From assembly GCA_024403775.1 (NCBI GenBank), contig JAKSRE010000012.1, positions 1 to 64,000 of the forward strand: DNA of 64,000 nt, written 5' to 3'. This DNA is from Clostridia bacterium. GTDB lineage: Bacteria; Bacillota; Clostridia; Saccharofermentanales; Saccharofermentanaceae. Positions 1-64,000 of this stretch are shown piece after piece. Position numbers and translations under genes: made by a program. The notes beneath the pieces are model-generated. The model saw nothing but the letters and a program-made list of their open reading frames with translations, searched no databases and was not told where the DNA came from. Within the stretch, counting starts at the first letter, position 1. Each line of letters starts with the position of its first letter.

Positions 1-721
1 ACTACACAGTAGAGAATTCTGATGGTAAAACATCAGTTGGAACAGTAACAGTTACTATTACTAATGTAAATGACAAGCCAACAGCTGACAATAAGACAGT
101 AAATCTTACAGAGACAGATAGTGAGGTAGTAGCAGAAGATATTAACCTTTACGATCTTGTACATGATGCTGATATCGATGAGACACCAGCAGTAAATGGT
201 GAGAAGCTTACAATCGTAAGTGCAACAGTAGTAACACCAGATACTGATGGAGCAGCTGTTAAGTATTCAGAGTTCATTGAACTCACAGATGACGGCGTAC
301 TTAAGTTCACAGCACCAGCGAACTTCAATGGTACAGTAGTAGTAGAGTACGTAGTAACTGATAACGGAAACCCTGTTGAGACAGCTACAGGCACAATTAA
401 GTATGTAGTAGCAGCAACAGACGATAAACCAACAGCTGATGGTGATACATTATCAGTAAACGAGGAAGAGACAGGAAAGGTTAATGTACTTATTAACGAT
501 TCTGATATCGACTCAGATACAGAGCTTAACTTAGGTGGCGAAGTGAACACAGGCGTACTTAAGGTAACAAGTGTAGATAAGCCAGCACATGGAACTGTAA
601 CATTTACAGAAGATGGTGATATTACATACACACCTGATGACAATTACTTTGGAACAGACTATATCTACTACACAGTAGAGAATTCTGATGGTAAAACATC
701 AGTTGGAACAGTAACAGTTAC
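1..721 (+). repeat. 55-bp exact direct repeat in the surface protein gene (1-55 and 667-721)
   Basis: Bases 1-55 are repeated without a mismatch at 667-721, 666 bp (222 codons) apart, so the frame is kept. The repeat encodes the end of one domain (YTVENSDGKTSVGTVTVT). Perfect identity at the DNA level, while the flanks have diverged, suggests recent duplication or gene conversion between repeat units. Confidence 0.9.
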
Positions 722-2399
722 AGTTTCTAATGTAAACGATGCACCTGTAGCTGAAGATGTAAGTGTGGATTGTGTTGAGGGAACAGAGCCTGTTGTAGTT
801 GAATTAAGTCAGCATGTTTCTGATTCTGATATATCACAGCCTGTAGAACTTGGCAGAGACGAGAATGATAAGATTACATATACTCTTGGTGTCCAGGATC
901 CAGCATATGGATATGTAACTCTTGACCCAGAGACTGGTAAACTTACATTTACACCAGCTGAGAACTTTAACGGTACATATTCAGTAAGCTATACAGTAAG
1001 TGATGCTTATGGTGAGACTTCAGAGGTTAAGACAGTTGTATTCAACGTTAAGGCGGTTGAAGATGATCCAACAGCTGTTGATGATTATGTAGTAACTGAT
1101 GAGGATACACCAATTGAGATTGATGTTACTTCAAATGATAGCGATATTGATTCTGATGAGAAGTTGAATAACACTTCTGACATTAATGACGGTACTCTTA
1201 AGGTTGTATCAGTTATTGGTGACGCTCCTGCTGTAATGGCAGCTGGTTTTGAAGGAAATTATGTAGCAACTAGTCACGGTAAGGCTGTTGTTGATGGAAA
1301 CAAGGTTACTTATACACCAAGCAGAGATTTTAACGGAGAGGATTCATTCCAGTATGTAATCATGAACAGCGATGGTAATAAGGCAACTGCTACTGTATAT
1401 ATCACAGTAAATCCAGTAAACGATGTTCCTGTTGTTATTGATGACAAGGCTACAACACTTGAAGATGAGTCAGTAGTTATCGATCCTTTGGCTAATGATT
1501 CAGATATTGATAGTGAGTCTATCTCTATTGATCCAACTGGATTTGCTACAAAGGTAAGTGGAAGTAAGGTAGTTCTTAATAGTGACGGAACAATTACTTA
1601 TACACCAGCTCCTGGATTCTCAGGAACAGATGAGATTACTTATGTAGTTGAAGATAGTGACGGAGGAAAGACTGAAGGAAAGATTATTGTAACCGTAGTT
1701 GATTCTGATTATCAGATTTCAGTAAGTCCTTCTACAGTTGACTTTGGTTCAGTTGACGGAGATTACGCTAACGGTAAGATAAATCAGCCAGAGGCTCAGA
1801 CAATTACCGTAACTAATAATGGTAATAAGCCAGTACACGTAGTTGCACCACTCATAAGTGACTATAGTGTAGTTGGAGACTTTGGTAAGGAACTTCTCCC
1901 AGGTGAGAGTATGACATTTACAATCGTGCCTAATGCTTCACTTAATCCTGGAAATTACGACAAGACTCTTACTGTTGTAACTGAAGAAGAGAGCTTTGCT
2001 AGTACAGAAGTTAAGTTTGTAGTAACAAACAATTATATGGTTACAGCAACATTGACTGAAGGCGGAATTAGCTCAATACCAGAGAATGGCGTTCTTGTTA
2101 ACGGTAACTCTTCATATACTGTAACAATTACTCCTGAAGACGGTTTCAAGGTAAAGGAAGTCTTCGTAAATGGAACCAGCTATGGTGCAGTAGAGGAGAT
2201 TATCCTTGTTAATATTAACGAGTCTAAGGTTATTCAGGTTATCTTTGAGGAGATTCCTAAGGAGATTACTTCTAATACTGGTGTAACAAGAACTGGTGAG
2301 GAAATGAGTAATGCTTCAGTATTTGGTATGATAAGCATTCTTATAGGAGCTCTTTATATTAGTCTTACAACACTTAAAAGACGTAAAGAAGAGGAGTAA
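1..2399 (+). CDS. Tandem-95/cadherin-like repeat surface protein, C-terminal part
   Basis: This is the 3' end of a very large surface protein. The frame (codons starting at base 3) is open from the window edge to the TAA at 2397, so the start lies upstream. Repeat units of the tandem-95/cadherin-like type begin at VNDKPTAD (about 66), TDDKPTAD (about 420), VNDAPVAED (about 732), VEDDPTAVDD (about 1060) and VNDVPVVIDD (about 1416); each carries NDSDIDS and YTP..NF.G signatures. An ASH/Hydin-like beta domain (about 1710-2030) and an InlB-like beta repeat (about 2035-2260) follow. The C-terminus has VTRTGEE, a hydrophobic segment and KRRKEEE, which looks like a degenerate LPxTG sorting signal. 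The family is usually adhesive or structural; the role here is inferred. A terminator follows. Confidence 0.85.
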   Translation, partial: YTVENSDGKTSVGTVTVTITNVNDKPTADNKTVNLTETDSEVVAEDINLYDLVHDADIDETPAVNGEKLTIVSATVVTPDTDGAAVKYSEFIELTDDGVLKFTAPANFNGTVVVEYVVTDNGNPVETATGTIKYVVAATDDKPTADGDTLSVNEEETGKVNVLINDSDIDSDTELNLGGEVNTGVLKVTSVDKPAHGTVTFTEDGDITYTPDDNYFGTDYIYYTVENSDGKTSVGTVTVTVSNVNDAPVAEDVSVDCVEGTEPVVVELSQHVSDSDISQPVELGRDENDKITYTLGVQDPAYGYVTLDPETGKLTFTPAENFNGTYSVSYTVSDAYGETSEVKTVVFNVKAVEDDPTAVDDYVVTDEDTPIEIDVTSNDSDIDSDEKLNNTSDINDGTLKVVSVIGDAPAVMAAGFEGNYVATSHGKAVVDGNKVTYTPSRDFNGEDSFQYVIMNSDGNKATATVYITVNPVNDVPVVIDDKATTLEDESVVIDPLANDSDIDSESISIDPTGFATKVSGSKVVLNSDGTITYTPAPGFSGTDEITYVVEDSDGGKTEGKIIVTVVDSDYQISVSPSTVDFGSVDGDYANGKINQPEAQTITVTNNGNKPVHVVAPLISDYSVVGDFGKELLPGESMTFTIVPNASLNPGNYDKTLTVVTEEESFASTEVKFVVTNNYMVTATLTEGGISSIPENGVLVNGNSSYTVTITPEDGFKVKEVFVNGTSYGAVEEIILVNINESKVIQVIFEEIPKEITSNTGVTRTGEEMSNASVFGMISILIGALYISLTTLKRRKEEE

Positions 2400-2432
2400 T
2401 CCTTAAAAGTATTGTCTGATTAGATGATTGAT

Positions 2433-2482
2433 AGTACTGTTTCAAAGTAGAGTAAAATCTATTTTGAGACAGTACTTTTTTA
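2433..2482 (+). terminator. Rho-independent terminator of the surface protein gene
   Basis: AGTACTGT (2433-2440) pairs with ACAGTACT (2469-2476). The stem extends through further TTCAAAGTAGA/TCTATTTTGAG pairing and is followed by a run of T. Confidence 0.85.
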
Positions 2483-2562
2483 TTATTGGATACTTATGAA
2501 TTAAAGAATATATCTTTATCTTTTCTTAAATGTTCGTGTATTTAATCTTAACGGGCGATGTT

Positions 2563-2568
2563 TATAAT
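2563..2568 (+). promoter_or_regulatory. Possible -10 box (TATAAT) before the M13 peptidase gene
   Basis: TATAAT lies 31 bases ahead of the chosen ATG at 2600. No good -35 is visible. A transcript start near 2575 would exclude the in-frame upstream ATG at 2558 as the start codon. Confidence 0.4.
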
Positions 2569-2599
2569 GAGCTGGATTTTAAAGAAAAGAGGAAATTAT

Positions 2600-4630
2600 A
2601 TGAGAAAGAAGACTGCATCACTTATTGTGTGTTCAGCCTTGATGCTTAATTATCTGGCATCTTGTACGGTTGCTATTCCTGAAGCTAACCCGGATGGAGC
2701 AGAAGAGACTAGTGAATTCGTTGCAAGAGCGGATATTGAGCCTATTAGGGCACAGGATGACTTCTATGGTTATGTGAATCTTGAGACATTAAAGACTTTG
2801 GAACTCGATTACGAGAATCCAAGTGCTGGTGGAATGGCAATGATCGATACTGACAGCCAGCTTTTGGAGTCAGTATCAAAGATTGTTAATAGCGGAGAAG
2901 AATATCCTGAAGGTTCATGTGAGCAGATACTGGTTAGAGCTTATAATCAGTTCATTGAATATCAGAATAACGATGATTTAAAAGCACTTGCAAACCAAGA
3001 TGCTGATGCTGAATTATCTAAGATTGTAAATGTTAAGAATATGGAAGAACTGTTTTCCGTTCTTACTGAACTTAGAAGAGATTACAATATCATAAGCGTT
3101 ATATATTGGGGAGTAGATGCAGATTGTTTTGACCCTGACAAGTATGCAATTCTTTTCCCTCAGATTACTGATATGGCAGGAATAAATATTGAGACAATAA
3201 ATAAGAATGCACGTGATGCAGAAACTTTTGAATCAAGTATTGAACTTGCATTAAGAGTGTCAGGAATGGATCAGAAAGAAGCTGAAGAGGTTACAGGAGA
3301 TCTTCTTTATAAGATTATTGATATCGCCTGGGCAACAAATGAAGACTATATTAATGCTAATAATCCATATACTGGATTTAAGTTTTATACAACAGATGAG
3401 ATAAATTCTAAGTTAACAAATCATAAGATTGATGAGTTACTTAAGCTCTCAGGAATTGACAGTAATCCTTATGGCGGAGTAACAGTTCAGGATATTGATC
3501 AGCTCATCGCTCTTGATAAGTTTATTTGTGAGGAAAACTTAGAACTTATAAAAGCATTGACTATTGCTGAATTTGTTAACAGCTATATGGAAGAATTATC
3601 ATTATCTCATGATGAATTAGATATATATGTTGCTGAGAGTACTGATGAGTTGAATCTTCAGGCTGTTCATTATCTCATGATGGGCTATTCATCTGAATTA
3701 AGTGAGTTGTATTGTAAGGATTACTACACAGATGAGATGGATGAAGCATTAAATCAGATGTGTGATGATATTGTTTACGGATATCATAATGCAATTAATA
3801 ATGCTACATGGCTTAGTGAAGAAGCAAGAAACCTTCTTATTCAGAAACTGGAGAATATCCAGTTTGTAACAGGTGGATATGTTTTATCTCACCTTGGAGA
3901 CTATTCATATGAGAATGAGCTTTTCGGAGAGAATCTATACGAGACTTCGAAGAATAAAAATGCTTATCATTTCAATGATGCTATTAATAATCTTGGTAAA
4001 GATCATAACAGACTTGAATTGAAGATGCCTATGTATGTAGTTAATGCTTGCTATACACAGGATAATATTGTAAATATCACTGTAGCTATAATGAATGCAC
4101 CTGCTTTTGATGTTAATGCAGACAGATTTTCAAATCTTGGCGGCCTTGGTGCTGTTGTTGGACATGAGATTGGCCATGGCTTTGATTCTAACTGTCTTGA
4201 TTTTGATTATAACGGTGTGTTTAATCCATTATGGCTTCCTTCTGAGGATATCGAGGTTTTAAATACTCGTAATCAGAGTGCAATTGAGTATTTTGAGACA
4301 AGCTTTTCAGTATTCGATGTTTACTATGTTGATGGTGAGCATACTCTTGGTGAGAATTATGCCGATTTGGGTTCTCTGGAAGTTATTACATCATTATGTG
4401 AGACTGAGGACGATTATCGTACACTTTTCGAGAGCTATGCAAGACTATGGTGTGGACTTATGACTGAGTCTGATGTAATAAGACAGATTGCTTTTGATGA
4501 GCATAGTCCTGCTACAATCAGAGTTAATGCAATTGTTGCTACACTGGATGTTTTCTACGAGGTTTATGATGTGCAGGAAGGTGACGGAATGTATATCGCT
4601 CCAGAGAACAGAATTGGTAGATGGAATTAA
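2600..4630 (+). CDS. M13 (neprilysin-like) zinc metallopeptidase, lipoprotein
   Basis: This 676-aa protein is a probable membrane-anchored extracellular zinc endopeptidase for oligopeptides. The N-terminus has a lipoprotein signal with the lipobox LASC. The zinc site is HEIGH (residues 522-526) with the third ligand in ENYAD (585-589), the M13 spacing. NACYTQDNIV and NAPAFD resemble the substrate-strand region of the family, although the usual NAYY is altered. The start at 2600 is chosen because AGAGGAAA precedes it and the signal peptide begins there. Only 22 bases separate it from the ABC permease gene, so peptidase, permease and ATPase probably form one operon, perhaps handling exported peptides; that link is an inference. 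Confidence 0.88.
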   Translation: MRKKTASLIVCSALMLNYLASCTVAIPEANPDGAEETSEFVARADIEPIRAQDDFYGYVNLETLKTLELDYENPSAGGMAMIDTDSQLLESVSKIVNSGEEYPEGSCEQILVRAYNQFIEYQNNDDLKALANQDADAELSKIVNVKNMEELFSVLTELRRDYNIISVIYWGVDADCFDPDKYAILFPQITDMAGINIETINKNARDAETFESSIELALRVSGMDQKEAEEVTGDLLYKIIDIAWATNEDYINANNPYTGFKFYTTDEINSKLTNHKIDELLKLSGIDSNPYGGVTVQDIDQLIALDKFICEENLELIKALTIAEFVNSYMEELSLSHDELDIYVAESTDELNLQAVHYLMMGYSSELSELYCKDYYTDEMDEALNQMCDDIVYGYHNAINNATWLSEEARNLLIQKLENIQFVTGGYVLSHLGDYSYENELFGENLYETSKNKNAYHFNDAINNLGKDHNRLELKMPMYVVNACYTQDNIVNITVAIMNAPAFDVNADRFSNLGGLGAVVGHEIGHGFDSNCLDFDYNGVFNPLWLPSEDIEVLNTRNQSAIEYFETSFSVFDVYYVDGEHTLGENYADLGSLEVITSLCETEDDYRTLFESYARLWCGLMTESDVIRQIAFDEHSPATIRVNAIVATLDVFYEVYDVQEGDGMYIAPENRIGRWN

Positions 4631-4652
4631 TTGAGAGATAAAGGACACAGAG

Positions 4653-7103
4653 ATGAAAATAGTTTTAAAACATACATTAAAAAATATTTTTAAGAAGCCA
4701 TTCAGAACAATTCTTGTTGTTACTTGTGTCTGGATTTGTGCTTTTACTGCGCTTTTAAGCTTCGATATGACTGGATCAATCAGATATATGTTATCTTCGC
4801 TTTTTAGTTCGCAGCTTGGTAGTATTGATGTAATCGTTTCAGGTCAGATTAATGATGAGTTTATTAATGATTCTAAGTTTAATGACTGTAATGTACTCAA
4901 GTACTATGATTTATCTGAACCCTTCTATTCAGATATTGATGGCCAGTATGCATACGTTCATAAAGATGATTTGTGTGTAATGGGACTGGATATTAAGGCA
5001 GCAAAAGAGATGGGATGTCTTACATATAGTGGAGATATCACTGATACAGAGGCTTTGCTTTCAAAAGATTTTGCAGATAAGTATGGCTTTACTAACGGCA
5101 GTACTATAACATTCCATAATGCATATGGCATTCCTACTGATTTTACAATTAAGGAAGTAGTTGATTTTGAGGACAAGGGTATGTTCAGAGGTGATAATGC
5201 AGTAATCACCGAGAACGCTTATCTTACTATGAATCCTAATAGCAAGTGCGTTGAGCTTTATCTTGATATTCCAGATAGTGCTTCTGCAAAAAGTTATGTG
5301 GATTTTATAGAAGAGAATTATCCTAATGTTACTGCAACTTCAATTTACGAAGATGATGAGATTGAGAATGAGATTTCAAATATCTCAAGATTGTTTTTGA
5401 TTCTTTTCGCTGTATGTATGCTCATGGTAATATTTGTTACTATCTCAGTATCTGAGCGAATTGTATCTGAGAGAATGGCAACAGTTGGTACTTTGAGAAG
5501 TCTTGGATTATCTGTTGAACTTACAACATTCATTCTTCTTCTCGAGAATGCTATCTATGGTGTAGTAGGTGCGCTTATCGGCTGCGGATTATACACTCTT
5601 GTTCGTAATGTTTTCCTTGGTTCACTCTTTACAACAACTCTTGATGTTGAATTGACATTTGGTAGTGTTAACCCATTACTTATCACTGCTATCGTAATTG
5701 GTGCAGTTTTGATTGAGTGCCTGTGTCCTATTAAGGAAGTAATCAAGGCCGCAAAAACTCCAATCAGAGATATCATTTTCGCTAATAAGGATACAGAGTA
5801 TAAAACTAATAAAGTTACAACTATTATTGGTTTGGCAGCAGTAGCTTTGTCTTTGATTCTCTTCTTCTTTAATAAATATTTCTGGGTAGCTATCATTCAG
5901 TTTGCCCTTATGACAGTAGCTTTGGCATGCCTTTTCCCATATGTTATTTGCTTTGCAGGAAGAATGCTCGAAAAGCTGTTTATAAAGCTGCACAAGCCTT
6001 CATTGCAGCTCGCTGCAACTGAGTTATATACAAAAAAGAGTACAGTCGGAGGTGCTACACTTATATCAACAGCTGTTGCACTTGCTATAGTAGTTTGTAC
6101 TTTTGCTAATTCGTTATTACAGAATTACGATTATGAGATGTTCACAAGTGAAGTTTATGTTTCTTGTTCTGGTTTTGAAGACTATGAATATAGCTTTATT
6201 GAACATCTTGAGGGTGTTAAAGATACAGAATATGTATATATGATATATGACTATGTATACGTAAACGATGTAAAGATTGAGAACATAATTAACGTCATAG
6301 GACAGGATGATGACGGACTTACATACTTTAAGACTTTACCTGAGGCTCCTGCTTTGAGTGAGAATGAGATTGCAGTAGGCCGCAAGTTTGCAGAAGTAGC
6401 AAATGTTAGTGAAGGCGATGTAATTACTGTTAAATTTGGCGCTGACGGATACTATCCTCTTTATAAGGAGTTCACAGTAGCAAAGGTTATCAAGACTACT
6501 TTGTTAGATTCTACAGAGATGAGCATTGTTATTAATGATGAAGTATTTAAAGATGTATTTAACAGCAGACCTTCTTATATCTTTGTTTCATGTGACAATC
6601 CAGTAGAAGTAGATTCACTTATTGAGAAGTATGCTGATGACAAGATTGTAGAAAGCTACACTATCGATGAATATAATATGGAGGCTGGATCCAACCAGGA
6701 TCGGGTAATAACTGTTCTTTACATTGCTATTGCTATTGGTGTAATACTTACATTTATTGGTGCAGTAACCAATATGCTCGTAGGATTTGAGGGAAGAAAG
6801 CGTGAATGTGCGGTTATCCTATCGACATCAATGTCGCGTAAGAAACTTTCTTCAGTATTCAGAATGGAGAGTTTCCTGTCTTCAGGAATTGCATTATTAA
6901 CAGCATTCCCTATTGGTATACTGATGACAGTTCCTGTATTTAAGGCATTAAGTGCTATTACATTTTCTGTTGATAAAGTACTTAAAGCAGATTCATTAAT
7001 AATCTTCGTTCTTATTATGTGGGTATTATTTACATTAACGTCAATATTCCCAATCAGAGCACTTAAGAAGATGAAGCTTGCAGAGCAGCTCAAGTATGAA
7101 TAA
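4653..7103 (+). CDS. ABC transporter permease, FtsX/MacB type
   Basis: An 816-aa membrane protein with an N-terminal TM segment (about residues 17-40), a large extracytoplasmic domain, a block of three TM segments (about 245-375), a further TM block (about 390-440), a second signal-anchor-like segment (about 475-495), a second extracytoplasmic domain and a final three-TM block (about 690-800). This is the duplicated FtsX-domain layout of Firmicutes export or mechanotransmission permeases. The cognate ATPase starts 23 bases downstream. The substrate cannot be read from the sequence; co-transcription with an M13 peptidase suggests peptide or lipoprotein traffic. Confidence 0.88.
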   Translation: MKIVLKHTLKNIFKKPFRTILVVTCVWICAFTALLSFDMTGSIRYMLSSLFSSQLGSIDVIVSGQINDEFINDSKFNDCNVLKYYDLSEPFYSDIDGQYAYVHKDDLCVMGLDIKAAKEMGCLTYSGDITDTEALLSKDFADKYGFTNGSTITFHNAYGIPTDFTIKEVVDFEDKGMFRGDNAVITENAYLTMNPNSKCVELYLDIPDSASAKSYVDFIEENYPNVTATSIYEDDEIENEISNISRLFLILFAVCMLMVIFVTISVSERIVSERMATVGTLRSLGLSVELTTFILLLENAIYGVVGALIGCGLYTLVRNVFLGSLFTTTLDVELTFGSVNPLLITAIVIGAVLIECLCPIKEVIKAAKTPIRDIIFANKDTEYKTNKVTTIIGLAAVALSLILFFFNKYFWVAIIQFALMTVALACLFPYVICFAGRMLEKLFIKLHKPSLQLAATELYTKKSTVGGATLISTAVALAIVVCTFANSLLQNYDYEMFTSEVYVSCSGFEDYEYSFIEHLEGVKDTEYVYMIYDYVYVNDVKIENIINVIGQDDDGLTYFKTLPEAPALSENEIAVGRKFAEVANVSEGDVITVKFGADGYYPLYKEFTVAKVIKTTLLDSTEMSIVINDEVFKDVFNSRPSYIFVSCDNPVEVDSLIEKYADDKIVESYTIDEYNMEAGSNQDRVITVLYIAIAIGVILTFIGAVTNMLVGFEGRKRECAVILSTSMSRKKLSSVFRMESFLSSGIALLTAFPIGILMTVPVFKALSAITFSVDKVLKADSLIIFVLIMWVLFTLTSIFPIRALKKMKLAEQLKYE

Positions 7104-7125
7104 TTTTGAATAGGAGAATAGAAAA

Positions 7126-7815
7126 ATGGAAAATACAAACAATGCACTTATTGAAGTAAAGAATGTAAGTAAAATATTTGGTAAGAAGGGAAACACTAAT
7201 CAGGTACTTACTGATTGTGACTTAATCATAAATAAGGGAGAATTCGTATCTCTCATGGGCGCTTCAGGTAGCGGTAAGTCAACTCTTCTTTATCTTATTG
7301 GTGGACTTGATCGTGACTTTACAGGTTCAATTGTAATTGACGGTGAAGATATTGCTAAAAAAGCAATGAAGGAGAAGCGTTTAACAGAAATCAGACTTAA
7401 TAAGATGGGATTTATCTTCCAGTTTTACAATCTTGTTATGAATCTTAATGTTGAAGATAATATCCTTCTTCCACAGACAGTTAAGGGTAAGTCTAAATCT
7501 TCTCTTAAAGCTCAGCTTGATGAGATTCTTGAGATTACTGGTCTTACTGAGAAGCGTAAGGCTATGCCAAATACTTTGTCAGGCGGTCAGCAGCAGCGTG
7601 TTGCAATTGCAAGAGCCATGATTGGTAATCCAGATATTATCCTTGCAGACGAGCCAACTGGTAACCTCGATGCTAAATCTACAACAGAGATTATGCAGCT
7701 CTTTAAGAGAGTAAACAAAGAGAAGGGTATTACAATTCTTCAGGTTACACACTCAGAGGAATGTGCTGAGTATGGTACAAGAATAGTAAGACTTGTTGAT
7801 GGCAAGATGGCTTAA
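7126..7815 (+). CDS. ABC transporter ATP-binding protein (LolD/MacB class)
   Basis: This 229-aa protein is the cytoplasmic ATPase partner of the preceding FtsX-type permease. It contains Walker A GASGSGKST (45-53), signature LSGGQ (151-155), Walker B ILADEPTGNLD (D175/E176) and a switch histidine in VTHSEE. The sequence ADEPTGNLD is typical of the LolD/MacB/FtsE branch. AGGAGAATAG precedes the ATG. A strong terminator follows, closing the peptidase-permease-ATPase unit. Confidence 0.93.
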   Translation: MENTNNALIEVKNVSKIFGKKGNTNQVLTDCDLIINKGEFVSLMGASGSGKSTLLYLIGGLDRDFTGSIVIDGEDIAKKAMKEKRLTEIRLNKMGFIFQFYNLVMNLNVEDNILLPQTVKGKSKSSLKAQLDEILEITGLTEKRKAMPNTLSGGQQQRVAIARAMIGNPDIILADEPTGNLDAKSTTEIMQLFKRVNKEKGITILQVTHSEECAEYGTRIVRLVDGKMA

Positions 7816-7829
7816 TTAATAAAGTTGTT

Positions 7830-7878
7830 GTCACCTCAAAAGCGATTATGAGATTGCTTTTGAGGTGACTCTTTCTTT
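7830..7878 (+). terminator. Terminator of the peptidase/ABC operon
   Basis: GTCACCTCAAAAGC (from 7830) pairs perfectly with GCTTTTGAGGTGAC (7856-7869), followed by a T-rich tract. Confidence 0.9.
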
Positions 7879-7888
7879 ATTGGGAACT

Positions 7889-7960
7889 TCTGCTACTGTG
7901 TCTGTGTTTTGGGCGTTTTGTTCTATGTACATCGACCTAAAATAGGTTTTACATAGACAC
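7889..7960 (-). repeat. 72-bp interspersed repeat, single copy on the minus strand
   Basis: Read on the minus strand this begins GTGTCTATGTAAAA and aligns without gaps over 72 bases to the tandem copies at 29267 and 29339. Conserved blocks are GTGTCTATGTAAA, GTCGATGTACATAGA, CAAAAC and the closing AGACAC. It sits 10 bases behind the terminator of the ABC operon. It contains inverted segments (GTCTATGTA against TACATAGA; GTGTCT against AGACAC). Confidence 0.8.
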
Positions 7961-8018
7961 CGCTAGCCAATCACATTAATATCTAGCCGCATTTCTTTTA
8001 TATTTTTATTCATTAGGT

Positions 8019-8037
8019 TATAATAGCTTTGCTATTA
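8019..8037 (+). promoter_or_regulatory. -10 box with overlapping inverted repeat before a lipoprotein gene
   Basis: TATAAT (8019-8024) overlaps a perfect inverted repeat, TAATAGC-ttt-GCTATTA (8021-8037). It could be an operator or a hairpin at the 5' end of the mRNA. No clear -35 is visible. Confidence 0.45.
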
Positions 8038-8054
8038 AGCATTTGGAGGTAGAA

Positions 8055-8756
8055 ATGAAAAGACCATTAGCCTTAATTTTTGCATGCTTTATGATGTTAT
8101 CAATTGTTTCTTGTTCAAAGAATGAGGACGTAGTAAATAGTTCTGCTGTTTCTTCAGTAAGTGGCGCTTCTGATGCAGCTGCTGAAGTTACTTCTGCTGG
8201 TAATGCAGCTTCTGGTGAAGATGATTCACAGACGGGAGAATTTAGTTCATTTGTTAGTAAGAATTACTGCAGTATATCAACTGAGGATCCAACTGCTATG
8301 TTTATTACACTTAATGGTAATGGAAGTGTAGAGGGTCAGTCATATGAGTATAGAAGTGATGAGACTTCAGAAGAGTATGATGCAGGAACGATTTATGGTA
8401 ATATCTTTAACTTTAATCTTTCCAATCTGACTGCAATTGATGATAATTCTTATTCTGCTGATGTAAGTTCCATCACATATACTTATGAAGCTAATACAGA
8501 AGATATTGATGAGATTACTTCTGATGATGCAACTTTTGTACATGTTCGTAATGTCTATACAGCACCTTTGGATGGTGTGTCAAACAGTAAGGTTATTATT
8601 TATGATAAGAGTATGGCTATTGTAAATATGCCAGAAGAGATAAAGCCTTACCTTGATTCATTTGGCCTTGATACCAAGACTGATGGAGTCCTTCTTGATA
8701 CTGTAGTTTTGTATTTTGAGGCAGCTGGAGTTGCTTTTGTTCTTGTACCAAGCTAA
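8055..8756 (+). CDS. Acidic lipoprotein of unknown function
   Basis: A 233-aa lipoprotein; signal peptide with lipobox IVSC in the first 22 residues, then a Ser/Ala/Asp-rich linker (about 25-65) and a globular part rich in Asp, Tyr and Thr. No family recognised. The ATG at 8055 follows GGAGGTAGAA; an in-frame TTG at 8043 has no such site. It is the first of a run of unrelated-looking lipoproteins extending to 14.5 kb. Confidence 0.75.
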   Translation: MKRPLALIFACFMMLSIVSCSKNEDVVNSSAVSSVSGASDAAAEVTSAGNAASGEDDSQTGEFSSFVSKNYCSISTEDPTAMFITLNGNGSVEGQSYEYRSDETSEEYDAGTIYGNIFNFNLSNLTAIDDNSYSADVSSITYTYEANTEDIDEITSDDATFVHVRNVYTAPLDGVSNSKVIIYDKSMAIVNMPEEIKPYLDSFGLDTKTDGVLLDTVVLYFEAAGVAFVLVPS

Positions 8757-8851
8757 TAAAACTTTTTTAAGTAATAAAGTAGTATTTTTATTTCTCGAAA
8801 AGTGTTATTATAACGGTATTGGTTATTCTATAGAATGTTTTGGAGATTATC

Positions 8852-9475
8852 ATGCGTAGAGTTTTGACTTGTTTTTTAACTGTTTTGATGCTAATGCAAT
8901 GCTTGCTTCTATGTTCATGTACTAGAAACTATGAAGGTTATTATGCTCGTGAAGTGATTCAGTATATTGAGACAAATATGCCTTCGAGTGTTCGTTGCGT
9001 TTATTCTCAGTATTCAGAAAATAGAACAACTGTATCTATTAAGTTTGTAAATGTTAATTCAATTGCAAAGATTAGCCGAATCATTACGCTTTATAATAAC
9101 TATATGGATGCAAATCCAAAGTATTTTATGAATGATTCAGATAAGAGCGTTTCAATTGAGTTTTATGCTGATGATGATAAGGTAGCTTCAAAGAAGATTG
9201 CTAACTGTTCAAGTACATATAGTAGTCATATTGATTATCTTGATTTATATACATCTGATAAGTCTTATTCTTATAAGTTCTCTGAGCTGGACAATATGTT
9301 TCCTTCTATCAGATATCTTTGCTTAGGTAATAAGTATTATGCAGACGATTATACAGTTTTCTATAATATGTATCGTCTTGAGACTATTGTTATCGAAGAT
9401 GGCCGTGATATAAGTGCGTTTGATTTGAGAGACGATCTTCGTGAGTTATATCCAAGACTTAATTTGTATTGTTAA
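8852..9475 (+). CDS. Lipoprotein of unknown function
   Basis: A 207-aa protein with a lipoprotein signal peptide (lipobox LCSC, Cys at about residue 23). The mature part is rich in Tyr, Asp and Ser with no recognised domain. The C-terminal third (LRYLCLGNKYY, LETIVIEDG, LRELYPRL) faintly resembles a leucine-rich-repeat rhythm. The start follows TGGAGATT. The next lipoprotein begins 13 bases after the stop, so the two are probably co-transcribed. Confidence 0.72.
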   Translation: MRRVLTCFLTVLMLMQCLLLCSCTRNYEGYYAREVIQYIETNMPSSVRCVYSQYSENRTTVSIKFVNVNSIAKISRIITLYNNYMDANPKYFMNDSDKSVSIEFYADDDKVASKKIANCSSTYSSHIDYLDLYTSDKSYSYKFSELDNMFPSIRYLCLGNKYYADDYTVFYNMYRLETIVIEDGRDISAFDLRDDLRELYPRLNLYC

Positions 9476-9488
9476 TGCGTTTTTGATT

Positions 9489-10232
9489 ATGAAAAGAAAT
9501 TTATTATCCCAATTAAGAATAGGTATGGCCTGCGTATTTTTGCTCGGGCTGACTTCTTGTGCACCACATGAGATTACTGTTGATGATTATATAAATGTTG
9601 CGAAGAATGCTACTGGCGGTGAAGTGTTAGAAGCACCTGTTCAGGTATCAACAGACTGCTATACTTTTAAATCTTCTCAGCGAGATCTTGAATTTAAAGT
9701 GTGGACTACTCCAGATGAAGTAGTTATGAATGGAACAAATTACGGGTATAGTGGTGAGGTATCTTTCTATGACGATTATGCCGATGTCCTTCATTTATAT
9801 TATGAGGAAGATATTTTGAAGCTTTTCGAGGAAAGTGGATTTGAAGTTCTCTCAAGAAGTGAAGAATATCAGTATACAGAAAGTATAAGCGTAATAATTA
9901 AAGCTTCCATGACTGATGAGGATAAGGAATTATTTAATCAGTTAATGGATGGAATTCAGGAAATAACTAATAGTGAACAGAAGTATCACAGAGAAGGCTT
10001 AGTAGTAGTTTTATATAGTCTTCAGGTATGGATTGAAGATAATGGAAGTTACTATTTAACTTCATACTATAATCCTGGAGAGAAGGCCGCACAGACTGAG
10101 GTTTATGTAGAAGGTGGAAATAAGGCTTTGACTGTTAACAGTTTTAAAAAGACTGATGCTGCTGGTGTAGCAGAAGTTGCTGTGGCAGAGCAGAATGGAA
10201 TAGTATTGCAGTTTAGTTCGAAAAATAGTTAA
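9489..10232 (+). CDS. Lipoprotein of unknown function
   Basis: A 247-aa lipoprotein. The signal peptide has a basic start (MKRNLLSQLR) and lipobox LTSC at about residue 25. The ATG at 9489 is chosen from this signal; no clear Shine-Dalgarno site precedes it, so translation may be coupled to the gene ending 13 bases upstream. The mature domain has no recognised family and is acidic, with Tyr-rich beta-like segments. No clear terminator follows. Confidence 0.7.
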   Translation: MKRNLLSQLRIGMACVFLLGLTSCAPHEITVDDYINVAKNATGGEVLEAPVQVSTDCYTFKSSQRDLEFKVWTTPDEVVMNGTNYGYSGEVSFYDDYADVLHLYYEEDILKLFEESGFEVLSRSEEYQYTESISVIIKASMTDEDKELFNQLMDGIQEITNSEQKYHREGLVVVLYSLQVWIEDNGSYYLTSYYNPGEKAAQTEVYVEGGNKALTVNSFKKTDAAGVAEVAVAEQNGIVLQFSSKNS

Positions 10233-10352
10233 AAAATAATTAACTCTTTTTATAGTAAATATCAAATTATTAACACAATTCTTATATAATTTTTCTTGAG
10301 ATGTGATAAAATCTTATTAATATGGTTTTAGTAAATAGTTCGAGGTGAGATT

Positions 10353-10832
10353 ATGGATATAGTAGTAGATTATGCCAGACCTAATGAACTAGAACGAGTT
10401 AATGAACTTCGCAATATGGTTCGTGAGATACATGCGACAGCAAGAACTGACATGTTTCATAAGGCTGGGAATGAAGAATTTGTTAAGCAGGTAGTTGCAG
10501 AGTATAATTCTGAGGATTTTGATATACTTGTAGCCAAGGTTGATGATGTTATTTGTGGTTTTGCAGTTGTAGAGTGCTTTAACAAGCCAGCTTCTCTTTA
10601 TAGAATGGCTCGCCAGATTTATAAGATTGTTGATTTGGGTGTTGATGAGAAGTATCGTCGTAATGGTATTGCGACAAAGCTTATTGATACTATTCGTAAG
10701 GACGCCATAGACAAGGGCTTCTGCAGAGTAGAACTTGAGATGTGGGAATTCAACAATGATGCAATCGCATTTTTTGAGAAAACAGGCTTCTTTACATTCC
10801 GTCGATTTATGGAGATGAAGTTAAGTAAGTAA
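10353..10832 (+). CDS. GNAT family N-acetyltransferase
   Basis: A 159-aa cytoplasmic acetyl-CoA-dependent N-acetyltransferase. The core is DLGVDEKYRRNGIATKLIDTIRKDA, in which R-R-N-G-I-A matches the acetyl-CoA loop (R/Q-x-x-G-x-A), and the C-terminal FFEKTGFFTFRRFMEMKL is the family's last strand/helix. The acceptor is unknown. ATG follows CGAGGTGAG. Its own terminator is directly downstream. Confidence 0.88.
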   Translation: MDIVVDYARPNELERVNELRNMVREIHATARTDMFHKAGNEEFVKQVVAEYNSEDFDILVAKVDDVICGFAVVECFNKPASLYRMARQIYKIVDLGVDEKYRRNGIATKLIDTIRKDAIDKGFCRVELEMWEFNNDAIAFFEKTGFFTFRRFMEMKLSK

Positions 10833-10845
10833 TTTGTTATTTATG

Positions 10846-10878
10846 AGGTTGCCTCAGGATGCGAGGCAACCTTTTTTG
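10846..10878 (+). terminator. Terminator of the GNAT gene
   Basis: AGGTTGCCTC (10846-10855) pairs with GAGGCAACCT (10863-10872), with six or more T. Confidence 0.92.
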
Positions 10879-10917
10879 TATATGGAAAAAAGAATAAGAA
10901 AGAATACCAGAGGTTCT

Positions 10918-11232
10918 ATGAAGATGAAGTTCGATGTAAAAATAACAGTTATTCGTAAAGCTTGTTATAAAGATCTCATGGCAGTTTATGAGAATCCAAT
11001 ATCTCATGCATGTGATGTAAATGAAGGTGACGTTTTTATATCTCATAAAGGAGAGAAGCCTGAAACTTTATGTGATAGTGCCTGGGGCAGCATGATGGAA
11101 TTTGTTGAAGAGTTAGCTTTGGGTGGAGGGAATTTTTATGATGGCTGGATGAAGAATCCCAAGTCCGCAATGATCTCGTGTAATGATGGCTTTCGCCCTG
11201 TAAGTTTCCTTCTTGAGACGATTGATAACTAA
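10918..11232 (+). CDS. TIGR04076-like small protein
   Basis: About 104 aa. FDVKITVIRKACYKDL, HACDVNEGDVF, LCDSAWGSMMEFV and the Gly/Trp-containing middle match my memory of the TIGR04076 family, whose function is not established. Several conserved Cys are present (ACYK, HACD, LCDS, ISCND). The start is uncertain: AGAGG sits 4 bases before the ATG at 10918 and 10 bases before the in-frame ATG at 10924. Upstream in-frame ATGs lie in the preceding terminator and are unlikely. Confidence 0.7.
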   Translation: MKMKFDVKITVIRKACYKDLMAVYENPISHACDVNEGDVFISHKGEKPETLCDSAWGSMMEFVEELALGGGNFYDGWMKNPKSAMISCNDGFRPVSFLLETIDN

Positions 11233-11257
11233 ATAATACATTTTGGTATATTAGTGT

Positions 11258-11263
11258 TATAAT
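11258..11263 (+). promoter_or_regulatory. Extended -10 promoter for the 11301 lipoprotein
   Basis: TATAAT preceded by TG one base upstream (TGtTATAAT), the extended -10 form common in Firmicutes. It lies 37 bases before the start codon. Confidence 0.55.
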
Positions 11264-11300
11264 TCTAGCGATATCAATTTATATGGAGTAATTGAAGAAG

Positions 11301-12284
11301 ATGAAGAAAAGTTTTGTAGCTGCACTTATTTGTGCATCTCTTATGTTAACAGGCTGTCTTGAAGAATTTAAGGCACCAGAGATTACGACTACCGAATATA
11401 CTGGAGTTACTGTAATTGGAATTCAGAACAACAGACCAGAGATAACTGAGCCTTCAGAGGAAGTTACAGAGACTATTGTTACTGAGACAACAGAGGCCCC
11501 AAGCGTAGATATTTGGGTATATAACAACTTTGATGGAGTAGACATTGAAGGTGAAGAGTACCCATTTTCGAAAAGAATAACCGCATATAGTTCTGAAGAA
11601 GAGACTACATTTATAAATGACTTTATTAGTCAGTATAATGCGCATGATCCTGTATGTCTTTTAAGTATTGATGAGTACTCACTTTATGAATATATTGCAG
11701 ATAATGGAACTGTACTTATCTATGAAGATGACTACTACTATGGTCAGGAGGTAGCTGAGGAAGAGCCTTCTGAAGGTGAGGAAGCTGTTTCCGCAAACTT
11801 TAAAAAGGTAATTGAATGCTATTATGTTGATATGACTGCTTTTAAGTCACTTGGAACAATTCCTTCCAGCGTAGCTAATCAGACCTGGGACAGACTTGAT
11901 TTGATTTCTGGTGCGGTAGATGTAATCGATGCATGGAATATCTATAAGCCAGAGGATTATGAGCCTACAATCGTTGGTGAATATAAGCAGATAGATTTCC
12001 TTATGACAAATGAGGAATTAACAATTGAGAACAATGAGGGAAGAATGTTCATTGATGAATATGGACGCCCTGTCTTTGCTAGATATTATAAGAGTACTGG
12101 AAATGTAAGTGAGTTCTTCTTATATAATGATGTGACTTCTGAACTATATATGAGAGTAAGTTTCTCTGGTACTGCTTTCGCGCCTAAGGAAGATCACGAT
12201 GAGGGACTCATTATGGCTATCTATTACTTTGATACAGTAGTACCTGATCCATATTCTATTCGTACTAAGATACCATTAAATTAA
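11301..12284 (+). CDS. Acidic lipoprotein with Thr/Glu-rich linker
   Basis: A 327-aa lipoprotein. Lipobox LTGC ends the signal peptide (about residue 19). A linker rich in Thr and Glu (about 28-70, including TETIVTETTEAPS) precedes a globular acidic domain with many Tyr/Asp. No family recognised. The start at 11301 is preceded by GGAG 12 bases away; an in-frame TTG at 11292 is less likely. The neighbouring 77-aa membrane protein begins 16 bases after the stop, probably in the same operon. Confidence 0.75.
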   Translation: MKKSFVAALICASLMLTGCLEEFKAPEITTTEYTGVTVIGIQNNRPEITEPSEEVTETIVTETTEAPSVDIWVYNNFDGVDIEGEEYPFSKRITAYSSEEETTFINDFISQYNAHDPVCLLSIDEYSLYEYIADNGTVLIYEDDYYYGQEVAEEEPSEGEEAVSANFKKVIECYYVDMTAFKSLGTIPSSVANQTWDRLDLISGAVDVIDAWNIYKPEDYEPTIVGEYKQIDFLMTNEELTIENNEGRMFIDEYGRPVFARYYKSTGNVSEFFLYNDVTSELYMRVSFSGTAFAPKEDHDEGLIMAIYYFDTVVPDPYSIRTKIPLN

Positions 12285-12300
12285 CTCATAGGAGGCTTTT

Positions 12301-12534
12301 ATGAACGAGAAGACTTATAAGAATATTGTTAAGATAGTAACACTAATTATTTTTGTTTTCGTTATTTTGTTCCCATTTAAGACTGTACTTAAGAATGGAA
12401 CAGTTAAGTATGCGCCAAAGTCCAAAATCTATGAGATTAGAGAATATAAGGGCGAGAGAACAATTAAGCTTTTTGATACTGTAGTTAAGGTTGAGCCTAT
12501 TGAGACTGAGGAAGATTCAGAGAGTGAATCTTAA
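12301..12534 (+). CDS. Small single-TM protein
   Basis: A 77-aa protein with one N-terminal membrane segment (about residues 10-28, IVTLIIFVFVILFPF) and a short extracytoplasmic tail ending in an acidic Glu/Ser stretch. Excellent ribosome site (AGGAGG). It is co-directional with the preceding lipoprotein and closes the transcript before a terminator. Family not recognised. Confidence 0.72.
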   Translation: MNEKTYKNIVKIVTLIIFVFVILFPFKTVLKNGTVKYAPKSKIYEIREYKGERTIKLFDTVVKVEPIETEEDSESES

Positions 12535-12560
12535 TTAGTAGAATAATTAGTAAAAATAAA

Positions 12561-12598
12561 ACTCCTTCCAGACTTTGTGTTTTGGAAGGAGTTTTTTT
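12561..12598 (+). terminator. Terminator after the small membrane protein
   Basis: ACTCCTTCCA (12561-12570) pairs with TGGAAGGAGT, followed by seven T. Confidence 0.92.
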
Positions 12599-12626
12599 GA
12601 AATATGAAAAAGATTATTAATACTTA

Positions 12627-13271
12627 TCACCCTACAGCCAGACTATTAGTAGCGTCATAAGTAACAGCAAGAACTTGTTCTTCTTTGTAGTATTCATAGA
12701 TCATTGTGACACCTGTAGAAGCACCAAGATTTATTGTGTACTTCGTACCATAATCGGTTGTCTCTATTAAGTCAGGTTCATCTATGCCATAAGATGAGAG
12801 ATCCTCATCTAGAAGATAAGATGCTAGATCTTCGTCTACGTCAGGCATTAGTGAACAGAAGAATTTATTGTTACCATTGTTGTCTTCTGCAGCATAATAC
12901 TCGTCTGCCATCGTGAATACATACCAGCCTTTATCAAGATAGACTTTAATTACGTTATTAAGACCAGGATTTCCTGAATCATAATCATAGTCTACAGCTA
13001 CTTCTTTATAGTAGTCATAGTCATGTTCATCAGTATTTAAGTCTTCATCAATATTTACATCAAAGTCTGAATTTGAAGTTTCCTCATTTTTAGTGGTTGT
13101 AACTTCTGTTTCTTCTTTTGACTCTTCGTGTTCTTCTTCGCTTTTTGTAGTATCTGAAGCTTCTCTAAAACTACTTGGTAATGATTCAGATAAATTACTA
13201 CAGCCAGTTAATAGATAACAGCCTGTAAGTGCTATGGTGCCAATAAATGGCATTGCTTTTTTAGATTTCAT
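12627..13271 (-). CDS. Acidic lipoprotein of unknown function
   Basis: A 214-aa lipoprotein. Signal peptide with lipobox LTGC (about residues 21-24), then a long Ser/Glu/Thr-rich acidic linker (about 30-95) and a C-terminal domain with NNVIKVYLDKGWYVFTMADEYYAAED and TIDLGASTG-like strands. No family recognised. It is transcribed against its neighbours on the left. The linker composition resembles that of the other lipoproteins in this island. Confidence 0.75.
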   Translation of the reverse strand: MKSKKAMPFIGTIALTGCYLLTGCSNLSESLPSSFREASDTTKSEEEHEESKEETEVTTTKNEETSNSDFDVNIDEDLNTDEHDYDYYKEVAVDYDYDSGNPGLNNVIKVYLDKGWYVFTMADEYYAAEDNNGNNKFFCSLMPDVDEDLASYLLDEDLSSYGIDEPDLIETTDYGTKYTINLGASTGVTMIYEYYKEEQVLAVTYDATNSLAVG

Positions 13272-13447
13272 TGAATATGCCTCTTTTCTTTTTTGTTGTA
13301 TTCAAACTATATCGAAGAATATTTAGGTTTTTAGTTGATAGTGATTAACGAGTGCTTTTGAATTTATTAAATTTACTTTAATGTTTGGATGAGAGCGTAA
13401 AAGGGTAGGTGAGGGCATAGAAAACAATAGAAAATTAAATTCATCAC

Positions 13448-13488
13448 AAATAAAACTGTCTTCAAATCCTTTTTGATTTGAAGACAGC
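13448..13488 (-). terminator. Terminator of the 13527 lipoprotein gene
   Basis: On the minus strand CTGTCTTCAAATC pairs with GATTTGAAGACAG (13456-13487 as plotted) and runs into TTTTATTTG. Confidence 0.88.
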
Positions 13489-13526
13489 ATTTTGATAAAT
13501 CTTATTAGTGAATTTAAATCTTAATC

Positions 13527-14474
13527 TTACTTATAACTTGAGAGTTCAATACTTTCCTCGAATTCATAATAACCAAGACCAGGTTCAAAAATCTCATAAC
13601 CTAACTCTTCTACGCTACCAAGACATTCTGATTTGTCTGGAACAAGAATGTTATTGTAGTCTTCTGTGTAGAACCATGATAATGAGTCATAATCCATATT
13701 GCCATCAGCGTCTATATTGGCAAAGTCTGTGTAGTAGAAGCCATCGGAAGCTAAGGATATTCCATCATCAGCTATGTGATAGTTACCACGAATTGCATAA
13801 GCAGCTCCACTAGATCCCTCATAATAAATATTACCGAATTCCAGGATATAGAATGTTTGTCTGGCTGTACCGTTAAAGAGGAAAACAGGAGTTAAAGTAT
13901 CCTTATTCATTGTGTAACAGAGAATAATGGTATTAGAATCTTTATTAAAGATAATAAGCTCATATACACCGTTTCCATCGATATCAGCCAAAGTATACTG
14001 TAAATCGGCCTCAGTATAATAGTGATACTCAAATAAGCCCCAATACTCGTCTTGAATGTCATCAAGTTCATCTAATAAATCTGTATAAACGTAGTCATAT
14101 GCAAGACTTAAAATGTCTTCATAACTTTCCAAACCGTTTGTATTATTATTTTCGATAACTGAAGTCAAAGATACTTCGCTACTCTCTTCTATGGTGGTGG
14201 TCTCTTCTTCAGAAATATCAGAAGAAGATTCTAAAGTCTCGGAAGCGGAAGTCTCAGTTGTCTCTTCAGCTTCTGTTATATCAATCTCAGAAGTCTCTCT
14301 TGTAGGTTTTGTATCACGAGGCTTTTTTGTTGTCTCTTCTGTCTCGTTCTCTTCAATAGTATCTTCTTTTGTATCCTTGTCTTTTTTATTATTCTTCTTT
14401 GATGAAGAAGAACTATCACATGCTGAACATAATATAAGTGCAGATGCTAATATAACACATAAAAATTTACGCAT
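13527..14474 (-). CDS. Acidic lipoprotein with long Glu/Thr/Ser linker
   Basis: A 315-aa lipoprotein. Lipobox CSAC follows a short signal peptide; a low-complexity Lys/Asp, then Glu/Thr/Ser region (about 25-105) follows. The C-terminal domain contains LADIDGNGVYELIIFNKDS, a D-x-D-x-N-G-x-x-E calcium-loop-like motif of FG-GAP/EF-hand-like secreted proteins, then Tyr/Gly-rich strands. Function unknown. ATG at 14474 follows GGAGGTAG. It is divergent from the SMP-30 family gene, 73 bases away. Confidence 0.78.
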   Translation of the reverse strand: MRKFLCVILASALILCSACDSSSSSKKNNKKDKDTKEDTIEENETEETTKKPRDTKPTRETSEIDITEAEETTETSASETLESSSDISEEETTTIEESSEVSLTSVIENNNTNGLESYEDILSLAYDYVYTDLLDELDDIQDEYWGLFEYHYYTEADLQYTLADIDGNGVYELIIFNKDSNTIILCYTMNKDTLTPVFLFNGTARQTFYILEFGNIYYEGSSGAAYAIRGNYHIADDGISLASDGFYYTDFANIDADGNMDYDSLSWFYTEDYNNILVPDKSECLGSVEELGYEIFEPGLGYYEFEESIELSSYK

Positions 14475-14547
14475 AATCACTACCTCCAATATTTCAATTT
14501 TACCATATAATGTAATAGCAAAGGCAAAATTATATGAGGTGGCAATT

Positions 14548-15414
14548 ATGAGAAAGTATGTGGCAGAAATCTTTGATAGTACAAAGTATGAACTGGCAGA
14601 GAGTCCTTTTTATATTAAGGGAAAGGATGACGAGGTTTTCTCTTTTGTTGATATAACTGCTGGTAAGTTTATAAAAATACATAAAGACGGAAGAAGAGAA
14701 GAGTTCTGTCTGGGAGAGGAAATGGGCTCTGCTGTTCCATATAACGGCGGATATCTTCTTGCAGGTACAAAAGGACTTTATCTGTTATCTGATGATGAGC
14801 CTTCAAATGCAAGACTTTATGTGGATTTATCGTCTGAATTTGAGAGCTACAGACGCTGTAATGACTGTAAGTCTGATCCAAAGGGAAGACTTTACTTTGG
14901 TTCTTCAAATGGTGAAGACGGATATGAGCCAGGAGGCAATCTTTATCTTTTGAATGAGGATAAATCCTTTACTGTGCTTGAAGCAAATACTTTAATATCA
15001 AATGGTATGGCCTGGAATAAGGCTTGTGACAAATTCTTTTTTTCTGATTCATTAAGACATGCTTTGTTTGTATTTGACTATGATGTAAATAATGGAATTA
15101 TCTCTAATAAGAAAGTTCTTTGTGAGATAACAGATGGTGCATCTGATGGCCTTTGTATTGATGATGAGGATAACATATGGGTTGCTATCTGGGGTGGAAA
15201 CAGAATAGAACAAAGATCAGGAATTACTGGTGAACTTATGTCTGTTATAGATGTTGATGCAAAGAACGTAACTTCCTGCTGCTTTGGTGGAGATGATAAC
15301 AAGACTCTTTACATTACTACTTCTGGTAATGATCAGACTGGAGAACATGATGGCTGTATTTTTACCTGTAAAGTTGATATATCAGGCCCACAGCCAGATA
15401 AGTTGGTGCTATAA
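14548..15414 (+). CDS. SMP-30/gluconolactonase/LRE family protein
   Basis: A 288-aa predicted cytoplasmic six-bladed beta-propeller. AESPFY near the N-terminus, ISNGMAWNKACDKFFFSDS and DGASDGLCIDDEDNIWVAIWGGNRI are the family's metal-site and core strands; metal ligands are the N-terminal Glu, the Asn of SNGMAW and the Asp in ASDGLC. Family members hydrolyse sugar lactones or related esters; the substrate here is unknown. The start at 14548 follows GAGGTGG. The permease gene starts 51 bases downstream, possibly in the same transcript. Confidence 0.87.
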   Translation: MRKYVAEIFDSTKYELAESPFYIKGKDDEVFSFVDITAGKFIKIHKDGRREEFCLGEEMGSAVPYNGGYLLAGTKGLYLLSDDEPSNARLYVDLSSEFESYRRCNDCKSDPKGRLYFGSSNGEDGYEPGGNLYLLNEDKSFTVLEANTLISNGMAWNKACDKFFFSDSLRHALFVFDYDVNNGIISNKKVLCEITDGASDGLCIDDEDNIWVAIWGGNRIEQRSGITGELMSVIDVDAKNVTSCCFGGDDNKTLYITTSGNDQTGEHDGCIFTCKVDISGPQPDKLVL

Positions 15415-15465
15415 TAGTCGTCGGGCTGTAAAGCTATATAAGCTTTTGACAAAAGGAAAGAACTA

Positions 15466-16575
15466 ATGAAGCATCTGATAGCATTTTTTAAACAGAATAC
15501 AGTTGTGTCTATAGCATTTATTTTATCGGTGATAACAAGTATAATCGTGCCACCTGATAGTGCGTATCTTGGATACTTTAATCTTACGACACTAACCTGC
15601 CTTTTTCTTACTCTGGCGGTAATCTGTGCATTGAAAGATATTAGTTTTTTTAGTATCGTTGCTCAAAAGATAGTTATAACTACAGGTAATTTAAGAATCC
15701 TTGCATTGGCGCTTGTGTATATAACTTTTATAGGATCAATGCTTATAGCCAATGACATGGCTTTAATTACATTTTTGCCTCTTGGGTATTTTGCTTTATC
15801 TGTTACGCATAATAAAGATAAGATGGCATATATCTTTATCTTACAGAATATATCAGCTAACCTTGGCGGTATGCTGACACCGTTTGGTAATCCTCAGAAT
15901 CTTTATCTTTATTCCTATTTTGAGATACCAACTGGCGAGTTCGTAAAAATAATGTTTCCGCCTTTTGTTCTTGCCATAACAATGCTTACTCTGGCGTGCT
16001 TTCTGGTTAAACCAGAGAAACTTACTTTACGAGATGATACAGGCCGAAAGCTAAATAAGAAACTTACTGTTTTATATCTGATTTTGTTCTTATTCTCGCT
16101 TCTTATTGTGTTTAGAGTCATCCCTTACTGGATTGGATTAATTATAATTCCGTTCGTTCTTCTTTTTGTTAACAGAAGAGTGTTCAAGGATGTCGACTGG
16201 GGCTTACTTGGAACATTTACATTGTTCTTTATTTTCTCAGGTAATATGGCAAGAATTCCAGCCGTACAAAATTTTGTCGGTGGTCTTCTTGAGAAGAGTA
16301 CACTTCTTGTAACTATCGCTTCCTGCCAGGTAATAAGTAATGTACCATCAGCCATTCTTTTGTCTCGCTTTACCGAGAACTATAGAGAACTTTTGCTTGG
16401 CGTAAATATCGGAGGCGCAGGAACGCTTATCTCGTCTCTTGCGAGTTTGATTACCTTTAGTCATTATCGTAACCTTTATCCAGGCCACACGAAGGAGTAC
16501 CTGAAGCTCTTTGCGATAATGAATATCGTGTTCTTATTTGTAATGGCTTTAGTAGCATTTATGTTTTTTATCTGA
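15466..16575 (+). CDS. Ion permease of the ArsB/NhaD-SLC13 superfamily
   Basis: A 369-aa polytopic membrane protein with about ten TM segments. ANDMALITFLPL and NLGGMLTPFGNPQN are the paired half-site motifs of the IT (ion transporter) superfamily, and the late repeat SNVPSAILLS matches the second half. Substrate (citrate-like anion, arsenite or Na+/H+) cannot be assigned. The cytidylate-kinase-like gene follows within 40 bases. A second permease of this superfamily at 31922 is also followed by a cytidylate-kinase-like gene. Confidence 0.82.
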   Translation: MKHLIAFFKQNTVVSIAFILSVITSIIVPPDSAYLGYFNLTTLTCLFLTLAVICALKDISFFSIVAQKIVITTGNLRILALALVYITFIGSMLIANDMALITFLPLGYFALSVTHNKDKMAYIFILQNISANLGGMLTPFGNPQNLYLYSYFEIPTGEFVKIMFPPFVLAITMLTLACFLVKPEKLTLRDDTGRKLNKKLTVLYLILFLFSLLIVFRVIPYWIGLIIIPFVLLFVNRRVFKDVDWGLLGTFTLFFIFSGNMARIPAVQNFVGGLLEKSTLLVTIASCQVISNVPSAILLSRFTENYRELLLGVNIGGAGTLISSLASLITFSHYRNLYPGHTKEYLKLFAIMNIVFLFVMALVAFMFFI

Positions 16576-16613
16576 TTTTAATTTTACAAAGATTGGCGGA
16601 GGTTTATACCTAC

Positions 16614-17222
16614 ATGGACAGAGTGATTACTATAGGACGAGAATTTGGAAGTGGCGGCCGTGAGGTTGGAATTAAGCTTGCGGAGAAGTTAGGAATTCCA
16701 TTTTATGATAAAGAACTGATAACTTTGGCTTCTGAGGCAGGCGGCATTGATGCTGAGATCATTGCCCGTAATGAAGAGGGTGCTCATCGTGTAACTGACA
16801 GCGGCCTTGGAAGAACGCAGTATTTCTCATTCTCTTATAAGCCAACATTTTCTGATGCTATTTATTTTCAGCAGTGCACGGTCATTAAGGAACTTGCTAT
16901 GAAAGGTCCTTGTGTAATCGTTGGCCGCTGTGCTGACTTTGTCCTTAAGGATCTGGGAAGCATAAACATTTTTATTGCAGCAAGCATGCCTTATAAAATT
17001 GAGCGTAAGCGTAAAGTAGCTGTCGAAAAGAAGAATTTTACCGATCAGCAGATGGAAAAATACATAAAGGGAATAAATACTGCAAGATCTGAATATTATA
17101 ATCACTATACGGGTGGTAAGTGGGGTGTAAGTTCAAATTATCATTTGTGCGTACATTCGGATCTGGTAGGAATTGATGGTTCCGTTGAGACGATACTTAC
17201 ATATCTTAATAATATTAAGTGA
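16614..17222 (+). CDS. Cytidylate-kinase-like protein (copy 1)
   Basis: A 202-aa protein of the cytidylate kinase-like family. It opens with VITIGREFGSGGREVG: the loop where true CMP kinases have GxxGSGKS carries GG-R in place of K-S. VGRCADFVL and KWGVSSNYHLCVHSDLVGI are shared with the paralog at 31290. The cellular role of this family is unknown to me. The ATG at 16614 lies 11 bases behind GGAGG; a TTG at 16593 is possible. It appears to be an operon partner of the upstream permease. Confidence 0.82.
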   Translation: MDRVITIGREFGSGGREVGIKLAEKLGIPFYDKELITLASEAGGIDAEIIARNEEGAHRVTDSGLGRTQYFSFSYKPTFSDAIYFQQCTVIKELAMKGPCVIVGRCADFVLKDLGSINIFIAASMPYKIERKRKVAVEKKNFTDQQMEKYIKGINTARSEYYNHYTGGKWGVSSNYHLCVHSDLVGIDGSVETILTYLNNIK

Positions 17223-17487
17223 TCTGAGAGTGTAGATTATAGTATGGTGGTTCACAATCTTGTGGATTCTGGCTGGTGCTTACGATTCAGCGTAGCGTTC
17301 ACTTAAAACAGGCATTTCATTCACTGAAGAGTGAATGAAACGGGCATTCTGAGTGAGATTAGCAGACTGAAGGAAAATTCATAAAGATATCCAGTGGCTA
17401 CTCTTTGAGACTTCTTAATCTGATTCATCTTCATTAACAATAACTAAAACACATCTGACAGGGCTGCCTTAAGGTAGCCCTTTTTAT
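17222..17487 (+). ncRNA. Candidate structured non-coding RNA ending in a terminator
   Basis: No convincing coding frame covers this 412-base gap. CTGAGAGTGTAG (17224-17235) can close on CTACTCTTTGAG (17398-17409) with two mismatches. Inside are CACA-atct-TGTG, GC-t-TACG/CGTAGC (17277-17296) and a perfect 11-bp hairpin, TTTCATTCACT-gaag-AGTGAATGAAA (about 17315-17340). A rho-independent terminator ends the region. A weak promoter (TTGAGA at 17185, TAATAT at 17210) would start it near 17222. I could not match it to tmRNA, RNase P, SRP or 6S RNA. It may instead be a structured 3' UTR of the kinase-like gene. Confidence 0.45.
17460..17487 (+). terminator. Terminator of the permease/kinase/ncRNA region
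   Basis: AGGGCTGCC-ttaa-GGTAGCCCT followed by TTTTTA. Confidence 0.9.
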
Positions 17488-17570
17488 ATTTGTGCGCATT
17501 TAAATATCCCTCACGAAGGGATGTGACAACTGGATAATCTCACTTTTCGAAGAAAATTCAAAAACAACTA

Positions 17571-17600
17571 TTGACAAAACAATATTATACGTCATATAAT
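17571..17600 (+). promoter_or_regulatory. Promoter of the padR operon
   Basis: Consensus TTGACA (17571-17576), 18-base spacer and TATAAT (17595-17600). A start near 17607 leaves a short leader and rules out the in-frame TTG at 17602 as translation start. Confidence 0.8.
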
Positions 17601-17604
17601 ATTG
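17580..17604 (+). promoter_or_regulatory. Perfect inverted repeat, likely PadR operator
   Basis: CAATATTATA (17580-17589) and TATAATATTG (17595-17604) are perfect inverted repeats around CGTCA. The right arm contains the -10 box, so a bound dimer would block RNA polymerase. As PadR proteins usually repress their own operon, autoregulation is the natural reading. Confidence 0.7.
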
Positions 17605-17634
17605 ACAACGATACAATATGAGAGGAGGAATAAT

Positions 17635-17952
17635 ATGATATTCCAACTAGGTTCTACATTATTGGACGCCTGTGTATTGGCTGTATTAACTAAGGGAGAG
17701 GCGTATGGGTATACACTTACGCAGCAGGTTAAGACAGTACTGGATATCTCAGAGTCAACACTCTATCCAGTTTTACGCAGACTTCAAAAAGACGGTGCGT
17801 TAGAAACTTACGACGAACCATTCCAGGGTCGTAACAGAAGATATTATAAAATTACAGACAGGGGGCGAGAGCTTTATGCTTACTACTTGTCTGAATGGAA
17901 CACCTATAAGGCTTCCGTTGATTCATTATTAGGAGGGGATAAAAATGAATAA
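17635..17952 (+). CDS. PadR family transcriptional regulator
   Basis: A 105-aa winged-helix DNA-binding protein. LLDACVLAVLTKGEAYGYTLTQQV, STLYPVLRRLQKDGALE and GRNRRYYKITDRGRELY are the PadR signature helices and wing; it is the short (subfamily 2) form with a single C-terminal dimerisation helix. The ATG at 17635 follows GAGGAGG. Its 3' end overlaps the DUF1700 gene by 8 bases. In this family such regulators often respond to envelope stress or phenolics; here the ligand is unknown. Confidence 0.92.
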   Translation: MIFQLGSTLLDACVLAVLTKGEAYGYTLTQQVKTVLDISESTLYPVLRRLQKDGALETYDEPFQGRNRRYYKITDRGRELYAYYLSEWNTYKASVDSLLGGDKNE

Positions 17953-18544
17953 GGAAACATATTTAAAGGAGCTTAGAAAGAACTTAAAGGTTCTGGATTC
18001 TAAGGAACGAGATGAAGTAATTGCTTTCTATGAAGAATACTTCGATGATGCTGGGGTAGAGAACGAAGCTAAGGTTATAGAAGAGTTTGGTACTCCTAAG
18101 GAACTTTCCAAGAAGATTCTGGTTGATGTGGTTAATCGCAGATTTAATGAATCAGAGGGCGAGGAAGAAGTAGAGGATAAGAAAGCTAAGAATTCTTCAA
18201 TTCGTGGTATCTGGGTTGTTCTGGCAGCACTTTTGGCACTTCCTTTGTCACCAATCCTTTTGGCATTAGTAATCGTATTAGCGGCTATTGCTTTTGCAAT
18301 TGTTGTTACAATCATTGCTGTGATTTTATCTGGTGCCTTAGTTGTTGGTGTTGGTGTAATCACATTTGGTTTAGGTCTGACACTTCTCTTAAGTAAGTTT
18401 GGTGCAGCTATAACAGTAATTGGATGTGGACTTATCTGCTATGGCGTTGGAGCATTTCTTGTAATAGGCTTTGCTAAGCTTTTGTCTTTGTTCTGCTACG
18501 CTGTATCACGTGGATTTGCAGCTTTGGTTCATAAGAATAATTAA
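17945..18544 (+). CDS. DUF1700 membrane protein (HAAS domain)
   Basis: A 199-aa protein. The N-terminal 75 residues (YLKELRKNLKVLDSKERDEVIAFYEEYFDDA) are the HAAS/DUF1700 helical domain; the C-terminal part has about three to four hydrophobic segments (about residues 85-190). It lies between PadR and a DUF4097 protein, the usual arrangement. The membrane protein and the DUF4097 protein presumably act together at the cell surface under PadR control, as inferred from context. GGAGGGG inside padR supplies the ribosome site. Confidence 0.88.
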   Translation: MNKETYLKELRKNLKVLDSKERDEVIAFYEEYFDDAGVENEAKVIEEFGTPKELSKKILVDVVNRRFNESEGEEEVEDKKAKNSSIRGIWVVLAALLALPLSPILLALVIVLAAIAFAIVVTIIAVILSGALVVGVGVITFGLGLTLLLSKFGAAITVIGCGLICYGVGAFLVIGFAKLLSLFCYAVSRGFAALVHKNN

Positions 18545-18559
18545 TTGGGGGATAAATAT

Positions 18560-19480
18560 ATGAAGAAATTTACTAAGTTTGTTTTAACTTCAGCAACAAT
18601 TGCTGTTGCAGCAGGTATTGTATTAAGTGGAATTGGATTTGCTGTTAATGGTGCTCATAACATCAACATCATTTGGGATAAGGGATTTAAATTTGCTGGT
18701 GATAAGGAATTAGAAACATTAGAGAAAACTACTCTTGATAGCTTTAGCAATATGAATATCGACGTTGATGCAGCTAAGATATACTTTAAGCAGAACGATT
18801 CAGATGAATATGCTATTGAATATAAGCTTTATAGCAGCGGCGTAAAGTGCGAAGTAAAGAACGACACTTTGCTTGTAGAGCAGAATCCAGAGCAGATTAA
18901 TTTTAATTTTAATTTCTTTAACTTCCCTGATGTAAGTGATTGTTATCTTACTGTTTACTATCCAGAGGGATGTGATTTTGATTCAATTAAGGTTGATTCA
19001 AGCGCAGGTGCAATTAACGCGGTTGAAGGTCTTAACTGTAGTCTGTTAGATATGGATTCAAGTGCTGGTGCAATCAAGCTTGATGGATTTAAGGGAGCTA
19101 TCACAGTTGATTCTTCAGCAGGAGCTTTTGAAGCTAAGAATTCTGAATTTACAAAGGTAACTATGGATATGTCAGCTGGTGGTATTACATTTATTAACTG
19201 CACAATTGGTGGCGGTAAGATTGATTCATCTGCAGGTGGTCTTGAGGCAACAGACTTAATCTTAAAAGGTGATCTCTCATGTGACATGAGTGCTGGTAGT
19301 GTAGATATTGAATTAGTAGATGGCGATGTTATTGGCTTTGATTTTGATGTATCAGCAGGTAGCATTACAATAGATGGTAAGAAGGTAGCTAGTAATGATG
19401 ATTATAAAGAGAATACTAATGCCGATGTAGTTCTTACAGTTGATTCTTCAGCTGGTAGTATTGCAATTACCCATAAGTAA
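18560..19480 (+). CDS. DUF4097 family beta-strand repeat protein
   Basis: A 306-aa membrane-anchored protein with an N-terminal TM segment (about residues 9-30). The outer part is a ladder of repeated strands of the form (D/M)SSAGAI or MSAGGI, at least eight copies between about residues 140 and 305, giving a right-handed beta-solenoid-like surface. The ATG at 18560 follows GGGGGATAA; the in-frame TTG at 18545 is less likely. Third gene of the PadR operon. A terminator lies 50 bases downstream. Confidence 0.88.
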   Translation: MKKFTKFVLTSATIAVAAGIVLSGIGFAVNGAHNINIIWDKGFKFAGDKELETLEKTTLDSFSNMNIDVDAAKIYFKQNDSDEYAIEYKLYSSGVKCEVKNDTLLVEQNPEQINFNFNFFNFPDVSDCYLTVYYPEGCDFDSIKVDSSAGAINAVEGLNCSLLDMDSSAGAIKLDGFKGAITVDSSAGAFEAKNSEFTKVTMDMSAGGITFINCTIGGGKIDSSAGGLEATDLILKGDLSCDMSAGSVDIELVDGDVIGFDFDVSAGSITIDGKKVASNDDYKENTNADVVLTVDSSAGSIAITHK

Positions 19481-19530
19481 TTAGGTTTGAAGAGTAGAAG
19501 AGCACCGATCCTACTCCGACAATAAATTTG

Positions 19531-19573
19531 CACACATACAATCGTCCCCTACGAGAGTATGTGTGTTTTTTAT
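19531..19573 (+). terminator. Terminator of the padR operon
   Basis: CACACATAC (19531-19539) pairs perfectly with GTATGTGTG (19557-19565), followed by TTTTTTATT. Confidence 0.9.
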
Positions 19574-19601
19574 TGACATTCATTCTCTTTATGAGTATAC
19601 T
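19573..19601 (+). promoter_or_regulatory. Promoter of the leader-peptide/GNAT transcript
   Basis: TTGACA (19573-19578), exactly 17 bases, then TATACT (19596-19601). It starts within the T-run of the preceding terminator. A second possible -10 (GATAAT, 19605-19610) follows. Confidence 0.8.
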
Positions 19602-19631
19602 TGCGATAATATTTTCGAAAGGTGATTACAA

Positions 19632-19736
19632 ATGACCAAACTTGTGATTAGAGTAACTTATACAGTTTCAAATATCATGCGTTCTATTATGAACATGCGT
19701 GGGATTTGTTCACGTATAAATTTTAATTACCAGTAA
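19632..19736 (+). CDS. 34-aa leader peptide
   Basis: ATG at 19632 behind AAAGGTGATT, a good ribosome site; 34 codons, TAA at 19734-19736. The peptide starts MTKLVIRVTY and has the Met/Arg/Ile-rich middle MRSIMNMRGICSRINF. No amino acid is present in a run of regulatory codons, so stalling by a drug or a nascent chain is likelier than classical amino-acid attenuation. The stop codon is covered by the antiterminator segment described separately. The existence of the peptide is inferred from its position between a promoter and a terminator. Confidence 0.65.
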   Translation: MTKLVIRVTYTVSNIMRSIMNMRGICSRINFNYQ

Positions 19737-19796
19737 AGATAAATCACAGAATGTTTTTATACTGACCACTTATCTTTTAAGGTAAGTGGTCTTTTT
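19735..19796 (+). promoter_or_regulatory. Attenuator: antiterminator segment and terminator before the GNAT gene
   Basis: Terminator: GACCACTTA (19764-19772) with TAAGTGGTC (19783-19791), then TTTTT. Antiterminator: AAAGATAA (19735-19742), overlapping the leader stop codon, is perfectly complementary to TTATCTTT (19770-19777) in the left arm and loop of the terminator. A ribosome finishing the leader would mask the antiterminator and allow termination; one stalled upstream would free it and permit read-through into the GNAT gene 21 bases later. Confidence 0.68.
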
Positions 19797-19816
19797 GATT
19801 AGGAGAGGATTTGATT

Positions 19817-20371
19817 ATGAAATTTGAAAGTAAAACAGTAGTACTTAAGGACAATCGTGAGTGCATATTAGCACCGACAACATCCCAATATGCTCAGGAG
19901 ATGATAGATTTTTTAAAGCAGGTATCCTCTGAAAGTGAATTTTTGCTCCGTTATCCAGATGAAGTTAATTTTACATTGGAGTTTGAGCAGCAGATATTAG
20001 ACAGAATCTATGAAGATGAGCATTCTGTAATGATGCTTGCAATTGTAGATGGCAAAGCAGTAGGTAACTGTAGTATTAATGGCCTTGGATTTAAGCGTAA
20101 AATACGTCACCGCTGTACGCTTGCCATAGCTATAAAAGAGGAGTTCTGTGGACTTGGAATAGGAACTCACATGATCGAATATCTTATAGAACTAGCTAAG
20201 AAAATCGGCTTTGAGATAATGGAATTAGAGTATGTCGATGGAAATAATAAAGCAAAAGCTCTTTATACCAAGATGGGCTTTGTTGAAACAGGTAAGCGAA
20301 TAAAATCCATGAAATATGATGATGGAACATATAAAGATGAGATTTTGATGAGTAAGATTTTAAATGAATAG
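19817..20371 (+). CDS. GNAT family N-acetyltransferase, attenuator-controlled
   Basis: A 184-aa acetyl-CoA-dependent acetyltransferase. IKEEFCGLGIGTHMIEYLIELAKKIGF is the acetyl-CoA loop and helix; ALYTKMGFVETGKRIKSMKYDDGTYKDEILMSKIL is the RimJ/L-like C-terminal block. The substrate may be a protein, amine or drug and cannot be read from sequence. ATG at 19817 follows AGGAGAGGA; TTG at 19811 is possible. It is the first full gene after the leader/terminator, so its expression is probably conditional. The phosphodiesterase gene starts 12 bases after it. Confidence 0.88.
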   Translation: MKFESKTVVLKDNRECILAPTTSQYAQEMIDFLKQVSSESEFLLRYPDEVNFTLEFEQQILDRIYEDEHSVMMLAIVDGKAVGNCSINGLGFKRKIRHRCTLAIAIKEEFCGLGIGTHMIEYLIELAKKIGFEIMELEYVDGNNKAKALYTKMGFVETGKRIKSMKYDDGTYKDEILMSKILNE

Positions 20372-20383
20372 AGGTAAAACAAT

Positions 20384-21490
20384 ATGCTTAAATGGGAATT
20401 ATTAGATTATAAAAACTGTATCGCCAATCTTCCTAATTCTATACTTAAAAACTTTGGGGTAGAGACAAATGGAGATACGCTTGAGATTTTTGATAAATAT
20501 CTGGAAAAAGGATATAAGAATGTCGTAGTTTTGCTATTAGATGGCATGGGTACACATATTCTGGAAAATAACCTTCCTGAAGACAGCTTTCTGCGAAAGC
20601 ACTTTGTAAAAACCTATAACTCCGTATTTCCACCTACTACGGTAGCAGCCACAACTTCGATAGACTGTGGATTAACTCCAATTGAGCATTCCTGGTTTGG
20701 TTGGGACTGCTATTATCCTCAGATTGATAAGAATGTAACGGTTTTCTTAAATACAGAGCAGGGAACCTCAAATAGTGTCTCAGATGAGTCAGTAGCAAGA
20801 AAATATTGTGGATATGAATCAATTTACCATAAGCTAATTAGTGCAGGAAAAAATGCATACTATGCTACACCATTTATCCCACCACATCCAAATAGCTTTG
20901 AAGCTATCTGTGATCTGATAAAAGACCTATGTAAACAGGACGACAAGAAATACATCTATGCTTACTGGGATCAGCCTGATTCAATAATGCATCAGTTTGG
21001 CTGCAAATCTGATGAGGCAAAGGATATGCTTAAGGAGCTTGATAATAAAGTAAGAAGCCTTTGTTCTGAACTTAAGGATACGCTTCTTGTTGTTACAGCA
21101 GATCACGGACATATCGATGGACGAAATAAGTGTATTCTTGATTATCCCCAAATTCTTGAATGTCTTATTAGACTTCCATCTATAGAGCCTAGAGCGCTTA
21201 ATCTTTTTGTGAAGGAAGGAAAGGAAGAGGTTTTTGAAGAGGAGTTTACTAAGGCCTTTGGAGAGGACTTTATTCTTCTTACAAAAAGGGAAGTCTTCGA
21301 AAGTAATCTTTTTGGCGCTGGAAATGTGCACGAGAATGCATTAGGAATGATAGGTGACTATGTTGCCATAGCAAAAACTGACCTTACTATATTTAATACT
21401 TATGAGGAAACTTCTGGTTTTAAAGGTGTTCACGCTGGCTACACAAAGGATGAGATAGAGATACCTTTTATAGTTTACGAAGCAGAATAA
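20384..21490 (+). CDS. Alkaline-phosphatase superfamily phosphodiesterase/nucleotide pyrophosphatase
   Basis: A 368-aa cytoplasmic (no signal peptide) metal-dependent hydrolase. LLLDGMG gives the first metal Asp; PPTTVAATTS carries the Thr nucleophile; YWDQPDSIMHQFG, VTADHGH and HAGYTKDE provide the remaining Asp/His ligands, the pattern of type I phosphodiesterase/nucleotide pyrophosphatase. The substrate is unknown. It is co-transcribed with the attenuator-controlled GNAT (12-base gap), so it probably shares that regulation. Confidence 0.87.
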   Translation: MLKWELLDYKNCIANLPNSILKNFGVETNGDTLEIFDKYLEKGYKNVVVLLLDGMGTHILENNLPEDSFLRKHFVKTYNSVFPPTTVAATTSIDCGLTPIEHSWFGWDCYYPQIDKNVTVFLNTEQGTSNSVSDESVARKYCGYESIYHKLISAGKNAYYATPFIPPHPNSFEAICDLIKDLCKQDDKKYIYAYWDQPDSIMHQFGCKSDEAKDMLKELDNKVRSLCSELKDTLLVVTADHGHIDGRNKCILDYPQILECLIRLPSIEPRALNLFVKEGKEEVFEEEFTKAFGEDFILLTKREVFESNLFGAGNVHENALGMIGDYVAIAKTDLTIFNTYEETSGFKGVHAGYTKDEIEIPFIVYEAE

Positions 21491-21585
21491 TATTTTTCTA
21501 ATAGATTTAATATAAATGAAGCTGACTATTAAGTAGAATAAAATTAAGTTTTGGTGGGGATAAAAGAATATCTTGGGGGCGGCAT

Positions 21586-22305
21586 ATGTCAAAAATAGTA
21601 ATGGTAACAGGAACAGGCAGAAGTTATGCTTTGGGATTTAATCTGGCTTTGAGATATCTTGAGAACGGAGATAAAGTAATTGCTACTGTTCGTAAAGATT
21701 CCGAAGACTTAAACAAACTAAAGGAACAATATGGCGACAAGCTTATTATTCTGACTATGGATATTAGTTCTTCTGATTCAGTTAACAAGGCATATGATTC
21801 ATTGAAAGATAAGGTTTACCACATTGATATGCTTATAAATAATGCGGTAACAGTATCTCCAGATTGCGATAAGGGTTTCTTTGATGCAAATCTTGATTAT
21901 ATTGCCAGAACAGTAGACGTAACTGCAGTTGGTCCAATGAGAGTTATTAAGGCTTTTTATCCACTTCTTAAGGCTTGTAGCGGAAGAGCTACTATTTATA
22001 ACATCTCATCTGAAGCAGGAAGCATTAGTAAGTGTTACAGAACTAATCTGATTGATTATGGAATGGCCAAAGCTGCACTTAATATGGCAACAATGAACCT
22101 TGTTAATACATTTAAGGATGAGGATGATATGAATATTTTCTGTATCCACCCAGGCTGGATTAGAACAGATGGCCGTCCAGATAATCCAGCACCATTATCA
22201 TCTTATGATGCTGCTTTAATTCTTCTCAATTTGTTTGAGGAGCGTAAGGATGATATGGCTGGACCAAGATTTATTACTAATCTTGGTGAGGAATATCCTT
22301 TCTAA
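21586..22305 (+). CDS. Short-chain dehydrogenase/reductase (SDR)
   Basis: A 239-aa NAD(P)-dependent oxidoreductase. VTGTGRSYALG is the cofactor loop (TGxxxxxG form with an inserted residue pattern), NNAV the structural NNAG-like motif, ISSEAGS the catalytic Ser region, YGMAK (YxxxK) the catalytic Tyr/Lys, and HPGWIRTD the usual PGxxxT segment. The substrate is unknown. GGGGGCGG precedes the ATG. The 95-base gap from the phosphodiesterase gene has no clear terminator. Confidence 0.9.
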   Translation: MSKIVMVTGTGRSYALGFNLALRYLENGDKVIATVRKDSEDLNKLKEQYGDKLIILTMDISSSDSVNKAYDSLKDKVYHIDMLINNAVTVSPDCDKGFFDANLDYIARTVDVTAVGPMRVIKAFYPLLKACSGRATIYNISSEAGSISKCYRTNLIDYGMAKAALNMATMNLVNTFKDEDDMNIFCIHPGWIRTDGRPDNPAPLSSYDAALILLNLFEERKDDMAGPRFITNLGEEYPF

Positions 22306-22340
22306 TAATCTGAAACTTACAAATTGCTATACTTACTACT

Positions 22341-22383
22341 ACAAGTCCATTGGGTTATTTTACCTGATGGGCTTGTTGTTTTG
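22341..22383 (+). terminator. Terminator of the SDR gene
   Basis: ACAAGTCCAT (22341-22350) pairs with ATGGGCTTGT (22367-22376, one G-U), followed by TGTTTT. Confidence 0.75.
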
Positions 22384-22449
22384 ATGGGATGGTTTTGTAG
22401 AGGAGGCAAAGTGACGGTAAGATGTGACGGCTACCGTAACGTCCTGCCA

Positions 22450-22488
22450 TAAAAAATGCCTCAAAACCAAAAATTTGGTTTTGAGACA
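22450..22488 (-). terminator. Terminator of the amino-acid ABC transporter genes
   Basis: On the minus strand TCTCAAAACCAAA pairs with TTGGTTTTGAGGC and runs into ATTTTTTAT. Confidence 0.88.
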
Positions 22489-22525
22489 CATCCTATTTAA
22501 AACTATTAAACTTATTAACAATAAA

Positions 22526-23269
22526 TCAGAGAATCTTTGCGAGGAATGATTTCAAACGCTCGTTTTGTGGGTTATCAAAGATATCACTTGGTGTGCCATC
22601 TTCAATAATCTTACCACCATCCATGAAGATTACTCTTGTAGCAACTTCTCTTGCAAAACCCATCTCGTGAGTAACGCAGGCCATTGTCATGCCGCCACGA
22701 GCAAGTTCCTTCATAACTTCCAATACTTCACCAACCATCTCTGGGTCAAGAGCGGAAGTAGGCTCATCGAATAATAATACATCTGGTTCCATGCAAAGAG
22801 CTCTTACAATAGCAATACGCTGCTTCTGACCACCAGATAACTGGCTTGGATAAGCCTTGGCTCTGTCTTCAAGACCGACTTTCTTAAGAAGTCCCAAAGC
22901 ACGCTTTTCAGCATCTTCCTTATTCATCTTAAGAAGCTTGATTGGAGCCAAAGTCATATTATCGATAATAGTAAGATGAGGGAAGAGGTTAAAGTGCTGG
23001 AACACCATACCCATCTTCATTCTTAACTGGTTAATGTCGTTCTTTGGAGAAGTGATATCTGTTCCTTCAAATTCAATTGTTCCTTCAGTAGGTCTCTCGA
23101 GAAGATTTAAGGAACGTAAAAATGTAGACTTACCACTACCAGAAGGTCCAATAATAACTACAACTTCGCCCTTTTTGATATCGGTTGTAATACCGTCCAA
23201 AGCTTTGATCTTGCCACCATTATAGTGTTTTTTAAGACCGGAAATTTTAATCATTGAATTATCGCTCAC
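22526..23269 (-). CDS. glnQ: Polar amino-acid ABC transporter ATP-binding protein
   Basis: A 247-aa cytoplasmic ATPase. Walker [11 protein letters not shown]-loop [11 protein letters not shown], signature LSGGQKQR, Walker [14 protein letters not shown] and VTHEM with the switch His are all of the GlnQ/HisP subgroup. A GTG start at 23269 is preferred: AAAGGAGG lies 10 bases before it, and it overlaps the permease stop by 11 bases, allowing coupled translation. It energises the permease encoded just upstream. Confidence 0.94.
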
Positions 23270-24011
23270 TGTTCTTCAACCTCCTTTCGAGAGTAGCAAC
23301 GAGTCGTGTGAAAAACATAACTACGATCAAGTAAATAATAGCTACTGCAAGAAGTGGCATAAATGCAGAGAATGTTCTACCACGAACGATATCTCCTGCT
23401 TTTGTTAAGTCCTGGAGTCCTACGTAACCTGCTACAGATGTCTCCTTAAGAAGAACGATAAATTCGTTTGCAAGTGAAGGGAGGATATTCTTAAAAGCCT
23501 GTGGGAAAATGATATACCACATTGTCTGGATATAATTAAAACCAAGGGAACGGCCTGCCTCAAGCTGACCATTATCAATACTCATAATACCAGCTCTTAT
23601 AATCTCAGCTACATAAGCACCAGAGTTAATACCGAAAGCTAAAACTGCAATCATTACCTTGCTTTTTGAAGTGGCAAAGATAACAAAATAGCAAATCATC
23701 AATTGTACAACTACTGGGGTACCACGAATAATCGTGAGATATACATTAGCAAGGAAATTCAAAACCTTGAGAATATATTTTGATGCACACTTTCCAAGAT
23801 CAGGTACGAGCTTATCATGTGTTGTACGGATGATTGCAATAACTGCACCAAGAAAGATACCAAGGATACATGCAAAAAAAGTAACTTCAAGCGTTGTTCC
23901 AAGGCCATTAAGGAAATACATGTATCTGTCGTCAGCAATGAAGTTCAGATAAAATGTATCCTTTAAGTTGTTCAGCCATGACTGAAAACCAGATAAAAGA
24001 ACAATGTTCAT
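23259..24011 (-). CDS. Polar amino-acid ABC transporter permease
   Basis: A 250-aa HisM/GlnP-type membrane permease with about five TM segments and an N-terminal extension of about 35 residues. The EAA loop is [45 protein letters not shown] is the conserved early motif. It forms the channel for the substrate delivered by the binding protein at 24135. AGAGGAAGGG precedes the ATG. An internal terminator separates it from the binding-protein gene. Confidence 0.93.
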
Positions 24012-24062
24012 AAACTAACCCTTCCTCTAAAGAATAGGTTAATATTATATCAGTTATTTTTT

Positions 24063-24103
24063 AATAAAAAAAGATTGCCTCTTAAATGCTAAGAGACAAT
24101 CTG
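24063..24103 (-). terminator. Internal terminator between binding-protein and permease genes
   Basis: On the minus strand AGATTGTCTCTTA pairs with TAAGAGGCAATCT and is followed by TTTTTTTATT. It lies inside the transport operon, so most transcripts would end after the binding-protein gene and only part would read through. Confidence 0.85.
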
Positions 24104-24134
24104 TATTTTGATTAAACCTAATAATCTTTAAAGA

Positions 24135-24899
24135 TTAAGCTGGGATGTACTTGTTGATGATTGCATCAATTGTTCCATCAGCCTTCATTTCAGAGAGAGC
24201 CTTGTTAATCTGGTTCAAAAGCTCTTCGTTGTTCTTGTTAACAGCGATAGCATAATCCTCAATTGTATAAGGAGTCTCCAAAATCTTAAGGCCAGGATTA
24301 GCAGCTACGAAAGCCAAAGCAGGCTGATTATCGATAACTACAGCATCAATCTTACCTGTAATAAGAGCCTGTGTAGCATCAGCACCATTGTTGTACTGCT
24401 CAACTCTGTCCATACCAATGTCATCAGACATATAGATATCACCAGTAGTAGCAATCTGAACACCTACGATATAGTCGCCATCGATAAGTGCATCGATATC
24501 AGTGATAGGTGAGTCCTCTGTTACGATGATTGACTGAATACCTGTAGCATATGAATCTGAGAAAGAAACAGAAAGCTTACGCTCATCAGTAACTGTCATA
24601 CCTGCAACAGCGATATCGTACTTGTTGCTCTGAACACCTGTAATAAGTGAATCAAAAGATACATCCTCAATCTTAAGTGTGAGATTAAGTCTGTTTGCGA
24701 TCTCCTGTGCGATCTCAGCATCAATACCAACGATTGCGTTATTCTCCCAGTACTCATAAGGTGGGAAAGCAGCATTTGTAGCCATTGTGAGAACGCCCTT
24801 CTCAACTGTAAGCTCAGATGAAGATGAGCAAGCCGCAAAATTAAAGCCCAAGCACATAAGAAGTGCAGAAGCTACAATCTTTTTTACGAATTTATTCAT
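24135..24899 (-). CDS. Amino-acid ABC transporter substrate-binding lipoprotein
   Basis: A 254-aa lipoprotein (lipobox FAAC at about residues 20-23) of the family 3 solute-binding proteins. LTMATNAAFPPYEYWENNAIVGIDAEIAQEIANRL, FDSLITGVQSNKYDIAVAGMTVTDERK and VQIATTGD are the family core with the ligand Asp/Arg. It delivers a polar amino acid to the permease. The ATG at 24899 follows AAAGGAGC and begins a proper signal peptide (MNKFVKK). First gene of the transport operon. Confidence 0.93.
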   Translation of the reverse strand: MNKFVKKIVASALLMCLGFNFAACSSSSELTVEKGVLTMATNAAFPPYEYWENNAIVGIDAEIAQEIANRLNLTLKIEDVSFDSLITGVQSNKYDIAVAGMTVTDERKLSVSFSDSYATGIQSIIVTEDSPITDIDALIDGDYIVGVQIATTGDIYMSDDIGMDRVEQYNNGADATQALITGKIDAVVIDNQPALAFVAANPGLKILETPYTIEDYAIAVNKNNEELLNQINKALSEMKADGTIDAIINKYIPA

Positions 24900-25019
24900 A
24901 ATAAAAGCTCCTTTAAATAATATTTGTTCATTCAACAATATAGATTATACCTTTTGAGATATGTGAATTGAAGTATTGGAGATTTTTTAAATTCAACAAA
25001 ATAAGGCGATTAAGAAGTG

Positions 25020-25050
25020 AGTTTAATTAGCTTTTCGCGAAAAGTTAAAC
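25020..25050. repeat. Inverted repeat between the transporter and pfp
   Basis: GTTTAA, then the palindrome CTTTTCGCGAAAAG (about 25031-25044), then TTAAAC form one long hairpin with a few mismatches. It lies between the pfp terminator and the binding-protein gene start; operator or structural element, role unknown. Confidence 0.5.
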
Positions 25051-25059
25051 TAAAAAACT

Positions 25060-25094
25060 ATAAAAAGAGCCGCTCCAGGTAACCCGAAGCGGCC
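25060..25094 (-). terminator. Terminator of pfp
   Basis: On the minus strand GGGCCGCTTCGGG pairs with CCTGGAGCGGCTC (core GCCGCT/AGCGGC) before TTTTTATAG. Confidence 0.85.
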
Positions 25095-25120
25095 CGTAAG
25101 TGACTATTTAATTAATCAGA

Positions 25121-26779
25121 TTATGACTTCTCAAGAGCAAGTGTTCTTGTTGTAAGATCACAAACTGAAGCAGGTCCATAATACTGGATAGCACCTGGAT
25201 ATGTGAAAGCAGTCTCAACAGCCCATGTCTCTCTGTGTGCCTCGAAGTACTTGAATGGCTTACCATCAAGCTCAACAAGAGCCTTACGGATAACTGGCTT
25301 ATCCTGACCGTTTCTTCTCTCCATGTTCATCATCTTTGTGATTGGCATACCGCCTGCAATCCACTCATCAGCTGGCTTTGAGATGTTTGATACCTTTGAG
25401 AGGTAACCTGTGTAACCATACTGGATAAGCATGAAAGCGTTGAAGCCCAATGAGTAACAGTAATCTGCATCGAAGTTTGATGGGAATGCACATCTACCCT
25501 CGTAACCGAAGAAGTGATGCTGAGCACCGAACTTACCAACATATGTACCAGCTGCCTTTCTCTTAGCAAGCTCATTCTTAACGAGCTCAGAGAAGAGCTT
25601 CTCAGACTCGATGAGTGATACCTGAACGTTACCGTGTGGATCTCTCTCGAGGAAGAGCTGCTGCTGAATGCCTGTAGGGAGGAGAGCAAATACTGCCATA
25701 GCTTCCTTTGTAAGACCATTCTCGATGAACTGATACTTAGCGTCCCATGTAGGAAGAGCGTTGAACTCTTCTGTTTTTGAACCAGCGAGGAGCTCGTTGA
25801 TCTCAGCGATAAGAGCAGAGAACTCAGGTACGAACTCTACGATACCCTCTGGGATAATAGCAACACCGAAGTTGTTGCCATTGTTACCACGCTTCTCAAC
25901 AGCGTCAGCAATGTAGTTTGTAATCTCAGCAAGAGACATCTTCTTAGCTGCAACTTCCTCACCGATGAGGCAGATGTTAGGCTGTGTCTCAAGAGCACAC
26001 TCAAGAGCTACGTGTGAAGCTGAACGACCCATTACCTTAATGAAGTGCCAGTACTTCTTAGCTGAGTTAGCATCTCTCTCGATGTTACCGATAAGCTCTG
26101 AATATGTCTTTGTAGCTGTATCAAATCCGAAAGAAGCCTCGATATCCTCATTCTTAAGGTCACCGTCGATTGTCTTAGGACAACCAATAACCTGAATGCC
26201 TGTGTTCTTTGCAGCCATGTACTCAGCGAGTGTAGCAGCGTTTGTATTTGAGTCATCACCACCGATGATAACTACAGCTGTGAGGCCGTTCTTCTTTGCA
26301 TTCTCTGCAACGATATTGAACTGCTCCTCAGTCTCAAGCTTTGTTCTACCAGAACCGATGATATCAAAACCACCTGTGTTTCTGTAAGCGTCGATGAACT
26401 TGTCATCAAACTCAACATACTCGTTCTTAAGAAGTCCGTCTGGTCCCTTCTTGAAGCCCAAAAGAACGTTGTCCTTATTTGTTGCCTTCAAAGCATCGTA
26501 AAGACCACAAACTACGTTGTGTCCACCTGGAGCCTGTCCACCTGAGAGGATAACACCTACAACCTGCTTCTTAGCTGGTGAAGTATTCTGTCCCTTCTCG
26601 AAAGTGATTTCCTTCTTACCATATGTGTTAGGGAAAAGAGCCTTAATCTTGTCCTGATCAGCAACACTCTGTGTCTCAGCACCTTCCTTTACGCAAATCT
26701 CAGAGATACCATTTCTGAGCATGCCAGGAAGCTTAGGAGTGTATTCGTATCTTGCAATTTGAAGTGGTGAAAGATCCAT
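25121..26779 (-). CDS. pfp: Diphosphate-dependent phosphofructokinase (long PFP type)
   Basis: A 552-aa glycolytic enzyme interconverting fructose 6-phosphate and fructose 1,6-bisphosphate with PPi. ILSGGQAPGGHNVV (78-90) is the phosphate-binding loop; GGDDS (173-177) has Asp where ATP enzymes have Gly (GGDGS), the established mark of PPi use; PKTIDGD (201-207) holds the catalytic Asp. MGRSASHVALE and EGRCAFPSNFD are also present. Length fits the long PFP clade. It is monocistronic, with GGAGAATTG ahead of the ATG, and divergent from flavodoxin. PPi-linked glycolysis is common in anaerobic clostridia. Confidence 0.95.
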   Translation of the reverse strand: MDLSPLQIARYEYTPKLPGMLRNGISEICVKEGAETQSVADQDKIKALFPNTYGKKEITFEKGQNTSPAKKQVVGVILSGGQAPGGHNVVCGLYDALKATNKDNVLLGFKKGPDGLLKNEYVEFDDKFIDAYRNTGGFDIIGSGRTKLETEEQFNIVAENAKKNGLTAVVIIGGDDSNTNAATLAEYMAAKNTGIQVIGCPKTIDGDLKNEDIEASFGFDTATKTYSELIGNIERDANSAKKYWHFIKVMGRSASHVALECALETQPNICLIGEEVAAKKMSLAEITNYIADAVEKRGNNGNNFGVAIIPEGIVEFVPEFSALIAEINELLAGSKTEEFNALPTWDAKYQFIENGLTKEAMAVFALLPTGIQQQLFLERDPHGNVQVSLIESEKLFSELVKNELAKRKAAGTYVGKFGAQHHFFGYEGRCAFPSNFDADYCYSLGFNAFMLIQYGYTGYLSKVSNISKPADEWIAGGMPITKMMNMERRNGQDKPVIRKALVELDGKPFKYFEAHRETWAVETAFTYPGAIQYYGPASVCDLTTRTLALEKS

Positions 26780-26902
26780 ATCAATTCTCCTTTAAATAAT
26801 TATTACAATTTATTGCAAAGAATATAGTAAAACATTTTGAGTCAAATGTTAAGTGCTTGGAGTGATATATTTTGATAAATTCTATAATTGTAGTCTGATA
26901 AT

Positions 26903-26911
26903 TGATATAAT
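26903..26911 (+). promoter_or_regulatory. Extended -10 promoter of the flavodoxin gene
   Basis: TGaTATAAT; the transcript start would be near 26918, followed by TTCGAAGGAG and the ATG at 26943. Confidence 0.6.
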
Positions 26912-26942
26912 TGTTGCATATGATTTTCGAAGGAGAACAAAT

Positions 26943-27422
26943 ATGAAGACAGCAGTTGTTTATTATTCTTTGAATGGCAATACTGAGATGGTTGCAAAAG
27001 AGATTGCAAAAATAGCTTCAGCAGACTTAATTAAGCTTGAACCAGAGGAAGCATATCCAACTTCAGGCTTTAAGAAGTTTTTCTGGGGTGGTAAGAGTGC
27101 AGTGATGGGTGAGAAGCCTAATCTTAACCCTTATGTGTTTAACGCTTCAGAATATGACAAAGTAGTATTTGGTTTTCCTATCTGGGCTGGATCAGTTACT
27201 CCACCAATCAGAAGTTTTGTATTGGACAATAAAGAGGTAACCAGTAAGAAAATATCTATTTTTGCATGTCAGAGTGGAAATGGGGCAGAGAAGGCCTTTG
27301 CCAAGTTCAAAAAAGAATTCGGTGTAAGTGAATTTGTTTCTGAATTAATTCTTATCGATCCAAAGGATAAGCCTTCAGACGATAATCAGAAAAAGATAAA
27401 TGATTTCTGCTCTAAGCTCTGA
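26943..27422 (+). CDS. Flavodoxin family protein
   Basis: A 159-aa cytoplasmic FMN protein. AVVYYSLNGNTEMVAKEIA is the phosphate-binding loop (S/T-x-x-G-N-T), VVFGFPIWAGSVTPPIRSFV the isoalloxazine-contact loop, and IFACQSGNGAEKAFAKFKKEF the third flavin segment. It resembles the flavodoxin_4 type used as electron carrier or NAD(P)H:quinone reductase. The start at 26943 follows AAGGAG. Confidence 0.9.
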   Translation: MKTAVVYYSLNGNTEMVAKEIAKIASADLIKLEPEEAYPTSGFKKFFWGGKSAVMGEKPNLNPYVFNASEYDKVVFGFPIWAGSVTPPIRSFVLDNKEVTSKKISIFACQSGNGAEKAFAKFKKEFGVSEFVSELILIDPKDKPSDDNQKKINDFCSKL

Positions 27423-27498
27423 TTTATTAATTAGATAAACAAAGTGAACTTTCTTTGTATAAAATGCATAAGAATAGTTTACAAAAAGAATAAGTTTA

Positions 27499-27527
27499 TT
27501 GACATATTATTGTAGTTAAAGTAAAGT
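27499..27527 (+). promoter_or_regulatory. Promoter of the symporter gene
   Basis: TTGACA (27499-27504), 17 bases, TAAAGT (27522-27527; four of six). A transcript would begin inside the hairpin at 27531-27563. Confidence 0.6.
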
Positions 27528-27530
27528 TTA

Positions 27531-27570
27531 TAAGGTCTGCTTAATATAAAGTAGGCCTTTTATTTTATCT
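27531..27570 (+). terminator. Terminator-like hairpin at the start of the symporter transcript
   Basis: AAGGTCTGCTT pairs with AAGTAGGCCTT (11 bp, two G-U), followed by TTATTTTA. It may end transcripts from flavodoxin, or be a 5' hairpin of the symporter mRNA. Confidence 0.55.
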
Positions 27571-27586
27571 TTTGGAAGGAGCGCTT

Positions 27587-29176
27587 ATGGTACCTTTAAC
27601 AGTTATCATGCTTGTCGTTTTCTTTGGTGTAATGATTGGAGTAGGTATGTACTCCAGACGTCATGCTTCTGATGTAAACGGCTTCGTACTCGGTGGAAGA
27701 GGCGTAGGTCCTTGGCTTACTGCTTTTGCCTTTGGTACATCTTATTTCTCTGCGGTTATCTTTGTAGGTTACGCAGGTCAGTTCGGTTGGCTCTTCGGTC
27801 TTGCTTCAACTTGGGCAGGCCTTGGTAATGCCTTCATCGGTTCACTTCTTGCTTGGAATATTCTTGGTAGAAGAACTCGTGTTATGTCACAGCACCTTGA
27901 TGCTAAGACAATGCCAGACTTCTTTGGTAAGAGATTTAACTCTACTCCTTTGAAGGTTGTAGCTTCTCTTATCGTTTTTGTATTCCTTATCCCATATACA
28001 GCTTCACTTTATAATGGATTGTCATCACTTTTCGGTTTGGTATTTAATATTCCTTACTGGGTTGTAATCCTTGTCATGGCTGTTTTGACAGGTTTCTATG
28101 TAATCTTCGGTGGCTACATGGCTACAGCTATTAATGACTTTATCCAGGGTCTTATCATGCTTGTTGGTATCGTTGCTGTAATCCTTGCTGTAGTTAATTC
28201 AAATGGTGGATTGCTTGTAGCAATGCAGAAGCTCTCAGCAGTTCCTTCAGAGGGATGGACAGGCGGTGCATTTACATCTTTCTTTGGCCCTGATCCAGTA
28301 TTCCTTCTCTTCGTTGTTGTTCTTACTTCACTTGGTACATGGGGTCTTCCACAGATGGTTGGTAAGTTCTATGCTATTAAGTCTGAGAATGATATTCATA
28401 AGGGAACAGTTATCTCAACAGTATTTGCTATTATCGTAGCAGGTGGCTGTTACTTCCTTGGTGGTTTTGGCCGTCTCTATGCTGATAAGGTTCAGTTCAG
28501 TGATTCTGGTAAGCCATTATTCGATACAATTGTTCCAGCAATGCTTTCAACACTTCCTGGTATTATCATTGCTGTAGTAATCGTTCTTGTTCTTTCAGCT
28601 TCAATGTCAACACTTTCATCTCTCGTTCTTACATCAAGCTCAACATTTACTCTTGATGTAATTAAGCCTCTTAATAAGAAGACAATGAGTGAGAAGAAGC
28701 AGGTATTCATCATGAGAATATTCATCGTATTCTTCATCATTGTTTCAGCTGTAATCGCTGTTATTAAGGATGCTAACCCAGGTGTTACATTTATCGCTCA
28801 GATGATGGGTGTATCATGGGGTGGATTAGCAGGTGCTTTCCTTGCTCCATATCTCTATGGTCTTTATTGGAAGGGTGTTACTAAGGCAGCTACAGTTGTT
28901 TGCTTTATCTGGGGTACAGGTATTGCTATCTTCCAGTTTGTTATCTCAATGATTGGTGTTAACGTTGCTGACTGGGGTCCTGTATTTGGTCTTCTCTTTA
29001 AGACAAGTATCCATTCAGGTGTTCTTGCTATGGTAGGCGGACTTATCATCGTTCCTATCGTATCACTCTTTACTCCAAAGATGGCTTCAAAGGAAGTAGA
29101 TGCACACTTCGCATGCTTCGAGAAAACATACACAGCTGAGGTTACAGCTAAGGAGAGAATTAAGGAGTCAAAGTAA
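27587..29176 (+). CDS. Sodium:solute symporter (SSS family)
   Basis: A 529-aa membrane protein with about 13 TM segments. GRGVGPWLTAFAFGTSYFSAVIFVGYAGQFG near the N-terminus is the SSS Na+/substrate core (TM1), YIVFGGYMAT-like GGYMATAINDFIQG is the family's TM5 motif, and VLSASMSTLSSLVLTSSSTFTLDV is the second Na+-site Ser/Thr motif. Closest in feel to PutP/pantothenate or sialic-acid symporters; the substrate is not assigned. ATG at 27587 follows AAGGAGC; TTG at 27572 is unlikely. Confidence 0.92.
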   Translation: MVPLTVIMLVVFFGVMIGVGMYSRRHASDVNGFVLGGRGVGPWLTAFAFGTSYFSAVIFVGYAGQFGWLFGLASTWAGLGNAFIGSLLAWNILGRRTRVMSQHLDAKTMPDFFGKRFNSTPLKVVASLIVFVFLIPYTASLYNGLSSLFGLVFNIPYWVVILVMAVLTGFYVIFGGYMATAINDFIQGLIMLVGIVAVILAVVNSNGGLLVAMQKLSAVPSEGWTGGAFTSFFGPDPVFLLFVVVLTSLGTWGLPQMVGKFYAIKSENDIHKGTVISTVFAIIVAGGCYFLGGFGRLYADKVQFSDSGKPLFDTIVPAMLSTLPGIIIAVVIVLVLSASMSTLSSLVLTSSSTFTLDVIKPLNKKTMSEKKQVFIMRIFIVFFIIVSAVIAVIKDANPGVTFIAQMMGVSWGGLAGAFLAPYLYGLYWKGVTKAATVVCFIWGTGIAIFQFVISMIGVNVADWGPVFGLLFKTSIHSGVLAMVGGLIIVPIVSLFTPKMASKEVDAHFACFEKTYTAEVTAKERIKESK

Positions 29177-29210
29177 TCCTTGATTAATTAGATTTGATTT
29201 AAAGATAAGA

Positions 29211-29252
29211 AACTGTCTCAAAACTGTTTGTGGTTTTGAGACAGTTTTATTT
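29211..29252 (+). terminator. Terminator of the symporter gene
   Basis: AACTGTCTCAAAAC (29211-29224) pairs perfectly with GTTTTGAGACAGTT (29233-29246), then TTATTTT. Confidence 0.93.
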
Positions 29253-29266
29253 TGGGGAGAATGAAT

Positions 29267-29422
29267 GTGTCTATGTAAACCCCACTTTGTGTCGATGTAC
29301 ATAGACCAAAACTGCAAAAATATAGACACGGGGCGGGAGTGTCTATGTAAACCCTGCTTTGTGTCGATGTACATAGACCAAAACCGCAAAAACATAGACA
29401 CAGGGCGTGAGTGTCTATGTAA
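29267..29422 (+). repeat. Tandem 72-bp repeat, two full copies plus a 12-base start of a third
   Basis: Copies start with GTGTCTATGTAA at 29267, 29339 and 29411, exactly 72 bases apart; the first two differ at about 6 of 72 positions and the third diverges after 12 bases. Each holds GTCTATGTA (29269-29277), TACATAGAC (29298-29306) and a closing ATAGACAC (29322-29329). The first segment can pair with either of the other two, so two mutually exclusive hairpins are possible. The same unit occurs at 7889-7960 on the other strand. It lies 15 bases behind a terminator. The rest of this 328-base gap holds only terminators. Confidence 0.88.
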
Positions 29423-29490
29423 CAGCCGCTTATGTGCGTGCGACTCAGTATTTTCTATATTAGCTAGGATAGGAAAGGGAAATAATCCCA

Positions 29491-29521
29491 CAAAAAAACT
29501 AAGATCAGGTAGTACTTAGTT
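29491..29521 (-). terminator. Terminator overlapping the end of the 29505 lipoprotein gene
   Basis: On the minus strand AACTAAG (within the last codons) pairs with CTTAGTT and runs into TTTTTTTG. Confidence 0.75.
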
Positions 29522-29960
29522 CAAAATAAATCTGATTATCAAGAATATAGATATTACCTCCATAGTACTGAGGCTTAAAATCAGCAGTAAATGAAGGAGA
29601 GGTCATCCATGAATCCTCTTCATTACTAATATATTCTTTGATTGAATCATCAATAGTAATAGTCTTATCCTCGAGTTCATAGTTATCATAAATACGTTGA
29701 GCGAAGTCCTGATCTATTGTTATTACACCAGTGTATTTATAGTCTGATGGACCAGGGATAAGACTAAATTTGTTACTGCCAAGAGTCTCGGATGTAAAAT
29801 AAACATCACTGACATTACCTGATTCATAGATCTTAGGAAGTAATGACTGAATTTTATCAGTCTCAGTATAGATAGTTTCTGTATTATTCTGAGTAAGTGA
29901 GCAGCCTGTCATCATAAAAATGGCAGAGATAATAAAGATATATGCCGTGGTTCTCTTCAT
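29505..29960 (-). CDS. Lipoprotein of unknown function
   Basis: A 151-aa lipoprotein with signal peptide MKRTTAYIFIISAIFMMTGC (lipobox MTGC). The mature part is mostly beta-like with no recognised family. The start at 29960 follows TTAGGAGAAAA. It lies 87 bases downstream of the flippase-like gene on the same strand, without an obvious terminator between. Confidence 0.75.
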   Translation of the reverse strand: MKRTTAYIFIISAIFMMTGCSLTQNNTETIYTETDKIQSLLPKIYESGNVSDVYFTSETLGSNKFSLIPGPSDYKYTGVITIDQDFAQRIYDNYELEDKTITIDDSIKEYISNEEDSWMTSPSFTADFKPQYYGGNIYILDNQIYFELSTT

Positions 29961-30047
29961 ATTAAATTTTCTCCTAATAAATATATACTCCGGAAATGAG
30001 TATAACATATTTGGGAATGAATGATATTAACAAATTGTTAATAAGAA

Positions 30048-31094
30048 TTATTTACTGGAATTTTTATTACTATAGGACAGTAATCCAATCACAACTACGA
30101 TAAATGCGATGATAATACAGGAATAAAATGAGATACCTCGGCTAATTAATTCTAAGTTAGCAGGACTATAAATGTCTGGAATAGTATCAAGACCATCAAT
30201 TAATAAATAGTCAGCTACTCCCATACCGCCAGGAATTGGCATACTGTAGACACCAACTAGAACCAGTGCCTGTGCACTTATTACTTTATAAAGATATGAT
30301 ACTGATCCTCCAAAAGCTAAATATACACAAAGTGGAGTACTAAGTAGCATAAGTCTTTGTAGAAGATTAAATAGAAAAGCCAATGTCATTGGACCTCTTC
30401 TACTCATAACAAGCTTGGCACAGTTTCTATACTGTACTATTGAATTCTCAAGGCGAAGAGTATACTTCTCGTTATTGAATCTCGGCCATATCTTATGGAT
30501 AAACTTAAAAATCGAATTTGATATAATTCTTACCCAGTTCTCACGCTGCAGAATGAGAATAAAGAAGATACAAAGACCAGTAATAACAAGTGTACCAAGA
30601 ATAATAAACAACTTAGAAATCGAATCCAGCTCCATAAAAATAGAAGGGCACAACAAAAAACCACCAATTCCTATGATTATGAGGGAAGCAGTATAAAACA
30701 AAAGATTAATCATCAAAATAAAGGCGGTCTCAGCGACTGTTAACCCATCTTTACACATAAAAAATGCGCTTGCTGGCTGACCACCTGAAGCAGAAGGTGT
30801 AATTGCAGAGAAATATATATCAGCTGCAGAATATAGAAATCCGTGACTTTTAATCTTCTGATTTTTGTCTCGCTGAACAAGTGCTTTAATTAGTACACTT
30901 AAAGCCAGACCTTCAAAAAATATATTACCCAACATTCCGATTATAGCGACTACGAGCCATATATCGTTGGCATTATTGATAGCTTCAATTAGAAGCTTTG
31001 CCGAAAAGCTTTCACTTCTTGTTATGACAGTCCCAATACTAAGGAGTGCCAAGATAAAGAAGAGAAGCATCCATTTAAATTTCCCTCTAAACAT
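30048..31094 (-). CDS. MprF-like flippase-domain membrane protein (UPF0104/YbhN)
   Basis: A 348-aa protein with about eight TM segments, homologous to the N-terminal flippase half of lysylphosphatidylglycerol synthase. Recognisable pieces are FSAITPSASGGQPASAFFMCKDG (the conserved P-S-A-x-G-G-x-P loop) and PIPGGMGVADYLLIDGL. There is no synthase domain, so it cannot aminoacylate lipid by itself. Roles known in the family include lipid flipping and polyprenyl-phosphate handling. Ordinary start; no gene partner for aminoacylation is seen nearby. Confidence 0.87.
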   Translation of the reverse strand: MFRGKFKWMLLFFILALLSIGTVITRSESFSAKLLIEAINNANDIWLVVAIIGMLGNIFFEGLALSVLIKALVQRDKNQKIKSHGFLYSAADIYFSAITPSASGGQPASAFFMCKDGLTVAETAFILMINLLFYTASLIIIGIGGFLLCPSIFMELDSISKLFIILGTLVITGLCIFFILILQRENWVRIISNSIFKFIHKIWPRFNNEKYTLRLENSIVQYRNCAKLVMSRRGPMTLAFLFNLLQRLMLLSTPLCVYLAFGGSVSYLYKVISAQALVLVGVYSMPIPGGMGVADYLLIDGLDTIPDIYSPANLELISRGISFYSCIIIAFIVVVIGLLSYSNKNSSK

Positions 31095-31230
31095 TTCTTT
31101 TTCCCTATTTATCCTTCTTGTTTATTATACACATCATTTGAAGGCTAGAGGCGTTTTTTGCTAAATCTTAAGAAGGTTTGATAGAATTCTTAAGACTAAG
31201 CAGAGGCGTAGTCAGAATCTGGATTCTGAA

Positions 31231-31268
31231 CATAAAAAAAGCCACCTCAACACAAAATTGAGATGGCC
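31231..31268 (-). terminator. Terminator of the permease/cytidylate-kinase-like pair
   Basis: On the minus strand GCCATCTCAA pairs with TTGAGGTGGC and is followed by TTTTTTTATG. Confidence 0.9.
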
Positions 31269-31289
31269 TGTAATCAGATTTATAAATTT

Positions 31290-31892
31290 TTACTTCATGC
31301 CCATAGCTCTGGTCTTAACGTAATCTTCGAGAAGATCAACTGTAGTCTCGATTCCGAGCTTTGAACTGTTAATACAAAGGTCATAAGTTCTTGAATCGCC
31401 CCACTTACTCTCGCAGCGACTGTTGTGATAAGCCTTACGGAACTTGTCGTGGCTTCTCATCATCTCATATGCCTTGTCGCGGTCGAGGGAATAGACATCC
31501 ATAACACGGCTGATTTTTTCTTCCTTGTCACCAAGAACGAAGACTGAAATGTGACACTTACGATCACCAAGAACCTTCTCTCCACAGCGTCCTACAAGGA
31601 TAAAAGATTCGCCAGCGTCAGCTTTGTCTGTAATAAACTTGCTCTGCATCTCGAAAAGGATGTCCTCAAGTGAATTAGAATAACCATTTACAGTTCTTGA
31701 GAAGAGACGTGATCTTGGCTTCTCATCGTATTTAGCGAGTTCTTTGTCACTTATGTTATTCTGCTTAGCAATCTCATCCATAATCTTACGATCGTAGAAG
31801 TTAATGCCAAGTCTTTTTGCAAGTGTTTCAGCAATGATGTGACCAGCACTTCCGAATTCACGACCGATTGTAATAATAATCTGTTTTTCCAT
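31290..31892 (-). CDS. Cytidylate-kinase-like protein (copy 2)
   Basis: A 200-aa paralog of the protein at 16614. It begins MEKQIIITIGREFGSAGH; the loop again lacks the P-loop Lys-Ser, here with SAGH. Shared blocks are LAKRLGINFYDRKIMDE, ILVGRCGEKVL and SKWGDSRTYDLCINSSKLGIE. GAGGTG precedes the ATG. It lies directly behind the ion permease (29 bases), repeating the pairing seen at 15.5-17.2 kb. Whether these proteins phosphorylate nucleotides is unknown. Confidence 0.83.
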   Translation of the reverse strand: MEKQIIITIGREFGSAGHIIAETLAKRLGINFYDRKIMDEIAKQNNISDKELAKYDEKPRSRLFSRTVNGYSNSLEDILFEMQSKFITDKADAGESFILVGRCGEKVLGDRKCHISVFVLGDKEEKISRVMDVYSLDRDKAYEMMRSHDKFRKAYHNSRCESKWGDSRTYDLCINSSKLGIETTVDLLEDYVKTRAMGMK

Positions 31893-31921
31893 AAAATCAC
31901 CTCATCAATATCCCAAACTGA

Positions 31922-33268
31922 TTAGCAGTATCTAAAGTATATAATCAACATGGACATTAATACAACTATGAACATTGCAGGAGCTGCACTCTTACAATAT
32001 TTACCCCAGCTAATAGGATAACCATTCTTACCAGCGATTGAAGTACCAACAACGTTTGCTGAAGCACCGATTGGAGTAGCGGCACCACCAATATCTGTAC
32101 CCATTGAGAGTGTCCATGCAAGTGTTGCCTGAAGAGCAGGGTTACCTGCTGACAAGCCCTGAATGATAGGAACCATAGTTGCTGCAAATGGAATGTTATC
32201 AACGAATGCAGAAGCAATAGCTGAGATCCAGATAATGATTGCGACCATAACGTAGATATTACCACCACTTACCTTACTAATAAATTCAGCGATAGCTTCG
32301 AGAATTCCTGTCTGCTCAAGTCCGCCAACTACAACAAAAAGGCCAATGAAGAATAAAAGGATTTTATAATCAACCTTTGACATGATTTCCTTAAGATCCT
32401 TGAAGTTAAAGATGCATGTGATGATTGCAACAAACGCACCGATAAAAGCTACTGAAAGGTGTGTTGTAGAGTGAGTAATGAGCATTACTACTGCAATAAG
32501 GAAGATGATTGTACTGCCGATAAATCCAACCTTGCTCTTAATAGCATCAGCTGGCTTTGGCATCTTTGAGGTATCAACATTCTTAGTCTGCTTCTTAATC
32601 TCTTTACTGTAAATTAAGTAGAAGTAGATAACCATTACTACAAGGCTGATACCAGCAATCAAACCAGTATTTGTAAGGAAGTCACTAAAAGAATAGTGTA
32701 ATTTAGAACCGATAATGATGTTAGGTGGGTCACCACACATTGTTGCTGAACCGCCAAGATTTGCACAGAAAATCTCTGAGAGAATCATTGGGATAGGATT
32801 AAACTCAAGAAGCTTAGCAAGCTCGATTGTAACTGCTGCAAGGAACAAAATAACAGTAATACTGTCGATGAACATTGCGAGTATAGCTGACATAATCATG
32901 AATGCTACAAAGAGCTTAATAGGCTTATAGTTAACTGACTTGGCAAGAAGCATACAAAGCCATCTAAAGAAGCCTGCCTTAGCCATACCTTCAACCATAA
33001 TCATCATTCCGCCAAGGAAGATGATTGTAGCCCAGTCGATACCTGCAGATTCTGGTGCTTCACCAATCCAGAAGCCTGCGTTAATAATACTCTTGAAGTT
33101 CAATGTCTCGATAATTGCATTCAAATCTCTCATGCAGATTCCAAAGACAAGAACAATAGTCATAAGTCCGCAACTTAATGTAATGTAATGCTTCTCGAAT
33201 TTTTCCATAACTACGAGAACAAACATAATTACAAAAATTGCAATTGCAAAAATTTGTGCTGCCAACAT
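31922..33268 (-). CDS. Ion permease of the ArsB/NhaD-SLC13 superfamily (copy 2)
   Basis: A 448-aa membrane protein with about 11-12 TM segments. GGMMIMVEGMAKAGFFRWL, FIDSITVILFLAAV, NLGGSATMCGDPPNIIIG and FVDNIPFAATMVPII are the paired motifs of the ArsB/NhaD branch (CGDPPN and DNIPF). It is better conserved with ArsB/NhaD than the shorter paralog at 15466. Substrate unassigned. ATG at 33268 sits 6-8 bases behind AGGGTGG; a GTG at 33280 is possible. Confidence 0.87.
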   Translation of the reverse strand: MLAAQIFAIAIFVIMFVLVVMEKFEKHYITLSCGLMTIVLVFGICMRDLNAIIETLNFKSIINAGFWIGEAPESAGIDWATIIFLGGMMIMVEGMAKAGFFRWLCMLLAKSVNYKPIKLFVAFMIMSAILAMFIDSITVILFLAAVTIELAKLLEFNPIPMILSEIFCANLGGSATMCGDPPNIIIGSKLHYSFSDFLTNTGLIAGISLVVMVIYFYLIYSKEIKKQTKNVDTSKMPKPADAIKSKVGFIGSTIIFLIAVVMLITHSTTHLSVAFIGAFVAIITCIFNFKDLKEIMSKVDYKILLFFIGLFVVVGGLEQTGILEAIAEFISKVSGGNIYVMVAIIIWISAIASAFVDNIPFAATMVPIIQGLSAGNPALQATLAWTLSMGTDIGGAATPIGASANVVGTSIAGKNGYPISWGKYCKSAAPAMFIVVLMSMLIIYFRYC

Positions 33269-33407
33269 AGCGTTTACCACCCTGATAAATAAATAGACGA
33301 TTTATCATAGCACTCATACAAAAAATGTGTATGTTGTTTCTAACACTTTTTTTTAAGGGGAAAGGCAGTATTTTTTGGATAGTTTTCACATATTTATTTA
33401 TTCTCGA

Positions 33408-33422
33408 AAGTGGTTAACACTT
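33408..33422 (+). promoter_or_regulatory. Inverted repeat upstream of the GH31 promoter
   Basis: AAGTG-gttaa-CACTT, a LacI/GalR-operator-like palindrome 28 bases before the -35 box. It may bind a sugar-responsive regulator; none is encoded nearby. Confidence 0.4.
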
Positions 33423-33449
33423 CTTTCATTCTCTAGTAACGTTCTAACA

Positions 33450-33479
33450 TTTACAGACTTTAGATTTATGCGTTATCAT
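33450..33479 (+). promoter_or_regulatory. Promoter of the GH31 gene
   Basis: TTTACA (33450-33455), 18 bases, TATCAT (33474-33479); each hexamer matches five of six. The start near 33486 makes ATG 33513 the best translation start. Confidence 0.65.
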
Positions 33480-33512
33480 ATGTATATCTATATGAGAGGA
33501 ATCGTCATAATA

Positions 33513-35513
33513 ATGATACGCAAATATACATTTGGAAATCCCTTTAATACTGAAGCCGTTGTAGTAAAGCTTGATGAAGAGAAGACTTTACTCCCGTTTT
33601 TTGAAGTGAGAGAGAAGAAAGAGTTTGTTTTAAGACTAAAAGACTCCGACGTAGTTTATGGTCTTGGTGAACAGGTCAGAGGAATAAATAAACGTGGCTG
33701 GCATTATACAAATTTTAATGCTGATAATCCACATCATCATGAAGATACCAGATCCTTATATGGAAGTCATAATTTCCTTATCATTAGTGGTGAGGAGACT
33801 TTTGGTGTGTTTTTCGATTATCCGGGAAGAATAGAATACGATATTGGATATAAAAGAAGAGACACGATGGTTATTTCTGCAGACTCTTCTGATATGGATA
33901 TCTATATTATTCTTCCAGAGGAGGGAAAATATAAGGAATTAAGTATAGTAAAGCAGTTCCGAAGATTAATTGGCAAAAGCTATGTTCCGCCAATGTGGGC
34001 TTTTGGGTTTGGTCAGAGCCGCTGGGGATATAAAACGGAAGATGATATAAGACAGGTTGCTTTGGAGTATGAGAAGGCGGATATTCCTTTGGACAGCATC
34101 TATATGGATATTGACTATATGGATTCCTATAAAGATTTTACTGTGGATAAATCGAAGTTTCCTGACCTGAAGCAACTTTCTTCTGATATGAAGGATAAGG
34201 GCATTCATCTTGTTCCTATCATTGATGCAGGCGTTAAGATAGAGAAAGGCTACGATGTTTATGAAGAGGGCGTAGCAGAAAACTATTTTTGTAAGGATAA
34301 AAATGGGGAAGACTTTATTGGGGCAGTATGGCCTGGAAGCGTACATTTTCCTGATTTTCTTAATCCTTTGGCAAGAGACTGGTTCGGAGGAAAATATAAG
34401 GTTTTAACTGATTCTGGAATTGATGGCTTCTGGAACGATATGAATGAGCCAGCAATCTTTTATACCAGAGACAGGCTTAATGACACTCTTAAGGAGATGG
34501 AAGAAGTGGTCTCAGAGAATATGGGAATAATAGAATTCTTTCATTTTACTGGAATGATAGAAGACCTTAAGGGAAATGAGGGAGATTATACTAAGTTTTA
34601 CCACAATGTCGATGGCAAGATGATTTGCCATAATGACGTTCATAATATCTATGGAATGAATATGACAAGAGCAGCAAATGAGGCTCTTAACAAAATTAAT
34701 CCAGATAAGAGAACTCTGTTTTTCTCACGATCATCTTATATAGGAGCACATCGCTTCGGAGGAATCTGGCAGGGAGATAATAAATCCTGGTGGTCTCATA
34801 TTCTGCTTTCTATGCAGCAGCTTCCAGCTCTTAATATGGCGGGTTTTCTGTTTATTGGATGCGATACTGGCGGATTTGGCTGTGATACTACTGAGGATAT
34901 GATGATGAGATGGGTTCAGTATTCGCTTTTTACACCACTGTTTCGCAATCACTCAAGTGATGGAACGAGACTTCAGGAATTATACAGATTCTCTAATGTA
35001 AAAAATCTAGGTGAGATGATAAAAATCAGATATAGTCTGATTCCATATCTTTATAGTGAGTTTTTGAAGGCTTATAAAAATGATGAGATGATGTTTAAGC
35101 CATTATCTTTTGAATTTACTGAAGATGACTTGGCAAAAGATATAGACGATCAGCTTCTTCTTGGTGATTCAGTTATGATTGCACCAATATATAAGCAGAA
35201 TGCTCATGGCAGATATGTTTATCTTCCTGAACCAATGATGCTAATTAGAATGAGAAGCGTTGATGACTTTGAGACAGTTAATCTTACGAAGGGTGTTCAT
35301 TATGTAAAGGCAGATCTTAATGAATTAATCTTCTTTATCCGTGATGGTAAAGCTATACCAGTATGTAAGACCTGTAAGTCTACTTCTCAAATTAATCCTG
35401 GTACCATTAAGCTTATGGGATTTAAAGATGCTACTTATGAACAATACTTTGACGATGGTATAAGCAGTGATTTAAGTAGAATAACTGTAAAGACTATCGG
35501 GAATAATAACTAA
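33513..35513 (+). CDS. GH31 family alpha-glucosidase/alpha-xylosidase
   Basis: A 666-aa retaining glycoside hydrolase, cytoplasmic (no signal peptide). YGLGEQVRGINKRG is the N-terminal beta-domain mark; PPMWAFGFGQSRWGYK starts the barrel; DGFWNDMNEPAIF carries the nucleophile Asp309 and WQGDNKSWW the acid/base Asp422. FRNHSS completes the site. The family removes alpha-linked glucose or xylose from oligosaccharides. The in-frame ORF extends 46 codons further upstream, but those lie before the predicted transcript start. SD is weak: AGAGGA is 13 bases before the ATG. Confidence 0.92.
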   Translation: MIRKYTFGNPFNTEAVVVKLDEEKTLLPFFEVREKKEFVLRLKDSDVVYGLGEQVRGINKRGWHYTNFNADNPHHHEDTRSLYGSHNFLIISGEETFGVFFDYPGRIEYDIGYKRRDTMVISADSSDMDIYIILPEEGKYKELSIVKQFRRLIGKSYVPPMWAFGFGQSRWGYKTEDDIRQVALEYEKADIPLDSIYMDIDYMDSYKDFTVDKSKFPDLKQLSSDMKDKGIHLVPIIDAGVKIEKGYDVYEEGVAENYFCKDKNGEDFIGAVWPGSVHFPDFLNPLARDWFGGKYKVLTDSGIDGFWNDMNEPAIFYTRDRLNDTLKEMEEVVSENMGIIEFFHFTGMIEDLKGNEGDYTKFYHNVDGKMICHNDVHNIYGMNMTRAANEALNKINPDKRTLFFSRSSYIGAHRFGGIWQGDNKSWWSHILLSMQQLPALNMAGFLFIGCDTGGFGCDTTEDMMMRWVQYSLFTPLFRNHSSDGTRLQELYRFSNVKNLGEMIKIRYSLIPYLYSEFLKAYKNDEMMFKPLSFEFTEDDLAKDIDDQLLLGDSVMIAPIYKQNAHGRYVYLPEPMMLIRMRSVDDFETVNLTKGVHYVKADLNELIFFIRDGKAIPVCKTCKSTSQINPGTIKLMGFKDATYEQYFDDGISSDLSRITVKTIGNNN

Positions 35514-35521
35514 TTGAATGA

Positions 35522-36925
35522 TTAATCCTTTTCAGCGCTGGAATTATCACCAGTGCTGATTTTTTTGATCCATTTTCCACTTTTAAGTCTGAAGTAGCAC
35601 CATACGGTCTTAATAATTTGATCTGATTTAAGTGCAAGATAAATAAAGAAAGGTGAGAGCTTAAAGTAGTAACCAGCAAGAATTCCCAAAGGAAGGGCGA
35701 ATACCCAGAGGAAAACATTGTCTGCAAGCATGAGCATCTTTGTATCTCCACCACCACGAAGGACACCTTTTGTCATGATGCTGTTTGTAGCCTGAAAAAC
35801 AGTAATAATACAAAGCGAAATCATGATTCTTGTTGCAATATGTGCTGCTTCAGGAGTAACGTCAAATGCGCCAATAATCACGCCTGACATACACATAATA
35901 AAGACTGCAGATAAAGTACCAAGTGCAAGACCAAGACCTAAGAAAAGGTATCCCTGCTCCATAGTCTTATCTTTGTCTTTCATACCGAGAGTCTGTCCTG
36001 TAACAATAGCACCAGCCTGGCTTATACCCTGAATAACAACAGTACTTAACTGCTGAGTTGAGTTTGTGATAGCAGTAGCAGCAACAAAAGCTCCGCCAAG
36101 GTGCCCGATTACCTGAGCTACTGAGTTGTTGCCGAGTGCTAGAATACCGTCACTTATAAGAACAGGCACACAAATACGCACATATTCAGATATAAGTGAA
36201 CTTACATTCATAAAAAGATGACGAAGTTTAAATCCGATTCTCTTATCAACAATAAAAAGATATCCACATATAATCGAGAACTCAAATACTCTTGCAACCA
36301 AAGTTCCGAGTGCAGCACCTGCTACACCAAGTTTAGGTGCACCCAAGTTACCAAAGATAAACGAGTAATTGGCAAGAATATTAATGAAAAAGGCACCAAT
36401 CGATATATAAAGCGGCATTCTTACCTGGCCTACGCTTCGTAGGGCAATCGTGGTTGTCATGGATGTACCAACGAAGAAGTATGTAACTATGGAATAGGAC
36501 AGATACTGTATTCCAAAATTAATAATTGGTTCCTCGTTTGAGTAAGAAGCCATAATTTTGTCAGGGAAGAAGAATGTTGCAATCGCAAATACGGCTGCAA
36601 GAAGAAGGGTAAGTCTTATCATGAGACTTATCGTCTGCTTAAGAGCCTTAGAGGCGTCTTTGTTATCCTTCTCGACCTGAAGTATTCCCCAGTATCTGGA
36701 TACAAGAACAGAGGCACCCATACCGAGTCCCATACACAAAATCTGATAAATCGAGATGAAGGAATTGGCCTGGGATACTGCGGATAATGCATTGTCACCA
36801 AGTTTACCAACCATTACGTTATCAATCATATTAACGCCGACTGTAATAAAGCTTTGAAGCGCTATCGGCAAAGCAAGGGTGAATACCTTGCTATAGAAAG
36901 GAAAGTCTTTTTTGTATAATTTCAT
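35522..36925 (-). CDS. MATE family efflux transporter
   Basis: A 467-aa membrane protein with 12 TM segments in two homologous halves. VTVGVNMIDNVMVGKLGDNALSAVSQANSF is the MATE N-half signature; GVLRGGGDTKMLMLADNVFLWVFALPLGILAGY is typical of the C-half. It exports cationic drugs or metabolites using Na+ or H+. ATG at 36925 starts 4 bases after the stop of the RelA/SpoT-domain gene, so the two are probably translationally coupled. The last codons contain the terminator of the convergent GH31 gene. Confidence 0.92.
   Translation of the reverse strand: MKLYKKDFPFYSKVFTLALPIALQSFITVGVNMIDNVMVGKLGDNALSAVSQANSFISIYQILCMGLGMGASVLVSRYWGILQVEKDNKDASKALKQTISLMIRLTLLLAAVFAIATFFFPDKIMASYSNEEPIINFGIQYLSYSIVTYFFVGTSMTTTIALRSVGQVRMPLYISIGAFFINILANYSFIFGNLGAPKLGVAGAALGTLVARVFEFSIICGYLFIVDKRIGFKLRHLFMNVSSLISEYVRICVPVLISDGILALGNNSVAQVIGHLGGAFVAATAITNSTQQLSTVVIQGISQAGAIVTGQTLGMKDKDKTMEQGYLFLGLGLALGTLSAVFIMCMSGVIIGAFDVTPEAAHIATRIMISLCIITVFQATNSIMTKGVLRGGGDTKMLMLADNVFLWVFALPLGILAGYYFKLSPFFIYLALKSDQIIKTVWCYFRLKSGKWIKKISTGDNSSAEKD
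35532..35568 (+). terminator. Terminator of GH31, inside the 3' end of the MATE gene
   Basis: TCAGCGCTGG (35532-35541) pairs with CCAGTGCTGA (35550-35559), followed by seven T on the plus strand. The hairpin also encodes the C-terminal residues of the MATE protein on the other strand. Confidence 0.85.
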
Positions 36926-36929
36926 TTTT

Positions 36930-37916
36930 TTACACCAAATCATTCTGAAATCTTGATAAATGCTCGAAAGGGAGGATCTGACGGCCTCTGAATAATCCAC
37001 AGCCATCATTAACTCTATAGTTGTCAATTGCCTTGAACATATTGACGTCAAGCTTAGATAAATCAATATTCTGAAGTTTGTTTACTCGTTCGTATGCCTG
37101 GTCAAAATAGAGACATTTTCCTTCAGGGATGAGTGCTCTACGCTCTCTGTCAGCTTCCTGCCTTTTCTCATAACCAAAGTGATTTGCTTCGCCAATCTCT
37201 GCGTTGTCATCCATATCCTTTGTTCTTAACTGAATCTCGGTAAAACTTTTTGAATAATCATCGTGAAGCGTGATATGAAGTGACTGATATCCAAGAGGTC
37301 TGGCATTTGCAATATAATCTCTAAAATATGGACGTACATCCTCATTAAGAAGAGGAGAGTTCTTTTTTGAAGTTAGACCAGATAGTTCTGGAGTAAATCC
37401 ATGCTCCTTAAAAAATGAAGGAATAATATTAGCAAGCTCGTACAGATACTTAATCTCAGTTTCTGTTTTATCTTCACCTTCACTGACATGGCACTTAGGC
37501 AAAGAGATTACTATTCTATAGGCAATAATATCTCTAAAACATGAGATGCTTGTTTTAATCTCTTCTTCTGTAGGAAAACATTTATTCTTTGAATAGTAGT
37601 CATAAATATATTCCACAATGTAGCCATTGATCTTCTCTTCACATCTGATAAGTGATTTGATTCTGCCTTTAAATGTAAAAGCGAGAAAAGGATATTCAGA
37701 TGTCATATACTTATATAACTCTTTTATTCTCTGTGACTGAGAAGTAAGAAAGTCATTATGTTCGAGAAGGTCTCTTATCTGTAAAAGAATCTCAGCATGA
37801 GCAATATCAAGGGTATTGTTATTCTCTTTAGCTTCGTTCATTAAGTCTTCTGTATACTGATGGAGAATCTTTAATACTGTATTTCCAGAATAAAGATAGT
37901 CGTTAAGTGTTACCAT
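36930..37916 (-). CDS. RelA/SpoT nucleotidyltransferase-domain protein
   Basis: A 328-aa protein with an (p)ppGpp-synthetase fold domain but no HD hydrolase domain. About 80 N-terminal residues are helical and unassigned. Synthetase motifs: FKGRIKSLIRCEEKI (G-loop/ATP side), FRDIIAYRIV (metal Asp), GYQSLHITLHDD, EIQLRTKDMDDNAEIGEANHFGYEK (E-Q-R-T plus A-E-x-G-x-A-H as in long RSH). It may make alarmones or, like toxic small alarmone synthetases, pyrophosphorylate other targets; sequence alone cannot decide. GAGGAAA precedes the ATG. It follows a two-TM gene and precedes MATE. Confidence 0.82.
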   Translation of the reverse strand: MVTLNDYLYSGNTVLKILHQYTEDLMNEAKENNNTLDIAHAEILLQIRDLLEHNDFLTSQSQRIKELYKYMTSEYPFLAFTFKGRIKSLIRCEEKINGYIVEYIYDYYSKNKCFPTEEEIKTSISCFRDIIAYRIVISLPKCHVSEGEDKTETEIKYLYELANIIPSFFKEHGFTPELSGLTSKKNSPLLNEDVRPYFRDYIANARPLGYQSLHITLHDDYSKSFTEIQLRTKDMDDNAEIGEANHFGYEKRQEADRERRALIPEGKCLYFDQAYERVNKLQNIDLSKLDVNMFKAIDNYRVNDGCGLFRGRQILPFEHLSRFQNDLV

Positions 37917-37933
37917 TACTTTTCCTCGCTTAA

Positions 37934-38320
37934 TTAAAATGTATTGTTCATTCTTTTTAATTCAGAGTTAGCTTCTCTAATTTTCTCTTTTCTATAGAAG
38001 TCGTAATCTCTGAAAGATTTTGAGGCTTTTTTATAAGCGGTCTTCTCGTATTGAATGCAGATTACAATCCAAAAAAGAATAAAAAGTATAATCGCAAAAA
38101 CAATACATATTGCTGTCCACAGGGTTGAACTATAAGTTACTTTCAAAAAACCATGTACTTCCTGTGTGTGTGGAATGATTGCGAGCAAAATAAATTCTGT
38201 TACAGTAAATACTGCAAGAAGAATTATAAATACTTTTTTTAGCTTATCGTTTACGCGGAAAAAGACAGGAATTCTGTCAAGTTCCATATTGAAGAAATCA
38301 TCAAATACTAAATCACCCAT
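37934..38320 (-). CDS. Two-TM protein upstream of the RelA/SpoT-domain gene
   Basis: A 128-aa protein with two membrane segments (about residues 30-50 and 70-92) flanked by short cytoplasmic ends; the C-terminal 35 residues are highly basic/acidic and probably coiled. No family recognised. The RelA/SpoT-domain gene starts 17 bases after its stop. Position suggests an antitoxin, anchor or sensor for that enzyme, which is an inference. ATG at 38320 follows GAGG. Confidence 0.7.
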   Translation of the reverse strand: MGDLVFDDFFNMELDRIPVFFRVNDKLKKVFIILLAVFTVTEFILLAIIPHTQEVHGFLKVTYSSTLWTAICIVFAIILFILFWIVICIQYEKTAYKKASKSFRDYDFYRKEKIREANSELKRMNNTF

Positions 38321-38418
38321 CACTATAACCTCAAAATAATTATAACATAAACTTGAGAAAGGGAATTGAGACAAGATTCAAAATAGTAAAATAGTTTGTA
38401 GTATTAATCACTAGACAA

Positions 38419-38450
38419 CAAAAAAGGACTCGAAGATATCTTCAAGTCCT
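38419..38450 (-). terminator. Terminator of tRNA-Pro
   Basis: On the minus strand AGGACTTGAAGA pairs with TCTTCGAGTCCT, followed by TTTTTTG. Confidence 0.92.
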
Positions 38451-38455
38451 GTTCT

Positions 38456-38531
38456 TGGTCGAGGTGACAGGGTTCGAACCTGCGACCCCATGCTCCCAAA
38501 GCACGTACGCTACCAACTGCGCTACACCTCG
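38456..38531 (-). tRNA. tRNA-Pro (anticodon TGG), CCA encoded
   Basis: 76 nt on the minus strand. Acceptor CGAGGTG pairs with CACCTCG, discriminator A, and CCA is encoded. The D-arm has GTAGCGCAGTTGGTAGC; the anticodon loop TTTGGGA reads TGG; the T-arm is GCAGGTTCGAACCCTGT, with a variable loop GGGTC as in bacterial tRNA-Pro. A terminator follows directly. Confidence 0.96.
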
Positions 38532-38615
38532 AAATGCAAGAGAGATTATACATATACCAGAAACAAAAATCAACCTCTATTTTGAATTTTTTTGAAAAAA
38601 GTTTATTTTTTTCAA

Positions 38616-38939
38616 TCAGACAGTTGTCATTTTGCGTAAAACCTTATCCAAAAGCATGGTAAGAATAGGCATATTGATGCCGAAAGGACGATTAATCATA
38701 GCGTAAATGACACCTATTATTCTAAGGATAAGATTAGCGATAAATAATGCCTGTCCGAGAATAGGAACCCATAAAAAAATGTCACAGATGGAAAAATAGA
38801 TTCCATGTCTCAGATGTGAATTAAGATAAGAACTAGTTTCTTTGGATTTAAAAAGACCAATGATCCATAAGCCAAAGACATAAGACAAGATTGCATAAGT
38901 TTTACTCTCATTTGATACTGACAAAGTAGCTGATGACAT
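38616..38939 (-). CDS. Small DUF4870-like membrane protein
   Basis: A 107-aa protein with two to three TM segments (about residues 14-32, 45-62, 66-88). KTYAILSYVFGLWIIGL near the start and LNSHLRHGIYFSI resemble the DUF4870/Tic20-like small membrane family (a short helix with H-x-R-x-G). Function unknown. The ATG at 38939 follows GGAGGATAT. It is monocistronic as far as seen and divergent from the TrmH-type methylase. Confidence 0.7.
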   Translation of the reverse strand: MSSATLSVSNESKTYAILSYVFGLWIIGLFKSKETSSYLNSHLRHGIYFSICDIFLWVPILGQALFIANLILRIIGVIYAMINRPFGINMPILTMLLDKVLRKMTTV

Positions 38940-39035
38940 ATATCCTCCATATGATAATGTGATGTTTTTTCTTTTTAAATATGTTATCATTCAACGAAAT
39001 AGATTTGCAATAAGTCGTTGGAGTATATTTGTGGT

Positions 39036-39755
39036 ATGAAGATAGCTAGATATAGAAAAGATGATGCTATTACATATGCTCTTGGAGCAACTGTAGTTAT
39101 GGAATATTTAAATAAGCGCCCTGATATTGTTAAAGGCGTTATTATTCATCCAGACTTCAGAGCTGAAGAGACGAAGGAAAAGATTAATAGAATCTGTCGC
39201 GATAACAGAATTCAGGTATCTACTGAGGAGAAACCTTTTAATATTCTGTCTCAGAAAGAGAATTGTTTTGTAATAGCAGTAATAAATAAAGAGACTTCTA
39301 CATTGTCAGAAGGTAATCACATTGTTCTTGTTAATCCATCTAATGCAGGTAATCTTGGTACTATTATGAGAAGTAGTCTGGGATTTGGAATTAAGGATAT
39401 TGCGATTATCACGCCTGCTGTAGATCCGTTTGATCCTAAGACTGTGAGAGCTTCGATGGGAGCGTCTGCAAGCGTGAGAGTTGAGCTTTTCGAGAAGTTC
39501 GACGATTATAAGGAGAGATTTGGCAATAATCATTTTTATCCATTTATGCTTGATGGTTCTTCAAGTATGCAGTCTACTCCGATAAAGGAGAATTTTAGTT
39601 TAATTCTTGGAAATGAGGCTACTGGACTTCCTAATGAGTTTCAGCATATAGGTCAGCCAATTAGAATTGAACACACAAGTAATATCGATAGTTTAAATTT
39701 ACCTATCGCTGCAAGCATTGCTATGTATGAGGCGACTAGGAATAATTATATTTAA
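39036..39755 (+). CDS. TrmH/SpoU family RNA 2'-O-methyltransferase
   Basis: A 239-aa SPOUT methyltransferase. NPSNAGNLGTIMRSSLGFGIKDIAII is motif 1, LILGNEATGLPNEF motif 2 and HTSNIDSLNLPIAASIAMYEATRN motif 3, forming the trefoil-knot SAM site. The N-terminal about 80 residues are a substrate-binding domain. The RNA target (23S rRNA or tRNA) is not determined. ATG 39036 is preferred over the in-frame TTG 39018; the SD (GGAG) is 13 bases away, so the start is moderately sure. The next gene starts 10 bases after. Confidence 0.88.
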   Translation: MKIARYRKDDAITYALGATVVMEYLNKRPDIVKGVIIHPDFRAEETKEKINRICRDNRIQVSTEEKPFNILSQKENCFVIAVINKETSTLSEGNHIVLVNPSNAGNLGTIMRSSLGFGIKDIAIITPAVDPFDPKTVRASMGASASVRVELFEKFDDYKERFGNNHFYPFMLDGSSSMQSTPIKENFSLILGNEATGLPNEFQHIGQPIRIEHTSNIDSLNLPIAASIAMYEATRNNYI

Positions 39756-39765
39756 GGAGAATGTT

Positions 39766-40662
39766 ATGAATAAGAGATTGATTTCGTTTTTGTTGGCTTT
39801 GTCCCTTTTGATGGGTTCTACAATGACAATTACTTCATGTAGTTCCATTAGCGATATGATGGGTCGTGCTGAGAATATTCACGAGAAGAATAAAAAAGAC
39901 AAAGATGACGACGATGATGACGAGGACGAAGACGAGGACGAAGATGACGTAGAGGAGACCAAAAAGCCAAAGCGTACAGAAGAGACTGAGGAAGAAGTAG
40001 AGGAAACTACTGAAGAGACTACAGAAGAGACAACAGTAGAAACTACTGAGGAGACTACAGTAGAGACAACAGAGGAAACCACTGCTGAGACTTCTGAGAC
40101 TGCTAATTCTTCTGATGATGTAGATTATCTTGGTTCAATCGAGGGTGATACTTATACAAATAGTGGATTAGGTTTTGCTTTTGAAGCAGGAAGTGACTGG
40201 GTTCTTGTTGATACAGAGGCATATATGAATGCAGCTATTGACAGTGCTTCAAGTATTACTGAATACGATATCGAGGCAAGTTTGGAGAATTCAGGTACTA
40301 TAGTAATTATGTCTGCTATTTCTAATAAAGATTTTGCTTCAAATGTTAATATTTCTCTACTTCAGACTATGGGCATGAATACTAATTCAGAATATTTCAT
40401 GACTATTTATGCTGAACTTATGGCAGACCAACTGACTACATACATGGGTGGTGGTGAGGAGACTTTCCCTTGTTCTGTAGTTGAAGTTAATTTCCTGGGA
40501 GAGAATACATACTGTGCTCAGATTGAATGTACTGTAAGTGGTGTAACTTATTCAGAATATATAATTCTTTATCCTGTTGATTCGTTCACAGTGCAGATTG
40601 TATTTACATTGCAGGGCGGTGTGGATATTGAAGATGCATGTGCTGCATTCAAAAAGTTGTAA
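39766..40662 (+). CDS. Lipoprotein with extreme Asp/Glu tract and ETT repeats
   Basis: A 298-aa lipoprotein. Signal peptide with lipobox ITSC; then KNKKDKDDDDDDEDEDEDED-type low complexity (about residues 40-62), and about nine copies of E-E-T-T / V-E-T-T (about 78-110). The globular C-terminal about 170 residues (YTNSGLGFAFEAGSDWVLVD, PCSVVEVNFLGENTYCAQIEC) resemble a small PsbP/DUF-type secreted domain, unconfirmed. It follows the TrmH-type gene at 10 bases. ATG 39766 follows TAAGGAGAA. Confidence 0.78.
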   Translation: MNKRLISFLLALSLLMGSTMTITSCSSISDMMGRAENIHEKNKKDKDDDDDDEDEDEDEDDVEETKKPKRTEETEEEVEETTEETTEETTVETTEETTVETTEETTAETSETANSSDDVDYLGSIEGDTYTNSGLGFAFEAGSDWVLVDTEAYMNAAIDSASSITEYDIEASLENSGTIVIMSAISNKDFASNVNISLLQTMGMNTNSEYFMTIYAELMADQLTTYMGGGEETFPCSVVEVNFLGENTYCAQIECTVSGVTYSEYIILYPVDSFTVQIVFTLQGGVDIEDACAAFKKL

Positions 40663-40673
40663 TTTTGTTTAAA

Positions 40674-40718
40674 AATAGCAAATTTGCTATTGATTACAAA
40701 AAAATCTAATGTTATAAT
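40674..40718 (+). promoter_or_regulatory. rpsT promoter with an 18-bp palindrome over its -35
   Basis: TTGATT (40690-40695), 17 bases, TATAAT (40713-40718). The perfect palindrome AATAGCAAATTTGCTATT (40674-40691) touches the -35. Confidence 0.75.
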
Positions 40719-40776
40719 TGCTCGGTGCACAAGAACGGGCACGGTTTTTAAGATACTAACGATGGAGGTGAATATA

Positions 40777-41034
40777 ATGCCAAACATTAAGTCAGCTATT
40801 AAGCGCGTAAAGGTTGCAGAGAAGAAGACAGCTGCTAATAAGATGAAGAAGAGCGAGATTCGTACAACAATTAAGAAGGCTAATGCTTCCATTGCTGCAG
40901 GCGATTCTGCAGAGGCTTTGAAGACAGCTCAGAAGACATTGGATCAGGCTGCTGCTAAGGGATATATCTCAAAGAACGCTGCTTCACGTAAGAAGTCAAG
41001 ACTTTGTAAGGCTGCTGCTAAGGCACAGGCTTAA
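40777..41034 (+). CDS. rpsT: 30S ribosomal protein S20
   Basis: An 85-aa basic protein that binds the 5' domain of 16S rRNA. MPNIKSAIKRVKVAEKKTAANKMKKSEIRT and the Ala/Lys-rich C-terminal helix (AASRKKSRLCKAAAKAQA) are diagnostic. The ATG at 40777 follows GATGGAGGTG. A leader of about 50 bases precedes it, and a terminator follows. Confidence 0.97.
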   Translation: MPNIKSAIKRVKVAEKKTAANKMKKSEIRTTIKKANASIAAGDSAEALKTAQKTLDQAAAKGYISKNAASRKKSRLCKAAAKAQA

Positions 41035-41051
41035 TTAGTAAAAGCTAATTC

Positions 41052-41082
41052 AAACTGCTCTACTTGGTAGGGCAGTTTTTTT
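41052..41082 (+). terminator. rpsT terminator
   Basis: AACTGCTCTAC pairs with GTAGGGCAGTT (one G-U) and is followed by TTTTTTT. Confidence 0.92.
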
Positions 41083-41085
41083 GTG

Positions 41086-41124
41086 CAAAAAAATATCCTC
41101 CTTACGGGCTGGGCAGGAGGATAT
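41086..41124 (-). terminator. tmcAL terminator
   Basis: On the minus strand ATATCCTCCT pairs perfectly with AGGAGGATAT and is followed by TTTTTTT. Confidence 0.93.
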
Positions 41125-41152
41125 GATGTTGTAAATTCGCTCAAAAATTCGA

Positions 41153-42490
41153 TTACTTTACCATTACTGGTGCTTCAGACCATTCCTGATTGTAATCAAT
41201 GTTAAGATATTTTCCTTGAAGATTAGCTGATTTAATATCAAAGGAAGCGATTTCCTGAGCTTCTATACTTAAAGTTTTAAAATCAGACAGGTTATGAACA
41301 ATAGGTAATCTTGCACATTTAGACATAACTTTAAGGCAGTAACGGCCATCTTTATTAAATCCAAGAACTCTTATATAAAGTGGGTTTCTGAATTTATCCA
41401 AATCAGATTCTTTACGGCCGAGAAGTAAAGAAGCACAGGCTCTGTAGATTCTTCCCATAGTAAAATGTTTTGTATTTAGTTTCTCTTCAAAGGCTCTAAA
41501 ATCTAAATCTTTCTCTTTGAGTCGTGATTCACAGATGTTTTTGAGATATCCAGACAAACCATCGCCCATATAGGCGTAGGTCTCAAGCTCTTCATTTGTT
41601 AAAGAAGTAACTCGGTCTACTATATCTCTTACATATGAGTCGTAAGATAAAACCTTATATTTCCCCAATGATATATCAGAAAGATAAGAAGCCAGAACAT
41701 AATCAGGCATAGTGCCGTTTAATTTAACTGCAAGAGTTGAGATGGAGTTAGTGTTACATTCCATGATAACTTCTCTAATTGCACTTGCAGAAGGATATTC
41801 AGTTAAGCTGTTTGAAGAATAATCATTTCCAACTCTTCTAATCATGTGAATTGTAATTGGATGAGCCTTATTTGCTTTGTTATAAGCATTAATCTCCTTA
41901 ATATATTCCAAGGCAAGAATTGCGTTTGGTTTACGAAGAATATTTGGTAAAAACTCTAATTCTTCTTCTGACCATTTTTTCTTAAGTTCATCATCGTTCT
42001 TTATAGTATTAATTACTGCATTAGCAGAAGAGGCTGGATAGGACATTCCATCTTTAAGGTTTGCCTTAAGTGAATCCTTGTAGAATTCATTATTCTCAAA
42101 ATCAGTTTCTGCTAACTTTTTTATTATGTCGCCCTGGTCGACATCAATTCCAAAAGCAATATCAGTTACAACTTTGGTAGCTGTAAGAGTTCTAATGGCG
42201 CCGCTTGCAAATTCTGTTGCAGGTGCACATGAATAAACGAAAGGAAGTTCAAGAACAATATCAGGACCGTAAAAAGTATTCTTTTTCTTTTGTGCTGAAG
42301 TTACAAGTAAACTTTCTGTTCTTGCTGATTTGGGCATAATGGAAGGAAGACCACGCTGAGTAAAACTTCCGCTCATAACAGCCATGACCAGGCTTCTTGA
42401 GTCGTTTATTTCCTCACGTACTTTTCTTATCAGATACTCATGTCCTAGTGTATATGGATTAAATTCTGATACTATGCCAATAACTCGCAT
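41153..42490 (-). CDS. tmcAL: tRNA(Met) cytidine acetate ligase
   Basis: A 445-aa enzyme of the TmcAL (formerly YlbM, DUF795) family, which makes N4-acetylcytidine at the wobble base of elongator tRNA-Met from acetate and ATP. VIGIVSEFNPYTLGHEYLIRKVRE is the nucleotidyltransferase motif (N-P-x-x-x-G-H); AVMSGSFTQRGLPSIM and LELPFVYSCAPATEFASGAIRTL follow the family consensus. The start codon is preceded by AAAGGAAA. Divergent from the next gene. Confidence 0.9.
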   Translation of the reverse strand: MRVIGIVSEFNPYTLGHEYLIRKVREEINDSRSLVMAVMSGSFTQRGLPSIMPKSARTESLLVTSAQKKKNTFYGPDIVLELPFVYSCAPATEFASGAIRTLTATKVVTDIAFGIDVDQGDIIKKLAETDFENNEFYKDSLKANLKDGMSYPASSANAVINTIKNDDELKKKWSEEELEFLPNILRKPNAILALEYIKEINAYNKANKAHPITIHMIRRVGNDYSSNSLTEYPSASAIREVIMECNTNSISTLAVKLNGTMPDYVLASYLSDISLGKYKVLSYDSYVRDIVDRVTSLTNEELETYAYMGDGLSGYLKNICESRLKEKDLDFRAFEEKLNTKHFTMGRIYRACASLLLGRKESDLDKFRNPLYIRVLGFNKDGRYCLKVMSKCARLPIVHNLSDFKTLSIEAQEIASFDIKSANLQGKYLNIDYNQEWSEAPVMVK

Positions 42491-42562
42491 TGCTTGTTTC
42501 CTTTGAATTTATTTAATGTATAATTATTTAAGCATTATAACAAAAATACTAAGGTTTTATAT

Positions 42563-43840
42563 ATGGCAAGTTTTTTTACTAATCTTTTTAGACCAAAGAA
42601 TATTAAATATTTTGTTGGAATAGCTGTTCTTATCGTCTTAGGCGGTCTTTATCTGTGGTATGCAGATAACTATGGAAACAAAAAGCAGATTATTCTTGAA
42701 GGACATAAAGTAATAGATTATGAGTGGCAGAGTGTTGCCGCCTCATATAATGTAACTACTGATTATATCTGGGCACGTACAAAATCTGTTCTTATAAATG
42801 ATGAAGGTTTTGTTCCTTCTTATTACATGATTCAGGGTGAATTAACCGAAGAGGAGGACGAATACTCATCAAGTATCCTTCTTACAGACCAGGCACTTTT
42901 GTTGTCAGTTTATGTGCGTAATAACGACCGTATTGCAGCTATGAATCTTAAAGATAAGATTGTAAGAGAATTCAGGGATTCAGAAAGTGGACTATTCTTG
43001 TCTGATATCGGAAATGGAAGTAAAACTGTTTCAGTTCATGATAATATGATTTTTCTTGACAGCCTCCTTGATTATTATTCTTTTTCCGGCTCGAAAGGCG
43101 ATTATCAGCTCATTTCTGAGATGTGTGGGTTACTTTTCGATGAGGAGGGAAATATCAAGCCTTCCGAACTTAGTTATGCAACTTTATTAAGTAATGACGT
43201 TCAGTTTGAAGACGGTCAGGCAGTAAGTGACAGCAGTAAACCTGAGAATACTTCAACAATAGTGAATAAGTTTAATGGAATAGAGCTTCGTGCAATAAAA
43301 CTTAAACTTATTAATAATCTTGAGATAAATGGACTTATAGCAGAAGGCTCTTATGACAAGGCGCTCGCAATTGTGCGAGGCGGACTGATTTCTGGTGAGA
43401 TAGGTCTATATGCTTACGGATATGCTATTAATACAGACGGAAGTACTGACTATATATATGAGGGATCTGTGTCAGGTTCTGTTGATGTCGAGGCATCCAT
43501 TGAGACTCTTTTGAATCTTGTTGAAGTTAATGAAGGGAATTACGTTTCTTATTCGCTTATAAAAAGACTTATACTAAATTCGAATAAAGTAGGCAATATG
43601 TATCAGCTTATTACAGGTGAATACTATGGCTCAGTTAATCTTAATTCATATCTTTACTGTCTTAAAATGGCAGAGATTATGGATGATGAGCCATTCTTTG
43701 AAGTTCTTTGCAAAATAATTGGTGGACAGGTGGCTACTTATTCATCAAGCCCTGTTTTAAGTATGGTTTTCAGAACAAGAGGATACAGATATCTTACATA
43801 TGCTGAAGATAATCTTCTTACATATTTATTTTTGACATAA
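42563..43840 (+). CDS. Membrane-anchored protein of unknown function, possible alpha/alpha-toroid fold
   Basis: A 425-aa protein with one N-terminal TM segment (about 15-33) and an extracellular domain of helical repeats: SSILLTDQALLLSVYVRNND, DNMIFLDSLLDYY, IELRAIKLKLINNLEINGLIAEG, NSYLYCLKMAEIMDDEPFF. The spacing of helices faintly recalls GH8-like (alpha/alpha)6 glycosidases, but no catalytic motif is identified. A convergent gene follows 8 bases after the stop, a putative glycosidase. Ribosome site weak (AAGGTTT). Confidence 0.65.
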   Translation: MASFFTNLFRPKNIKYFVGIAVLIVLGGLYLWYADNYGNKKQIILEGHKVIDYEWQSVAASYNVTTDYIWARTKSVLINDEGFVPSYYMIQGELTEEEDEYSSSILLTDQALLLSVYVRNNDRIAAMNLKDKIVREFRDSESGLFLSDIGNGSKTVSVHDNMIFLDSLLDYYSFSGSKGDYQLISEMCGLLFDEEGNIKPSELSYATLLSNDVQFEDGQAVSDSSKPENTSTIVNKFNGIELRAIKLKLINNLEINGLIAEGSYDKALAIVRGGLISGEIGLYAYGYAINTDGSTDYIYEGSVSGSVDVEASIETLLNLVEVNEGNYVSYSLIKRLILNSNKVGNMYQLITGEYYGSVNLNSYLYCLKMAEIMDDEPFFEVLCKIIGGQVATYSSSPVLSMVFRTRGYRYLTYAEDNLLTYLFLT

Positions 43841-43848
43841 AAGATAGA

Positions 43849-45234
43849 TTAGCCTCTGTTACCGCCGTAAAGGCCTTCAGGATATTCAGCTGATGGATTC
43901 CAGAGAATAAATTCATTAAGTCCCTGATCCTGAATAGCTTTAATCTGGTCGTTAATAGCATCATAACCATAATTCATATATCTTCCAGAACCGAGATAAG
44001 ATGCAGTAAAGGCCTGACAATAAGGTCTTACTGTACTGTAGCCTTCGCGATTATGATACAGGCTTCCAAGCTGAAGTGCAGAGTACATAATGTCGTAAGG
44101 CTCAAGATCTGGATAATCAAAAACATGACCATTCATCATGGTTCCAAGTGCATAGTGAGAAGGGTAGATCATAGGACAAAGTGAATCTACACCAGTAAGG
44201 CCAACTACAGACCAGTCTTGACCAAGGATACTGCCATCTAGCTGGCTTGATACAGCGATACCAAAGATATCAGCAGATACAGGAACACCATAAGTGTCCT
44301 GAATTCTAAGTCTTGCTGTCTGAAGGAATCTGTTAATTGCATCAGCTCTTGAAGGAACTTCTTCCTCAAGACCAAAATAAGGGGCAGAGCCAGTTGTTGA
44401 ACTTCCAGTAGGGAATCTTACGTAGTCAAACTGAATCTCATCAACGCCCATTGCGACTGCTTCTTCAGCAAGATCAATCAGATAATCCCAGTTACGTGAA
44501 TCATATGGATTAACGAATGCCTCAGAACCTTCGTTAGAAAAATAAAGGACATCACCATTACTGTCGCAGATAGCTCTGTCTGGATAGGTGTTTGCAAGGT
44601 TAACGTCCTTAAAACAAACGATTCTGCCAATTACCCAGATATTGTTCTCATGGCATTTCTCACAGACCATTGAGAGATCATAAGCTTTTGGACTAACATA
44701 GCCTATCTCATGGGCCATTGCATTAGAAGTATTAAAAAATATGGCATTTGCTTCTTTAAGATCGATAACGAATGCGTTAATCTCTGAATTATTAGCTATT
44801 TCAATATTAGTATCAAGGTTAACAGCTGCATTAAGGTATAAACCATGAACTTCACGTCTGTTAATTTCTGCACCACCATCAAGAGAAGGTAGTGGTCCCC
44901 AATAATTCTCACTAAGTTCATTATATGGAAGAAGTTCTTCAATCTGGCGAAGTGTTGTTGTTGGCGGAGCAGTAATCTCAACCATTGTCGCCTGTGAAGA
45001 AGCAATTGTCTCAGAAGTAGTCGGATTAATTACAAACATTGGCTCATCATGTGGCTTGGAATTCATTCTGCCGATAAAGGTTCCTATAAAAAGAACTAAG
45101 CCAACTGCAGCAACAGCTCCTGACATAAAAACAAGACCACGAAGAGAACTTACTACTTTTGAGGTAGCAAATCTGTCGCGGTTATTTTTAAACATGTTTT
45201 TATCATATTTGTAATTACTATTCTGATTAAGCAT
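43849..45234 (-). CDS. Membrane-anchored putative glycoside hydrolase (DUF4015/COG1306)
   Basis: A 461-aa protein with an N-terminal TM segment (about residues 36-57) and an outer barrel domain. REVHGLYLNAAVNLD, NAFVIDLKEANAIFFN, WVIGRIVCFKDVNLANTYPDRAI, VDEIQFDYVRFPTGSS and PVSADIFGIAVS are the conserved strands of the DUF4015 putative glycosidases. Substrate unknown. The chosen ATG at 45234 lies exactly where transcription should start from the promoter at 45241-45269, so the mRNA may be leaderless; no SD site precedes any nearby ATG. Confidence 0.85.
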   Translation of the reverse strand: MLNQNSNYKYDKNMFKNNRDRFATSKVVSSLRGLVFMSGAVAAVGLVLFIGTFIGRMNSKPHDEPMFVINPTTSETIASSQATMVEITAPPTTTLRQIEELLPYNELSENYWGPLPSLDGGAEINRREVHGLYLNAAVNLDTNIEIANNSEINAFVIDLKEANAIFFNTSNAMAHEIGYVSPKAYDLSMVCEKCHENNIWVIGRIVCFKDVNLANTYPDRAICDSNGDVLYFSNEGSEAFVNPYDSRNWDYLIDLAEEAVAMGVDEIQFDYVRFPTGSSTTGSAPYFGLEEEVPSRADAINRFLQTARLRIQDTYGVPVSADIFGIAVSSQLDGSILGQDWSVVGLTGVDSLCPMIYPSHYALGTMMNGHVFDYPDLEPYDIMYSALQLGSLYHNREGYSTVRPYCQAFTASYLGSGRYMNYGYDAINDQIKAIQDQGLNEFILWNPSAEYPEGLYGGNRG

Positions 45235-45240
45235 GAGGAT

Positions 45241-45269
45241 ATTATACATTTGCTACACAAAAACCACAA
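45241..45269 (-). promoter_or_regulatory. Promoter of the DUF4015 gene
   Basis: Read on the minus strand: TTGTGG (45269-45264), 17 bases, TATAAT (45246-45241), then six bases to the ATG. Confidence 0.65.
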
Positions 45270-45326
45270 TTATATATTTATATGTGATAAAATACTCTAA
45301 ATAATAACGAGCTTTCAGAGGTAATT

Positions 45327-45740
45327 ATGGTTGTACGTGAATGTGGCGGTGGATTGGTTTTCTATGAAGACAGTGTTCTTCTTGAGCAGAACGACAAACT
45401 TGAGTGGGCTTTCCCTAAGGGTGTCGTTCGTAAGGGCGAGAAGGTTAATCTGATTGCAGTAGAGCGCGTAAAAGTTGAGACAGGAATAGATGCCGAGATA
45501 CTTGCACCTTGTGGTAAGACCAAGTATGAGTTTTATTCTGTCAGCAGACGTAAACCAGTTCACAATAATGTGTCATGGTATGTAATGAAAGCAACTAACA
45601 ATAATCCGGTTCCGAATCCTGAAGCAAATGTAGTGAAGGCTGAGTTTATCCCTGTTGAGGTTGCACTTAAGACTATAACTTATAGTCAGGATAAGACTCT
45701 TCTTATGATGGCTTATCAGAAATATAAAGAGCTTACCTGA
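45327..45740 (+). CDS. Nudix-fold protein with degenerate Nudix box
   Basis: A 137-aa protein. RECGGGLVFYEDSVLLEQNDKLEWAFPKGVVRKGEK is the typical Nudix start. The Nudix box reads GVVRKGEKVNLIAVERVKVETGI: where the consensus has R-E-U-x-E-E, this has E-R-V-K-V-E, so the R-E pair is swapped and one metal Glu is Val. It may therefore be a weak hydrolase or a binding module. The next gene begins 8 bases after the stop, pointing to co-transcription with the YigZ gene. Confidence 0.82.
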   Translation: MVVRECGGGLVFYEDSVLLEQNDKLEWAFPKGVVRKGEKVNLIAVERVKVETGIDAEILAPCGKTKYEFYSVSRRKPVHNNVSWYVMKATNNNPVPNPEANVVKAEFIPVEVALKTITYSQDKTLLMMAYQKYKELT

Positions 45741-45748
45741 GGTGAATC

Positions 45749-46375
45749 TTGGCTTCAATAATTACACTTAAACATGATGGTAAATCAGAAATCGAGATTT
45801 CCAAATCTGTATTTATAGGGCATGCTAAGCATGTTACAACTCCAGAAGAAGCAATAAGCTTTGTAGATGAGATTAAATCCAAGTATCCAGATGCTCGTCA
45901 TAATTGTTATGCCTGGATAGTGAGTGGCGATGTCTCAATGCAAAAATATAGTGACGATGGTGAACCGCAGGGAACTGCAGGAATGCCAATGCTTTCCTGT
46001 CTGACCAAGAAAAACATCACGAATGCGGCCGTAGTCGTTACAAGATATTTTGGCGGAATCCTTCTTGGTAAAGGTGGACTTGTAAGAGCATATAGCGATA
46101 CCTGTGCAGAAGCTTTACTTGATGCTGAGATTATCGAAGAAAAGCCTTGTGTAACATTCGCATTTTATGTTGACTATTCTTTGAGTGAACGTATTACGTA
46201 TGATATAAAAATGCGTGGATACAGACTTGATAATATTGAGTATGGCGCGGATGTACGAATATTCGTTACCTGTCTTTCAGAGAGTGTAGAGGAATTTACT
46301 GAGTTTTTAACAAATGCTACTTCGGGTAAGGTAGAACCAGAGAAGATTAGAGAGTTTATGGATGTATATGATTAG
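45749..46375 (+). CDS. YigZ/IMPACT family protein
   Basis: A 208-aa protein of the UPF0029/IMPACT family. KSVFIGHAKHVTTPEEAISFVDEI, DARHNCYAWIV, YSDDGEPQGTAGMPML and TRYFGGILLGKGGLVRAYSD are diagnostic; the C-terminal DUF1949 domain follows. The role in translation regulation is suggested only by the eukaryotic IMPACT homologs. The start is a TTG: GAGGTG lies 6 bases upstream and no ATG is near. Second gene of the Nudix unit. Confidence 0.9.
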   Translation: MASIITLKHDGKSEIEISKSVFIGHAKHVTTPEEAISFVDEIKSKYPDARHNCYAWIVSGDVSMQKYSDDGEPQGTAGMPMLSCLTKKNITNAAVVVTRYFGGILLGKGGLVRAYSDTCAEALLDAEIIEEKPCVTFAFYVDYSLSERITYDIKMRGYRLDNIEYGADVRIFVTCLSESVEEFTEFLTNATSGKVEPEKIREFMDVYD

Positions 46376-46419
46376 TTTTTAACTTGAAAGTTATTATTTT
46401 CGAAAGAGGGTAAAAGAAA

Positions 46420-47907
46420 ATGGATGAACTAAATGAAGGTGCCAGAATCCCTGATTCACAGGCAACTGAAATGGAAAAGAAAAATGAGGTTACTGAAGTA
46501 GTAACGGAACAGGAAACTAATACTGCAGAAACAAAAACAGAAACAGCTGTTACCGATGCTTCATCTTCTGAAGAGATTATTACTCAGGAGGTTACCACTG
46601 AGGTTCCTGAAGAGGTTTCTGGAGAAGTTTCTGGAGAAACTGCTGATGATTCAGAAGCTATACGTAAAACAGCTCTTATTGAGAGTGAAGTAAAAAAGAC
46701 TGAGAGACATAAACGTCTGATTACAGCGATTACTGCTGCTATTATAGTAATCGGTCTTCTGGCAGTAATTGGAATGCAGACAGTTTATATTTATAAGCTG
46801 AGTACTGCAAGAATTGGTATTATGACTTACGAGAATTCCAGTTACCGTGAGGAAAAGGAAGAAAAAGACGATTCGGAAGAAAAAGAAGAAAAAGAACTTA
46901 TTGAGGCAGAGAGAAAAGACGTGGTTGATCCACTTTTTAATCTGGAAGAAGCTGCAAGTGTTACTGATCCTAACAAAAAGACACTTAAGACCTGGGAAAT
47001 TGCAAATGAAGTTATGCCAGCAACTGTGTCTATTTATATTGTTCAGGACTATTCAGGAAGCGAAGTAACATTAGCTTCTGGCTCTGGTTTTGTTATCACA
47101 GAAAACGGATATGTTGTTACTAATAAGCATGTTATCGCTGATGCGATTAGTGACCGTCAGCTTAAAATAGCTGTAAGAGTACCAGGTATTACGGAAGCTT
47201 TTACTGCCAAAATTGTTGGTTCAGATGAGCAGACAGATATTGCAGTTATTAAGCTCAATACTTCAGAGAAACTAAAGTGCGTTGTACTTGGTGATTCTGA
47301 TACTCTTCAGGTTGGTGAACTTGCTGTAGCAATTGGTAATCCTCTTGGTTCATTTGAGAGTACAGTTACAGTAGGCGTTATTTCTGCGAATTCCCGTGAG
47401 ATGAATACCAATGGATATTCAATCAATCTTTTGCAGACAGATGCTTCAATAAACTCAGGTAACAGTGGTGGACCGCTCATCAATTCATTTGGTGAAGTTA
47501 TTGGTGTAACAAATGCCAAGATTACTTCTGCCGAAGGCTTGGGTTTTGCAATTCCTATTAATACTATCAAGGGTATTATAGAGTCAATTATCCAGTATGG
47601 TTATGTGGCTAACAGACCTACCCTCGGTGTATCAATTCAGACAGTAGTAGAATCCTCTTATTTTGGGGCAAATGCGGGATTTTATGTAGCTTCTCTTGTT
47701 GAGGGAGGACCTGGTGAACAGGCAGGACTTCAGATTGGTGATAGAATTGTGACATTTGATGGAGTTGAAATAACTTCAACTAATGATATTATTAGTATAC
47801 GTGATGCTCATAATGTAGGAGATTCCATTAAAATTGAAGTAGAACGTGATGAAGAAATTGTTGAAGTAATTCTTGTAATTGGCGATAGTGCTGATTATGA
47901 GGACTGA
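46420..47907 (+). CDS. htrA: HtrA/DegP-type serine protease with PDZ domain
   Basis: A 495-aa membrane-anchored surface protease. N-terminal about 95 residues are cytoplasmic, Glu/Thr-rich; TM segment about 100-128; acidic linker 145-175. The catalytic triad is His237 (TNKHV), Asp273 (TDIAVIK) and Ser349 (GNSGGPL). The PDZ domain (about 400-490) has LGVSI and GPGEQAGLQIGDRIV. It degrades misfolded exported proteins. A likely TTCGAA initiation-region element and AGAGGG precede it. The next small gene begins 10 bases after the stop. Confidence 0.94.
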   Translation: MDELNEGARIPDSQATEMEKKNEVTEVVTEQETNTAETKTETAVTDASSSEEIITQEVTTEVPEEVSGEVSGETADDSEAIRKTALIESEVKKTERHKRLITAITAAIIVIGLLAVIGMQTVYIYKLSTARIGIMTYENSSYREEKEEKDDSEEKEEKELIEAERKDVVDPLFNLEEAASVTDPNKKTLKTWEIANEVMPATVSIYIVQDYSGSEVTLASGSGFVITENGYVVTNKHVIADAISDRQLKIAVRVPGITEAFTAKIVGSDEQTDIAVIKLNTSEKLKCVVLGDSDTLQVGELAVAIGNPLGSFESTVTVGVISANSREMNTNGYSINLLQTDASINSGNSGGPLINSFGEVIGVTNAKITSAEGLGFAIPINTIKGIIESIIQYGYVANRPTLGVSIQTVVESSYFGANAGFYVASLVEGGPGEQAGLQIGDRIVTFDGVEITSTNDIISIRDAHNVGDSIKIEVERDEEIVEVILVIGDSADYED

Positions 47908-47917
47908 TGGGAGAGTT

Positions 47918-48040
47918 ATGTATAACTATAACAAGAATATTAAGGATAAAGTTTGGGTTAAGGTAGTAGCTGTTTTTTTGGTTGCTGCTATGCTTTTATC
48001 TGCGGCTGCCGTTCTGTTTATGCTTATAGCAGCAATGTGA
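47918..48040 (+). CDS. 40-aa single-TM protein downstream of HtrA
   Basis: ATG at 47918 behind TGGGAGAG; 40 codons, TGA at 48038. The N-terminal part (MYNYNKNIKDKVWVK) is basic and the rest is one hydrophobic helix (VVAVFLVAAMLLSAAAVLFM). It lies 10 bases after htrA and ends 18 bases before a strong terminator, so the transcript must include it. It may be a small regulator or partner of the protease; inference from position only. Confidence 0.7.
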   Translation: MYNYNKNIKDKVWVKVVAVFLVAAMLLSAAAVLFMLIAAM

Positions 48041-48056
48041 TTTTGATTTATTTTTT

Positions 48057-48096
48057 GCAGCACTCGTTTTTTATTGGCGGGTGCTGTATTTTTTTT
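48057..48096 (+). terminator. Terminator of the htrA unit
   Basis: GCAGCACTCG pairs with CGGGTGCTGT (one G-U), followed by TTTTTTTT. Confidence 0.9.
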
Positions 48097-48127
48097 GCTC
48101 ATTATTTAATTAGATGCTTTATTCTGA

Positions 48128-48133
48128 TATAAT
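48128..48133 (+). promoter_or_regulatory. Extended -10 promoter of the zinc-ribbon gene
   Basis: TGaTATAAT, 33 bases before the ATG at 48166. Confidence 0.55.
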
Positions 48134-48165
48134 TTAACGACTAGATTTTAATTATTGGAGTAATT

Positions 48166-49323
48166 ATGGCCCAGATTGTAAAATGTCCTAATTGTACTGC
48201 CAGCCTTCATTTTGATGCGGCTAGTGGTAAGGTTCAGTGTGAATATTGCGGAGCTTCATTTAATGTTGATGAACTTATGTCATCAGCTACTGAAGCGGAT
48301 GAGAAGAAACTTGAAGATTTGGCATCAGATAAGGAACAGGTAACTGAAGAGATTGTAAATGAAGTTACCTATGAAGAAGAAGCAGATGACGAAGAATTTA
48401 AAGAAGAGATTGATGAATCTGTTGAATTAAATGAGAACGAGCATCAGGAATTTGTTTGTAACAACTGTGGAGCTCACGTTATTGCAGACAGATCAACCAG
48501 TGCAACCTTCTGCGTATTCTGTGGTTCACCTCAGGTAATTCAGTCGAGAATTGAAGATAAATTTAAGCCTCGTTATATTATTCCTTTCAAATATACAAAG
48601 GAGCAGGCAATAAATGGTTTCCTTAAGTGGTGTAAGGGCGGACGATTTGCACCATTTGGTTTTGTTTCCAGTGAGAATATCAATAAGATTACTGGTATTT
48701 ATGTTCCTTTCTGGCTTTTTGATCAGGAAGTTCATTCTGATATCCATGCTGAAAGTAAACATGTGAAGTCTACTACTACTGGTAACAAAGAGACCATTAC
48801 AACATCAACCTACGATATAAAGTATCTTAAGAAATTTAAATTCAGCAGGGTTCCTCTTGATGGTTCTTCGAAGCTTGATGATATGCTGATGGAAGCAATC
48901 GAACCATTTAATTATGAGGAACTTAAGGATTTTAATCCTATGTATCTTGCTGGCTATTTTGCAGAGCGCTATGACCTTGTTCCTAAGGATCTTACTGAGC
49001 GAATGAATAAGCGCTCCAAAGAATATGTGCAGCAGGAGTTTAATGAATGGACTACTAGTTATGGTTCTGTAACAAGTAAGACGGATAATTCTGTATATCT
49101 GGAACCTACTGCCAAGTATGCACTGCTTCCAGTATGGTTCTTACATTATAAGTATCTGTCCAAGGATTACTATTTTTGTATGAATGGACAGACGGGTGAG
49201 GTTGCTGGAATTCTTCCTAACAGCCGTCTTAAGACAACACTTATATTCTTTGTATTACTGGCTATATTTGCTGTTATAGCCAGAATTATTCTTGGTAGCA
49301 TAATCGGAGGTTTTGTAGGATGA
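48166..49323 (+). CDS. Double zinc-ribbon protein with C-terminal TM segment
   Basis: A 385-aa protein. Zinc ribbon 1 is CPNC-x15-CEYC (residues 7-28), an acidic linker follows (about 45-90), and zinc ribbon 2 is CNNC-x15-CVFC (about 100-125). A beta-rich domain (PRYIIPFKYTKEQAINGFLKW, GIYVPFWLFDQEVHSDI, LLPVWFLHYKY) follows, and one C-terminal membrane segment (about 356-380). Related proteins occur next to TPM-domain proteins in Firmicutes; the function is unclear. Its stop overlaps the next ATG (ATGA), so translation is coupled. Confidence 0.82.
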   Translation: MAQIVKCPNCTASLHFDAASGKVQCEYCGASFNVDELMSSATEADEKKLEDLASDKEQVTEEIVNEVTYEEEADDEEFKEEIDESVELNENEHQEFVCNNCGAHVIADRSTSATFCVFCGSPQVIQSRIEDKFKPRYIIPFKYTKEQAINGFLKWCKGGRFAPFGFVSSENINKITGIYVPFWLFDQEVHSDIHAESKHVKSTTTGNKETITTSTYDIKYLKKFKFSRVPLDGSSKLDDMLMEAIEPFNYEELKDFNPMYLAGYFAERYDLVPKDLTERMNKRSKEYVQQEFNEWTTSYGSVTSKTDNSVYLEPTAKYALLPVWFLHYKYLSKDYYFCMNGQTGEVAGILPNSRLKTTLIFFVLLAIFAVIARIILGSIIGGFVG

Positions 49324-50243
49324 GTGAGATGGACGAATTCAAGATTAATACCGCCGATGTCAAAGTTGATGGTAATAATAAAGATAAGAATAAGATAGAG
49401 AGCATTAAATCATATAAGAGAAGCCTTTTTGCTGAGTTAAATACTTTCTCAGGAATTTTTATAGCAGCTCTTGCTTTGGTTATTGCTTTTTGTATTGGAC
49501 TATATGTGTACATGTGTATAGTTCCAGCAAAACATGTGTATCTGTATGATAAGGCTGATGTCTTCACAGATGATGAGGAAGAAGAACTTCTAGATATGGC
49601 AAAGAAGTTATCTAAGTCCGAAGATTTAAATGTTCTTATTTATTCTACACGTGATAAAGGAAGCGGTTACGGTTCTTCAAGAGAAGAACGTGCAAGATAT
49701 GCTGGTGACATGTATACAAAATACTGTGTAAAAGAGCAGATGAGAGACAATTCTGGCTTTTGCATACTTATTGATTTGGAAAATGATGAACCAGGTAAGA
49801 GATTTTTTTGGCTTTTTACGAACGGAACCGCATACTACACTTTGTCTGATGATGAAGTTGAGAGTATCTTTATGAAATATAAGAGTACTTTGCAGGATGA
49901 AGAGTATTATGATGCCTTTTTTATGATTCTAAGAGAACTTCAAAAGCACGATTATACTTCATTTGGCTTGTATTTTGCTTATCTGTTGATTATTTTGATT
50001 CCAATGTTTCTTGCATGGATAGTAACTCTTCTTATAAAGCCGCATCATAAACTGGATATTAAACCAAGTTATTCAACTTATACGGCAGAAAAGATAAGTA
50101 ATGGATCTGTCTGCACTCTTAAGAAGAGGTCAGTAAGAGTTGTCGTTCATGAAAGCAGTACTGGATCTTCTTCTGGCGGTGGCGGCTTCAGCGGTGGCGG
50201 CGGCGGAGGCGGTCACAGCGGTGGCGGTGGAGGATTCTTCTAA
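49320..50243 (+). CDS. TPM-domain membrane protein with Gly-rich tail
   Basis: A 307-aa protein. TM segment about 47-68; the TPM (YgcG) phosphatase-like/chaperone domain follows with YLYDKADVFTDDEEEELLDMAKKLS and LNVLIYSTRDKGSGYG; a second TM segment about 222-242; the tail is (GG)n with GGGGFSGGGGGGGHSGGGG. The protein probably acts in envelope or photosystem-like assembly, a function only loosely known. It overlaps the zinc-ribbon gene by 4 bases and is probably its partner. Confidence 0.85.
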   Translation: MSEMDEFKINTADVKVDGNNKDKNKIESIKSYKRSLFAELNTFSGIFIAALALVIAFCIGLYVYMCIVPAKHVYLYDKADVFTDDEEEELLDMAKKLSKSEDLNVLIYSTRDKGSGYGSSREERARYAGDMYTKYCVKEQMRDNSGFCILIDLENDEPGKRFFWLFTNGTAYYTLSDDEVESIFMKYKSTLQDEEYYDAFFMILRELQKHDYTSFGLYFAYLLIILIPMFLAWIVTLLIKPHHKLDIKPSYSTYTAEKISNGSVCTLKKRSVRVVVHESSTGSSSGGGGFSGGGGGGGHSGGGGGFF

Positions 50244-50256
50244 TTGAAGAGTTTTC

Positions 50257-50262
50257 TATAAT
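50257..50262 (+). promoter_or_regulatory. -10 box of the RsmC-like gene
   Basis: TATAAT, with TTCGAGG at 50270-50276 near the expected start; no clear -35. Confidence 0.45.
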
Positions 50263-50284
50263 TTATTTATTCGAGGTTATTCAA

Positions 50285-50920
50285 ATGTCGCATTATTATG
50301 ACGAGAATCCGACAGCAAAATCTGATAAGAAAGTAATTACATATAGATCTAATGGAACAAATTTTGAATTTGTTACTGATACTAATGTATTTAGCCGAAA
50401 TGAGATTGATTATGGTTCGGATTTTTTGCTTAACTGTATGATAGAAGATTTGAAGCAGGATAAAAGGCTTACAAGTGGCAAGGAATTTCTTGATCTTGGC
50501 TGCGGTTATGGTCCTGTAGGAATTGTTATGAAATCAGTCTTTAAGGGACTTGTAGTTACTCAGACTGATGTTAATGAGCGTGCTGTGAACCTGGCTAAAG
50601 TAAATGCTAATAATAACAGAATTCCAATTCACGATTTGAAGCAGGGAAGTGTTATGGAGCATTTTAGAGAAGATGAGATGTTTGACATCGTTGCAACAAA
50701 TCCACCAGTAAGAGCAGGAAAAGCCATAGTGTTCGCTTTTTATGAGCAGGCGTATAAGCATATGAATGAGGGCGGAATGATTTATGTCGTTCTTCAGCGT
50801 AAGCAGGGGGCTCCTTCAACAGAAAAGAAATTACAGGAATTGTTTGGTAACTGTGAGACTATGGGTGTCTCAAGTGGCTACCGTGTTATGAAATCAATAA
50901 AGAAATCTGACAACGAATAG
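50285..50920 (+). CDS. RsmC-like class I SAM-dependent methyltransferase
   Basis: A 211-aa protein of the RsmC/RsmD-like group. LDLGCGYGPVGIVM is the SAM-binding motif I, TQTDVNERAVNLAKVNAN is motif II, and IVATNPPVRAGK (NPPxRxG) the catalytic base-flipping motif of guanine N2 methyltransferases. It is short for RsmC (lacks the N-terminal copy), as typical of the Firmicutes YbxB type, which likely methylates rRNA. The next gene starts 11 bases after the stop. Confidence 0.9.
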   Translation: MSHYYDENPTAKSDKKVITYRSNGTNFEFVTDTNVFSRNEIDYGSDFLLNCMIEDLKQDKRLTSGKEFLDLGCGYGPVGIVMKSVFKGLVVTQTDVNERAVNLAKVNANNNRIPIHDLKQGSVMEHFREDEMFDIVATNPPVRAGKAIVFAFYEQAYKHMNEGGMIYVVLQRKQGAPSTEKKLQELFGNCETMGVSSGYRVMKSIKKSDNE

Positions 50921-50931
50921 AAGGTGTTTTT

Positions 50932-51867
50932 ATGTCGGACTTAATAAATGCCGGTTCTTTTTTCTATATTTATTCTTTTATTGGATGGTGTGTAGAAGTT
51001 ATATATCATGGAGCGATAAAGAATAGATTTGTAAACAGAGGGTTCCTTAATGGTCCTGTTTGTCCTGTCTATGGTGTAGGTTTTTATGGAGTTGTACTTC
51101 TCTTGACTCCGTATATTGATAATTTTGCTTTATTGTTCTTTGGGTCCATGCTTATTACCAGCCTCATTGAACTTTTTGCTGGCTTCATATTGTATAAGAT
51201 TTTTAATCTCAGATGGTGGGATTATACAGGCAATAAATTCAATATTGGCGGATTTGTTTGCCTGAGATTCTCAGTCTATTGGGGATTAGCAGGAACCTTT
51301 GCTATGCTGGTTATTCATCCTCCCGTTGAAGCGTTTGTTATGAATATGCCTAATATAGTTAAAGTGGTTCTTCTTGCTTTTTTCTCTGTTGTATTAGTAA
51401 TAGATTTTATTGCAACCGTTCTTGCTGTACTTAAAATTAAGAAGAGAATCTTACTTATTAGTGAAGCATCTGAAGAACTTAGGGTTATGTCCGATAGAAT
51501 TGGTGGCAAGATATTTGATCATGTTGAACCAGTAGTTAAAAAGTCTGCTCCAGTTATTGAAGGTTATGGAGAGATTAAGGAGCTTTATAATAAGAATCGT
51601 GCTGAGGAGAAACGTCTTTATCAGGAACATCGAGCTCAGGAAAAAGCTTTGTATGATAAACTTATGGCTAAAGAAAAAGCAGAGTTTGATAAAGATCGTC
51701 AGAGACTTGTTGACAGGATTAATGATGCCATTAATTCGATTAACAGTCATGAGCACTATGTTTTAAGAAGAATTACAGATAACGAGGGTCAGCATAATAT
51801 AATCAGAAGACTGATTCAAAGAGAATTATTTGATTCTGATAAAATTGATGAGGAGAGTGAAGAATAA
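50932..51867 (+). CDS. CmpB-type putative ABC transporter permease family protein
   Basis: A 311-aa protein of the family annotated as putative ABC permease (PF06541). Four to five TM segments lie between residues 7 and 180; FIGWCVEVIYH and NRGFLNGPVCPVYGVG are the family's marker motifs, and WWDYTGNKFNIGGFVCLRFSVYWG the core. The C-terminal about 110 residues are a charged coiled coil with EEKRLYQEHRAQEKALYDK-like repeats. No partner ATPase is nearby, so the transporter role is doubtful. Its TAA overlaps the next ATG by one base. Confidence 0.85.
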   Translation: MSDLINAGSFFYIYSFIGWCVEVIYHGAIKNRFVNRGFLNGPVCPVYGVGFYGVVLLLTPYIDNFALLFFGSMLITSLIELFAGFILYKIFNLRWWDYTGNKFNIGGFVCLRFSVYWGLAGTFAMLVIHPPVEAFVMNMPNIVKVVLLAFFSVVLVIDFIATVLAVLKIKKRILLISEASEELRVMSDRIGGKIFDHVEPVVKKSAPVIEGYGEIKELYNKNRAEEKRLYQEHRAQEKALYDKLMAKEKAEFDKDRQRLVDRINDAINSINSHEHYVLRRITDNEGQHNIIRRLIQRELFDSDKIDEESEE

Positions 51868-52382
51868 TGAAGATTATGGTTGCTTCAGATATACATGGTT
51901 CATTGCCAATGTGTAAAATGGTTTTTGATAAATTTCATGAATTGAAGTGTGATAAGATCCTGTTACTGGGAGATTTACTTTATCACGGTCCGAGAAATGA
52001 TATCCCTGAAGGATACGAACCAAAGAAAGTAATTGAACTTCTAAATAGTGAGAAAGAGAATATTCTTGCTGTTCGTGGTAATTGTGATACAGAAGTAGAT
52101 CAGATGGTATTAAATTTTCCAATACTTGCTGATTATATGTATCTTGTATCAGGAAATCTTGTTGTATTTGCTACACATGGTCATAAGATTAATCCTGAGA
52201 ATCCTCCTTGCAGTCTTCCACAAAATGCAATTCTTCTTAATGGACATACACATATAGCCATGGATGTTATGAAAGACGGTTACAGATATATGAACCCGGG
52301 TTCTCCAACAATTCCTAAAAATGGAACGGAACCTTCTTATATTATTATTGAGGATGGAAAGGCAGAATTAATCAAATTCTGA
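51867..52382 (+). CDS. yfcE: YfcE-type phosphodiesterase (metallophosphoesterase)
   Basis: A 171-aa cytoplasmic metal-dependent phosphodiesterase. The metal and catalytic motifs are in order: SDIHG, GDLLYHG, RGNCD, THGH and NGHTH, all the MJ0936/YfcE family ligands. ATG overlaps the preceding stop by one base, so it is coupled to the CmpB-type gene. Natural substrates are unknown; homologs act on bis-pNPP or cyclic nucleotides. Confidence 0.92.
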   Translation: MKIMVASDIHGSLPMCKMVFDKFHELKCDKILLLGDLLYHGPRNDIPEGYEPKKVIELLNSEKENILAVRGNCDTEVDQMVLNFPILADYMYLVSGNLVVFATHGHKINPENPPCSLPQNAILLNGHTHIAMDVMKDGYRYMNPGSPTIPKNGTEPSYIIIEDGKAELIKF

Positions 52383-52397
52383 TATGAGGATAAAACT

Positions 52398-53183
52398 ATG
52401 GCAGATGTAGATTTAAATAACATTAAGCTTAAAGCTATGATGCAGCAGATTAAAATCTCAAGAAGCGAACAGAATATGCTTGATCTTCTTGCAGAGGCTG
52501 CAGTTTGCAGCTATCTTGTTCCAGTAGATGGTACAGATAAGATTAGTTTTCATGCACTTCAGGGAAGTGGTAATAAAGTATATCTCGTGGTATATGCTGA
52601 TGGCGAGACTTTTCTTAAGGACTTCTCAGCAGATAAAAAGCAGAAAACTGTACTTGCAACTTTTGCAGATCTCATTGAAGCTGTTTTAAATGAGTCATTA
52701 AACATGGATGGTTTTATCCTTAATCCTGGTCACGAAGAGATTTTGTTTGGTAAGGATATGCTTAAACTTATTAAGGATCAAATGCCTCAAAAAGAAGAGT
52801 CTTCTAATGATGATGCTGACTCAAAGGCAAAAGAAGCCATAGAGGATATAAAGATTGGTGACAGTAACAAGTATCCAGAAGGTTTAAGAGATATTATTAA
52901 TTCTTTTGGTACATTAAAAAGTGAGGTTACCAAGATTTTCCTTCGCTTATATCAAAAAAATCCCAACTCTGATTCATCAGAAAAAGAGATGGGATGGTTA
53001 TTTGTAATTGAGTTTAACAAAGTATGTTCTGGCGATCTTCAGAAGACTATTTTTGGAGAATTTGATCAGGTAGTGGCTGATTATGTTGATAATATGCCAT
53101 ATATCATAATCAATTCTACATCTGCTCTTGGAAAAGAGGCCATGAATAATGCAGAGCCAGTTTATTCTCAGTTTGATGAATAA
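52398..53183 (+). CDS. SseB family protein
   Basis: A 261-aa soluble protein with an SseB N-terminal domain (about 20-130: VPVDGTDKISFHALQG, YADGETFLKDFS, GFILNPGHEEILFGKDML) and an SseB C-terminal domain (about 155-260: YPEGLRDIINSFGTLKSEVTKIFLRLYQK). SseB proteins are known from enhanced serine sensitivity and from bacteriocin immunity-like contexts; the biochemical role is unclear. It follows yfcE by 15 bases and is probably the last gene of that operon. Confidence 0.82.
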   Translation: MADVDLNNIKLKAMMQQIKISRSEQNMLDLLAEAAVCSYLVPVDGTDKISFHALQGSGNKVYLVVYADGETFLKDFSADKKQKTVLATFADLIEAVLNESLNMDGFILNPGHEEILFGKDMLKLIKDQMPQKEESSNDDADSKAKEAIEDIKIGDSNKYPEGLRDIINSFGTLKSEVTKIFLRLYQKNPNSDSSEKEMGWLFVIEFNKVCSGDLQKTIFGEFDQVVADYVDNMPYIIINSTSALGKEAMNNAEPVYSQFDE

Positions 53184-54560
53184 TCAAAATTCTGAGAGTT
53201 TATCCTTTGTAATTTTATAAATTTTACGAATTCTTCGTTTAGAGTGATCAGTTTTGCGTTCGATTGGTTTTACTATCTTATTCCAGTTATGGTAAAACTC
53301 AAATAGGTTACGCTCGATACTTTTTGAAGCTTTGTATTTTAAATGGATTAGTGTATTAGCGTCACGCTCTGCGTGGCGTTTATTATATCTGTCAATTGTC
53401 TCGTTATAAGCTACTTCAACCTTGTTGGCAAAAGATTCCGCATCAAAATCTTTTACTGAAGATACGGCGTTTGAAGCGAGCTTATTATAAAAAATATCAT
53501 CATTAAAAATCTCATCAGCAATTGATGGCAAATCGTCTGGATTACTGAAGACACGACTGTTAACCTTATCATTTAATATAGTTGCAATGCAGTCATCATA
53601 TCTGGCTATTACTGGTAAACCTGAAGCAAGAGCTTCGTAATATGTAAGCCCCTGAGTCTCAGAAGTAGAGCAGGATATAAATGCATCACCAACATGATAA
53701 TATGTTGCAACTTCGCTATATGGAACGAATCCTGGGAAACGGACTCTGTCGCCTAGATTAAGTTCCAAAGCAAGAGCCTTTAAGTCCTCTAATGCAGGTC
53801 CATCACCAATAACTACAAACAAAATATTTGGATTCTTCTTAAGCATCTCAGGCATCTTACGAATAATCATATCGATGCTTTTCTCATGAGCTACTCGTCC
53901 AATAGACAGAAGGACTCTGTCGTCTGGAAGAATACTCCATTCTTTTTTAATCTCAGCAATTCTGTTTTTATCAATGCTATCGATACTAAAAGGCTTTAGA
54001 TTAATGCCAGAAGGGATTATATATGTAGGCATATCTACTCCGTAAGAAGTTACGCTCTGTAATACCTTCTCAGTAGGAACAATAAGTGAATTAGCTGATT
54101 CACAGTATACTTCGGAGAGTTTACGTGCAAGAGTTTTTGCAGGTATATCTGCTATTTTAATCCCATGAGTAACGTAGTGAGTATAATCCTCCCACATTGT
54201 GTGATATGTGTGAATGTGTGGGATACCAAGAGTTTTTGCGATAAGATGCCCCATTATTCCCATAGAAAACTCTGACTGAGAGTGAATAATGTCTATTTTA
54301 AACTTACGGCATAATGCAAGAACACCAATGTAGTAAGGTTTTACTGCTCTATAAGGCTTAACAAATGCCAAAGAAATAGATGGAACTCTGTAGACAATAG
54401 GGTTTGTCTCAACAAGCTTAATCTTTTTTGAAGGCTCAGATATTGAGAAGATGTATACTTTGTGTCCTTTATCAATAAGACCGTTTGTCAAAGTATATAT
54501 TGAACTTGATACGCCATTAATATTTGGAAAGTAATTATCTGTAAAAATTGCTATATTCAT
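53184..54560 (-). CDS. GT4 glycosyltransferase, glycolipid-type
   Basis: A 458-aa GT-B enzyme. MNIAIFTDNYFPNINGVSSSIYTL is the N-terminal GT4 lobe of diacylglycerol glucosyltransferases; LLSIGRVAHEKSIDMII, RVRFPGFVPYSEV and CSTSETQGLTYYEALASGLPV (E-x7-E pattern) form the sugar-nucleotide site. It probably transfers glucose to diacylglycerol or to a glycosyl-lipid. The C-terminal about 70 residues are basic and may bind the membrane. ATG 54560 follows AGAGGAA. Convergent with SseB, stop to stop without a gap. Confidence 0.87.
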   Translation of the reverse strand: MNIAIFTDNYFPNINGVSSSIYTLTNGLIDKGHKVYIFSISEPSKKIKLVETNPIVYRVPSISLAFVKPYRAVKPYYIGVLALCRKFKIDIIHSQSEFSMGIMGHLIAKTLGIPHIHTYHTMWEDYTHYVTHGIKIADIPAKTLARKLSEVYCESANSLIVPTEKVLQSVTSYGVDMPTYIIPSGINLKPFSIDSIDKNRIAEIKKEWSILPDDRVLLSIGRVAHEKSIDMIIRKMPEMLKKNPNILFVVIGDGPALEDLKALALELNLGDRVRFPGFVPYSEVATYYHVGDAFISCSTSETQGLTYYEALASGLPVIARYDDCIATILNDKVNSRVFSNPDDLPSIADEIFNDDIFYNKLASNAVSSVKDFDAESFANKVEVAYNETIDRYNKRHAERDANTLIHLKYKASKSIERNLFEFYHNWNKIVKPIERKTDHSKRRIRKIYKITKDKLSEF

Positions 54561-54583
54561 AAAATATTCCTCTGTCATTTCTT

Positions 54584-54598
54584 TTCGAAAATATTATA
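54584..54598 (-). promoter_or_regulatory. -10 box and TTCGAA initiation region of the GT4 gene
   Basis: On the minus strand TATAAT (54598-54593), four bases further TTCGAA (54589-54584), overlapping the expected transcript start. Confidence 0.5.
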
Positions 54599-54674
54599 AC
54601 CCAATTATTAAAAAATGCTATGATAGTGTATAATACACGATACTATATTAAAGGAATAAAGATTAAAAATCAGC

Positions 54675-55769
54675 ATGGCAATTAATAAAGAAAAAGTTAA
54701 TTCTGTACTAATGAGATATGAAGAGATCCTTGCTTCTATGCAGGATCCTGGTGTTATTAACGATAAAGAAAGATATCTTCGCCTATCAAAAGAATTAGGT
54801 GAGATGGAGCCTAAGGTGGCAACCATCAGAAGATATTTTGAGAATGAGAAGAAGATGGAGGAGGCTTTGGAACTTCTTCAGATGTCTGATGATGAAGAAA
54901 TCAAGCTTCTTGCAAATGAAGAATTGAATGAGGCTAAAGCTGATACTGATTTTCTTGAACATGAGATTGCCCTTATTCTTGCGCCTAGAGATCCAAGAGA
55001 TGAACGTAATGTTATCGTTGAGATTCGTGGCGGTGCTGGCGGTGAAGAGGCTGCATTATTTGCGAGCACCCTGTTTAAAATGTATTCAGGCTATGCCCAG
55101 AATAAAGGGTTCAGTATTGATGTTATTGATACAAATGAGACTGAACTTGGCGGATATAAAGAGATTGTCTTTGAGATTAATGGAAAAGGTGCTTATTCAA
55201 GATTTAAGTTTGAGAGCGGTGTTCACAGAGTTCAAAGAGTTCCAGTTACGGAGACAAGTGGTCGAGTTCACACATCAACTGTAACTGTTGCAGTTCTTCC
55301 AGAAGCTGAAGCAGCAGAGGTTAAGATTAATCCTGATGACTTAAGAATTGATACATACCGTGCATCAGGTAAAGGTGGACAGCACGTAAACAGAACAGAT
55401 TCAGCTATCAGAATAACTCATATTCCAACAGGTATAGTTGTTCAGTGTCAGGATGAGAGAAGCCAGTATAAGAACAAAGATAAGGCCATGGCGGTTTTAA
55501 GTTCCAGACTTCTTGAGATGGCCGAAAACAAGGCCAAAAACGAAGTTGCAGATACCCGTAAAAATCAGGTCGGAACAGGTGAACGTTCTGAGAAGATTAG
55601 AACATATAACTATCATCAGGGACGTGTATCAGATCACAGAATCGGATTGACTCTTTATAAGCTTGAAGCTATCTTGGCTGGTGATTTGGATGAGATTATT
55701 GATGCACTTACAATTGCTGGTGGTGCCGATGAATTGACAGTAAATAATAGTGATCTTGATGAAGATTGA
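54675..55769 (+). CDS. prfA: Peptide chain release factor 1
   Basis: A 364-aa factor that reads UAA and UAG stop codons. The codon tripeptide PVT is at residues 190-192 (PxT of RF1), and GGQ at 234-236 in SGKGGQHVNRTDSA promotes peptidyl-tRNA hydrolysis. IRTYNYHQGRVSDHRIGLTLYKLEAILAGDLDEII is the C-terminal end. Full length. The prmC gene, which usually follows prfA and methylates GGQ, is not here: sua5 starts 15 bases downstream. Confidence 0.97.
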   Translation: MAINKEKVNSVLMRYEEILASMQDPGVINDKERYLRLSKELGEMEPKVATIRRYFENEKKMEEALELLQMSDDEEIKLLANEELNEAKADTDFLEHEIALILAPRDPRDERNVIVEIRGGAGGEEAALFASTLFKMYSGYAQNKGFSIDVIDTNETELGGYKEIVFEINGKGAYSRFKFESGVHRVQRVPVTETSGRVHTSTVTVAVLPEAEAAEVKINPDDLRIDTYRASGKGGQHVNRTDSAIRITHIPTGIVVQCQDERSQYKNKDKAMAVLSSRLLEMAENKAKNEVADTRKNQVGTGERSEKIRTYNYHQGRVSDHRIGLTLYKLEAILAGDLDEIIDALTIAGGADELTVNNSDLDED

Positions 55770-55784
55770 TGAGGATGAATTACT

Positions 55785-57584
55785 ATGAGAGTTAAAAAGT
55801 ATGATAAAACTCATTTAATATCTGGTTTAGACGTTAAAGGGATGGAGGATGCAGCTAACCATCTAAGAAATGGTGAAGTTGTAGGTTTCCCTACTGAGAC
55901 AGTTTACGGTCTTGGAGCTAATGCTTTTAGTGAGGAAGCTGTAAATAAGATTTTCGAGGCTAAGGGAAGACCTGGTGATAATCCTCTCATAGTTCATATT
56001 GCTGATAAAAGTATGATAGATGAATTAGTAGTTGAAAAAACTCCAACTGCTACTAAGCTGATTGATGCATTTATGCCAGGTCCTATCACTGTCATTATGC
56101 GTAAATCTGACAGGATTCCTTCAAATGTAACAGGCGGACTTGATACGGTTGGTATAAGAATGCCATCAAAAAAAGAAGCTAATGAATTTTTGAAGCTGTG
56201 TAACTGTCCTGTTGCAGCACCTTCTGCAAATGTTTCTGGTAGTCCTTCTCCGACAAGAGCTGACCATGTAATGGCTGATATGGATGGTTATGTTTATGCT
56301 GTAATTGACGGTGGAGAATCTGAATTTGGTTTGGAATCAACCGTGGTTGATGCGACAGGTGAGAAGCCAGTTATTTTAAGACCAGGTGCGATTACTGCCA
56401 AGATGATCGAAAATGCTCTGAATGAAGAGACATCAGATAAATTATCACTTGATGAAGGTGAGGCTCCTAAGGCTCCAGGAATGAAATACAGACATTATGC
56501 ACCTCATTGTACTGTTGAAGTAATTATGCTTCCAGATAACTGTGAGATTATAAATGATGAGAATCTTAACAGTGAGTATTCTACAGAAGAACTTACTGAT
56601 ATAGATTTTGATAGTCTTAGTGAAGCTGAGAAGAGACAGTATTTTAATATTACGCTTCCATATTTTAATAGAATTAAGGAGATTTTAAGCAGTAATCCAC
56701 TGGCAAGAATTGGTATTTTTGCTGGAGAAGAAGTTAGAAGTTCTATTGAGAAATTGGCTGATGAGAATATTTTTTATCACACAGAGTTTTTTGTGTATGG
56801 TAAGACCTGTGATGCTTCTTCTGCCTCACACTATTTGTTCGACGGACTTCGTGAACTTGATATAAATAAAACAGACATTATCCTTGCGGCAGGTTTTAAT
56901 GGTACTGGCATCTCAAAAGCCTATATGAACCGTCTTTTGAAGGCTAGTGTTAAGTCAGGTGACTGTCCTGATGCTGTAAAAAATGGTGATGATATTAATT
57001 TAAGAAGTAATCGCTCTTTGGATTCATTCAAGGAGACTACTACAGCTTCAGTATTATTTATTTGTGATAAGAATCGTAACCTGTCTATTGCTGCAGAGAC
57101 AATTATGCGCGATATGATAAGAAAGGAAGCACCATTTTGTTCTGTATTCTCAAGAGATGTTGGTGCTGAAATATATGCTGAATCATGTGGAATTAATGCT
57201 ATTGATGGCGATAGTCCGGATGAGTTTACATTGAAGGCATTAAAAGACGAATTTAATATCGATGCTTCTTATATGAGAAGTATCAGAGGAGAAGCTTCAA
57301 TTTATGATGATTCAAATTTGATTATATGTTTAAGAGAGAAGACTTTACAGAATTTAATCCGTAATTTCCCTCCACTTGAGAATAAGGCTTTTTCTTTATC
57401 TTCTTACGCTGCTAATTGTGGTTTGGTAGTAAAAAATGAACAGGGTAAGGTATTATCGCTTTCTCTTCCTGATCCTTCTGGTGAGAATTATGAGACACAT
57501 CTTCATACTGTTAAGGCAATAAAAGCATTCCTTGATTTACTTTTCCCATATATTCTTAAAGATTTGGGCGTTAAGAGAATTTAA
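55785..57584 (+). CDS. Sua5 L-threonylcarbamoyladenylate synthase fused to a degenerate LMW-phosphatase domain
   Basis: A 599-aa fusion. N-terminal half: Sua5/TsaC with PTETVYGLG (36-44), EAKGRPGDNPLIVHI and APSANVSGSPSPT, making threonylcarbamoyl-AMP for the t6A base of tRNA, followed by the Sua5 accessory domain (about 230-400). C-terminal half (about 420-590): low-molecular-weight phosphatase (YwlE-like) fold with VLFICDKNRNLSIAAETIM; the loop C427-x5 ends in Leu433 instead of Arg, though the later DP motif (LPDPSG) remains. Separate ywlC and ywlE genes are neighbours in many Firmicutes, so this is a fusion of neighbours with an inactive-looking phosphatase. Confidence 0.88.
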   Translation: MRVKKYDKTHLISGLDVKGMEDAANHLRNGEVVGFPTETVYGLGANAFSEEAVNKIFEAKGRPGDNPLIVHIADKSMIDELVVEKTPTATKLIDAFMPGPITVIMRKSDRIPSNVTGGLDTVGIRMPSKKEANEFLKLCNCPVAAPSANVSGSPSPTRADHVMADMDGYVYAVIDGGESEFGLESTVVDATGEKPVILRPGAITAKMIENALNEETSDKLSLDEGEAPKAPGMKYRHYAPHCTVEVIMLPDNCEIINDENLNSEYSTEELTDIDFDSLSEAEKRQYFNITLPYFNRIKEILSSNPLARIGIFAGEEVRSSIEKLADENIFYHTEFFVYGKTCDASSASHYLFDGLRELDINKTDIILAAGFNGTGISKAYMNRLLKASVKSGDCPDAVKNGDDINLRSNRSLDSFKETTTASVLFICDKNRNLSIAAETIMRDMIRKEAPFCSVFSRDVGAEIYAESCGINAIDGDSPDEFTLKALKDEFNIDASYMRSIRGEASIYDDSNLIICLREKTLQNLIRNFPPLENKAFSLSSYAANCGLVVKNEQGKVLSLSLPDPSGENYETHLHTVKAIKAFLDLLFPYILKDLGVKRI

Positions 57585-57628
57585 GCGTAAAGTTGGAACT
57601 AATGTTAATTTCTTTAGAAATTGTATTG

Positions 57629-57637
57629 TGATATAAT
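57629..57637 (+). promoter_or_regulatory. Extended -10 promoter of the rpsF operon
   Basis: TGaTATAAT (57629-57637), giving a leader of about 170 bases. Confidence 0.6.
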
Positions 57638-57643
57638 TTTAGA

Positions 57644-57812
57644 GTAATAAACAAATAGTGGTACTGATACGAATTATTGTAATTAAAGCGTTTTTTATCT
57701 TGACTAAGTGGCATACTATGTGGTATTCTCACAAGGCTGTTTATATGTTTAACAGTTATCCTTGCTCGATACGAGATATCGGGCCTAATGTCCAAGAGGA
57801 GGTGAATGACAC
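57644..57812 (+). promoter_or_regulatory. Long, structured leader of rpsF
   Basis: Between the promoter and rpsF the sequence can form CAAGG-CTGTT/AACAG-ttat-CCTTG (about 57730-57765) and CGATA-cgaga-TATCG (57768-57782). I did not find the CCG bulge of the known S6:S18 leader motif, so an autoregulatory role is only possible. Confidence 0.4.
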
Positions 57813-58103
57813 ATGGCAAATCAATATCAGTTGATAGTTATCCTTAGCCCAGAGTTGGGAGAAGAGGGTATTAACAATTTGTCTGAGAGCATCAAGGCTA
57901 AGATTGAGGCTTCTGCAGTTTCCGTTGACGCTATCGATTCAATGGGTAAGAAGACACTCGCTTATGAGATCGCTGACCAGACAGAGGGCTTCTATGTAAA
58001 GTATACATTTACATCTGAGTCTGATTTACCTAAGGAAATTGAGCGTGTTCTCAAGATTACTGAAGGCGTTTTGCGTTACATCGTAGTTCGTATTGGCGAG
58101 TAA
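57813..58103 (+). CDS. rpsF: 30S ribosomal protein S6
   Basis: A 96-aa protein of the 30S platform that partners S18. YQLIVILSPELGEEGINNLSESIKAKIEAS, KKTLAYEIADQTEGFYVKYTF and LRYIVVRI are the S6 strands. GAGGAGGTG precedes the ATG. It opens the rpsF-ssb-rpsR operon. Confidence 0.96.
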   Translation: MANQYQLIVILSPELGEEGINNLSESIKAKIEASAVSVDAIDSMGKKTLAYEIADQTEGFYVKYTFTSESDLPKEIERVLKITEGVLRYIVVRIGE

Positions 58104-58127
58104 TCGTTTAATAACGGAGGAAGTAAC

Positions 58128-58634
58128 ATGAACAAAGTAGTATTATTAGGTAGACTAACAAAGGACCCTGAAGTAAAGATGACTGCAAGCCAGACATCAT
58201 TCTGTAATTTCACAATCGCTGTAGATCGCAGATTCAAAGATGCTAATGGTCAGAGACAGGCAGATTTCATTAGTTGTGTTGCTTGGAGACAGACAGCACA
58301 GTTTATCGGAAACTATTTCCGTAAGGGTTCCAAAATATTAGTAGGCGGAAGCATTCAGTCACGTTCATATGACGATGCTAACGGTCAGAAGAGATATGTA
58401 ACTGAAGTCGTTGTTGATGAAGTAGATTTTGCTGATTCAGGACGTGCAGAAGGTCAGGCAAATGTAGGCTATAGTGTTCCACAGGCTCCTGTATCTTATG
58501 CTCCAGCAGCTCCAACTGCTCCTACAGCTCCAGTTGCACCAACCGCTCCAATGAGTTCAATACCTGTTGATCCAAGTATGAACGATGGATTCGGTCCTGC
58601 TGATGCTGATGATGTACTACCGTTCGAGATTTAA
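58128..58634 (+). CDS. ssb: Single-stranded DNA-binding protein
   Basis: A 168-aa SSB. The OB fold (1-110) has MNKVVLLGRLTKDPEVK, FTIAVDRRF, DFISCVAWRQTAQFIGNYFRKGSKILVGGSI. A Pro/Ala/Thr-rich linker (about 125-150) follows, and the acidic tip DDVLPFEI (usual DDDIPF) recruits replication partners. Sits between rpsF and rpsR as in most Firmicutes. Confidence 0.96.
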   Translation: MNKVVLLGRLTKDPEVKMTASQTSFCNFTIAVDRRFKDANGQRQADFISCVAWRQTAQFIGNYFRKGSKILVGGSIQSRSYDDANGQKRYVTEVVVDEVDFADSGRAEGQANVGYSVPQAPVSYAPAAPTAPTAPVAPTAPMSSIPVDPSMNDGFGPADADDVLPFEI

Positions 58635-58680
58635 TTCGAATTTGACTTGATTATTTAGATAATCGGATAAGGAGTTTAAA

Positions 58681-58950
58681 ATGGCTGAGAATAGAGCACC
58701 TAAGACAAGTCGTGAATTTAACAATAATTCTAGACAGAGACGTCCACGTAGAAAGGCTTGCCAGTTCTGCGCTGATAAGGTAGAAGTTATCGACTTTATG
58801 GACGTAGCAAGACTTAAGAAGTGTACTTCAGAGCGCGGTAAGATTCTCCCTAAGAGAATGACTGGCACATGTGCTAAGCACCAGCGTGAGTTGACAACTG
58901 CTATCAAGAGAGCACGTCACATCGCACTTCTCCCATTCATTGCTGACTAA
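58681..58950 (+). CDS. rpsR: 30S ribosomal protein S18 (zinc-binding C+ form)
   Basis: An 89-aa protein. CQFC, KKCTS and TGTCAKHQ keep all four zinc ligands (three/four Cys and His), so this is the C+ form. [12 protein letters not shown] is the conserved end. It packs against S6 in the 30S platform. The first about 25 residues are an Asn/Arg-rich N-terminal extension. AAGGAG precedes the ATG. Confidence 0.96.
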
Positions 58951-58971
58951 TTTGATTCTTTGAATCTTTGT

Positions 58972-59000
58972 TTGAAGCAAAGGGAATAATATTGTATAAT
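58972..59000 (+). promoter_or_regulatory. Promoter of rplI
   Basis: TTGAAG (58972-58977), 17 bases, TATAAT (58995-59000). Confidence 0.7.
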
Positions 59001-59002
59001 AC

Positions 59003-59054
59003 ATGAGCATTTTGTAATCGATGTTGATTACGGGATGCTCATTATTTTTGTTAT
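59003..59054 (+). terminator. Terminator-like hairpin at the start of the rplI transcript
   Basis: ATGAGCAT pairs with ATGCTCAT, with an inner TGTAATC/GATTAC stem, followed by TATTTTTG. It would end read-through from rpsR; transcripts from the rplI promoter start inside its left arm. Confidence 0.6.
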
Positions 59055-59086
59055 TAAAATTATGTGCATATAGGAGGATATTGGAG

Positions 59087-59530
59087 ATGAAACTTATACT
59101 TTTACAGGATGTTAAAGATGTAGGAAAGAAGAATGATGTTGTTGATGTAAATGACGGTTATGGCCGTAATTTCCTTCTTAAGAAGAAACTTGCTAGAGAA
59201 GTAAATGCAGCTAATCTTAATGATGTTAAGATGAAGAAGGGGGCTGAAGCAGAGCTTGCTAGAAGAGAACTCGAGAATGCAAAACTCCTTGCTTCCAAGA
59301 TTGAGAATAAAGAGTTTGAACTTAAGGTTAAGTGCGGTGAGGGCGGTAAGCTCTACGGCGCTGTTACTTCTATGGATGTAGCTGAGGCTGTTAAGAAGCA
59401 GGGCTATGAAGTATCAAAGAAGAATATTGTTATCGATGGAACAATCAAAAATGTTGGTAAATTTGATGTTAAAGTAAAGCTTCACACAAAGGTATCAACA
59501 AAAATCGTTGTTAATATTGTTGCTGAGTAA
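59087..59530 (+). CDS. rplI: 50S ribosomal protein L9
   Basis: A 147-aa protein. MKLILLQDVKDVGKKNDVVDVNDGYGRNFLLKKKLA is the N-terminal RNA-binding domain; a connecting helix (about 40-75) and the C-terminal domain (GGKLYGAVTSMDVAEAVKKQ) follow. ATG 59087 follows AGGAGG. dnaB starts 14 bases after the stop. Confidence 0.96.
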   Translation: MKLILLQDVKDVGKKNDVVDVNDGYGRNFLLKKKLAREVNAANLNDVKMKKGAEAELARRELENAKLLASKIENKEFELKVKCGEGGKLYGAVTSMDVAEAVKKQGYEVSKKNIVIDGTIKNVGKFDVKVKLHTKVSTKIVVNIVAE

Positions 59531-59544
59531 TAGGTTTACTATTA

Positions 59545-61323
59545 ATGGACAGAGAATTCGGTGATAATTTAATTGAAAATAATGCTGCGTTAAATGAGGG
59601 AAGTCCTTCTTCTCGTAGTTTACCTTGCGATATTATCAGTGAGAAGGCAATTCTTCAGCTTTGCATGGCTAATCCAGATATTGTCAGTGTTGTTGCTGGA
59701 AAAAAACTTAAATCAGAAGATTTCTATGATTCTAGAAATCAGTTGATCTTTATTGCGATTTCAGATATTTATATGTCTGGTAAGAGAGCAGATTTTATTT
59801 CAGTATCGAATGAATTAAGTAATAAAGGTAAACTTAATCAGGCTGGTGGTACGAATTATCTCTATGAAGTAGCTAATTTCATGGCTGTCGCATCTAATAT
59901 TGATGCATATATTGATTATGTTAAAGATAAGAGTCGTTCCAGACAATTAATTAATTATCTCGGTGATTTGACTAAGCTTGCCTATGATGACAAGAATGAA
60001 GCAAGCACAATTATAGATACTGCAGTTGGTGGTTTGTCTTCGATGAGAGATGCAGGAACTTCTGGTCTTACTTCTCTTGGAGCTCAGATTCGTGAGAACC
60101 TTCAGGAACTTCACGACATAACTACTGGTAAGAAAAAGATTGTAAAGATAAGAACAGGTTTTAAAGGACTGGATTTTCATCTTGGTGGTCTTAAGCCAGG
60201 TGCCCTTTATATTATTGCTGCTCGTCCAGGTATGGGTAAAACTTCTCTTGCAATAAATATTGCGACAAATGCTGCTCTTAATTATAACGAGACAGTATGT
60301 TTCTTCTCATTGGAAATGAGTAAGAAGGAACTGGCAAATAAGATTTTGATTACAAGATCTAATGTTGATGGCAAGAAACTTCAGCGTGCTGAGACTACTC
60401 CAGCTGAGGAGCAGGAACTTGCTTCATCTCTTACTGAACTTGCAAGAATACCTTTTTATATAGATGATGATTCTCAGACCAATCCGATTACTATGCGTTC
60501 CAAGCTTAAGCAGAAGATGGCAAATGGCGGAGTTTCTGTTGTTGTTGTTGACTACATTGGTCTTATGACTATGCCAAATATCGGTAAAAATACTTCAAGA
60601 CAACAGGAGATTGCGGATATCTCACGTAATTTAAAACTTCTTGCGATGGAACTTCAGGTGCCTGTTATTGCACTTTCTCAGTTATCCCGTGGTGCTGAGC
60701 AGCGTGAAGATCATACACCAATGTTGTCTGATCTTCGTGATTCTGGTGCTATCGAGCAGGATGCGGATGCAGTAATTTTTATCGACAGAGACAGTTATTA
60801 TCGAGATAAGACAGATAAAAAGAAGACTAATGATAAGAATTCTGATGGCGATGGTGATAAGGATACTAATTCAAATCAGAATTCATCTAATGATAGTGAA
60901 GTATTAGATGCAAAGATAATTGTTGCCAAGAACAGAGCAGGTAGTACTGGTACCTGTAAGGTTCTCTGGATTCCAAAGAAAACTTTGTTTGTTGATCCAG
61001 TTCGTGATAATGGAGAACCACCTGAAGGATATATGTCCAAGGTGTCTGCATTTAGTCGTACAACTGATGCAGCTTCTGCATCTGGTAACTATAGTTTTGA
61101 AGAACCACCAATGCCTGAGGAACCATATGTTCCTAGTGACAGTGACGTACCACCTCAGTATGATGAAGGAATACCTCCTTTTGAAGAGTTTGGTGAACCT
61201 CAATTTGTTCCAGATGAGGTGCCTTCCGGAATAGGTGAAGAACCTGGTGGGGAGCCAATTAATATGGATAATGAAGAGTTTTTTGCAGATTCTCATTCAG
61301 AATTACCACCTGATTTTATGTAA
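59545..61323 (+). CDS. dnaB: Replicative DNA helicase DnaB with extended acidic tail
   Basis: A 592-aa hexameric replication helicase. N-terminal domain about 25-130; RecA-like domain with Walker A ARPGMGKTS (about 226-234), EMSKKEL, VVVDYIGLM (Walker B) and SQLSRGAEQREDHTPMLSDLRDSGAIEQDAD. It departs from the usual 440-450 aa: a low-complexity insert of Lys/Asp/Asn/Ser (about 427-452) within the C-terminal domain, and a Pro/Glu/Asp-rich tail of about 90 residues (YVPSDSDVPPQYDEGIPPFE region) after KTLFVDP. The tail is a plausible protein-docking segment. Confidence 0.95.
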   Translation: MDREFGDNLIENNAALNEGSPSSRSLPCDIISEKAILQLCMANPDIVSVVAGKKLKSEDFYDSRNQLIFIAISDIYMSGKRADFISVSNELSNKGKLNQAGGTNYLYEVANFMAVASNIDAYIDYVKDKSRSRQLINYLGDLTKLAYDDKNEASTIIDTAVGGLSSMRDAGTSGLTSLGAQIRENLQELHDITTGKKKIVKIRTGFKGLDFHLGGLKPGALYIIAARPGMGKTSLAINIATNAALNYNETVCFFSLEMSKKELANKILITRSNVDGKKLQRAETTPAEEQELASSLTELARIPFYIDDDSQTNPITMRSKLKQKMANGGVSVVVVDYIGLMTMPNIGKNTSRQQEIADISRNLKLLAMELQVPVIALSQLSRGAEQREDHTPMLSDLRDSGAIEQDADAVIFIDRDSYYRDKTDKKKTNDKNSDGDGDKDTNSNQNSSNDSEVLDAKIIVAKNRAGSTGTCKVLWIPKKTLFVDPVRDNGEPPEGYMSKVSAFSRTTDAASASGNYSFEEPPMPEEPYVPSDSDVPPQYDEGIPPFEEFGEPQFVPDEVPSGIGEEPGGEPINMDNEEFFADSHSELPPDFM

Positions 61324-61335
61324 GGATATTTGATA

Positions 61336-62844
61336 ATGGAGATTTCCACTAGAACAATAGAATTTATTAATAACACAGAGACCTTTTGCGACAAGTATCA
61401 GTTGCTAAAGGCCTCTGATATTATTGTGGGATTATCTGGTGGAGCTGATTCAACTGCTTTACTTATTGTGCTTAAAGAACTGACAAGTAAAAGGGGTATT
61501 AATCTTCATGCAATTCATATTAATCACTCATTAAGAGGGGTGGAGGCCGATAAAGATGAAGCCTTATCAAAAGAACTGTGTGAGAGATTAGATGTACCTT
61601 TTAAAGCCTTTAAACTTGATGTTAAAGGTTATGCAGAAGAACATAAAGTGTCTCTTGAGACAGCTGGAAGAATAATCAGATATCAGCAGTTTGATCTTTA
61701 CTCTGAAGAGATTTTGAAGGTTAACTCCAAAGCTGTTGTAAGAATTGCTGTAGCTCATCATGCAAATGATCTTGCTGAGACTTTTCTTATGAATTTATTC
61801 AGAGGGTCAGGTCTTGAAGGACTCTGTTCACCAAGACCAGTTTTTAAAAATATTATTCGTCCTTTTCTTTTTACAGATAAGGCGAGTATCGTTTCTTTCC
61901 TTGAAGAAAATAACATAGAATATGCAGTCGACAGCACAAATGATGAATTATGCTGTACCAGAAATGGCTGGCGTAATACTGTATTACCTTCAATTCGTGA
62001 GGTGTCAGTAAAAGATCCGATTTCTGCTGTTAGCAGTACATATTCTCTTTTATATGAAGATTTAAAGTATATTCAAAGCGAAGTAGATAGAACCTATAAT
62101 GATAATTCTCTTGAGATAAATGAGCATAGATTCCTTATGTGTAATACTATTGCTGACAAGCCTTTATCCATAGCTTCAAGATTGATTAGAAAACTGTGGC
62201 AGGATACTTTTGGCAATCTCATTGATTTTGAGCAGACCCACCTTAATATAGTACTGGATTTTGTTAAAACTAACGGCCACAAAAAATCACTTAGTACGAT
62301 TCAGTTAAGCTTTGCCCGAAAGTGTTTTGTTTTTGATAAATTAGTTGGTTTTTGTGATAGCGAGAGCCTGCTTTCAAATGTAGAATTGATTGTAGCATCA
62401 CATGGCTTTGTTCTGTGTGATGAAAGCATGCGAGAAGACTTTTTAATTACTTCACCTGAAATACCACATTTATCTATTCCTTTTGTAGTTCAAAAGATTG
62501 AGAATGATGATAATTTAGAGTATAATAATTTGTCATGGTTTTTACCGATTTTTGAGAAAGAAGAAGGTAAAAGCCTTGTTGTGACTAATAGGATAAGGGA
62601 TTTAAAGTTTACAAGAGCTGGCTCTTCGTCCAGTAAAAAACTGTCAGATGCTCTATGTGACAGATATGTGCCTTCTATTGTTAGAGATAATGTAGTTGGT
62701 ATAACTGATACAGATGGCAAGCTTTTATGGGTTCCAGGTGTTGGTCATAGCAGGGGATTTATTGACGAGTGTTCGAGACAGAAGATGATGGAAGAATATA
62801 AAGAAAAGCCTTTATATTTTTGCAGAATATCTTTTAAGGAATAG
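61336..62844 (+). CDS. tilS: tRNA(Ile)-lysidine synthetase
   Basis: A 502-aa enzyme that turns C34 of the AUA-reading tRNA-Ile into lysidine. LSGGADSTALL is the PP-loop; HINHSLRGVEADKDEA, VAHHANDLAETFLMNLFRGSGLEGL and NTVLPSI are the N-type PPase motifs; TilS C-terminal substrate domain (about 385-500) includes VTNRIRDLKF and KLSDALCDRYVP. ATG 61336 follows AAGGAT. Next gene is hpt, then ftsH: the classical arrangement. Confidence 0.95.
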   Translation: MEISTRTIEFINNTETFCDKYQLLKASDIIVGLSGGADSTALLIVLKELTSKRGINLHAIHINHSLRGVEADKDEALSKELCERLDVPFKAFKLDVKGYAEEHKVSLETAGRIIRYQQFDLYSEEILKVNSKAVVRIAVAHHANDLAETFLMNLFRGSGLEGLCSPRPVFKNIIRPFLFTDKASIVSFLEENNIEYAVDSTNDELCCTRNGWRNTVLPSIREVSVKDPISAVSSTYSLLYEDLKYIQSEVDRTYNDNSLEINEHRFLMCNTIADKPLSIASRLIRKLWQDTFGNLIDFEQTHLNIVLDFVKTNGHKKSLSTIQLSFARKCFVFDKLVGFCDSESLLSNVELIVASHGFVLCDESMREDFLITSPEIPHLSIPFVVQKIENDDNLEYNNLSWFLPIFEKEEGKSLVVTNRIRDLKFTRAGSSSSKKLSDALCDRYVPSIVRDNVVGITDTDGKLLWVPGVGHSRGFIDECSRQKMMEEYKEKPLYFCRISFKE

Positions 62845-62854
62845 GAGATAGATT

Positions 62855-63382
62855 ATGATAGATACATCAAAAGTTTTGATTTCACGTGATGAATTAAGCA
62901 AGATGGTTGATGATGTTGCATCTAAGATAAATGAAGCTTATAACGGCGAAGAACTTATAGTTGTAGGAATACTTACTGGTGCTTTCGTTTTTATTTCTGA
63001 TCTTGTAAGAAAGCTTGATATGCCTGTTACTATTGACTTTATGCAGGTGTCATCTTATGAAGGTGAGAACTCTACAGGCGTTCTTAAGGTTAAGAAGGAT
63101 TTATCTACAGATATTACTGGAAAGAATGTTTTAATTGTAGAAGATATTATTGATACTGGATATACATTGCAGTGTCTCAAAAATATGCTTGGCAAAAATA
63201 ATCCAAAGAGTTTGAAGATTTGTGCTGCATTCGACAAGCCAGACAGAAGAGTAAACGATTTGAAGCCTGATTTTAAGGGACTTGTTATTCCAGACGAATT
63301 TGTTGTTGGCTATGGACTTGACTATAATGGCATGTATCGTAATCTGCCAGACGTGTGCGTAGTTAAATTTGTGGAGGATTGA
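62855..63382 (+). CDS. hpt: Hypoxanthine phosphoribosyltransferase
   Basis: A 175-aa purine salvage enzyme converting hypoxanthine or guanine plus PRPP to IMP or GMP. NVLIVEDIIDTGYTL is the PRPP loop; GILTGAFVFISDLVRKL, MQVSSYEG and VVGYGLDYNGMYRNLP are the other conserved parts. AGGAGATAG precedes the ATG. It lies 10 bases after tilS and one base before ftsH. Confidence 0.95.
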   Translation: MIDTSKVLISRDELSKMVDDVASKINEAYNGEELIVVGILTGAFVFISDLVRKLDMPVTIDFMQVSSYEGENSTGVLKVKKDLSTDITGKNVLIVEDIIDTGYTLQCLKNMLGKNNPKSLKICAAFDKPDRRVNDLKPDFKGLVIPDEFVVGYGLDYNGMYRNLPDVCVVKFVED

Positions 63383-63383
63383 A

Positions 63384-64000
63384 ATGGATAAAAAAGATAT
63401 TGATAATGAAGTAAATAAGAAAGTTGATGGAGATGGCAAGAAGAATTTCTCTCCTAAGTTTAGCGGGGGATGGATTTTCTATATTGTTGTTTTTGTCATT
63501 ATTCTTGTATTGTCTGAGACTGTATTCAGATTAAATGATACAGGTAAGAAGAATAATCTCTCAGATGTTTATGATTATATCGAGAGTGAAGAGAAGCAGG
63601 TAAAAAGCGTTGATATTAACGGTAATACGGTTCTTCTTACATATGCAGAGGGTGGACTTGATTACACAATTTCACGTAAGGTTCCTTCAACAGCAGTTGG
63701 TGATTTACTCACATACTTAAGAGCTGCCAAGAATGATGGACTTATTGAGACTTATGACTATACAGAGCCATTTGACCTTGGTTTGATTTTTAATGCCATC
63801 TTCTGTATTGGTTCACTTGTTATCATCTTTATGCTTTTCAGAAGCTTTTCAAAGCAGGCTAAAGATAATAACAGTGTATTCTCATTTGGTAATAACCGTG
63901 CAAAACTCACTAATCCTAATCAGATGAAGATTAGATTCAGTGATGTAGCTGGCTGCGTTGAGGAAAAAGAAGAGTTAGCAGAAGTTGTTGACTTCCTTAA
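63384..64000 (+). CDS. ftsH: ATP-dependent zinc metalloprotease FtsH, N-terminal part
   Basis: The gene runs off the window after 205 codons. Visible: a charged cytoplasmic start, TM1 (about 30-46, GGWIFYIVVFVIILVLSETVF), the extracytoplasmic domain (SEEKQVKSVDINGNTVLLTY), TM2 (about 130-152) and the start of the AAA linker RFSDVAGCVEEKEELAEVVDFL, which is diagnostic. The Walker and HExxH motifs lie outside the window. ATG 63384 follows GGAGGATT. Partial at the 3' end. Confidence 0.95.
   Translation, partial: MDKKDIDNEVNKKVDGDGKKNFSPKFSGGWIFYIVVFVIILVLSETVFRLNDTGKKNNLSDVYDYIESEEKQVKSVDINGNTVLLTYAEGGLDYTISRKVPSTAVGDLLTYLRAAKNDGLIETYDYTEPFDLGLIFNAIFCIGSLVIIFMLFRSFSKQAKDNNSVFSFGNNRAKLTNPNQMKIRFSDVAGCVEEKEELAEVVDFL

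Follow-up and report, generated by a model that had tools for sequence, protein, structure and literature searches.

As a rule, a gene controlled by an antibiotic-induced attenuator has a role in dealing with the inducer. In Bacillus subtilis, induction of bmrCD by ribosome-targeting antibiotics requires translation of the bmrB leader (PMC4191407), and in rli80-hflXr of Listeria (PMC6310831) as well as in mef(E)/mel (PMC4335068) it is the antibiotic-stalled ribosome that permits read-through. The toiL uORF of topAI-yjhQP senses several classes of ribosome-targeting antibiotics (PMC12121999).

Here, a leader region was analyzed in a stretch of 64,000 nucleotides from a Clostridia bacterium (contig JAKSRE010000012.1, positions 1 to 64,000, referred to as the window). 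It precedes genes for a GNAT acetyltransferase and an NPP/alkaline-phosphatase-superfamily phosphodiesterase (PDE), and is likely an attenuator of transcription under ribosome control, comparable to bmrB, mef(E) and rli80 and acting on a putative detoxification operon. With bmrB-bmrCD it shares an intrinsic terminator and, as predictions in the window, a translated leader and alternative stem-loops (PMC4191407). However, the terminator of that system lies inside the bmrB coding region, its target is an ABC transporter, and the likeness considered here is one of layout. As in rli80-hflXr and mef(E)/mel, a leader ORF, a terminator and an antiterminator precede a resistance gene; in the window the antiterminator is a candidate and the resistance function putative. 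The leaders of those two systems, in contrast, are 8-14 aa long and contain R-L-R, whereas inspection of the window peptide revealed no macrolide-type R/K-X-R/K (RLR) motif. The toiL uORF differs in that it works by ribosome-site occlusion and Rho, without an intrinsic terminator (PMC12121999). In tet(M), tet(S) and tet(O) a resistance gene also follows a short leader and terminator-like hairpins, but the examples compared have MRQGILK-type leaders and another layout, and no sequence relation was seen. An origin from a tet-type attenuator was rejected, and the MRQGILK-type leader was not matched by the window peptide on inspection. No papers on these peptides or on such a GNAT-PDE operon were found in the open-access literature.

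Organization of the leader region

In the window, a leader ORF with a ribosome-binding site is present between a promoter and an intrinsic terminator, upstream of putative target genes, and all features of the unit and its neighbouring genes described here lie on the forward strand. The genes upstream (PadR / HAAS / DUF4097) are ended by an intrinsic terminator of their own outside the unit (19530-19571; hairpin 19530-19566, about -16 kcal/mol, followed by a T-tract). Since this separate terminator ends the upstream gene, the stem-loop at 19764-19791 is not that gene's terminator; it belongs to a new transcription unit, as the second terminator of the region. The unit starts with a sigma-70-type promoter, TTGACA-17-TATACT (19573-19601), with the -35 element at 19573-19578, a 17-nt spacer and the -10 element at 19596-19601. 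It matches the consensus at 11 of 12 positions and has the best score in 4 kb, although the match is weak when taken alone, because shuffled sequences gave about as many promoter-like sites as the scan.

The ribosome-binding site AAAGGTG (19618-19624) is followed by a 34-codon leader ORF, MTKLVIRVTYTVSNIMRSIMNMRGICSRINFNYQ, which extends from the ATG at 19632 to the TAA at 19734-19736. Its start codon is located 59 nt from the -35 element, a distance of 53-67 nt across all units measured. Overlapping the leader stop codon is the candidate antiterminator AAAGATAA (19735-19742), which forms a perfect 8-bp match to TTATCTTT (19770-19777) in the left arm and loop of the terminator; this exact complementarity, described in the earlier note, was confirmed. 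The regulatory terminator itself, GACCACTTATCT-TTTA-AGGTAAGTGGTC-TTTTT (19764-19796, stem-loop 19764-19791), has 12 bp, a 4-nt loop and a T5 tract, with about -16 kcal/mol. A possible segment 1, TGTGATT (codons 4-6, 19643-19649), is complementary to AATCACA at 19742-19748; a general test for a conserved pairing of segments 1 and 2 was not significant (combined p 0.16). A ribosome-binding site for the GNAT gene is found at 19801-19809, and promoter, leader, terminator and the GNAT/PDE genes thus follow each other in the order, and each element at the coordinates, first reported for them. Rfam at gathering thresholds gave only a single tRNA in the window, and a T-box or riboswitch was rejected.

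Genes downstream of the leader

The GNAT acetyltransferase (184 aa, 19817-20371) was assigned to Acetyltransf_1 by profile search (E 1e-13) and to no specific subfamily, all NCBIfam matches being far below cut-off. The PDE (368 aa, 20384-21490) has the metal-binding and nucleophile residues and the fold required of the NPP type (PF01663), with D53, T86, D199, H203, D240, H241 and H350 as invariant residues. Its predicted model (pLDDT 97) has ENPP5 and ENPP6 as closest structures (ENPP5: E 1.4e-17, TM 0.65), and no signal peptide was apparent by eye. An SDR oxidoreductase (21586-22305) follows 95 nt downstream of the PDE; its operon membership is uncertain, and no such gene was seen next to the PDE in those relatives that were examined.

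The pairing of the two enzymes is not confined to the window. A GNAT of the window type and the PDE are also adjacent in G075, G001, G016 and L033, in both gene orders, and the PDE is followed by other GNATs in G020 and G043. GNAT profile matches occurred at 6.8 per 100 kb near PDEs vs 0.3 in control DNA, an enrichment that is biased upward because the profiles were seeded with four GNATs, every one from these PDE loci, and the seeds count themselves. On mobile DNA, PDE homologues were limited to one distant plasmid match; phages gave no match, and viral contigs no confirmed one. Two PDEs from another family of the class (L120 and L121) are 56-57% identical to the window PDE and at least as close to it as those of genus mates, which suggests transfer. 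The PDE homologues of L066, L078, L080, L082 and L084 lie in open frames that span 554-570 codons and include an extension at the C-terminus.

It is the gene content that speaks for the earlier idea of a resistance or detoxification unit, and on this basis the GNAT-PDE pair is regarded as a putative detoxification operon. Alternatively, an arrest peptide could sense a cellular metabolite such as a polyamine rather than a drug, and the GNAT would acetylate that metabolite. Metabolite-sensing uORFs are discussed in PMC12121999, and the GNATs show weak NCBIfam similarity to spermidine/spermine acetyltransferases. These matches are, however, all far below cut-off, and the varied enzymes that recur behind such leaders (several GNAT types, a methyltransferase, the NPP-type phosphodiesterase and a GDSL hydrolase) fit varied foreign substrates at least equally. 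We therefore consider metabolite sensing quite unlikely.

Sibling units in the same genome

The layout as it recurs elsewhere consists of a TTGACA-type promoter, a start codon 53-67 nt downstream, a leader of 25-37 codons and a terminator 24-53 nt after the stop codon. In the window's own genome (68% covered, about 1.92 Mb) it was found at two further GNAT operons and one GDSL hydrolase gene, which overturned a reading of the layout as PDE-specific. One contig, C22 (L237, 706-3464), carries two leader-terminator units in tandem: a 34-aa leader before a GNAT gene and a gene for a GNAT-domain protein, and a 26-aa leader before the GDSL hydrolase gene. The N-terminal half of the GNAT-domain protein is unassigned and P-loop-like in appearance. 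On C38 (L239, 17688-18906), a 30-aa leader precedes two GNAT genes; it has an RLK motif, unlike the window peptide.

In 821 kb of DNA from the own genome and from relatives, a detector for TTGACA/TANNNT promoters returned just two units, both before operons of the PDE/GNAT type. When a further 774 kb and 685 kb of the own genome were scanned, three additional plausible units emerged, together with a tRNA artefact and an apparent SCIFF precursor, the 685-kb portion adding no convincing unit. The apparent precursor is a 48-aa Cys-rich ORF on the minus strand of L270 (near 3767) that has a promoter and a terminator and is followed by a 459-aa ORF; we take this pair to resemble a SCIFF peptide precursor and its maturase. 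Scanner matches in L206 and L211, on or beside tRNA genes, were discarded, as was a minus-strand match in the window that adjoins the tRNA at 38459-38531.

The own genome has about 29 GNATs. A full unit precedes 3 of the 24 GNAT genes for which upstream sequence was covered, and all three are first in their operon. Among 11 raw strict scanner matches in the own genome, 3 precede a GNAT gene (binomial p about 2e-4, by our own arithmetic, which assumes about 2,600 genes and ignores the non-random choice of C38 and C22). These two contigs are not a random sample, because they were chosen after earlier search matches there (in C38, a GNAT match). The layout is rare outside genes of the GNAT/PDE type.

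Occurrence of the layout in the genus

In the genus, the same layout was found before seven PDE operons, the window included. Leader-bearing PDE genes of relatives are those of G015, G020, G043, G088 and G105, and in G082 the layout precedes a methyltransferase-PDE pair (the methyltransferase being named by eye). All six units that were compared have TTGACA, a spacer of 17 and TANNNT. In G008, a stem-pattern match places a terminator of the related type in front of a GNAT-GNAT-PDE operon. A leader was absent before the PDE gene in about 34 of the 41 genomes with a PDE, and the search turned up none in front of PDE genes from the sister genus or the wider class. On the PDE tree, the members with a leader are scattered, which argues for frequent gain, loss or transfer.

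The earlier note had called for a comparative search upstream of related GNAT genes. The leader was absent before the examined homologues of the window GNAT and present before PDE orthologues instead; the architecture recurs at related genes, both in the own genome and in the genus. The layout was also detected before five genus orthologues of the C38-type GNAT. One is the near-identical counterpart of the C38 unit in G082 (L291): the GNAT genes are 97% identical, the leaders show substitutions and a single in-frame insertion of 3 nt and share an identical antiterminator core, the spacer after the stop codon carries indels of 13-14 nt, and a change in the terminator preserves a G-U pair. Near-identical leaders of 28 codons (MRTN[IML]MPMMYMYT...) are present in G103, G100 and G006, with indels confined to the spacer, and in G042 the same GNAT is preceded by a leader of 27 codons, MFNYMTTMHMHELTYDMKSYGIVVALK. 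In both near-identical sets, therefore, the spacer carries indels and the frame of the ORF is kept. Stems of the same type as the window terminator, with the pattern CCAYTTATC...GRTAAGTGG, were present in 16 of the 85 genus genomes, vs 0 for the reversed control pattern, and ten orthologues of the C38 GNAT have the related terminator stem 25-34 nt upstream. The stem pattern also matches at G000:C56:78558, G082:C32:14769, G108:C45:8969, G084:C41:4908 and G040:C123:13473.

Similarity among the PDE leader peptides was not significant overall (pairwise sum p 0.40), and a free block search for a shared motif among leaders gave p 0.2-0.5. A start-anchored block in three PDE leaders reached p 0.00025, having been chosen after it was seen. 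Searches for the leader DNA in plasmids or phages gave matches at chance level only. An attenuator responding to amino-acid starvation via Thr, Arg or Val codons could explain why T, V and R are abundant in the PDE leaders and why that of G082 has six consecutive Thr codons. Yet the window leader has no codon run, in agreement with the first description of its peptide as free of single-amino-acid runs, the C22 and C38 leaders differ in composition, and the regulated genes are not biosynthetic, which makes starvation control highly improbable. For the same window peptide, with GNAT and PDE genes downstream, the trp/his-type class of attenuators was rejected.

Pairing of the antiterminators

Judged by the established size of its footprint, a terminating ribosome does not reach a stem that begins 24-53 nt after the stop codon, and since the stems of these units start at this distance, control would need an antiterminator. 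In the window, AAAGATAA pairs over 8 bp, mostly A-U, with -6 kcal/mol vs about -16 kcal/mol for the terminator. As longest perfect match the 8-nt complementarity has p about 0.01 (0.011), and the pairing energy has p 0.08-0.10 near the stop and 0.32 over a wider interval. The window antiterminator is thus weak by energy, and the 8-nt complementarity alone is modest. For the two C22 units (C22a and C22b) and for C38, strong pairing with the left arm of the terminator involves roughly the final 28 nt of the leader ORF (-14.4, -17.8 and -19.1 kcal/mol; each p 0.001-0.002), at positions -28 to -7 of the leader stop, and the combined p for the own genome is 6e-7. This segment would be shielded by a ribosome that completes the leader. 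Taken as a set, the PDE leaders of relatives yielded no significant antiterminator (combined p 0.42); that of G105 has a 12-bp pairing with p 0.09-0.15. In the leaders of G103, G100, G006 and G042 the antiterminator was not significant. All these tests followed the discovery of the units, and the statistics were partly chosen after inspection.

A constitutive promoter, a leaky terminator and an ORF present by chance, with no control by ribosomes, would agree with the weak window antiterminator and with PDE leader peptides that lack overall conservation. They would account poorly for a layout that is rare outside GNAT/PDE-type genes, a near-constant distance from promoter to start codon, the sibling antiterminators and a leader evolution that preserves the frame, and this explanation is very unlikely in our view.

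Proposed mechanism

In the proposed attenuator, RNA polymerase would initiate at 19573-19601 and transcribe the leader, which is presumed to be translated. A ribosome reaching the stop of the 34 codons would cover the antiterminator, so that the terminator at 19764-19791 forms and keeps the GNAT-PDE operon silent. If the ribosome stalled or slowed earlier, the free antiterminator could pair with the emerging left arm of the terminator and permit read-through. Stalling would be the signal, its likeliest cause being a ribosome-targeting compound or another molecule sensed through the nascent chain, and the acetyltransferase and phosphodiesterase may modify the stalling compound or a related one.

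Ribosome-controlled switching, as advanced in the earlier note, gains from the recurrence of the layout, the three strong sibling antiterminators and the frame-preserving leader evolution; on the other side, AAAGATAA is weak and has no significant equivalent in the PDE leaders of relatives. Because the layout recurs before similar enzymes in the genome and the genus, translating ribosomes probably switch the GNAT-PDE genes on, and this switching possibly responds to drugs.

A more far-reaching and rather doubtful picture is that of a genus network of drug-sensing leaders, with several unrelated peptide types that would each induce their own modifying enzymes. One of these enzymes would be a cytoplasmic NPP-type phosphodiesterase, which might inactivate a phosphodiester-containing or nucleotide-like translation inhibitor. 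In a poorly studied genus, the recurrence of such probable switches ahead of acetyltransferase, phosphodiesterase, methyltransferase and hydrolase genes offers a direct and testable route to new inducers and modifying enzymes.
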